A stretch of DNA of 32,691 bases from an uncultured Moraxella sp. (GTDB lineage Bacteria; Pseudomonadota; Gammaproteobacteria; Pseudomonadales; Moraxellaceae): contig NZ_CAMCBS010000021.1 in the NCBI RefSeq assembly GCF_945873075.1, positions 1 to 32,691 of the forward strand. The letters are read 5' to 3'. Below are positions 1 through 32,691 of the stretch, one piece after another (positions within the stretch are counted from its first letter, which is position 1; every line of letters starts with the position of its first letter). The position numbers were made by a program, and so were the translations under genes. A model generated the notes under the pieces. That model was not told the DNA's origin. It did no database searches and was given only the letters and a program-made list of their open reading frames with translations.

Positions 1-107
1 CACAGACGCCATTTATGAAAGGTGGTGATGTGGTGCGTGTGGAGATGTTTGATAAGGCAGGTAATAACATCTTTGGCACGATTGAGAATACGGTGAAAGC
101 CATCTAA
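1..107 (+). CDS. Fumarylacetoacetate hydrolase family protein, C-terminal end only
   Basis: The window opens inside a gene. Reading from base 3 gives about 34 codons ending in TAA at 105-107. The peptide contains TPFMKGGDVVRVEM followed by FGTIEN, which matches the C-terminal beta strand region of the FAH superfamily (fumarylacetoacetate hydrolases, 2-keto-4-pentenoate hydratases and acylpyruvases), where a short TPxxMKxGD segment closes the fold. The metal-binding Glu/Asp residues lie upstream, outside the window, so the exact reaction cannot be told. A strong terminator follows directly. The acetoacetate genes at 6.7-9.3 kb could consume a product of such an enzyme, but that link is only inference. 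Confidence 0.6.
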   Translation, partial: QTPFMKGGDVVRVEMFDKAGNNIFGTIENTVKAI

Positions 108-127
108 ATCAGCTTTCTTGCCAAACC

Positions 128-162
128 AATTGACCATCGCTTGGGTGATGGTCAATTTTTTT
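128..162 (+). terminator. Rho-independent terminator after the FAH-family gene
   Basis: An 11-bp perfect stem (128-138 with 147-157, AATTGACCATC / GATGGTCAATT) with an 8-base loop runs into seven T residues. It lies 20 bases after the stop at 107 and ends the leftmost transcript. Confidence 0.85.
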
Positions 163-208
163 CATATAGTGCGACTTTCAACAGCTGCCAAACCATCGAC
201 TACTAACA

Positions 209-249
209 TAAAATTAGCTCATCAATGACAATGAAACCACTGATGAGCT
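209..249 (-). terminator. Probable terminator of the sulfatase-maturase transcript
   Basis: Read on the minus strand, AGCTCATCA (241-249) pairs with TGATGAGCT (216-224) and is followed by AATTTTATG. The loop is 16 bases and the U-run is short, so it should be weaker than the terminator at 128-162. It sits about 20 bases after the maturase stop at 270. Confidence 0.5.
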
Positions 250-269
250 GAGCATTGGTCAGTGTGTGC

Positions 270-1520
270 TTAGCATTGTGCTTGATGGAACGCTTTGGCT
301 TGGATTAGCCGCTTGTGAATGACGGGTAGATCTTTTGCCACTTGTGTAAAATACGCCTTAAGTCCTGTACACAGATAATTAAGACGGTGTGTGCCATCAC
401 TGTCTGCAATGAAGCGGTTTTTTGGACATTCGCCCCAGCACAGTTTCAAAAATTGGCATTGCTTACAATCGCTGGGCAGATTCAAGTGCTTAGCATAGCC
501 AAAACTGGCTTGCTACCGACTAAAAGCAAGATTGGCTTCATCCGTAGTGGCGATATTACCCAGACGATACTCTGGATATACGAAGTGATCACAACTATAC
601 ACATCTCCATTATGCTCAATCGCCAATGCCTTGCCGCAAATCGGTGCAGTGGTGCATTTTTGAGCACCCATGCCAAAGGCTTGTGAGATGGTATTTTCAA
701 ACTGATCAATAAACACCTTGCCGTAGTCATTGGCCAGCCACTCTTGCCAAACTGTCACCAAAAACCGCCCCCAATCATCTGCCGTCACCGACCAATCCGT
801 GACAGAGTGAGCGCTGGTATGGATACGGTGTGCCATCTCGTCAGTCGTTGCGCGCATATACTGAGTCGCTTTAGTGTCATAATCCACAGGTGCAACAGCA
901 CTCAAAAACTGAATCATGCGTGGACGCACTTCATCACGCAAAAATCGATATACCGCAAGTGGCTCTTGGGCATTATAATGATTTACCACGCACAGCGCAT
1001 GAAAGGGGGTTTGGTGATGATGCAAAAGGTTGATGGCTTTTTTGACATAGTCAAAGGTTGGCTTGCCGTTTTTGGTGACTCGAAGCTTGTCATGCAGTGG
1101 CTTTGGGCCATCAATGGAGATGCCAACCAAGAAATTTTCTGCCTTTAAAAATTGACACCATTCATCATCAAGCAGCAGCCCATTGGTTTGAAGATCGTTT
1201 AAGATTCGTTGATTGGGCTTGGCGTGGCGTTTTTGCAGTTCGACAGCTTTTTTGAAAAATGCCAAACCCATCAAAGTTGGCTCACCACCTTGCCAAGTGA
1301 ACACCACCTCATCAGCAGTCTGTGCGTTGATATACTGGATGATATGCTGCTCAAGCATATCCTCATTCATGCGTGGTGATTTGGGCTGATTGAGTAGATT
1401 TTCTTTATGCAAATAAAAGCAATACTCACAGTCGATATTGCACTGTGAGCCGCTTGGTTTGATCATCATATGAAACGCAAAAACATCAGATTGCTTTTGC
1501 GTTTGAGTATTTTTTGTCAT
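270..1520 (-). pseudogene. Anaerobic sulfatase maturase (anSME/AtsB, radical SAM), interrupted by an in-frame TAG
   Basis: The family enzyme oxidises the active-site Ser or Cys of a sulfatase to formylglycine using SAM and three 4Fe-4S clusters. The first part (513-1520, 335 residues) has the radical-SAM motif with C27, C31 and C34, the WQGGEPTL segment, and C289, C295, C310 with D311, at the spacing of auxiliary-cluster cysteines and the catalytic Asp. Codon 336 is TAG (513-515). The same frame then continues with QASFGYAKH and, at about residues 352-384, the expected CxxC...CxxxC cysteines, NRF and a final LC, ending in TAA at 270. The break is therefore one nonsense codon, not a frameshift. 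Termination there would remove five predicted cluster ligands, so I call it a pseudogene. A sequencing error or amber read-through cannot be excluded. Its start overlaps the sulfatase stop by 4 bases (ATGA), showing translational coupling. Confidence 0.8.
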
Positions 1521-3199
1521 TTTGAGTCAGATACCTGTGGGTTGATTGGGCCGATCTCCACCACTTTAACAGCGTCAGAATACTTGACATACTGCTGAAT
1601 CATGGCTGCCAAAACTTCTGGATGATCTTTGGCTATGTTCGTCGTCTCGCCAGGATCAGCATGGACATCATACAGTTTCCATTGACCGGCATCAAGCTGA
1701 TCAATCGGTAGGCCTGCTGGCAGCGTACCAGTATAGACCGCCTTAAAATTCCCTTGGCGCACCTGACGATGGCCTCGCATCTCAAGTGACTCAGCACGGA
1801 TCGGCCCTTGTAGCTGCGCTGATGGTGCGATTAGACGGTCATTGAGACTCATGCCTGTTAGGGGTGTTTTGTTTGGTGCAGTTGCTTTTGAAACACCTGC
1901 CAGATCCAATAGGGTGGGTGCCAAATCTTTTAGGGTGCTATAGCGACCTTCAATACTGCCAGCTTTGGCAGTTGGCGCTTTGATGATAAGTGGCGATCGA
2001 ATGCCACCATCAGTCGTAAATCCTTTGAAATGCGCAAAAGGTGACATTGATGCTTGCGCCCATGCTTGACCTGTCGAAACATAACTATTGGACTGACCCA
2101 TATTTGACAAGACATTATCGCGAGAAGCACGAATCCAGCTGCCCCATTTTTGGGATGCTTCACGAGATGCGCCTGCCGCCCCATTGTCCGATAAAAAGAC
2201 AATAACCGTATCATCATATTGACCGCTGTCTTTTAAGTGACTGATAACACGGCCAATATTATAATCCATATTATCCACCATTGCTGCATACAGCTGCATT
2301 CGCTTGGTCTCCACAGCTCGCTGATCATCGCTTAGGCTTTGCCAATCAGGGGTTGCAATAAGCGGATAAGCGACGGCATCTTTTGACACCAGTCCTTTGG
2401 CTTTTAAGCGATCAAATCGCCGATCGGCAAGTGCTTGCGGCCCATCGTGATAAAAATCTTGGTATTTATCAACATAGGCTTGCGGCGCTTGCAAGGGTGA
2501 ATGTGGTGCAGTATAAGCCAAAAAGGCAAAAAATGGCTGATCTTTTGGCTGCTTTGACAAACTTTCCAAAAGATAATCGGTATAAAAATCAGTCGAAAAC
2601 ACTCCTTCGGGTAGCTGCACATCAGCACCATTATGACTGTATAAATCTCGCCCATCTGGTGAATCTTGGCGGTCTTGATAGCGATAGTTATTCGCTTCGC
2701 CATTTAGTAGTGCAAATGAGTCATCAAAACCCCAAGCATTCGGTTGGTGTTCAATAGCTTTGCCCAGATGCCACTTACCTGATAAGACAGTGTGATAGCC
2801 TGCGCTTTTGAATCTTTGGGCGATGGTGGTGGCGTTATTTGTTAAGTGTCCAACATAATTGGGTGCCGCCGCCTGCTCTGGCGTATTAAGCTCGTAGATA
2901 TTACCCAAGCCAACTTCATGTGGATCAGCACCAGTCAAAAACATCGCACGAGATGGGGACGAGTACGGCGATACAAAGAAATTGGTAAAGCCGACACCTT
3001 CTTTGGCAAGCTCATCCAAATATGGTGTCTGAATCTCACCACCATAAGGGGCAATGTCTGACCAGCCTAGGTCATCAGCCATGATGACCAAAATGTTCGG
3101 TGATGCTTGTTTGGCATAAGCAGGCAGTGTAACACCACCTAAGGCAATCGCCAAAGCTAACGATAGTGGATGCTTGGCAGCTTTAAAAAGACTTGACAT
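1517..3199 (-). CDS. Secreted serine-type sulfatase
   Basis: A 560-residue alkaline-phosphatase-fold sulfatase (arylsulfatase-like) that would hydrolyse sulfate esters in the periplasm. Residues 1-29 form a signal peptide (basic start, hydrophobic core, cleavage after AYA). Metal ligands D42 and D43 lie in MADDLGWSD. The modification motif is S80-S-P-S-R84, with Ser rather than Cys at the formylglycine position. K143 and H145 (SGKWHLG), H234 (APHSPL), D339 and N340 (LSDNGA) complete the active site. Length is normal for the family. Ser-type enzymes need a radical-SAM maturase, encoded here by the next gene, which overlaps by 4 bases but carries a stop codon. AAAGGAA lies just upstream of the ATG at 3199. 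The natural substrate is unknown. Confidence 0.9.
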   Translation of the reverse strand: MSSLFKAAKHPLSLALAIALGGVTLPAYAKQASPNILVIMADDLGWSDIAPYGGEIQTPYLDELAKEGVGFTNFFVSPYSSPSRAMFLTGADPHEVGLGNIYELNTPEQAAAPNYVGHLTNNATTIAQRFKSAGYHTVLSGKWHLGKAIEHQPNAWGFDDSFALLNGEANNYRYQDRQDSPDGRDLYSHNGADVQLPEGVFSTDFYTDYLLESLSKQPKDQPFFAFLAYTAPHSPLQAPQAYVDKYQDFYHDGPQALADRRFDRLKAKGLVSKDAVAYPLIATPDWQSLSDDQRAVETKRMQLYAAMVDNMDYNIGRVISHLKDSGQYDDTVIVFLSDNGAAGASREASQKWGSWIRASRDNVLSNMGQSNSYVSTGQAWAQASMSPFAHFKGFTTDGGIRSPLIIKAPTAKAGSIEGRYSTLKDLAPTLLDLAGVSKATAPNKTPLTGMSLNDRLIAPSAQLQGPIRAESLEMRGHRQVRQGNFKAVYTGTLPAGLPIDQLDAGQWKLYDVHADPGETTNIAKDHPEVLAAMIQQYVKYSDAVKVVEIGPINPQVSDSK

Positions 3200-3230
3200 G
3201 GTACATTCCTTTGAATTTGAAGAAAATATC

Positions 3231-3281
3231 CATCACAATGATCAAATTATGCTAATATCGCATAATAATTCGCTTGTGATG
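3231..3281. promoter_or_regulatory. Nested inverted repeats in the sulfatase/dctP divergent region
   Basis: The 240-bp region between the divergent sulfatase and dctP genes holds two concentric inverted repeats. The outer arms are CATCACAA (3231-3238) and TTGTGATG (3274-3281). The inner arms are ATTATGC (3246-3252) and GCATAAT (3260-3266). Both are centred near 3256, about 55 bases before the sulfatase start. This could be an operator for a dimeric regulator of either or both transcripts. The regulator is not identifiable. Confidence 0.4.
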
Positions 3282-3439
3282 ACATTATTGTACCGCCGAA
3301 AATCCGATCAATTTATCATGAATTTGTATAAATAAATCAGAAAATACCGCTGTTAATTTCTGGTCAAAACAGGTTTAATAAGCACATCCATTCATACTAA
3401 ATAGGTGCCAAGTAAGGCATAGGGTGTAGGAGAGTTAGC

Positions 3440-4552
3440 ATGAAGCTAAAAACACTATCAATGATCGCAGGTGTCATGATCTTAGCAGGATGCACCGAAG
3501 ACAGACTGCCAAAGCCATCACCGATCGGTGAAAATGAGCGTGTCATCTTGCGTGTGGCGCATTTTTGGCCAGCCACCGCCATGAGCCAAAAACAGGTGCT
3601 TGAGCCGTGGTGCGCCACCATCACTGAACAGTCAGGCGGACAGATGACCTGTCAGCTATATCCTGCCATGCAGCTTGGTGGCACGCCTGCACAGCTGATG
3701 GATCTTGCCCAAGATGGCATCGCCGACATCGTCTTTACACTGCCAGGCTATACACCAGGCCGCTTTCCGATCATGGAAGTGATGGAGCTACCATTTATGA
3801 CCATCGATGGCGAGTACAGCAGCCGTGTGGCGTGGCAGATTTATCAAGAGTTTGCCCAAGACGAATTTTCGATGGTTAAGCCATTGGCATTTAATGTGCA
3901 TGACCGTGGTCAAATTCTAAATAACCGCCGTCCCATCACCAAGATCGAAGATTTTAAAGGGCTAAAACTGCGTGCGCCGACTCGCTTGACCAACAAAATG
4001 GTCGAAGCACTGGGTGCAACTCCAGTGAGCGTCCCAATGCCAGCACTGACTGATTCGGTCTCAAAAGGCGTGGTCGATGGTGTCGTGCTGCCTTGGGAAG
4101 TGATCCCAACAATCAAGCTACAAGAAGTCGCTCGCTATGCCAGTGAAATCAATGCACCAGATCCTGTGTTGTACAGTGCGCTGTTCACCATTGCGATGAA
4201 TAAATACAAATACGAAGCACTGCCACCCAAGCTCAAAAAAATCATCGACGACAATACTGGTGCCAATTTCTCCCAAAAGCTTGGGCGCACATGGGATGAG
4301 CAAATCACCACAGCACGCCAAAAAATCACCGATAACGGCAATCCGATCAACCAGATCGCATCCGATGAAGTGGCACGCATCCAAGAAGCCGCCAAGCAAG
4401 TCGAGACCGACTGGATCGCTGAGATGAATGCCAAAGGCTATGATGGTCAAGCCATCGTCAATCGTGCCAAAGAACTGATCGCCCAAGCCAAACTGGATAA
4501 AGAAAATCAAACCACGAATGGCGCAGCACAAACCCAAACGACAAGCAATTGA
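3440..4552 (+). CDS. dctP: TRAP transporter substrate-binding protein, lipoprotein form (DctP family)
   Basis: A 370-residue solute-binding protein of a tripartite ATP-independent periplasmic transporter, which binds a small organic acid and delivers it to the DctQ/DctM membrane pair. Residues 1-18 are a lipoprotein signal with lipobox LAGC (C18), so the protein should be anchored to a membrane; many DctP proteins are soluble. The DctP fold begins at LRVAHFWPAT; later GLKLRAPTR holds the conserved Arg expected to pair with the substrate carboxylate, and VDGVVLPWEV follows. C58 and C70 could form a disulfide. The last 20 residues are rich in Q, N and T and look like a disordered tail. AGGAGA precedes the ATG by 7 bases. 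It is the first gene of a three-gene operon; the substrate is unknown. Confidence 0.88.
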   Translation: MKLKTLSMIAGVMILAGCTEDRLPKPSPIGENERVILRVAHFWPATAMSQKQVLEPWCATITEQSGGQMTCQLYPAMQLGGTPAQLMDLAQDGIADIVFTLPGYTPGRFPIMEVMELPFMTIDGEYSSRVAWQIYQEFAQDEFSMVKPLAFNVHDRGQILNNRRPITKIEDFKGLKLRAPTRLTNKMVEALGATPVSVPMPALTDSVSKGVVDGVVLPWEVIPTIKLQEVARYASEINAPDPVLYSALFTIAMNKYKYEALPPKLKKIIDDNTGANFSQKLGRTWDEQITTARQKITDNGNPINQIASDEVARIQEAAKQVETDWIAEMNAKGYDGQAIVNRAKELIAQAKLDKENQTTNGAAQTQTTSN

Positions 4553-4611
4553 GCCTTAGCCGCAGTTAAGCTGGTCGGATAATACTACAATCATCAGGAT
4601 GAGAGATAATT

Positions 4612-5148
4612 ATGGCTGAATTTTTTGAAACCCAAGTACAAGACGACACACCCAAAGATGCCATCGGACGATTTTTGATGGGTTGGTCAAAGCTATCCGC
4701 TTTTGGTGGCGTCATCGTATTGGTGCTGATTTGCTTAGTCGCTACCGCAAGTGTCATCGGTCGTGCTTTATTTTCGACACCGATTAAAGGCGATGTGGAG
4801 CTGGTACAGCTTGGCTGTTCTTGGGCGATTGCGGCATTCTTGCCTTATGGTCAAATGAAAAAAGCGCATGTCATCGTGGACTTTTTTACCCTAAAAGCAC
4901 CAAAAAGTTTGCGCCGTGTGTTTGATATTTTTGCAGCTTTGCTATTGGCGCTATTTGCTGTGATGCTCATGTGGCGCAGTTATTTTGGCGCAATCGATGC
5001 CATCAAGCACGGCACCACGACGATGATCCTAGGCATGCCTGAATGGATCGCCCATATGACCATCGCCCCAGGATTTTTCTTATTGGCTTTGACGGCGTTA
5101 TACACCGCTTGGCAATTTATCAGCAACTATGATGGCTACGCCAAATAA
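4612..5148 (+). CDS. dctQ: TRAP transporter small permease (DctQ family)
   Basis: 178 residues with four predicted membrane segments, at about 31-53, 66-81, 103-123 and 151-170, as expected for the 4-TM DctQ subunit that pairs with DctM. The charged motif after the second helix (QMKKAHVIVD, residues 81-90) is typical. A 12-residue acidic cytoplasmic start precedes the first helix. The gene begins 59 bases after dctP and ends 19 bases before dctM. GAGAGA lies upstream of the ATG at 4612. Small TRAP subunits diverge strongly in sequence, so the call rests on topology plus context. Confidence 0.85.
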   Translation: MAEFFETQVQDDTPKDAIGRFLMGWSKLSAFGGVIVLVLICLVATASVIGRALFSTPIKGDVELVQLGCSWAIAAFLPYGQMKKAHVIVDFFTLKAPKSLRRVFDIFAALLLALFAVMLMWRSYFGAIDAIKHGTTTMILGMPEWIAHMTIAPGFFLLALTALYTAWQFISNYDGYAK

Positions 5149-5167
5149 TAACTAAGGATGGAATATT

Positions 5168-6490
5168 ATGGATCCAATGATTATCGGACTTGGGATGGGT
5201 GCTTTTACCATCTTGTTATTGGTTTTTCGTATTCATATCGGCATCGCCATGCTGATGGCTGGCGTGACTGGCTATGTGATGATTGCAGGGTGGTATCCAC
5301 TATTAAGCTACCTAAAAGGAATGCCATTTGCTCGTTTTTCGGTGTATGATTTATCAGTCGTGCCACTATTCTTATTGATGGGCAATATCGCATCTCGTGG
5401 CGGCTTATCCAAGCGCCTGTTCCAGTCTGCCAATGCGTTTTTGGGGCATTATCGTGGTGGTGCTGCCATCAGTGCAGTCGGTGCTTGTGCTGGCTTTGGG
5501 GCGATTTGTGGCTCATCGCTAGCGACAGCAGCGACCATGGGTCAAGTGGCACTGCCTGAGCTTAAGCGCGCCAATTACTCAGATGCGCTATCTACAGGTG
5601 CACTGGCAGCAGGGGGTACGCTTGGAATTTTGATCCCACCATCGGTGGTACTTGTCATCTATGCCGTTTTGACCGAACAAAATGTCTCAGCAATGTTTAT
5701 GGCATCACTGATCCCTGGTATCATCGCCATGCTTGGCTACATGCTCGCCATCGCCATCTATGTACGACTCGTGCCAAACAGTGGACCTGCGATGCCACGC
5801 ATGAGCTGGGGTGAGCGCATTACGCTACTTAAGGGCGTCTGGCCTGTGATTGCGGTGTTTGTGCTGGTCATCGGTGGTATCTATGGCGGTCTATTCACCC
5901 CAACTGAAGCTGCTGCCATCGGTACGGTCGCTGTCGGTATCTTAGCCTTTATTACCAAAGAAATGAATCTGTCAGGTCTGATGAATGCACTGTATGACAC
6001 AGCAGCATCGACGGCGATGATCTTTTTGATCCTATTGGGTGCTGATGTCTTGAACGCATTTTTTGCACTATCACAGATGCCAATTAGCCTAGCTGAATGG
6101 GTCATCAACAGCGGCTTAACACCTTTGACCGTGCTATTTGCGATGATCATCATCTATATCGTGCTTGGCTGTGTGATGGATAGCTTGTCGATGATTCTAT
6201 TGACTATCCCTGTGTTTTTTCCTATCATCATGGGCATGGATTTTTGGGGATTGGACCCAACGGATAAGGCGATTTGGTTTGGTGTACTGGCCTTGATGGT
6301 TGTCGAAATCGGACTGATCACACCGCCTGTGGGTATGAATATTTTCATCATCAACAGCATGGCAAAAAATGTCTCAATGAAAGAAACCTATAAAGGCGTG
6401 TTGCCATTCTTATGCTCGGATTTGATCCGTATCGTGGCACTGGTGTTTATGCCATCGATGGCGCTGTGGTTGGTTCATGTGTTGAATTAA
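5168..6490 (+). CDS. dctM: TRAP transporter large permease (DctM family)
   Basis: 440 residues, strongly hydrophobic throughout, with about 12 membrane segments. Recognisable DctM features include VVPLFLLMGNIASRGG near residue 65, GAICGSSLATAATMG near 115, the Gly/Pro-rich TLGILIPPSVVLVIY near 155, and LITPPVGMNIFIIN near 385. It is the channel subunit that drives sodium-dependent uptake of the DctP-bound solute. It is preceded by AAGGATGGA, and the start at 5168 is the first ATG after this site. It is the last gene of dctPQM. Confidence 0.92.
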   Translation: MDPMIIGLGMGAFTILLLVFRIHIGIAMLMAGVTGYVMIAGWYPLLSYLKGMPFARFSVYDLSVVPLFLLMGNIASRGGLSKRLFQSANAFLGHYRGGAAISAVGACAGFGAICGSSLATAATMGQVALPELKRANYSDALSTGALAAGGTLGILIPPSVVLVIYAVLTEQNVSAMFMASLIPGIIAMLGYMLAIAIYVRLVPNSGPAMPRMSWGERITLLKGVWPVIAVFVLVIGGIYGGLFTPTEAAAIGTVAVGILAFITKEMNLSGLMNALYDTAASTAMIFLILLGADVLNAFFALSQMPISLAEWVINSGLTPLTVLFAMIIIYIVLGCVMDSLSMILLTIPVFFPIIMGMDFWGLDPTDKAIWFGVLALMVVEIGLITPPVGMNIFIINSMAKNVSMKETYKGVLPFLCSDLIRIVALVFMPSMALWLVHVLN

Positions 6491-6502
6491 CAGTAGAACA
6501 GA

Positions 6503-6546
6503 TGGTTTTGAGCTGATTCTGATAAATTGGACTTCAAAACCATCGT
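6503..6546 (+). repeat. Inverted repeat after dctM
   Basis: GATGGTTTTGA (6503-6513) and TCAAAACCATC (6536-6546) form a perfect 11-bp stem with a 22-base loop, starting 13 bases after the dctM stop. No T-run follows, so it is more likely an mRNA 3'-end stabilising hairpin or Rho-associated end than an intrinsic terminator. The rest of 6491-6693 is AT-rich leader for scoA without other clear signals. Confidence 0.5.
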
Positions 6547-6693
6547 GATTTATGTAATACTGTTGCAAAAATATCACCCACTTAAGATAATTGATGACAA
6601 AACGGATAGAATTAGCATATTTGGAGATATCCATCCATACAGCTTTTATGTTTATGGCTTAATTTCAATTTCAACTCAACCTAAGGAATGATT

Positions 6694-7392
6694 ATGAGTA
6701 AAGTATATTCAGATGCCAAATCCGCACTCGCCGATATCGTGGCAGACCACCAAACCATCGCCGTCGGTGGCTTTGGGCTATGCGGCATCCCCGAAAGCTT
6801 GATTGCCGCCTTGCGTGATAGCGGTGTGGCGGGGCTAACTTGTATCAGTAACAACGCAGGCGTGGACGATTTTGGGCTTGGACTGCTTTTGCAAACTCGC
6901 CAAATCAAAAAAATGATTGCGTCTTATGTTGGCGAAAACAAGGAATTTGAACGCCAATTTTTATCAGGGGAGCTGGAAGTGGAGCTGACCCCACAAGGCA
7001 CGTTGGCGGAGAAACTTCGGGCAGGCGGGGCAGGGATTCCGGCATTTTTTACCAAAACGGGCGTGGGTACATCGGTCGCCGAAGGCAAAGAAGTGCGTGA
7101 ATTTGATGGCGAAGAGTATGTGATGGAGCGCTCGCTGACCGCTGATGTGGCACTGGTCAAGGCATATAAGGCGGATAAAGTAGGTAATCTTGTGTTCCGT
7201 AAAACCGCTCGCAACTTCAACCCCGATGTCGCCACCGCAGGTAAAATCACTGTGGTCGAAGTCGAAGAACTTGTCGAAGTCGGCGAGATTGACCCTGACA
7301 GCATCCATCTGCCGGGCATTTATGTGCATCGCATCGTGGTGAACGCCAATCCCGAAAAACGCATTGAACAGCGCACTGTTTCAAAAGTATAA
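6694..7392 (+). CDS. scoA: 3-oxoacid CoA-transferase subunit A
   Basis: 232-residue alpha subunit of a succinyl-CoA:acetoacetate-type CoA transferase, which moves CoA from succinyl-CoA to a 3-oxoacid. The class I CoA-transferase glycine motif is [11 protein letters not shown] at residues 24-34; further matches are the [12 protein letters not shown] stretch, [16 protein letters not shown], and the C-terminal [10 protein letters not shown]. An ATG six bases upstream (6688) abuts the ribosome binding site AAGGA at 6683-6687 with no spacing, so the second ATG at 6694 (6-base spacing) is the better start. scoB follows after 39 bases and the thiolase after that. The operon would degrade acetoacetate; a role with 3-oxoadipate is possible. 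Confidence 0.9.
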
Positions 7393-7431
7393 TTAACATC
7401 ATAAATAATTTTAAAGAATAAGGAGAAAACG

Positions 7432-8061
7432 ATGGCTTGGACTCGTGAACAGATGGCGCAGCGTGCCGCCACCGAATTGCAAGACGGCTTTTATGTCAAT
7501 TTGGGCATCGGACTGCCGACACTGGTCGCCAACTACATCCCCGATGGTGTCAATGTCATGCTACAGTCCGAAAATGGACTGCTTGGCATTGGGGCATTTC
7601 CCACCGAAGATGAAATCGATGCTGATTTGATTAACGCAGGTAAACAAACCGTCACCGCACAAGCTGGTGCAAGCTTCTTTGGTAGCAGTCAGTCATTTGC
7701 CATGATTCGTGGTGGTAAGGTAAATTTGGCAATCTTGGGTGCGATGGAAGTCAGCGAGCAGGGCGATCTTGCCAACTGGATGATCCCTGGTAAGATGGTC
7801 AAGGGCATGGGCGGGGCGATGGACTTGGTCGCAGGCGTGCAACGGGTGATTGTGCTGATGGAGCACACCGCCAAAGATGGCTCATTTAAAATCAAGCCAA
7901 GCTGTGATCTACCTTTGACCGGCAAAAAAGTCGTACATCGCATCATCACTGACCTTGGGGTGCTTGATGTCACCGATGGCGGGCTGACACTGGTTGAGCT
8001 TGCCGATGGCGTGACTTTTGATGAATTACAAAGCAAAACAGGCGTACAAATTTTACAATAA
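7432..8061 (+). CDS. scoB: 3-oxoacid CoA-transferase subunit B
   Basis: 209-residue beta subunit. The catalytic glutamate that carries the CoA thioester is E47 in the motif [21 protein letters not shown] (residues 25-37) and the glycine-rich [14 protein letters not shown] are also family features. AAGGAGA lies 7 bases before the ATG. With scoA it forms the heteromeric enzyme; together with the next gene the expected flow is acetoacetate to acetoacetyl-CoA to two acetyl-CoA. Length and motif are complete, with no sign of damage. Confidence 0.92.
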
Positions 8062-8089
8062 ATTAGGAAACTAAAGATAAGGAGATATC

Positions 8090-9271
8090 ATGACAGATGC
8101 AGTCGTCATCGTCGCCGCCAAGCGAACGGCGGTGGGTTCATTTTTGGGTTCATTATCAAGCGTGCCTGCGCCAAAGCTTGGCTCAGCTGTGATCAGTGAT
8201 TTACTCGCCGAGACGGGCGTCAGTCCTGATGCAGTGAGCGAAGTCATCATGGGCAATGTGCTAACCACAGGCGTGGGGCAAAATCCTGCCCGTCAAGCCT
8301 CCATCTTTGCAGGCTTGCCCGTACAGACACCTGCCACGACGGTCAATGTCGTCTGTGGCTCGGGTCTAAAAGCCGTGCAAATGGGCGTGCAAGCCATCTT
8401 GTGCGGTGATAGCGACATCGTCATCGCAGGTGGTCAAGAGTCGATGAGCCAAAGCCCGCATTTCATCCATCTGCGTGACGGCATCAAAATGGGTAATGGC
8501 AATCTGACCGACAGCATGGTCGCTGATGGCTTGACTGATGTCTATCACGGCTATCACATGGGCATCACCGCTGAAAATATCGCCGAGCGGCTAGGTATCG
8601 ACCGCACCGCCCAAGATGAATTTGCACTCGCATCCCAACAAAAAGCTGCCCAAGCTGCCGCCAATGGTAAATTTATCAATGAAATCAGTGCAGTATCTGT
8701 ACCACAAAGAACAGGCAAGCCCATCATCGTCGATCGTGATGAATACATCAAACCAAACACAAGCCTAGATGGACTTACCAAATTGCGTCCAGCATTCAAA
8801 AAAGACGGCACGGTCACCGCAGGCAATGCATCAGGGATTAATGATGGCGCAGCCGCTGTGATGCTGATGAAACAAAGCCGAGCTGAAGCACTTGGACTGC
8901 CCATCTTGGCAAAAATCGTCTCATACTCAGCCACAGGTGTCGAGCCTGAAGTGATGGGACTTGGCCCAGTATCGGCGGTCAAATCGGTACTGGATAAGGC
9001 AGGGTGGCAGGTGGATGATGTGGATCTGTATGAAGCCAATGAAGCCTTTGCCGCTCAAGCACTCGGCGTCGCCAAAGAGCTGAATCTGCCTAGCGAGCGA
9101 GTGAATGTCAATGGTGGAGCGATTGCCATCGGCCATCCGATTGGCGCATCAGGCTGTCGCATCCTAGTGACGCTCGTGCATGAGCTGATCCAGAGTAGCA
9201 AATCCAAAGGCGTCGCTACTTTGTGCGTCGGTGGCGGTATGGGTCTGGCGATGGCGATTGAGCGAGTTTGA
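8090..9271 (+). CDS. atoB: Acetyl-CoA acetyltransferase (biosynthetic/degradative thiolase)
   Basis: 393-residue type II thiolase. The acyl-accepting cysteine is C89 (VNVVCGSGLKA), and the second active-site pair is H349 (GHPIGASG) and C379 (LCVGGGMG), matching the numbering of well-studied thiolases to within one residue. NEAFAAQ near residue 315 is also present. It interconverts acetoacetyl-CoA and two acetyl-CoA. It is third in the scoA-scoB operon, 28 bases after scoB, with AAGGAGA before the ATG. A terminator follows at 9315. Homologues are also called phaA or fadA-like; atoB is chosen for the context. Confidence 0.92.
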   Translation: MTDAVVIVAAKRTAVGSFLGSLSSVPAPKLGSAVISDLLAETGVSPDAVSEVIMGNVLTTGVGQNPARQASIFAGLPVQTPATTVNVVCGSGLKAVQMGVQAILCGDSDIVIAGGQESMSQSPHFIHLRDGIKMGNGNLTDSMVADGLTDVYHGYHMGITAENIAERLGIDRTAQDEFALASQQKAAQAAANGKFINEISAVSVPQRTGKPIIVDRDEYIKPNTSLDGLTKLRPAFKKDGTVTAGNASGINDGAAAVMLMKQSRAEALGLPILAKIVSYSATGVEPEVMGLGPVSAVKSVLDKAGWQVDDVDLYEANEAFAAQALGVAKELNLPSERVNVNGGAIAIGHPIGASGCRILVTLVHELIQSSKSKGVATLCVGGGMGLAMAIERV

Positions 9272-9314
9272 TTGCCAGTAAAATACATAACACACAAAAG
9301 CATCTTGGCATCTT

Positions 9315-9346
9315 AGCATCTTGAATCGATTTTCAAGATGCTTTTG
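9315..9346 (+). terminator. Rho-independent terminator of the scoAB-thiolase operon
   Basis: A perfect 11-bp stem, AGCATCTTGAA (9315-9325) with TTCAAGATGCT (9332-9342), a 6-base loop, then TTTGTT. Two partial copies of CATCTT precede it. Confidence 0.8.
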
Positions 9347-9405
9347 TTATTGTTGATGATTTAGAAATGCACTGCAAAAGAAATATCAAAACATTCAAAG
9401 TGCTA

Positions 9406-9434
9406 TTGACAAACCACACAAGGAAGTTTATAAA
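9406..9434 (+). promoter_or_regulatory. Sigma-70 promoter of the AT-rich unknown gene
   Basis: TTGACA (9406-9411), a 17-base spacer and TATAAA (9429-9434) match the consensus closely. Transcription would start near 9441, about 20 bases before the ATG at 9462. This gives the gene its own promoter, separate from the thiolase operon. Confidence 0.75.
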
Positions 9435-9461
9435 CATTGCATCACATCATTGGAATAGACT

Positions 9462-10319
9462 ATGCCTATCTATACAAAAGACAAACTAAACCAAGATATC
9501 TTAAATAAAGTGGTTGAATACACTATAAGTTCTGTTTCTGATATAAAGAAAAAAGAGATAGAATATATTAATAAAATTGAATATGTCTATGACTATCATA
9601 TTAATAAACTAAATTTTGATTTTAAACAATCTATTAGTGCATTAAAGGATTACTATCCTAAAACTTATGATTATTTAATTTTAAATGATTTGTATTATCA
9701 GCTAATTATGTATTGGTATCAATTAATTGACAATAGATTATTCTTATCATCGTTCTTTGAACTAAACCAAAGAATTTACTTTTTAACTAACCCAAGTGAG
9801 GATTATTACGACTGGCTACCAGACTATTTAAAAGATGGCTGGCTCAAGGCATTTGGTGGAATTGTGCTGTCTTATTCGGAAAATGATATAAATGGTACTA
9901 TGCTAATAGGAGACCCATATAGTCGTTGGAAGTCATTTGACCTATACTTACCCAACTCACGCAAAAAAGCCAAACAAGCGATTGAAAGTTTGATTAAAAA
10001 AATTCCTTATACCTTTATTGATATTGAAATTGAAGATATTGAAAAACAAGAAAAATACAGAACAAAGGGCTTTCCCAATCTAAGGGTGATGATAGATTGC
10101 CGTAAGCCAAATGAAGATCCGCAAGAGTATGATTTGATACTCATGTGTTACCATTATGATCATCGAGTTTTTTGGGTAAAAGATGGTGATTTTATTGATG
10201 GTCTTTATGAGATTACCCATCCTCAAGCCATGTTAGATGAATATTTTTTGCATGTGTTTACTCAAAAAGATCAAGAGTATACTCGGTTTGATTTTAGTCC
10301 TTGGGCTAGTAAACTCTAA
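9462..10319 (+). CDS. Unrecognised protein in an AT-rich island
   Basis: 285 residues; I do not recognise the family. It is rich in Tyr, Ile, Asp, Lys and Asn and strongly AT-biased in codons (many ATA, TTA, AAA, TAT), clearly unlike the genes on either side. There is no signal peptide or membrane segment. The N-terminal half is predicted helical with an aromatic cluster (LILNDLYYQLIMYWYQLID, near residues 92-110). The C-terminal half looks like mixed alpha/beta with a DLILMCYHYDHRVFWVKDGD stretch. A cytoplasmic soluble protein is likely. AT-rich single genes with their own promoter are often orphan immunity or defence genes, but nothing here proves that. TTGGAA lies 7 bases before the ATG. 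Confidence 0.8.
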   Translation: MPIYTKDKLNQDILNKVVEYTISSVSDIKKKEIEYINKIEYVYDYHINKLNFDFKQSISALKDYYPKTYDYLILNDLYYQLIMYWYQLIDNRLFLSSFFELNQRIYFLTNPSEDYYDWLPDYLKDGWLKAFGGIVLSYSENDINGTMLIGDPYSRWKSFDLYLPNSRKKAKQAIESLIKKIPYTFIDIEIEDIEKQEKYRTKGFPNLRVMIDCRKPNEDPQEYDLILMCYHYDHRVFWVKDGDFIDGLYEITHPQAMLDEYFLHVFTQKDQEYTRFDFSPWASKL

Positions 10320-10764
10320 CCAGTTTTGTCGGATGGATTGGGGTGTGGTTAAACAAACTTGCGCCCAAATATAACATCAAATCAATTCATCAAAACAAAG
10401 AGTGCATAGATAAATCAAGAAATCATGGTTCAAATTATTTTCTATATATTTCAATCACTTATAAAATAGAATATGAAGTAATGGTGCATTTCATATCATT
10501 TAACATAATATACATTATGCGAAGTATAAGCAATCGGACTTGGAGTAAAAGCCCCAAGCAAATTTGGCATAAATTTGTCAGCCGTTGGCAACTTATCACC
10601 ATAATCACAGCTCAATCCAATCACTGTTGATGGTCATACAGCCCAACTTGTTCCAAGCTCTCATTGAATTTGTGCACTTTGTACAATTATCGTGAAATTC
10701 TCGCACGCTGATGGCAAATTTGTTTTATAATAACCAACAGACACTCAAATTCAGCGGAGTTTTT
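10320..10764. other. AT-rich non-coding stretch with a possible gene remnant on the minus strand
   Basis: No convincing intact gene was seen in these 445 bases. The left part continues the AT-rich island. On the minus strand, 10496-10624 encodes 42 residues from a GTG, including DYGDKLPTADKF and PNLLGAFTPSP, which read like ordinary protein. Just upstream, in another frame, KFNESLEQVGLYDHQ also reads like protein, up to a stop near 10630. This may be a frameshifted remnant of an unidentified gene. The leader of the next gene occupies the right end. Confidence 0.35.
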
Positions 10765-11538
10765 ATGCGCCCACAATCAACACCATTCAAATCCGTCATG
10801 GCATTGGCATTGCTACCTTTGGCAAGCGTCAGTCCAGACAGCCAATTACCCATCAACAAAGACGCCCGCTTAACACTTGGTGTCAGCGCCACCTACAACG
10901 CCACTGCCTATAAAGCGGACAATAACATCAGCTATTTTCCTGTCGGCTCATTTGATAATAATCGCTTGTACATCGAAGGTGCTGAAGCTGGCTTTTATCC
11001 ATACAAAGATTCAAACGACCAAGTCCGTATCGGCCTAAGCTACGACGGTCGTGAGTTTCGCCCAGATGATGCCGATGACGCCGCGATGAAAAATCTTGAT
11101 AAGCGTGATTGGTCGGTGCTTGCACACGCCAGCTATATGCATATCACACCGTATGGCGGTTTCAAAATCAAAGCCACCACCGATGTGCTAAGCCGTCATG
11201 ATGGCCAAACCGTCAGCTTATCACACCTGTCCAAATTCAATAAAGATAAACTGACCATTTATCCAGAAATTGGTGCCGTATGGCAAAGCAAAGATTACAA
11301 CCAGTACTACTACGGCGTGTCAGCTGACGAAAGTGCTCGTACAGGCATCGTACAGTATGATGCCAAATCAGGCGTGATGCCATTTGTTGCTGCGACTGCT
11401 ACTTATAAGATTAACGATCATTTTAGCGTTTTTGGCAATCAGCGAGTCGAATGGCTATCATCCACCCAAAAAGACAGCCCATTGACCGATGGTTCAGTGG
11501 ATTCCAAGACTCGATTCGGTGTGAATTATACCTTTTGA
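10765..11538 (+). CDS. MipA/OmpV family outer-membrane protein
   Basis: About 257 residues. The start at 10765 is preferred over the in-frame ATG at 10711 because GGAG lies 6 bases before it and it begins a proper signal peptide (basic PQSTPFKS, then VMALALLPLASV). The body is a beta-barrel pattern of alternating residues: LTLGVSATYNATAY, RLYIEGAEAGFYPYKD, VRIGLSYDGREFRPDD, KLTIYPEIGAVWQSKDYN with YYYGVS, and FVAATATYKINDHF. It ends in the terminal aromatic signature YTF for outer-membrane assembly. The YYYGV and FxPDD-type motifs fit MipA/OmpV, an MltA-interacting or scaffold-like porin family. The actual role is unknown. A 14-bp bidirectional terminator follows. Confidence 0.82.
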   Translation: MRPQSTPFKSVMALALLPLASVSPDSQLPINKDARLTLGVSATYNATAYKADNNISYFPVGSFDNNRLYIEGAEAGFYPYKDSNDQVRIGLSYDGREFRPDDADDAAMKNLDKRDWSVLAHASYMHITPYGGFKIKATTDVLSRHDGQTVSLSHLSKFNKDKLTIYPEIGAVWQSKDYNQYYYGVSADESARTGIVQYDAKSGVMPFVAATATYKINDHFSVFGNQRVEWLSSTQKDSPLTDGSVDSKTRFGVNYTF

Positions 11539-11556
11539 TTGGTTAATTTAATTAAA

Positions 11557-11596
11557 AAAATAAAAGGGCGTTTACAGTTGATCGCCCTTTTATTTT
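11557..11596. terminator. Bidirectional terminator between the MipA-like gene and yghU
   Basis: A 14-bp perfect stem (11557-11570 with 11583-11596: AAAATAAAAGGGCG / CGCCCTTTTATTTT) with a 12-base loop. The flanking A and T runs let it work on both strands, which suits the convergent genes. Confidence 0.85.
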
Positions 11597-11681
11597 GTTC
11601 AACATAAGCCAACTCGCCCTATTATCACCCTGCTGTTTTATGGTTCGGCTTGGATAATTTGGCTACATCGGATTAAATTTA

Positions 11682-12491
11682 CTAATCAATCGACAGCAGC
11701 TCAAGCGTTTGCACAGTTTGCACCGTCGGCTTGTCAGCCATCATCTTTGCCCAGCGGATAATGTGGGTATATTCATGCACCGCAAGGAACTTAGCGGCAT
11801 CATATTGCTCGCTTACATACAACTCACCCAAGCACAATCTGCCGTACCACGGATAAATTGCCATATCAGCAATGCTATACTCATCGCCCAAAATGTAATT
11901 GCAATTTTCTAGGTGTTTATTTAGCAAATCTAACTGACGCTTAGTTTCCATCGCATAGCGATCAATCGGATATTCCATCGCATAAGGCGCATACGCATAA
12001 AAATGCCCAAAGCCACCGCCAACAAACGGTGCAGAACTCATCTGCCACATCAGCCATGAGTACAGCTCGGCCTTTTTGGTCAAATCGCTTGGCATAAAGG
12101 CTTGATACTTTTCTGCCAAATACAGCAAAATCGCCCCACTTTCAAATACAGGCACAGGCGGCGTCTGTGTACAGTCAAGCAAGGCAGGAATCTTGGAATT
12201 TGGGTTGATTTTGACAAAATCTGAGCCAAATTGATCACCGTTCATGATGTTAATTTTGTACGCATCATAGCCTGTGATTTTGCCAAGAGATTTTAATTCT
12301 TCTAATAAAATATTCACCTTAATGCCGTTGGGCGTGTTGAGCGAATACAGCTGATATGGCGCATCGCCAATTGGTAGCTTTTGTTCGTGCGTCGCCCCTG
12401 CGGTTGGACGGTTCGTCCCGCCAAATTTACCGCCCGCTTTGGCTTTGACGCTTTCATAATCCCAAACGACTGGTGGTGTGTAAGCTGTCAT
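11682..12491 (-). CDS. yghU: Glutathione S-transferase family disulfide reductase YghU
   Basis: 269 residues, closely following the E. coli YghU layout: the N-terminal extension with NRPTAGATHEQKLPIG (residues 27-42), the thioredoxin-like GST domain with LYSLNTPNGIKVNILLEEL, the cis-Pro segment NPNSKIPAL, the ESGAILLYLAEK helix, then the all-helical C domain with GGGFGHFYAYAP and IADMAIYPWYG. YghU-type proteins bind two glutathiones and reduce disulfides and peroxides in the cytosol. AAGGAT lies 5 bases upstream of the ATG at 12491. It is a single gene, convergent with the MipA-like gene. Confidence 0.9.
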   Translation of the reverse strand: MTAYTPPVVWDYESVKAKAGGKFGGTNRPTAGATHEQKLPIGDAPYQLYSLNTPNGIKVNILLEELKSLGKITGYDAYKINIMNGDQFGSDFVKINPNSKIPALLDCTQTPPVPVFESGAILLYLAEKYQAFMPSDLTKKAELYSWLMWQMSSAPFVGGGFGHFYAYAPYAMEYPIDRYAMETKRQLDLLNKHLENCNYILGDEYSIADMAIYPWYGRLCLGELYVSEQYDAAKFLAVHEYTHIIRWAKMMADKPTVQTVQTLELLSID

Positions 12492-12654
12492 GATTTATCC
12501 TTATTTCATTTGATTGCCACTCTTATCCTACAGCATACCCATCATTTGCGCAACTCTTTATGCGATATCATAAGCTATCATTAAAACCTTGATGAAAAAA
12601 TTGCAAATCTGCCACAACCACCCAAGTCAAATATCATGCACAAACCAATAGCAC

Positions 12655-12693
12655 ATAAAAATACCACCGATTCACAAAGTTATCAGTGGTATT
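12655..12693 (-). terminator. Terminator of pncB
   Basis: On the minus strand AATACCAC (12686-12693) pairs with GTGGTATT (12660-12667), followed by TTTATG after the stem's own TT. It lies 43 bases after the pncB stop. The rest of 12492-12735 shows nothing but AT-rich spacer. Confidence 0.65.
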
Positions 12694-12735
12694 AAGATTG
12701 CAATTATCGTTGATGACCGATGGTCTATCAGCCAA

Positions 12736-13959
12736 TCATTCTTTAATTTCAAACACTTGCTTAAGATACGCCAAATAAGTATCGTCTTCAATCATCGTCT
12801 TGCCCGGGCTGTCGGATAGCTTGGCGACCGGCTGACCATTACACGCCACCAGTTTTAGCACGATATTAAGCTGTGTTGCCCCCATATCATTGGTGAGATT
12901 GGTGCCGATACCGAAGCCTGTCTTAATTCGTCCTTTAAAATATTGATGCAAATCCCACGCCTTTTGTAGCGTCAAGCCATCGCTGAATGTCAGACTCTTG
13001 GTTTTTGGGTCGATTTTTAGCTTGTGATAATGATTGATTGCCTTATCACCCCATTCATACGGGTCGCCACTGTCATGACGCAGTCCGTCAAACAGCTTGG
13101 CAAAATACAAATCAAAATCACGCAAAAACGCATCCATCCCCACCACATCAGTCAGGGCAATACCCAAATCGCCACGATACTCACGCACCCAGCACTCAAG
13201 CGCCGCCTTTTGGCTATCTCTTAGGCGTACATCAAGTGCCTGAAACGCCTGCATAAACTCATGCGCCATCGTGCCAATCGGCGTGATGCCAAGTTTTTTG
13301 GCAAGATAGACATTGGAAGTACCACGCACAATCTCAGGGCACGCTTTAGATAATGTCTCAACCACATGATACTGCCAAGCCTTACTAAATCGGCGGCGTG
13401 TGCCAAAATCCGCCACAATAAACGGCGTCTCATCATAAGAGCCGTCCGCCAGTTGCTTGGCTTGGTACTCATGCAGTGCCTTGACCTTATCATTCAAGCG
13501 GTGCTGACCTTCGGCAAGCAGTGCATCTGTCGGCAGGCGTGAATAATACAGCTCACTGACGATACACAGCACAAAGATTTCAAAGAACATCGCCTGAATC
13601 ATCGGACCTTCGATGTCAATGTTTAGATGATTATCATCATCGACCCAGACGGTGATAAAGCGACGCTTAAGTGCAAATAATTCTAAATAATCGACAAAAT
13701 CAGACTTGATAAATCTAAGACTACGCAGATAATCAAGCTCATCTTGGCTAAAGCGGAGCTGACACAGATAATCGAGCTGTGTTTCAAGGTCTTGTTTGAT
13801 TTCGCTCAGCGGATAGACAGTTTCGTCATTGTTGCGACAGCGAAAGCGATACACGCCATGCGTCTGGGGGAATTGATGTAGCATCGCTTGCAGCATGGTG
13901 AATTTATATAAATCATTATCCAGTAGCGATGTGATAATCGGGGCAGTTGCTGTGGTCAT
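12736..13959 (-). CDS. pncB: Nicotinate phosphoribosyltransferase
   Basis: 407 residues. It makes nicotinate mononucleotide from nicotinic acid and PRPP with ATP hydrolysis, the entry step of the Preiss-Handler NAD salvage route. Landmarks are [15 protein letters not shown] (residues 12-26), [10 protein letters not shown] (183-192), [13 protein letters not shown] (213-225), the autophosphorylated histidine H233 in [19 protein letters not shown], the LRHDSGDP phosphate-binding loop, and [13 protein letters not shown] near the C-terminus. All key segments are intact. It is divergent from lipB, with a palindrome about 40 bases upstream. Confidence 0.95.
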
Positions 13960-13995
13960 AACCCTAAGCCATCCCTTTTTTATGATAAGAATAAA

Positions 13996-14009
13996 AGTAT
14001 CATGATACT
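13996..14009. promoter_or_regulatory. 14-bp palindrome upstream of pncB
   Basis: AGTATCATGATACT is a perfect palindrome, 36-50 bases before the pncB start and inside the likely promoter, since TACTTT / TATAGT-like -10 hexamers overlap it. This position suits a repressor site. NAD salvage genes are often controlled by NrtR- or NadR-type proteins, but the motif is not one I can assign. Confidence 0.4.
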
Positions 14010-14105
14010 ATAATTTTGCCAATTTTGCAGGGTTTTATAAATAAATCTTGCACATTTGTTTGAAAAATAGTGTCATCTGACCGTGTTTGCGGACAATTTT
14101 GGACA

Positions 14106-14188
14106 CCATTTGGCGTAGTATTTGGCGTAGTATTTGGCATGGCATGGAGCAAAGTATTTGTGCAGTATTTGGCAAAGTATATTGCATA
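14106..14188 (+). repeat. Degenerate 12-bp tandem repeat in the lipB leader
   Basis: Seven adjoining units based on GTATTTGGCGTA. They begin at 14106, 14118, 14130, 14142 (most diverged), 14154 (11 bases), 14165 and 14177. The second and third units are nearly identical to each other and to the first. The array is in the pncB-lipB intergenic region, 60 bases before the lipB start, so copy-number change would alter leader length or promoter spacing. Confidence 0.75.
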
Positions 14189-14248
14189 TTTAAGCCGTTG
14201 CCCTTATTATGGTGGCAATTTGAAATCTGTCAATCATATGAGTACACC

Positions 14249-14986
14249 ATGAGTACCATCACCCCTTCTCAATATCAAGCATTAAGCGCACTTGGCGATG
14301 ATACATTTGTCATTCGCCTGTTTGATGATGCCGAATACAACACCACCCATGATGCCATGCTGACACGCACCCTAGAGCGTATCGAAGACAAAAAAGCCAA
14401 CATCACCCACCCTGATGAGCTGTGGATTGTCGAGCATCAAGATGTCTATACGCTAGGTCAAGCAGGCAAGCCTGAACACATCTTGTATCACACGGATACC
14501 CCGATTATCAAGACCGACCGTGGCGGTCAGGTGACTTGGCATGGGCGTGGACAGTTGGTGGTGTATTGGCTGTTTGATTTACGGACGCTTGATATGGGCG
14601 TGCGTGATTTGGTCAGTCATGCCGAGCAAGCCATCGAAGATGTGGTGAGCGACTATCTGCCCGACTCACTCATCGCCAAAGCTCGCCGTGATGCGCCGGG
14701 CGTGTATATCTACAATCATGATGGCGATATGCTTGGCAAAATCGCTAGTCTTGGCTTTAAGATTAAACATGGCTTTAGCTATCATGGCGTGGCGATTAAT
14801 CTGGTGAATGATTTGTCCGCGTTTAATGCCATCAATCCGTGTGGCTATGCAGGTATGCCAATGGCAAAATTGGCAAGCTATGGACTGTTTGACGACAGCC
14901 AAGTCAGCGAATTTATTGCAAAATTTATCAAAAATATTCGTGCTCGCCATCAAGGATTGGTTGCACTTCGGGCGATAGACGAGTAA
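14249..14986 (+). CDS. lipB: Lipoyl(octanoyl) transferase LipB
   Basis: 245 residues from the ATG at 14249. It transfers octanoyl groups from acyl carrier protein to lipoyl domains, the first step of endogenous lipoate synthesis. The family motif is RGGQVTWHGRGQLVVY (residues 91-106). The catalytic lysine is K164 (MLGKIASLG) and the catalytic cysteine C198 (NPCGYAGM). The frame stays open upstream for 54 more codons, but that part encodes the repeat array and is not LipB-like, so the later start is chosen. No good ribosome binding site is visible. The start region is duplicated: ATGAGTAC occurs at 14238 and 14249, and the first copy opens a four-codon frame that stops in ATGA overlapping the real start. 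Confidence 0.92.
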   Translation: MSTITPSQYQALSALGDDTFVIRLFDDAEYNTTHDAMLTRTLERIEDKKANITHPDELWIVEHQDVYTLGQAGKPEHILYHTDTPIIKTDRGGQVTWHGRGQLVVYWLFDLRTLDMGVRDLVSHAEQAIEDVVSDYLPDSLIAKARRDAPGVYIYNHDGDMLGKIASLGFKIKHGFSYHGVAINLVNDLSAFNAINPCGYAGMPMAKLASYGLFDDSQVSEFIAKFIKNIRARHQGLVALRAIDE

Positions 14987-15021
14987 AATAGCCAAAATTT
15001 CTTTTTTATTTGGAGTATAGT

Positions 15022-15552
15022 ATGGCAGATTTTAACCAAATCTTGGACGCAGGCGATGTTGATGGCGGTATCATCAATGTAGTTGTTGAGATTCCAACCG
15101 GTTCAAACCACAAAATCGAATGGAACCGCAAATTGGCTTGCTTTGAGCTTGACCGTGTTGAGCCAGTTGCATTTGCCAAGCCTTGCAACTATGGCTTTAT
15201 CCCACAGACACTAGACGAAGATGGCGACGAGCTAGATGCACTGATCATCACCGAGCAGCCATTGACCACAGGTATCTTTTTGCAAGCCAAAGTCATTGGC
15301 GTGATGAAGTTTGTTGATGATGGCGAAGTTGATGACAAAATCATCGTCGTACCAGCTGACGACCGCAACAACGGCAATGCTTATAACAGCCTAGAAGATC
15401 TACCTGCTCAGCTGATCAAACAGCTTGAGTTCCATTTTAATCACTATAAAGATCTGAAAAAAGCAGGCACAACCAAAGTTGAAGGTTTCTTTGGTGTGGA
15501 TGTCGCAAAAGAAGTCATTAAAGAGAGTCAAAAACGCTGGAAAGAGCTGTAA
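15022..15552 (+). CDS. ppa: Inorganic pyrophosphatase
   Basis: 176-residue soluble family I pyrophosphatase that hydrolyses PPi to phosphate and keeps biosynthetic reactions moving. The metal-binding signature DGDELD covers residues 67-72; EIPTGSNHKIEWN (23-35), RVEPVAFAKPCNYGFIP and FVDDGEVDDKIIVVP are further active-site stretches. The ATG at 15022 has GGAG 6 bases upstream, while an in-frame ATG at 15010 has none. It lies 35 bases after lipB and ends in a strong terminator. Confidence 0.96.
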   Translation: MADFNQILDAGDVDGGIINVVVEIPTGSNHKIEWNRKLACFELDRVEPVAFAKPCNYGFIPQTLDEDGDELDALIITEQPLTTGIFLQAKVIGVMKFVDDGEVDDKIIVVPADDRNNGNAYNSLEDLPAQLIKQLEFHFNHYKDLKKAGTTKVEGFFGVDVAKEVIKESQKRWKEL

Positions 15553-15584
15553 TCCATCACTGATGGCTTAGAGCCAACCCAAAG

Positions 15585-15625
15585 CCCAAGTCAAAGACCC
15601 TTCGGTGTGTTTGGCTTGGGTTTTT
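15585..15625 (+). terminator. Terminator of ppa
   Basis: CCCAAGTCAAA (15585-15595) pairs with TTTGGCTTGGG (15610-15620) with one G-U pair and runs into five T. The stem loop contains a TTCG turn. Confidence 0.85.
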
Positions 15626-15775
15626 AATTTGCTTGATTTTTAACCGACTTAATTTGCCAATGCCCTGATGGTTGGCAAAAACCAAACCATTCACAAAATT
15701 TAGCAAAAAATGCTAATGCCAAAACCCAAAAAGCTTGTTATGATAAGCCAATTTTCATCTCAATAGGTCTTATCA

Positions 15776-17401
15776 GTGCATTCAAAACCACACATCATCA
15801 CCTTGATTGGCTCAGGGCTATTGGCTCTATTATTGTCAGCCTGCCAAAGTCTGCCAAGCACGCCACATCTGCCAAACAGTGAAGCGCTGACTCTACAGTC
15901 CCAGCTGCGACTACAAGATACACGCCACTATAGTGCCACCAAGCTTGGCGATAGCATCGCAGCCCAAACCGAAAACCACCCGAATTTATCAGGCTATTAT
16001 CCAATCGCCACAGGCGCCAATGCCTTTGCTGCTCGTAGTATTTTGAGTGATTTGGCAAGTCAGACCATCGATATCCAATACTATATTTGGCACAATGATG
16101 AAGCAGGTCAGCTGATGCTCAAAGATCTATGGGAAGCTGCCGAACGGGGTGTCAAGGTGCGCCTACTACTCGATGATATGAACAGCTCTGAGTCGCTTGA
16201 TCAGATCCTGCTACGCTTTGCCGAGCACCCCAATGTCGCAGTACGCCTAATGAATCCAATGGCAAATCGCAAAATCCGCACCGTCAATTATCTGTCCAAT
16301 CCTATGCGTATCAATGCTCGTATGCACAACAAAAGCATGACCTTTGATAATCGCATCAGCATCATCGGCGGACGCAATATCGGTAATGAATATCTGAATA
16401 ATAATACGGTGAATAATTTTGCCGATCTTGATGTCATGCTGCTTGGCTCGGTAGTCAAAGATGTCACAAACAGCTTTGAAGAGTATTGGGCATCACCACT
16501 GGCTTATGATATCGAAACACTGGTAAAAAAATCCTACCAGCCGACAACAGAATTACTAAGCCCTGCCGTATGGGATGATCTTAATCACAGCCAGAGTGCA
16601 AGCAGTAGTGAACGTGCCGTGCGTCGCTATCGCCAAGCCGTACAGTCATCGACCATCGCCGATGATCTGATCCAAAAACGACTGCCCTTTCGCTGGACGA
16701 AAGTACGCCTATTCGTTGATCCCGTTGAGAAACTGACTCGTGCCAAAGCCACCGCCGATCAGCATCTGGTGGCACAGCTGCAGCGAGTCATCGGGCGACC
16801 TAAGGCAAATTTTTCAGTGATTTCATCTTATTTTGTGCCAACCAAAGATGGCACAGACACACTCATTAAGCTTGCTAATGATGGCGTCAAAATCAGCATC
16901 TTGACCAATTCGTTCGACGCCACCGATGTCGGCGTCGTCCATTCCGGCTATGCCCATTGGCGCAAACCACTGCTGATGGCAGGCGTGAATCTATTTGAAG
17001 TCAAATCCACCGCCACCAATGATGCTGATAATGACAATAAATTTTGGCGTACCAAACAGCTGACCACCACAAGCCTGCATGCCAAAGCCTTTGCAGTCGA
17101 TGATCGCTTTGTATTCATTGGCTCATATAACATCGACCCTAGATCCGCCAATATCAACACTGAGCTTGGCGTACTCATCTATGATCAAGCGCTGGCGACA
17201 CAGCTACATCAAGCACTCCAAAATAGCCCATCACTGATTCAGCAAGCCTATAAACTTGAGCTTGATGATCGTGGCTTGATACGATGGCATACGATCAATG
17301 ACGGCACACCGACCATTTATCGCAATGAACCCAATACCAATCTTAAGGATCGTGCTGGCATCGTGATGCTTGGCTTGTTACCGATTGATGGCTTATTGTG
17401 A
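15776..17401 (+). CDS. Phospholipase D / cardiolipin synthase-like lipoprotein
   Basis: 541 residues with two HKD motifs: H184-x-K186-x4-D191 (MHNKSMTFD) and H435-x-K437-x4-D442 (LHAKAFAVDD), each followed by the usual GG/GS-N segments. Proteins of this class (ClsC/YmdC-like) move phosphatidyl groups between lipids or hydrolyse phosphodiesters. The first 23 residues form a lipoprotein signal with lipobox LSAC (C23), so the enzyme should face the periplasm, attached to a membrane. The start is GTG at 15776; the in-frame upstream ATG is cut off by a stop, and no ATG lies before the signal peptide. An MFS gene follows after 85 bases. The exact lipid substrate cannot be told. Confidence 0.85.
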   Translation: MHSKPHIITLIGSGLLALLLSACQSLPSTPHLPNSEALTLQSQLRLQDTRHYSATKLGDSIAAQTENHPNLSGYYPIATGANAFAARSILSDLASQTIDIQYYIWHNDEAGQLMLKDLWEAAERGVKVRLLLDDMNSSESLDQILLRFAEHPNVAVRLMNPMANRKIRTVNYLSNPMRINARMHNKSMTFDNRISIIGGRNIGNEYLNNNTVNNFADLDVMLLGSVVKDVTNSFEEYWASPLAYDIETLVKKSYQPTTELLSPAVWDDLNHSQSASSSERAVRRYRQAVQSSTIADDLIQKRLPFRWTKVRLFVDPVEKLTRAKATADQHLVAQLQRVIGRPKANFSVISSYFVPTKDGTDTLIKLANDGVKISILTNSFDATDVGVVHSGYAHWRKPLLMAGVNLFEVKSTATNDADNDNKFWRTKQLTTTSLHAKAFAVDDRFVFIGSYNIDPRSANINTELGVLIYDQALATQLHQALQNSPSLIQQAYKLELDDRGLIRWHTINDGTPTIYRNEPNTNLKDRAGIVMLGLLPIDGLL

Positions 17402-17486
17402 AGTTTTTTAGGCTTTTCATGGTAAAATGGTGAATTTTACGGTAAACTAGGCGGCACATTGTTCGTTGCTTTGTAGGCTTTGCATC

Positions 17487-18887
17487 ATGATCTTTGAGCC
17501 CATCCTGACTCGGCAGCAATACTTCACCTGCCTAGTGATTAGTCTTAGCGTATTATTGGTTTTTATTGATGTCGCTCAATTTTGGTATCTGTCTGAAATT
17601 TTGTTGCCATTATTTTTTGGTTACGCTAGCAATGAATCAACCCCGTGGCTCGCCCTTTTTGCCAAATATGTTGCAGGGCCGATTGCGATGCCGCTTGGTG
17701 CACTGCTATTTGGAACGATTGGTGATCGTCATGGGCGAAAAGTCACATTACGCATCAGCTGTCTTGGGGTAGCGATTCTAACTCTACTCATTGGTACACT
17801 TCCCACAAGATCGGTACTTAGTGATGCAGCACCTATCGTCTTGACATCCTTAAGATTTTTTCAAGGGTTGTTCGCTGGTGTAATGCTACCTACCTGCCTA
17901 GTATTTATTACCGAGCATTTTCCCACCAAGCGGCTAGGCATCGGTAGTGGCATCATCTTATCTTCTGCCATTAGCGGTTTGCTGATCGTCAGCATTTATC
18001 TTAATACTCTAATTAATACACTGACCATTGCTGAAATCATGAGCTACGGTTGGCGGATTCTATACTGCATCAGCGGTACTGTGACTTTGATGCTATTTTT
18101 TGCTATTGACCGATTAAAAGAAACTCCTGTATTTCAAAGACATCATCAGCCAACAACTCCACCCACATTTGATGACGCCGCCATCAATGCCATCAGTCTC
18201 AACGATAGCATCAGTGACAACCTAAATATCGAGACAAAAAATAGGGTTGATAGCCAAACTGCACCAATCTGCCAAAAACTTGGTCGTCAGCTGCGCATCT
18301 TTGGTTTTAGCTTTTTGCCAAATACCATGCCGTCGCTCATCTTATCTGTGATTATCGCAAGCTTAATCATTTTTATCCCCATTTTGCTTTTACCACTCAT
18401 TGAGATCGGCTTTTTTGTTTCGCCTGTTGTTTCTCGTTTTGGCGGCATGATTGGCATGCTATTTATGATGATTGGCTGTGTATTTTTTGGCGTGATGGCA
18501 GATTTGCACAATGTCGGCCGTGTACTGATGATTGGCAGTACTTTTTTGATAGTTAATGCAGTGTTTTTTGTTTATCATTTGCAGTCTGGCGGCGGTTTTA
18601 TTTTGGTATTTTTTGCATTGCTCGGCTTTTTTTCAGGCTTGATTGGGGCGATTCCTTCAGTCATTGTGCGACTATTTCCCACTAAGATTCGCCTAAAAGG
18701 TGTGACACTCAGTTATGCTCTAAGCTATGCTTCACTTGCCATTACTTTGCCGATTGCGATTCGCTATTTATCATTGTATATTGCTTTCGTACCCGTTTTA
18801 TATGTGATGTTCATTGGGCTTGTAACTTTATTTGTTAGTTTTTATGTATATTATCTACCGCGCACCCAAGCTGACATCAACCGCTAA
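17487..18887 (+). CDS. MFS transporter, metabolite:H+ symporter type
   Basis: 466 residues with about 12 membrane helices. The loop motif GTIGDRHGRK between helices 2 and 3 is the hallmark of the major facilitator superfamily, and its position after GPIAMPLGALLF resembles the MHS branch (ProP, KgtP, ShiA). A hydrophilic loop of about 55 residues, rich in D, N and S, separates the halves near residues 210-265. The substrate is unknown; MHS members import organic acids or osmolytes. Codon use is somewhat more AT-rich than in the flanking genes. The ATG at 17487 is preferred over a TTG seven codons earlier. Confidence 0.8.
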   Translation: MIFEPILTRQQYFTCLVISLSVLLVFIDVAQFWYLSEILLPLFFGYASNESTPWLALFAKYVAGPIAMPLGALLFGTIGDRHGRKVTLRISCLGVAILTLLIGTLPTRSVLSDAAPIVLTSLRFFQGLFAGVMLPTCLVFITEHFPTKRLGIGSGIILSSAISGLLIVSIYLNTLINTLTIAEIMSYGWRILYCISGTVTLMLFFAIDRLKETPVFQRHHQPTTPPTFDDAAINAISLNDSISDNLNIETKNRVDSQTAPICQKLGRQLRIFGFSFLPNTMPSLILSVIIASLIIFIPILLLPLIEIGFFVSPVVSRFGGMIGMLFMMIGCVFFGVMADLHNVGRVLMIGSTFLIVNAVFFVYHLQSGGGFILVFFALLGFFSGLIGAIPSVIVRLFPTKIRLKGVTLSYALSYASLAITLPIAIRYLSLYIAFVPVLYVMFIGLVTLFVSFYVYYLPRTQADINR

Positions 18888-18894
18888 CACAACA

Positions 18895-18926
18895 AAATCC
18901 CCAAAAGCACACACTTTTGGGGATTT
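18895..18926. terminator. Shared terminator of the MFS gene and rpiA
   Basis: A 13-bp perfect stem (18895-18907 with 18914-18926, AAATCCCCAAAAG / CTTTTGGGGATTT) and a 6-base loop lie between the two convergent genes. The minus-strand side continues TTTTG and is the stronger direction. Confidence 0.75.
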
Positions 18927-18944
18927 GGCTTATCATTCATATTT

Positions 18945-19610
18945 TTAAAACTTCACAGTCTCGACACCTGCGTCACTGGCTTTTAGCATCACGCTTGCCG
19001 ATTGTGCAGCAAAAATACCATTACACACCACACCGACAATGTTGTTAATCTCTTGCTCAAGCTTGGCAGGATTGGATACATCCAGCTCATAAGTATCCAA
19101 AATCAGATTGCCATAATCAGTCACAAAGCCTTCACGATACACAGGCTCACCGCCCATCTTGACCAGCTCACGAGCCACATACGAGCGAGCTTGTGGTAGC
19201 ACTTCGATAGCAACGGGGAATTTGCTCAATTGTGAGACGATTTTTGAGTCATCGACCATACAGACGAACTGACTCGATGCAGCTGCGACGATTTTTTCGC
19301 GAGTCAGCGCACCACCGCCACCTTTGATCATATTGCCTGCACCATCAATCTCATCTGCGCCATCAATGTACAAATCAAGCTGACCCACGCTATTAAGATC
19401 ATAAATCTCAATACCTAATGCCTTAAGCTTATCTTCAGTCACTTGCGAGCTTGCGACAGCGCCTTTGAGCTGTACTTGTGGCAGTAACTCAATCAAGCAG
19501 TTCACCGTACTGCCTGTGCCCACGCCAAGCACCATACCATCTTCGATATACGCCAATGCTGCTTTGGCAGCGGCTTGTTTTTGAGCAAGTTTTGGGTCAA
19601 TGGTTGTCAT
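18945..19610 (-). CDS. rpiA: Ribose-5-phosphate isomerase A
   Basis: 221 residues. It interconverts ribose 5-phosphate and ribulose 5-phosphate in the pentose phosphate pathway. Motifs are [13 protein letters not shown] (31-43, phosphate loop), DGADEID with D83 and D86, [14 protein letters not shown] with K96 and E105, all at the expected active-site positions. Length is normal. It is a single gene, divergent in position from the SRP RNA block but on the same strand, so it may receive some upstream transcription. Confidence 0.95.
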
Positions 19611-19710
19611 TACAAAGATACCTTATCAAGATAAACGCTAGTATTGTACGCTAAAGTTACAATCTTTTAAAGTATAGTTACAAAAATTCACAGTCAAATT
19701 TTGGACAAAA

Positions 19711-19820
<110 letters not shown>

Positions 19821-19827
19821 AGTCAGT

Positions 19828-19855
19828 ATTATACTAGAAAATCACTGATTTGCAA
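19828..19855 (-). promoter_or_regulatory. Promoter of the 4.5S RNA gene
   Basis: On the minus strand TTGCAA (19850-19855), a 16-base spacer and a perfect TATAAT (19828-19833). The start point would be near 19820, which agrees with the folded 5' end of the RNA. Confidence 0.75.
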
Positions 19856-19881
19856 GTTTTTTGTGGCGTTTTTGGCTGATT

Positions 19882-20376
19882 TTATGGTTGGTCAGGGACA
19901 AAACTTGCCACGCAGTGCGCCAAGCCATCGGCGATGACAGGCGTAGTCAGCACTCGATATTCAGCCAATTCAAATGACGCAGGCGATAAGCCATCAAGCT
20001 TTGTCACCAAATACGCCACGATTGGCATATGGCAGACGATGGCGATGCATTTATCATCAGTCTGCTCGCCAAATTTATCTTGGATAATACGGTCAATGTC
20101 GTCAAGTCCGATGGTAGGGTCATCATCAGGCGTGATACTGCTAAGTGTCACAAAAGCAGGCGATTGACCGGCGTCGGTGGCTGTCTTTGCCAGTATCTTG
20201 GCGGTTTGGTCGGCACGGTTATACGGACTTGCGATAATCAAATCAAGCTGATGCTCTGCAACCATTGCATCCGCAGACTGCCCTGCTTGCATCCGCCCAA
20301 AGTCCGTCAAATCTCGCCCTGCATCATCATCACAATATGGTGCAGCTTGCCCATGTCGCACAAAGATTAATTTCAT
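19882..20376 (-). CDS. sixA: Phosphohistidine phosphatase SixA
   Basis: 164 residues of the histidine phosphatase superfamily. The catalytic RHG triad holds H8 (FVRHGQA), the second histidine is H116 (IVCHMPIV), and SPYNRADQTA (50-59) supplies the second phosphate-binding arginine. SixA removes phosphate from histidines of phosphotransfer domains. The protein is last in a five-gene minus-strand operon, 30 bases after gpsA. The gpsA-sixA order fits other Moraxellaceae as I remember them. Confidence 0.88.
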   Translation of the reverse strand: MKLIFVRHGQAAPYCDDDAGRDLTDFGRMQAGQSADAMVAEHQLDLIIASPYNRADQTAKILAKTATDAGQSPAFVTLSSITPDDDPTIGLDDIDRIIQDKFGEQTDDKCIAIVCHMPIVAYLVTKLDGLSPASFELAEYRVLTTPVIADGLAHCVASFVPDQP

Positions 20377-20406
20377 AAATTATCCTTTATGATATATTAA
20401 TAGTAG

Positions 20407-21723
20407 TTAATCAGTATCCGTGGTTTTTGGCTTGGCATCAGCACTACTTTTTAGCACTTCGCTAAACTCCTGGCTAAGTCGCACATTGCTCTCGTCATGC
20501 GGCAGCACAAATTCAACATCGCTTCTAAAGCCTGTTTCCATCAGATTGAGCGCTACGCCAAGTGCCGATTTATCTTCGTATAGCACAGCGTGCAGTGCGT
20601 GCGTGATTGGCATATAGACGCCAAGCTCTTTTGAGCGGGTATGCACTTGCGCGATGGTATTGACCCCTTCGGCGGTTTGCCCAAGTTTTTTGACCGCTTG
20701 CTCAAGGCTGATACCCTGCCCTAGCATATAGCCCACTCGATAATTGCGGCTCAAGGTCGAACTACAAGTGGCGTACAAATCCCCCACGCCTGATAGACCT
20801 AAGAATGTCAATGGGTCAGCACCCACCGCCACCCCAAAACGGCTCATCTCAGCGAGCGCACGAGTCAGTAGCATGGCTTTGGTATTCTCACCCACTTCAT
20901 AGGCGGCCGCCATACCCATCGCAATGGCATAGATGTTTTTGAGCGCACCGCCCAGCTCCACACCCTTGACATCGACACTGGCAAATACACGGAAAAATGC
21001 ACTGTGCAATGCCGTCTGTACCGCCTTACGAAGTGGCTCAGACTCAGATGCAATCACCGTTGCCGATGGCATATTATCCATGATTTCGACTGCTAGATTT
21101 GGGCCACTCATCACCCCAAAATTCACTTCGGGCAGTACATCGGTGATAATATCGCTCATCAAGGCATAGGTGTCTTTTTCCATACCTTTGGTCAAAGAGA
21201 CCACCGCTTGATGCGTGATGAATGGGCGAATCTGCGTCAAAATCTCACGAAACGCCGAGCTTGGCACTGCCACAAAAATCACATCCACGCCACGCACCGC
21301 ATCTTCAAGCTCATGACTGAACTTGAGACGGTCGTCAAGCTTATGATTTGGCAGGTATTTTTTGTTTACATAAGTTTTTTGTAGTGCTTTGACCGTACGC
21401 TTATCACGAACCCACAGCGTGGCATCACAGCCATTTTTGGCAGCCAAATTCGCCATCGCCGTGCCAAAGCTACCCCCACCCAAAAAAGCAAATTTAAGCG
21501 TTTTTGACCCAGTGGCAGGCTTGGCTTTTGCTTGTATCGTCGCTTCAAGCTCAGCGGATTTTTTCTTTTTGAATCCAGTCAATTCGGCGATACTTGCGAT
21601 GATTGGCGCATTTGGCAGTCCCGATTCTTTAATCGCACTCACCGCATCATCCAGACCTGTGCTTGCTGCATCGACGATTTTTTTTACCTTAGAGTTTTTC
21701 ACACTGGGTTTTATTAGTTTCAT
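20407..21723 (-). CDS. gpsA: NAD(P)-dependent glycerol-3-phosphate dehydrogenase with an N-terminal extension
   Basis: 438 residues from the ATG at 21723. It makes sn-glycerol 3-phosphate from dihydroxyacetone phosphate for phospholipid synthesis. The Rossmann loop GGGSFGTA is at residues 82-89; SLTKGME, SGPNLAVEI and the catalytic Lys in ELGGALKNIYAIAMG follow, then LTFLGLSGVGDLYATC. Typical GpsA starts within ten residues of the Rossmann loop, so about 75 extra residues precede it here. They are helical, Lys- and Ala-rich, and carry SIAELTGFKKKK. Alternative starts 8-9 codons upstream exist with poorer spacing. A short acidic tail ends the protein. Confidence 0.93.
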   Translation of the reverse strand: MKLIKPSVKNSKVKKIVDAASTGLDDAVSAIKESGLPNAPIIASIAELTGFKKKKSAELEATIQAKAKPATGSKTLKFAFLGGGSFGTAMANLAAKNGCDATLWVRDKRTVKALQKTYVNKKYLPNHKLDDRLKFSHELEDAVRGVDVIFVAVPSSAFREILTQIRPFITHQAVVSLTKGMEKDTYALMSDIITDVLPEVNFGVMSGPNLAVEIMDNMPSATVIASESEPLRKAVQTALHSAFFRVFASVDVKGVELGGALKNIYAIAMGMAAAYEVGENTKAMLLTRALAEMSRFGVAVGADPLTFLGLSGVGDLYATCSSTLSRNYRVGYMLGQGISLEQAVKKLGQTAEGVNTIAQVHTRSKELGVYMPITHALHAVLYEDKSALGVALNLMETGFRSDVEFVLPHDESNVRLSQEFSEVLKSSADAKPKTTDTD

Positions 21724-21771
21724 ATCAATTACCTGCTTATCAAGCATCAAAGTTTATTGAGTATCATAATG

Positions 21772-22365
21772 TTAAGCATCATAATGATGGCTATCACGAT
21801 ACTGAACAAACTGCGACAAATCGTGCGCATCTCGCGCCGGCATCTGCACGCTGCTGCTACCTGTATAAATCAGCCCGCAAATGGTGTCATCTGCGCCCAC
21901 GCCAAAATACGCCTTGACCGCATCAGTATTACACAAAAGTCCTGTACGCCACACGCTCTTATAGCCTAGCGACTCAAGCGCAAGCAAGATATTTTGTGCG
22001 GCAGCACCAGCACTCAGTAGCTGTTCAAATGGCGGTACTTTTTCGTGCGATTTCATATCGGTGGCAATCACGATAATCATCGGCGCACGCAGTGGGATAT
22101 TTAAGGTTTTCTTAATCGTAGCATCATCTAGCGTTACGCCTTGAGCTGCAGCATCTGCTTCGGCAGCTTGTAATAATACCTTGCCAAATTCCACCAAAGC
22201 ATCACCGGTCAATACCCAAAATTTCCACGGCTTAAGCTGCTTATGGTCAGGGGCGACCATCGCTGCGTGTAGTACCGCATCAAGCTCGTCTTGGTTTGGC
22301 ATTGGTAGCACAAGATTGCCGATGCTGCGGCGCTGATGTATGATGTCTAATACAGGGTTTTTCAT
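21772..22365 (-). CDS. Nitroreductase family protein, YdjA-like
   Basis: 197-residue FMN-dependent oxidoreductase. The N-terminal IIHQRRSIGNL (9-19) is the FMN-phosphate-binding segment, followed by APDHKQLKPWKFWV, a close match to the equivalent stretch in E. coli YdjA. RAPMIIVIATD and SAGAAAQNILLALESLGYKS are further family features. The physiological substrate is unknown; the family reduces nitro compounds or quinones with NAD(P)H. It sits 27 bases after zapE and 48 before gpsA in the operon. Confidence 0.87.
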   Translation of the reverse strand: MKNPVLDIIHQRRSIGNLVLPMPNQDELDAVLHAAMVAPDHKQLKPWKFWVLTGDALVEFGKVLLQAAEADAAAQGVTLDDATIKKTLNIPLRAPMIIVIATDMKSHEKVPPFEQLLSAGAAAQNILLALESLGYKSVWRTGLLCNTDAVKAYFGVGADDTICGLIYTGSSSVQMPARDAHDLSQFVQYRDSHHYDA

Positions 22366-22392
22366 TGTAATTATCCTAAATAATCTGATGTA

Positions 22393-23493
22393 TTAATCCA
22401 AGCGGTGTTCTGCCGCCAAATAATCTTCTGACTGCATCTCAAGCAGTCGTGAACGAGTACGCTCAATCTCAAATGCCAGCTTTTCGCCTTGATACAGCTC
22501 AAGAATTGACTGCTCTGCACGCACAAGCAACTTGACACGGCGATCATAAAATTCATCCACCAAATAGATGAATCGGCGAGTCGGATCCATCAGCGTATCA
22601 TTTAGAAATGGTACATTATCCACCATCACCGTGCTAAAGTCATTGGCAATCTCGATAAAATCCGATGCCGATCTTGGCTGCATACACAGCGCACGAAAAT
22701 CAACCAGTAACATCGTCTCGGTACGCTTGACAATCTCAATCTCACGGTTTGCCACGACAATCGGCTCGGTGATAACGCATTGTCCACCTGCTAATGTATC
22801 AAATCGCTCAGATAGCCAGCCGTCGGTTTCGCTGGTCAATGGATATGAGTACAGTTTAGCTTGTTTTAATAATCTTAGGCGATAATCAATACCGGCATCG
22901 ATGTTCATCACGGTGGTATTTTTTTCGACTTGGGCAATGGCAGGCAAGAATCTGTCACGATGAATACCGTTTTTGTACAAGCCTGATGGCTCAATGTTTG
23001 AGGTGGCAACAAGCGTAATCCCACGGTCAAATAGCATGGTGAACAAATCACCCAAAATCATCGCATCTGAGACATTGGACACAAAAAATTCATCAAAACA
23101 AATAACCACCGCTTCACGATGGATGATGTCAGCGACCTTTTGTAGCGGGTCGGATTGCCCTTGTAGCGCCACCAATTCACGCTGAACTCGCTGCATAAAA
23201 TGATGAAAATGCATCCGCATCTTGCGCTCAATCTGCAAGCTGTCGTAGAATATATCCATCATCCAAGTCTTGCCACGACCGACGCCGCCCCACATATACA
23301 GACCCTTTGGCGTCTCTGGTTTGGATTTAAATAAGCTTGCAAACCAGCCTGATTTTTGTTCTCCATTTGCCGCCAAAATCTCATGGTGCAACTTATCCAT
23401 ATAAGTCACGGCAGCCAATTGGATGGCATCTTCGCTAAACTCGCCCGTTGCCAGTGCCGCCTTATAACGCTCAAGTGGCGTCTGTACACTCAT
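22393..23493 (-). CDS. zapE: Cell division protein ZapE (AFG1-like ATPase)
   Basis: 366 residues. Walker A is GGVGRGKT (69-76) and Walker B is VICFDEF with D134 and E135. The AFG1 family stretches HFHHFMQRVQ and TSNIEPSGLYKNGIHRDRF are present. ZapE is a membrane-proximal ATPase that acts on the FtsZ ring during division, mainly under stress in E. coli. The first 55 residues, before PKGLYMWGG, are more variable. It is second in the operon, 24 bases after the alpha/beta hydrolase. Confidence 0.92.
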   Translation of the reverse strand: MSVQTPLERYKAALATGEFSEDAIQLAAVTYMDKLHHEILAANGEQKSGWFASLFKSKPETPKGLYMWGGVGRGKTWMMDIFYDSLQIERKMRMHFHHFMQRVQRELVALQGQSDPLQKVADIIHREAVVICFDEFFVSNVSDAMILGDLFTMLFDRGITLVATSNIEPSGLYKNGIHRDRFLPAIAQVEKNTTVMNIDAGIDYRLRLLKQAKLYSYPLTSETDGWLSERFDTLAGGQCVITEPIVVANREIEIVKRTETMLLVDFRALCMQPRSASDFIEIANDFSTVMVDNVPFLNDTLMDPTRRFIYLVDEFYDRRVKLLVRAEQSILELYQGEKLAFEIERTRSRLLEMQSEDYLAAEHRLD

Positions 23494-23517
23494 AAATTTT
23501 CCTTAATTAATCAGTCG

Positions 23518-24162
23518 TTATTTAATGGTCAATTGTTCTAATGCTTGTCGCAATTCTACCAGTTTGGCATGGAAAAAATGCCCCGTATCAATCACTTGAT
23601 TTGGCAGTTGATGCACCCGTGCAAACTCTGCCAATGCCGATGGTGGCACCAATTCATCATGAGCGCCATAGACCAAAAATGTCCGCTCAGTTGGCAAGGT
23701 CAGCACACTTGTGTCGTTCCGAACTACAGATGGTGCAATCAAGGCAAGATTGTGTAGATTAATTTCACGAAACTCATCTTGCTTGACAATTACATCAGCC
23801 ACTTGGCACGCCACAAAACCACCGAATGAAAACCCACCAAGCCACAGTTTACGAGCCTTGGTTTTAGTCAATGCAAACCGAAGCACCGTCAGCGCATCAG
23901 TCAGCTCGCCAATGCCATTGCCTGTCGTGCCTGTCGATTGCCCCACGCCACGAAAATTAAACCGTAGCACATCCATACCACTATCACGACAAAAGCGATA
24001 CATGGTGCTGACGACTTTATTATTCATCGTGCCGCCTGCCATCGGATTGGGGTGGCAAATGATTGCCAAGCCGTCGCTTGCACTACGCTCGCCCGCTTGC
24101 CAAATCGCATCAATCTCAAGCTTGCCGTTTGGTGCATCGATGAGCAAAATTTCTTGATTCAT
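23518..24162 (-). CDS. Alpha/beta hydrolase (COG2945-like)
   Basis: 214 residues with a complete catalytic triad: S112 in GFSFGG, D169 in GAHDELVPP, H195 in TGHFFH. The N-terminal HPNPMAGGTMNNKVV (37-51) and FNFRGVGQSTG (69-79) are characteristic of the COG2945 group of small hydrolases. The substrate is unknown. It is the first gene of the operon hydrolase-zapE-nitroreductase-gpsA-sixA. No signal peptide, so cytoplasmic. Confidence 0.87.
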   Translation of the reverse strand: MNQEILLIDAPNGKLEIDAIWQAGERSASDGLAIICHPNPMAGGTMNNKVVSTMYRFCRDSGMDVLRFNFRGVGQSTGTTGNGIGELTDALTVLRFALTKTKARKLWLGGFSFGGFVACQVADVIVKQDEFREINLHNLALIAPSVVRNDTSVLTLPTERTFLVYGAHDELVPPSALAEFARVHQLPNQVIDTGHFFHAKLVELRQALEQLTIK

Positions 24163-24311
24163 ACAAAAACTGGATAAAAATTCAAGCCATTATAGCACAA
24201 TTTTTACGCATTCAACATCCGTGCATGACAGACCATGCTGCCGAAACATAGCGGTAAAGTTTACCCTGTATTTTCACAAAACCCACACAACTCAGCTGTA
24301 CAAATAACTTT

Positions 24312-24333
24312 TAGCATATCAAGGTATATGCTA
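24312..24333. promoter_or_regulatory. Inverted repeat upstream of a small lipoprotein gene
   Basis: TAGCATAT (24312-24319) and ATATGCTA (24326-24333) are separated by 6 bases, about 40 bases before the ATG at 24374. Size and position suit an operator for the next gene. No matching regulator was recognised. Confidence 0.35.
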
Positions 24334-24373
24334 CCATAATAGCACCAACAAATTGACAAAAAAAGGAGTCATC

Positions 24374-24733
24374 ATGAAACGATTTGCCCTAATTGGTACG
24401 ATCAGTACAGCTCTGCTATTGAGCGCCTGTGCAACGAGTGGCACGACCGCCCCTGTCATCACTCGTGCTGATGCTAGTCATGAGACCACAGGACTTGGCG
24501 TAACCAAGCTTAAAGCTCAAGAGTCAGCACTCGCCACCGCCAAAAAACAATGCGGACTCAAAACGCCTGTCATCATCGAAGATAAGACCACCTATAATGG
24601 CGTACTCGATGAAAAAACAGGTCGCATGATCGAACAAGGCGTCGGCATCATCGGCTCGGTACTCGGCAAGGTAACGCCTGATTTGAGTCGTGATGATGAT
24701 TATGAATATAATATTAAGTTTAAATGTCAATAA
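24374..24733 (+). CDS. Small lipoprotein of unknown function
   Basis: 119 residues with a lipoprotein signal ending in LLSAC (C19). The mature part is polar with two cysteines (in KKQCGLK and at the end, KFKCQ) that could pair. A GVGIIGSVLGKV stretch near residue 85-95 looks like a short amphipathic or membrane-associating segment. AAAGGAG lies 7 bases before the ATG, which decides the start over a TTG seven codons upstream. I do not recognise a family. A strong terminator follows, so it is a single-gene unit. Confidence 0.82.
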   Translation: MKRFALIGTISTALLLSACATSGTTAPVITRADASHETTGLGVTKLKAQESALATAKKQCGLKTPVIIEDKTTYNGVLDEKTGRMIEQGVGIIGSVLGKVTPDLSRDDDYEYNIKFKCQ

Positions 24734-24740
24734 AATTAAG

Positions 24741-24769
24741 AAAATCAGCCTTGATGGGCTGATTTTTTT
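24741..24769 (+). terminator. Terminator of the small lipoprotein gene
   Basis: AAAATCAGCC (24741-24750) pairs with GGCTGATTTT (24757-24766), 6-base loop, followed by more T. It is a textbook intrinsic terminator 8 bases after the stop. Confidence 0.9.
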
Positions 24770-24903
24770 ATGCTGGTTGATATATTTTCATTGAAAATTG
24801 GTTTGCCATTTTGTTTATATATGATAAACTGTGAATAAGCAGTATTAGCTAAATTTACTGCTTTATTTTATTAGTTACACGGTTATTACTTTAGAACAAT
24901 ACA

Positions 24904-25602
24904 ATGAAGCTATTATCATTTTCAGCAGTTACAATTGCTCTCATGTTGGCAGGTTGCGCCACCACTTCAGCCCAAAAGCAAGCACCTGTTGAGCTGACTC
25001 CTGAAGAAGTTCTTGCCAAAAAAGAAAAGAATTATAAGCGCTTGGTTTGGCTTTTAGGCGAAGAAAGTGCTAAGCGTTTTATGGACGACCCAAACAAGCC
25101 TTTTACCGAAGTGAATAACAAAAAAGTCACCCAAGCTGACCAAAGTAAATATGGGTTTGATGTTAGCATTTACGATTACCTTGGTGAGCCATCTGGCGGG
25201 TTGATTTATGCAGTTATCCTTGATCCGCGTGACAACACCTATAAATCTGGCTATCTTAGAACCAACGGTGAAGTATATATCCCCTTCAAATTTGGTCACA
25301 CAAACAAAGATCATCTGGAAAGCCGTCAGTTTATCGGTGGTTTGGCTAGCGTTATCAATCCAAGCACAGCTGCACAAATTTACCGTGAAGAAGGTGCTTC
25401 GCATCCCGATGATCAGTATGCCATTATCGATCACACAGGATCGCAATTGGTGAAATATACCGCTTATCTAGATATCCAAAAATATCCTGGTGATAATTAT
25501 TTTACCGCCATTTATATTGACGAAAAAGGTCAAAAACGCACGAGCAAAATTTCAACCAATCTAAAATTAATCAGCGATGTGCCTGGATGGATTAAGCAGT
25601 GA
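24904..25602 (+). CDS. Lipoprotein of unknown function
   Basis: 232 residues. The signal ends in the lipobox LAGC (C18). A helical, charged segment follows (PEEVLAKKEKNYKRLVWLLG), then a mixed region with GFDVSIYDYLGEPSGGLIYAV and repeated YxxxYI-type beta strands. No catalytic motif is seen and I do not recognise the family. The Shine-Dalgarno is weak. The M48 metalloprotease gene starts 52 bases later on the same strand, so the two lipoproteins are probably co-transcribed and may act together at the cell envelope. Confidence 0.8.
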   Translation: MKLLSFSAVTIALMLAGCATTSAQKQAPVELTPEEVLAKKEKNYKRLVWLLGEESAKRFMDDPNKPFTEVNNKKVTQADQSKYGFDVSIYDYLGEPSGGLIYAVILDPRDNTYKSGYLRTNGEVYIPFKFGHTNKDHLESRQFIGGLASVINPSTAAQIYREEGASHPDDQYAIIDHTGSQLVKYTAYLDIQKYPGDNYFTAIYIDEKGQKRTSKISTNLKLISDVPGWIKQ

Positions 25603-25654
25603 TTGGCTAGCCTTTTGACCAACACACGCTCACAAATCATCAGCGGAACAATAT

Positions 25655-26464
25655 ATGTATCAATTCAAAAAACTATTTATAACAGCTACTCTTGCAACCA
25701 CAACCGCTCTTTCGGGCTGTGTTAGTACCACAACCGCGGGTACAATCAGCCCAGAGCGTAAACAGCTTTTGATTGTGTCTAGTGGCGAAATCCTACGCCT
25801 GTCTAGCGAATACTACCGTGAGACTCTAGCAGAAGCTCGCACCAAAGGCACTCTTGACAACAATCCTGCGCAAGTTGCTCGCCTACGCAAAATTGCCGAC
25901 CGTCTCATTCCACAAGCTGCACTACTGCGTCCAGATGCAGCAAATTGGCAATGGAAAGTTCACACCATTACCGACAATACTATCAATGCATATGTAATGC
26001 CGGGTGGTAAAATCGTATTTTATACAGGTATTATCGAAAAACTCAACTTGACCGATGATGAAATTGCAGCCATTATGGGGCATGAAATGGCACACGCCAT
26101 CCGTGAACACTCTCGTGAGAAGATGAGCCGCAAAATGGCTACCAATGGTACATTGGGTATAGCTGGTGCAGCCCTTGGTCTTGGTGGATGGCAGGCACAG
26201 GTGGTTGGACTGGCAGGTGAGATTGGTCTAAATTTACCCCACTCACGCACCCAAGAAGCCGAAGCGGATAAGATTGGGCTTGAGTTGATGGCTCGTGCAG
26301 GATACAATCCAGATGCCGCCGTAACTCTATGGCAAAAGATGGATGCTAGCAAAGAAACCAAAATGCCACAATTTTTGAGCACCCATCCAAGCAGTGCAAA
26401 TCGCATTAAAGAATTGCAGGCTTTAGCGCCACAAGTACAGCATCTGTATCAGCAGGCAAAGTAA
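25655..26464 (+). CDS. M48 family metalloprotease, lipoprotein (LoiP/YcaL-like)
   Basis: 269 residues. Lipobox LSGC with C22 anchors it to a membrane. The zinc motif is H143-E-x-x-H147 (GHEMAHA), and the third ligand lies in EAEADKIGLELMARAGYNP (E201xxxD205). NAYVMPGGKIVFYTGII upstream of the zinc site is the standard M48 strand before the active helix. The C-terminal FLSTHPSSANRIKEL is also diagnostic. Such enzymes degrade misfolded or unassembled outer-membrane proteins in the periplasm. It is the last gene before the accessory region and is convergent with umuC without an obvious terminator. Confidence 0.92.
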   Translation: MYQFKKLFITATLATTTALSGCVSTTTAGTISPERKQLLIVSSGEILRLSSEYYRETLAEARTKGTLDNNPAQVARLRKIADRLIPQAALLRPDAANWQWKVHTITDNTINAYVMPGGKIVFYTGIIEKLNLTDDEIAAIMGHEMAHAIREHSREKMSRKMATNGTLGIAGAALGLGGWQAQVVGLAGEIGLNLPHSRTQEAEADKIGLELMARAGYNPDAAVTLWQKMDASKETKMPQFLSTHPSSANRIKELQALAPQVQHLYQQAK

Positions 26465-26498
26465 TGACAATGCTTTGTTGATGATTCTGATGAGATGC

Positions 26499-27770
26499 CT
26501 AATCCACGCTCAACAGCTCATCCCAGCGTGTGGTAAATCGTTGGCTCATAAACCCCCGATTCATCTGCCAGTCATCGGACAGTTTTTGGGTGGCGATGAT
26601 GAGACTGTTTTTACCAAATTGCTTATGAATACTATCTAGCGCTGTCATCAGTTTGGGATTGTCTTGATAGGCAGAGTCATCCACTTGGGTAAATAAATCA
26701 TCTTGCACTTGGCAAGCTTGCTCAATCCCACCAAGCTCAATCCCACATTTTTTATAACGCAGATTGGGGCGATATAGTTGTTTGAGTAGCTTTTGAGCGT
26801 GTTGATTCAACACTCGAGTATCATTACTACCTTTGGCAAGAGCAATGGTCTTTTTGCCATGATAGCGTTGTTGATTATAGCTGCCAAAGGTCTGAATGGT
26901 GACGCTTAGCGTATGCGCTAGCGTTTGCTGTGCTCGTAATGCACTTGCACCACTAGCAATATGATAAGCCACCGCAGACTGTAGCGACTCAATCTCACTA
27001 ATCGCTTTACCAAAGCTTCTGCTTCTGATGATGTGTTTCTTTGGTTCTTCAATCTCAAGCCCCGTGCAGGGTTTGCCATTCATCTCTTGCCAAGTTCTTT
27101 GAGTGGTGACGCTAAAATGATGCTTGATAAGATGTCTGTCAGCATCGACGAAGTCTTTGGCGGTGTTGATGCCTAGCTGCTTAAGTTGTAGCGCTGTTTG
27201 ACTGCCAATGCCCCATATTTCATCCACGCTTTGACTTGCTAAGGCTCTGTCTTGAATATCTTTTGACCAATCATCCCAAACCACCACACCGCCAAAGTGC
27301 TGTGGATAGCTTTTGGCAAGGTGATTGCAGAATTTGGCGAGAGTCTTAGTTGGTGCAATACCCACACAAGTAGGGATACCGACCCATTGCCAGACTCTGT
27401 CTTTGATAGATTTACCTAAATCAGATAATCGATGCTGATTAATCCCTGTTAAATCCGCAAAGCATTCATCAATCGAATACATCTCAACGGCTGGTACAAG
27501 ACTTGCAATGGTGTTCATCATCCGAGCTGAGATATCACCGTAGAGCTCATAATTACTTGAAAAGGCAATAACTTCTCCACGATGAACCAAGTCTTTGATT
27601 TGAAAATACGGCACACCCATTTTAATGCCAAGTGCTTTGGCTTCAGCGGTGCGAGCGACCACACAGCCATCATTATTGGATAAGACTACTAGCGCTTTGT
27701 TTTTAAGCTTAGGATTAAAAATCCGCTCACAAGAGCAATAAAAGCTATTACCATCAATCAGTGCGTACAT
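26499..27770 (-). CDS. umuC: UmuC, Y-family translesion DNA polymerase V catalytic subunit
   Basis: 423 residues from the ATG at 27770. [19 protein letters not shown] opens the palm, ending in the metal-binding region [11 protein letters not shown] near residue 100; [17 protein letters not shown] and [16 protein letters not shown] (thumb) follow. The little-finger region has SRSFGKAI. The C-terminus [15 protein letters not shown] is a DUF4113-type tail found in UmuC. The polymerase copies past DNA lesions with cleaved UmuD. The frame stays open 14 codons upstream, but those codons lack family similarity. umuD lies 107 bases upstream, a larger gap than in E. coli, where the genes overlap. Confidence 0.93.
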
Positions 27771-27877
27771 CAAATCATCATCTTGAAAAAAGTTACTGAT
27801 ATGATACTGCAAAGTTTGACAAATAGCAATTTGAAACTGGTAACTCTTTTCAATATGGGTAAGTTATGATTGATAGC

Positions 27878-28528
27878 TTATCGCTTACGCACATCCTTAA
27901 TTACATGCATCACCACACCAACAATAGCAAGTTCATCACCATCGCTAAAGGTGTAGTTAGGATAACTCTCATCACCACGACTATTTTCAGAGTGCAGTTC
28001 AACACATCCATCATCTAAGATATGCAATCGCTTGATGGTGTATTCAGAGCCCAAATCCGCCATGACGATATCTCGATGACTTGGTGTAATGGCACGGTCA
28101 ATGACTAATAAATCATCTTTATCAATCCCAGCATCTAACATCGAATAACCGCCACAGCGAGCAATGATGGTGGATGATTGATTGCGCACTAAATATTCAT
28201 TAAAATCCAAATAATCTTCGATATATCCTTCAGCAGGAGAAGCAAAGCCTGCAGGGATTTTCTCTGTGGCGATAGGCAAAGATAACTTCGATGGATTGGG
28301 ATGTACGACTAGTGCATCTAATGGTACAGAACCTGTCACAAACACAACACCCAATTTACCTGCTTTATTCTTTTGGATTAAAGACTCCACCATCGGCAAT
28401 AAGTTTCTTGGAATCTTCTTGGCAACAGGACTACCAAATGGGGATGGCTTACGTCCACTGCCTGCACGGCGACCGCCGTGTGTGGATTTGGGACGAGATT
28501 CGGGTTTGGTGTCATCTGATTGGGTCAT
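27878..28528 (-). CDS. umuD: UmuD-type autocleaving S24 protein, long form
   Basis: 216 residues, about 75 more than E. coli UmuD. The self-cleavage site is A93-G94 (KIPAGFASP), the nucleophile S129 (GGYSMLD) and the lysine K166 (YTIKRL). The spacings (36 and 37 residues) equal those of E. coli UmuD, so the protease is complete. The N-terminal part carries HGGRRAGSGRKPSPFG (residues 17-32), a basic segment, then a helix (RNLLPMVESLIQ). This arrangement resembles the longer UmuD relatives of Moraxellaceae, some of which double as repressors of the damage response, but no clear helix-turn-helix is visible. A consensus promoter lies upstream. Confidence 0.92.
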   Translation of the reverse strand: MTQSDDTKPESRPKSTHGGRRAGSGRKPSPFGSPVAKKIPRNLLPMVESLIQKNKAGKLGVVFVTGSVPLDALVVHPNPSKLSLPIATEKIPAGFASPAEGYIEDYLDFNEYLVRNQSSTIIARCGGYSMLDAGIDKDDLLVIDRAITPSHRDIVMADLGSEYTIKRLHILDDGCVELHSENSRGDESYPNYTFSDGDELAIVGVVMHVIKDVRKR

Positions 28529-28555
28529 GGTGTTGTCTTGAAAAAGGTTTCGGTT

Positions 28556-28584
28556 ATCATAAATTTTTCTGTTCGTTTAGTCAA
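28556..28584 (-). promoter_or_regulatory. Sigma-70 promoter of umuD
   Basis: On the minus strand TTGACT (28579-28584), a 17-base spacer and TATGAT (28556-28561). The start point lies near 28549, so the leader is about 20 bases. The motif TTGAAAAAGGTTTC (28538-28551, plus-strand reading) overlaps the start point and recurs in similar form before umuC at 27783-27796 (12 of 14 identical). No classical CTGT-N8-ACAG LexA box was found. Confidence 0.7.
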
Positions 28585-28780
28585 GTGTTTATTGGGCTGT
28601 ATTAAGCGAAAAAATAACCCTTTGCAAACACAATTTGGAGTGCAACAGCACAAAGAAACAACCGCCCAAACCTTTGATTCTAAACAATAAAAAAGGGACT
28701 ATACTAGATTAGCAATAACGCTATACTAGTTTTATGAAGATAACCCGTTGTAAATTAAGTAAAAAAAGTTCAAATTAAAC

Positions 28781-28824
28781 TGAACCGCACCCCAAAGGTT
28801 GTCTAACTTTTGGGGGTCGGTTCA
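28781..28824. repeat. 44-base hairpin resembling an insertion-sequence end
   Basis: TGAACCGCACCCCAAAGGTT and AACTTTTGGGGGTCGGTTCA form a 20-bp stem with one two-base mismatch, one G-U pair and the 4-base loop GTCT. Read on the minus strand, TGAACCGACCCCCAAAAGTT is reminiscent of terminal inverted repeats of IS3-family (IS150 group) elements. No transposase lies near. It may be a solo end, a miniature element, or a terminator. Confidence 0.5.
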
Positions 28825-28974
28825 TCTGGTGGGTTTTTTGTTTTCAAAAGAAAAAGCCCACCATTATCTTATAATGGCAGACTCTTTCAGTGGTGTGTCT
28901 TGAGGGTCGTGATACAATCACGAACAATCCCCAAGCTCGCTCTGATATTTTAGCATAAAATGTTCATTACTTGT

Positions 28975-29292
28975 TCAAGAACCAAGTTTTTGCTTCAAAA
29001 ATGCCAAATCTCTTCGTCCATCCAAAACTTCTAAGATATGTACCGTATCTTCAATGATGGTGTAGTACACCAAAAATGGCAGTTTTGGCACAACCATTTT
29101 TCTTATATTGGGCGAAAAATCAGCCATAGGACAGCGTTCAGGAAAATATTCAAGTGAACTGATTGCTTCTTGAATGGCTGTAATGTTGGCTTCAGCCACA
29201 ATATAGCTGGCAACATCCACATAGTATTCATAAAGCGACATCAGTGCTTGCTTGGCATCATCAGAGATGGCGATGGTATAAGCTTGACGCAT
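28975..29292 (-). CDS. ParE/RelE family toxin
   Basis: 105 residues with the compact RelE/ParE fold order: two N-terminal helices (SDDAKQALMSLYEYYV), a helix with AISSLEYFPERCP near residues 43-55, strands with IRKMVVPKLPFLVYYTI, then VHILEVLDGRRDL at the C-terminus. The final strand with the GRRDL arginines fits ParE more than mRNA-cutting RelE, so gyrase may be the target, but this is not certain. It shares one base with the antitoxin stop (TAATG), showing tight translational coupling. The antitoxin is encoded first, as usual. Confidence 0.82.
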   Translation of the reverse strand: MRQAYTIAISDDAKQALMSLYEYYVDVASYIVAEANITAIQEAISSLEYFPERCPMADFSPNIRKMVVPKLPFLVYYTIIEDTVHILEVLDGRRDLAFLKQKLGS

Positions 29293-29600
29293 TATAGCTT
29301 GCCCTTGGCTTGAGCATATTGATTGCCATGTTCACGAACAGCAGCAAAGCAATCATCAACCGAAGTGCCTTTTTTACCATCCAGCACATTTTGATATGCC
29401 TGCATGACGCGCTTTTCGACATAAGCTTCGTATTCTTCCTGCTCTTTGACTTCCTGCAGGGCTTTATCCACCAGTTCACCCATCAGATAATTCAGTGTGC
29501 GGTTTTGACGCTTGGCAAGTTGCTCTAGTGCTTGCTTTTTCTCAAAATCCATCACAAGTGATATTCTGGATTTTTGTGTAATTGTATTAACTGCAGCCAT
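29292..29600 (-). CDS. Ribbon-helix-helix antitoxin of the ParE/RelE-type pair
   Basis: 102 residues. The N-terminal part, SRISLVMDFEKKQALEQLA with NRTLNYLMGELVDKAL, has the strand-helix-helix pattern of a MetJ/Arc/CopG-type DNA-binding dimer. The C-terminal half (VKEQEEYEAYVEKRVMQAY and onwards) is charged and helical and would wrap the toxin. Its promoter carries a perfect inverted repeat over the -10 region, as expected for autoregulation. The exact subfamily (ParD, RelB or StbD) is not clear. Confidence 0.82.
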   Translation of the reverse strand: MAAVNTITQKSRISLVMDFEKKQALEQLAKRQNRTLNYLMGELVDKALQEVKEQEEYEAYVEKRVMQAYQNVLDGKKGTSVDDCFAAVREHGNQYAQAKGKL

Positions 29601-29613
29601 CAGCTACCCCATT

Positions 29614-29668
29614 ATTATTAACTTATCATAACAGTTAATAATATATACTACTTAGGTAAAAAAGTCAA
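29614..29668 (-). promoter_or_regulatory. Promoter and operator of the toxin-antitoxin pair
   Basis: On the minus strand TTGACT (29663-29668), 17 bases, TATATT (29640-29645). A perfect 10-bp inverted repeat, ATTATTAACT (29614-29623) and AGTTAATAAT (29633-29642), overlaps the -10 and the start point. It is a likely binding site for the antitoxin or its complex. Confidence 0.7.
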
Positions 29669-29673
29669 TAAAA

Positions 29674-29745
29674 TGCATATTCCACTCCAAATGATCACCC
29701 ATTCCACTCTTCACGTGACCACTTATTCCACTCTTATTTGACCAC
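29674..29745. repeat. Direct repeats resembling an insertion-sequence end
   Basis: ATTCCACTC occurs at 29679, 29701 and 29725. Two copies are embedded in a 24-bp unit (TGATCACCC-ATTCCACTC and TGACCACTT-ATTCCACTC), and a third TGACCACCC closes the array. Multiple terminal repeats of about 20 bases with GTGGTCA are typical of IS21-like transposase binding sites. No istA/istB gene is in the window, so this would be a solo end. Confidence 0.5.
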
Positions 29746-29748
29746 CCC

Positions 29749-29792
29749 ATAAAAAACCACCAGCCAAGCCAATTTGCTCAACTGATGGTTTT
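29749..29792 (-). terminator. Terminator after the TpsB remnant
   Basis: On the minus strand AAAACCATCAG (29782-29792) pairs with CTGGTGGTTTT (29753-29763) with one G-U, then more T. It starts 16 bases after the stop at 29808 and would have served the original gene. Confidence 0.7.
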
Positions 29793-29807
29793 GATGTCAA
29801 CTTGCTT

Positions 29808-29990
29808 TTAAAAACTCATCCCCAAACTCACACCACTGACCCAATCTGTGTTGGAAAAGCCTGTGGGCTCGCTGATTGCTTTTGAAGTAAAGATGTCATA
29901 GTTAAAACTTAGGTAAGGGTTATTTGTATTTGGTGTGTATTGTCCTTTGATGCCAATGGCAGCACCTGCTAGATGTTGTCTGTACCGGTC
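29808..29990 (-). pseudogene. C-terminal remnant of a TpsB/FhaC-like two-partner secretion transporter
   Basis: About 60 residues are left. HLAGAAIGIKGQYT, then NPYLSFNYDIFTSKA, then SEPTGFSNTDW and the final LGMSF correspond to the last barrel strands of ShlB/FhaC/HecB transporters, which end in Phe. FNYDIF with a following EPTGF segment is a typical closing pattern. A normal TpsB has over 500 residues, so nearly all is missing. The similarity stops near 29990 and the rest of the frame (to 30002) is not family-like. The exporter substrate gene (TpsA) is absent. The remnant points left, away from the junction it shares with the Fic remnant. Confidence 0.6.
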
Positions 29991-30027
29991 AACTATTTTC
30001 AAACAACCCCTAAGAGGGTTTTGTTAA

Positions 30028-30309
30028 AAAACTGTCGTTCTTTTTCGACAGGGCTTAGTTGTCGCTAAGTCACAGTTTTGGCATACATATCGCCACACAT
30101 CACTCAATCCACGGCAGGTAGTGATGATCAATAAGCTTTGGGGTGATTTTTATGGCAAGCTTACCACCAAAAAATGGGCGAGTATCACAAAAGTATCCAC
30201 AGATACCGCTCTAAGAGATATTAATGATTTGGTTGAAAAAGGAATTTTGGTGAAGTCACTAGCTTCTGGACGCAGTCAAAGTTATGAGCTGAGCTGTCTT
30301 GTGGAGTAG
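30028..30309 (+). pseudogene. C-terminal remnant of a Fic family protein
   Basis: Read in the frame of base 30028, the peptide includes AKSQFWHTYRHTSLNPRQV, INKLWGDFYGKLTTKKWAS, TDTALRDINDLVEKGIL and SGRSQSYEL. This is the C-terminal winged-helix end of a common Fic architecture (KAxFW..LNxRQ..LNKL..GKLTT.KW...TALRDI.DL). The Fic core with HxFxDGNGR is absent, and the similarity begins near 30049. No start of the original protein is left; a GTG/ATG pair at 30121-30126 could only start a 62-residue piece. The fragment is not continuous with the intact Fic gene at 31020, which has a different C-terminal domain. Confidence 0.75.
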
Positions 30310-30322
30310 CTACAAAAAAGAT

Positions 30323-30396
30323 ATTCATGCATGAATTTGATAAAATATTATCAAAAACTACCAAAAATCCCGTAAATTTGATAAAATAATATCAAA
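30323..30396. promoter_or_regulatory. Two identical inverted repeats before the HipB-like gene
   Basis: TTTGATA-N6-TATCAAA occurs at 30336-30355 and again at 30377-30396, with identical arms and centres 41 bp apart (about four helical turns). A perfect 14-bp palindrome ATTCATGCATGAAT (30323-30336) touches the left site. The right site ends 22 bases before the start codon. This spacing suits two regulator dimers on one DNA face, probably the HipB-like protein itself. Confidence 0.7.
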
Positions 30397-30418
30397 ATTA
30401 AACCAAGTTGAGGTGGTT

Positions 30419-30697
30419 ATGCTTCATCTGTATGACGATATTGATGCACGCTTAGCTTTGGCAGCGTATCTAAAACAAAAACGCAAAGATGCTAAGCTGT
30501 CACGCCGAGCACTGGCTGAAAAATCCTTGATTCCAGAGCCAACCATTCGTCGGTTTGAGGATACAGGTCATATTTCTTTAAAGAACTTTTTGTTATTGTG
30601 GATGATTTTGGATGATATTGCTCGGTTTATGGAATTAACCAAACCTAAAGCAATCAAACCCAAAACCATCGCCGAGGTGCTTGCTTATGATCAGTAA
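30419..30697 (+). CDS. HipB-like HTH (XRE) regulator, apparently without HipA
   Basis: 92 residues from the ATG at 30419; GAGG lies 5 bases upstream, while the earlier in-frame GTG overlaps it. LALAAYLKQKRKDAKLSRR (residues 11-29) opens the XRE helix-turn-helix, and ALAEKSLIPEPTIRRFEDTG continues it; ISLKNFLLLWMILDDI follows. This arrangement is that of short regulators encoded just before HipA-type kinase toxins. No hipA-length frame follows. The last four codons overlap an ATGA start of a 19-codon frame (30687-30746, MISNHQPTRYLSVFHYND), possibly the stub of hipA. The protein probably represses its own promoter through the two inverted repeats upstream. Confidence 0.72.
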   Translation: MLHLYDDIDARLALAAYLKQKRKDAKLSRRALAEKSLIPEPTIRRFEDTGHISLKNFLLLWMILDDIARFMELTKPKAIKPKTIAEVLAYDQ

Positions 30698-30842
30698 CCA
30701 TCAGCCGACTCGGTATTTGAGTGTTTTCCATTACAATGATTGCTAAGCATTTGGATGAGATATATCAATCAAATAAGGGTTTGATAATTTGACAATTCAA
30801 GGTTGGAACTTTCCCTAATTATAATTGATATCCTGCCTTAAA

Positions 30843-30878
30843 TAGAAAAAGTTTCAAGTATAATTGAAACTTTTTCTA
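30843..30878. terminator. Perfect 15-bp hairpin, probable bidirectional terminator
   Basis: TAGAAAAAGTTTCAA (30843-30857) pairs with TTGAAACTTTTTCTA (30864-30878), 6-base loop. The stem itself ends in T and A runs on each strand. It separates the HipB-like unit from fic. It could also be a binding site, because half of it (GTTTCAA) recurs once downstream. Confidence 0.55.
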
Positions 30879-30936
30879 TATATACAAAAGTTTCAATCAT
30901 AAAAATAATCACCCAAAAGTCAATTAGCGGCAAACT

Positions 30937-31006
30937 GAGATAAAATACGATAATTTACGACAAATTACGATAAAATAAGGTAAAATACGATAAGTTGCGA
31001 TATTTT
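30937..31006 (+). repeat. Seven 10-bp tandem units directly before fic
   Basis: Units start exactly every 10 bases at 30937, 30947, 30957, 30967, 30977, 30987 and 30997. They are GAGATAAAAT, ACGATAATTT, ACGACAAATT, ACGATAAAAT, AAGGTAAAAT, ACGATAAGTT and GCGATATTTT; the consensus is ACGATAAAAT. The array ends 13 bases before the fic start codon. A period close to one helical turn puts every unit on the same DNA face. It probably contains the promoter (several TAAAAT and TACGAT -10-like hexamers). Confidence 0.8.
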
Positions 31007-31019
31007 ATGGAAAATAACA

Positions 31020-32270
31020 ATGAAATTACCCAAGCCGCCCACTTTATCAGAACTAGAAGCAAGTGATATTTCGTCTGTGCTTTTGGGATATTTGGCAGAG
31101 CATCCACCAACAGATGCCAAGGGGCGTTATTTGTCATGGGAGCAGTTTCGCTATCGCCATCCGACTGATAGCAAACGGCGCTGGCTTGCTCAAAAACTCA
31201 ACCACCATGCCATTATGCAGTCGATACATATTGGTGGTTATCAATTCTCATATTGCTTACCACAAAGCCTGCAAGCCAAGCTATATCACATTGAGCATCG
31301 CTATCAGCAATGGCAATGGTCCATTGATACCGAAGAACTGCTCTTTGAAGAGCCGATTAGCAGTGCTCAGCTTGAAGGTGCATCTACCACACGCAAGGTT
31401 GCCAAAGAGCTACTCGGCAGTCGCCGTGCACCTATAAACAAAAGCGAGGTGATGATTGTCAATAATTATCACTTGATGCAAGCGGTGAAACAACGATTAA
31501 CTCAACCGCTTGATATCGCTATGATTTTGCAATTACATCGCATCGCCACAGAAGGTGCGATTGACAATGATGCGATTTCGGGTGAATTTCGTCAAGATGA
31601 TGAGATTGTCATTGCTGATTATGACGGGCAAATTGTTCACCAACCCCCTGCATGGCAGACGCTACCTGTATTGATGCAGGCGTATTGTGATTTTGCCAAT
31701 GCCGATCATCAAGGGGATGACTTTATCCATCCGATTGTCAAAGCGATTATTCTGCATTTTTTACTCGGCTTTATTCATCCTTTTGGTGATGGCAATGGTA
31801 GAACTGCCCGAGCTTTGTTTTATTGGTCGCTACAAAAATCAGGCTATACGTATTTTGATTATATCTCCATCAGTCGCTTATTGCACAAAGCGCCCAAGCA
31901 GTATGCGCAAAGCTATATTGATGTAGAAACTGATGAATTGGATATGACTTATTTTATTGCTTATCAGCTCACCATCATTGATCGAGCCATTAACGATTTG
32001 CAGGCGTTGCTATCGATTGATCAAGCGCCGCAATCTATGCCAAAGCCCACACCTGCAAATCCACCTGTTGATTATAGCAATCTTAGTATCCATCAGTATC
32101 AGCTACTCACCAATACGCCAGCTGATCGAGTTTTGACCGCCAAACAAGTATCTAATGAGCTTGGCATCTCAGATAGTACCGCTCGTAAGCTACTCAATGA
32201 ACTTGAGAGCATGGGATTGGCAACCACTGTGCGTAATGGTCGTGGTAAGGGGTATTTGTTGGTGAAGTAG
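31020..32270 (+). CDS. Fic family AMP-transferase with N-terminal inhibitory motif and C-terminal winged helix
   Basis: 416 residues. The Fic motif HPFGDGNGRTAR starts at H253 and has all catalytic residues. The inhibitory motif (S/T)xxxE(G/N) is SAQLEG at residues 115-120, so this is a class II Fic in which E119 blocks productive ATP binding until relieved. An N-terminal domain (1-105, with SWEQFRYRHP) precedes it. The C-terminal region, from about residue 365, carries AKQVSNELGISDSTARKLL, a winged helix-turn-helix that could bind DNA. Fic enzymes AMPylate hydroxyl side chains of targets such as gyrase or GTPases; the target here is unknown. TGGA lies 8 bases before the ATG. A weak 7-bp hairpin (CCTTTAA/TTAAAGG, 32282-32304) follows the stop. 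Confidence 0.9.
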   Translation: MKLPKPPTLSELEASDISSVLLGYLAEHPPTDAKGRYLSWEQFRYRHPTDSKRRWLAQKLNHHAIMQSIHIGGYQFSYCLPQSLQAKLYHIEHRYQQWQWSIDTEELLFEEPISSAQLEGASTTRKVAKELLGSRRAPINKSEVMIVNNYHLMQAVKQRLTQPLDIAMILQLHRIATEGAIDNDAISGEFRQDDEIVIADYDGQIVHQPPAWQTLPVLMQAYCDFANADHQGDDFIHPIVKAIILHFLLGFIHPFGDGNGRTARALFYWSLQKSGYTYFDYISISRLLHKAPKQYAQSYIDVETDELDMTYFIAYQLTIIDRAINDLQALLSIDQAPQSMPKPTPANPPVDYSNLSIHQYQLLTNTPADRVLTAKQVSNELGISDSTARKLLNELESMGLATTVRNGRGKGYLLVK

Positions 32271-32394
32271 GATTAATGTTGCCTTTAAGTGCTTTAATTA
32301 AAGGTATGTTTTGCATGGTTTGAGATTTTGGTGATCTAATTAATCTCTCTAGTTTTTGGTTATATACCAAATGTTAAGCTAATTTCATCATTTG

Positions 32395-32441
32395 TTTATG
32401 GGTATAACCATAAAAACTTCATTATTTGAGTGTTTTTATGG
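32395..32441 (+). other. Alternative hairpins after fic
   Basis: TTTATGG (32395-32401) can pair with CCATAAA (32408-32414), or the longer CCATAAAAAC (32408-32417) can pair with GTTTTTATGG (32432-32441). The two pairings exclude each other. No gene was seen in 32271-32523. Confidence 0.45.
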
Positions 32442-32523
32442 CTATGATAAAAATCTGTGCTCACTGCTTTCGATAACCACTTGGGATAATTTATCCAGTT
32501 TCGTGCAGAGCAATGAAATCCTT

Positions 32524-32691
32524 TTATCTCCCCACATCCTGCAAATACCCAAAACAATAAAATGGCTCATGGTAATCATGGTACAGCTTTCTTAAGTTTG
32601 CTGTATCTCGACAAAGCATGGCGGTGCGGATATTTATTCGATAGACATCTAGGCAGGTGCGTAATGAGCCGATGAAATCTTTGGTTTCAGA
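32524..32691 (-). CDS. Possible C-terminal end of an unrecognised gene at the window edge
   Basis: On the minus strand a frame is open from the window edge for 55 codons to a TAA at 32524-32526. The peptide (KDFIGSLRTCLDVYRINIRT, then CRDTANLRKLYHDY and CFGYLQDVGR) looks like ordinary soluble protein, but I do not recognise a family and the part is short. A chance open frame is possible. Confidence 0.3.
   Translation of the reverse strand, partial: SETKDFIGSLRTCLDVYRINIRTAMLCRDTANLRKLYHDYHEPFYCFGYLQDVGR

Follow-up and report, generated by a model that had tools for sequence, protein, structure and literature searches.

A single in-frame amber codon in an otherwise conserved sulfatase-maturase gene of an uncultured Moraxella

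The ligands that anaerobic sulfatase maturases (anSME) provide to their auxiliary clusters have been listed in two papers (PMC5682303, PMC5491770), and the first of these, a review, describes the auxiliary clusters as critical for anSME activity. In a related SPASM enzyme, three single Cys-to-Ala changes had unequal effects as summarised in PMC5491770, with two of them leaving very low activity and one giving about wild-type activity. A different kind of precedent comes from genes interrupted by a stop codon. Belinky et al. (2021, PMC7918605) present lone in-frame stops within bacterial genes that are conserved in other respects as widespread and short-lived, and they argue that many of them are passed by read-through. 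Among the matches listed by our literature searches, those for an anSME with an in-frame stop or amber codon included none on anSME, and those for Moraxella and sulfatases included none evidently on the locus studied here. In the present work, we describe a Moraxella anSME gene that is split by one amber codon, and we weigh the explanations for it.

The maturase frame and its amber codon

The window, meaning the whole stretch of DNA that was analysed, is a complete contig of 32,691 bases belonging to a 60-contig draft genome of 2.09 Mb that is 93.6% complete. On the opposite strand, contig C28 begins with the same 55 bases as positions 1-55 of the window, probably through an ordinary assembly overlap. 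The anSME frame runs along the minus strand (1520 to 270), starts with an ATG at 1518-1520 and consists of 415 sense codons and one amber codon, with no other stop before its natural end:

516-1520, minus strand: anSME codons 1-335, covering the radical SAM core and the beginning of the SPASM domain, with the radical SAM cluster cysteines C27, C31 and C34 and the auxiliary-cluster cysteines C289, C295 and C310
513-515, minus strand: in-frame amber codon (TAG), codon 336
273-512, minus strand: in-frame tail of 80 sense codons, with C352, C355, C361, C365 and C384
270-272, minus strand: natural terminal stop (TAA)

A preliminary description of this DNA had placed a TAG within an otherwise complete anSME frame, and both the coordinates and the frame that it gave were correct. 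With an X at the stop, the frame reaches 476 bits with the TIGR03942 model (anaerobic sulfatase maturase), whose curated cut-off is 349.45 bits, and codons 1-335 alone still exceed that cut-off with 397.7 bits. The CxxxCxxC radical SAM motif is encoded before the amber codon, as are three of the eight SPASM cysteines; the remaining five are encoded after it. By alignment to anSMEcpe (4K36/4K37), the tail cysteines correspond to Cys317, 320, 326, 330 and 348; four of these form the complete ligand set of auxiliary cluster II, and the remaining one is a ligand of cluster I. The tail shares 81.4% amino-acid identity with the nearest relative over 70 aligned codons and, because it also keeps the five cluster cysteines, it cannot be taken for a chance frame. 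Each of the 11 cluster cysteines (3 radical SAM, 8 SPASM) is Cys in 85/85 homologue rows, and the earlier observation that the residues after the amber codon remain in the same frame and look conserved is thus borne out.

What does codon 336 encode in other genomes? The homologue set joined the best 80 of 278 relatives from a scan of genome contigs to five loci from genus and family searches, and the resulting 85 rows include three duplicates. At the site of codon 336 a stop is absent from all 85 rows, so that the check in related genomes proposed in the preliminary description returns a sense codon throughout. The residue itself varies from row to row (F 32, Q 16, E 13, T 11, K 4, V 4, R 3, A 2). 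Homologues had been said to have usually Lys or Gln at this place; this does not hold over the 85 rows, where F is the commonest residue, but Gln is indeed present in all three genus relatives found. Stops lie within the match in five homologue rows, always away from codon 336: in four of them at query position 411 and in the fifth, L063, at the edge of an insertion. The possibility that the amber codon is common to M. bovoculi, whose match contains one TAG and one TAA, was rejected, those stops being the natural gene end. Within the anSME frame, 132 of the 415 sense codons are one substitution away from a stop, and nonsense events in this gene are therefore to be expected.

The neighbouring sulfatase and the locus in relatives

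Next to the maturase gene lie its putative client and a divergent group of transporter genes:

1517-3199, minus strand: intact sulfatase (PF00884, 560 residues) upstream of anSME, with the Ser-type site SSPSR and an N-terminus that is signal-like by eye
3440-6490, plus strand: TRAP transporter genes DctP, DctQ and DctM, divergent, and likewise arranged in three other Moraxella genomes

The sulfatase stop overlaps the anSME start. No NCBIfam equivalog exceeded its cut-off for the window sulfatase, and a Ser-type sulfatase is also present in three Moraxella relatives. The same gene order with an uninterrupted anSME, without stops inside the matches, is found in G013, G001 (M. bovoculi 237) and G009 (M. 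oculi Tifton1). Elsewhere in the window we noted a UmuC/UmuD-like pair (an IMS family polymerase and an S24 peptidase) at 26499-28528, a gene for a 416-residue Fic-domain protein at 31020-32270, near the right contig end, and, at 28975-29600, a ParE-type toxin gene (PF05016) preceded immediately upstream by a small gene of 102 residues with no Pfam match, which may encode its antitoxin.

Two PF00884 matches were found in the genome, the window sulfatase and an EptA-type phosphoethanolamine transferase, an enzyme that is not known to use formylglycine. A search of the genome for FGE gave no match, by a method that finds one in 4/14 control genomes; neither a second maturase nor a second copy of anSME was found in the genome, where the gene is single-copy, and no near match of anSME was found on a plasmid. 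A backup maturase or FGE that would make anSME loss harmless was consequently rejected, as neither was found in the genome. The maturase seems to have one client sulfatase and no substitute, so its loss would silence that client. Since the only formylglycine-type sulfatase found is the Ser-type neighbour and FGE was not found, the anSME-sulfatase pair is probably silent. Judging from the sequence, the truncated anSME probably loses activity because five of the eight auxiliary-cluster cysteines are gone; losing five ligands and the entire tail is a much more severe change than the single Cys-to-Ala changes made in the related SPASM enzyme.

With its own genome counted, anSME is present in 4/22 genus genomes (E <= 1e-20) and in 6/149 family genomes (E <= 1e-60), the latter drawn evenly from a larger group. 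One of the family loci, L063 (G083:C14, from a different genus of this family), is interrupted by ~1.2 kb of inserted DNA, at about 305-1504, which holds a 363-residue TnpB/OrfB-type gene (PF07282 over cut-off, PF01385 just under). Thus, anSME is disrupted in 2/6 of the family loci found, by different events: the amber codon here and the insertion in G083.

Age of the stop and search for suppression

Does the gene show traces of decay other than the stop? The dN value against the nearest relative is 0.174 before the amber codon and 0.147 after it, and against the other two relatives the corresponding pairs are 0.254/0.237 and 0.283/0.292. Before the amber codon dN/dS is 0.137, which is a rough value only, dS being high or saturated and the tail value not usable. 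In relative-rate counts comparing the window branch with the sister branch, with G001 and G009 as outgroups, anSME has accumulated 13 lineage-specific amino-acid changes on the window branch versus 20 on the sister branch (p = 0.30), including 2 versus 2 in the tail. The counts, in the same order, are 24 and 34 for the sulfatase (p = 0.24), 9 and 8 for DctQ (p = 1) and 16 and 9 for DctM (p = 0.23). DctP (3440-4552) behaves unlike its neighbours, with 43 window and 19 sister changes (p = 0.003, uncorrected for five tests), and its substrate may have shifted.

Of the anSME positions that are highly conserved (>=97% in the other rows), the window has altered 0/76 before the amber codon and 0/18 after it, and four intact relatives (L010, L011, L012 and L062) have altered 2 to 4 each. 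Altogether, no relaxed selection or acceleration was seen in the window anSME by dN of front and tail, relative-rate counts or the 94 conserved positions. In a rough Poisson model, unconstrained evolution would take up at most ~4% of the branch under central assumptions, with bounds from 0.5 to 20% over the assumptions tried. As there is no other decay in anSME, the amber codon is very young, or a base error, or tolerated; the absence of acceleration is expected if the amber codon is very young and also if the gene still works.

The preliminary description had raised the idea that amber suppression yields a full-length enzyme, and had proposed to look for an amber suppressor tRNA and for pyrrolysine genes. 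Neither search gave a candidate. Rfam returned 41 tRNA matches, 40 of them over cut-off, and ARAGORN, which was run on all 41 loci, did not accept one weak match as a tRNA. No CTA anticodon (tRNA CUA) was detected by ARAGORN at the 41 tRNA loci of the 93.6% complete draft, and a dedicated amber-suppressor tRNA was rejected as unsupported, as none of the 40 tRNAs found carries the CUA anticodon. The tRNA set of the draft is incomplete, because no tRNA-Ile(GAT) was seen, and a slight chance thus attaches to a suppressor tRNA in the missing part of the assembly. Two genes encode tRNA-Gln(UUG) and none has a CUG anticodon. In the case of PylS (TIGR02367), there were four matches, the best with 35.3 bits versus a cut-off of 178.15 and none over it; control genomes gave matches in 14/14, over cut-off in 1. 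A pyrrolysine system was rejected on these scores. Loss of RF1 was likewise rejected, since prfA is complete, scoring 533 bits versus a cut-off of 423 and carrying the GGQ and PAT motifs.

At the RNA level, no stimulatory structure was apparent at the amber codon, where a 111 nt fold was no better than shuffles (z = -0.04). Stop usage in the 29 window ORFs picked as likely genes from 47 is TAG 3, TAA 18 and TGA 8. Beyond the conserved tail, there is no positive evidence for suppression to a full-length enzyme, with no CUA tRNA seen, a complete RF1, no PylS match over cut-off and no examined relative sharing the stop, and the conserved tail is no proof of it because a young mutation explains the conservation as well. 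Amber suppression or a changed genetic code has left no sign and most likely does not operate in this genome.

Competing explanations and known systems

Why, then, does a stop interrupt this gene? We consider a single recent nonsense substitution in the Moraxella anSME (AtsB-like) to be the best explanation, with a probability of about 0.72. Of the three readings offered in the preliminary description (recent inactivation, read-through and misreading in sequencing), recent inactivation is the best supported, with one lesion and no decay at conserved sites, and the gene combines an interrupted frame with intact orthologues, as is used to recognise pseudogenes. In this scenario, RF1 would end translation at codon 336, and the 335-residue product would keep the SAM-binding radical core but would be without the four auxiliary cluster II ligands and one of cluster I. 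Such a truncated anSME would be unable to generate formylglycine from the active-site serine of the adjacent sulfatase, and the intact sulfatase would be made but left unmodified, no second maturase and no FGE having been found. The anSME-sulfatase pair would accordingly have just begun to be lost, and only a few genomes of its family were found to have the system.

The lack of any sign of relaxed selection also fits a base error or maintained read-through. A sequencing or assembly error, which would mean a sense codon in the true genome and an intact maturase, is unlikely, although it would agree with the lack of any other trace of decay in anSME and with the finding that no examined relative has a stop at codon 336. 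The draft state of the assembly also speaks for it, as anSME stops some 270 bases short of a contig end, where 55 bases are identical to another contig. However, the amber codon at 513-515 is outside any homopolymer run, and anSME has just one copy in the genome. Full-length frames are seen in the four neighbouring genes that were compared, each matching its relatives almost from end to end, and 10/10 radical-SAM matches in the genome are without a stop inside the matched domain. Quite unlikely, in our opinion, is low-level read-through, by which a near-cognate tRNA, with tRNA-Gln(UUG) as the obvious candidate, would misread UAG and produce traces of maturase, enough for some sulfatase. The conserved look of the tail and the two tRNA-Gln(UUG) genes, with no CUG anticodon in the genome, favour it, and a small amount may suffice, the maturase being catalytic. 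Moreover, the authors of PMC7918605 argue that a lone in-frame stop with little other decay is common in bacterial genes and frequently does not mark a true pseudogene, and because they hold many such stops to be passed, a small probability is kept for read-through here. Nevertheless, the same authors find that in-frame stops tend to be short-lived, the conservation would be just as expected after a young null mutation, and the absence of a visible CUA tRNA, of an RNA fold signal and of any examined relative sharing the stop, together with the complete RF1, argues against it.

A more specific form of this idea, which we regard as very improbable, is that the amber codon acts as a natural dimmer: RF1 would stop most chains, and misreading by tRNA-Gln(UUG) would supply a small, perhaps condition-dependent, full-length pool, sufficient to activate the one Ser-type sulfatase and thereby to keep the tail under selection. 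If the amber codon were passed, the locus would offer a modest case from nature in which basal misreading of UAG sustains a catalytic enzyme. Finally, the two halves of anSME might form a split enzyme, if translation started afresh in the tail. Cysteine ligands are kept in both halves, but the tail has no in-frame ATG, its only possible starts (TTG 346, TTG 358 and GTG 394) have no ribosome-binding site evident by eye, so that restart within the tail looks unlikely, and both chains would have to contribute ligands to auxiliary cluster I; we find this arrangement scarcely credible.

Returning to the nonsense substitution that we prefer, it carries a caution for annotation. The truncated ORF passes the anSME cut-off despite missing five of its eight auxiliary-cluster cysteines, and a pipeline relying on TIGR03942 could therefore predict a working sulfatase system that the strain probably lacks.

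How does the locus compare with known systems? It resembles anSME/AtsB (TIGR03942; 4K36-4K39) in its score of 476 bits with X, in encoding CxxxCxxC plus eight SPASM cysteines and in the adjoining Ser-type sulfatase, whereas the standard code gives here only 335 residues and three of the eight SPASM cysteines. With pyrrolysine or other amber-suppressed genes it shares an in-frame TAG inside an enzyme gene, but it differs from them in having no PylS over cut-off, no CUA tRNA seen and TAG in 0/85 rows. The in-frame stops treated in PMC7918605 offer another comparison: the large-scale part of that work deals with stops common to two or more species, and here one genome is concerned, yet the locus has in common with them a single stop, no other decay and a sense codon in the orthologues, and the worked example of that work is also an in-frame TAG in one gene family.
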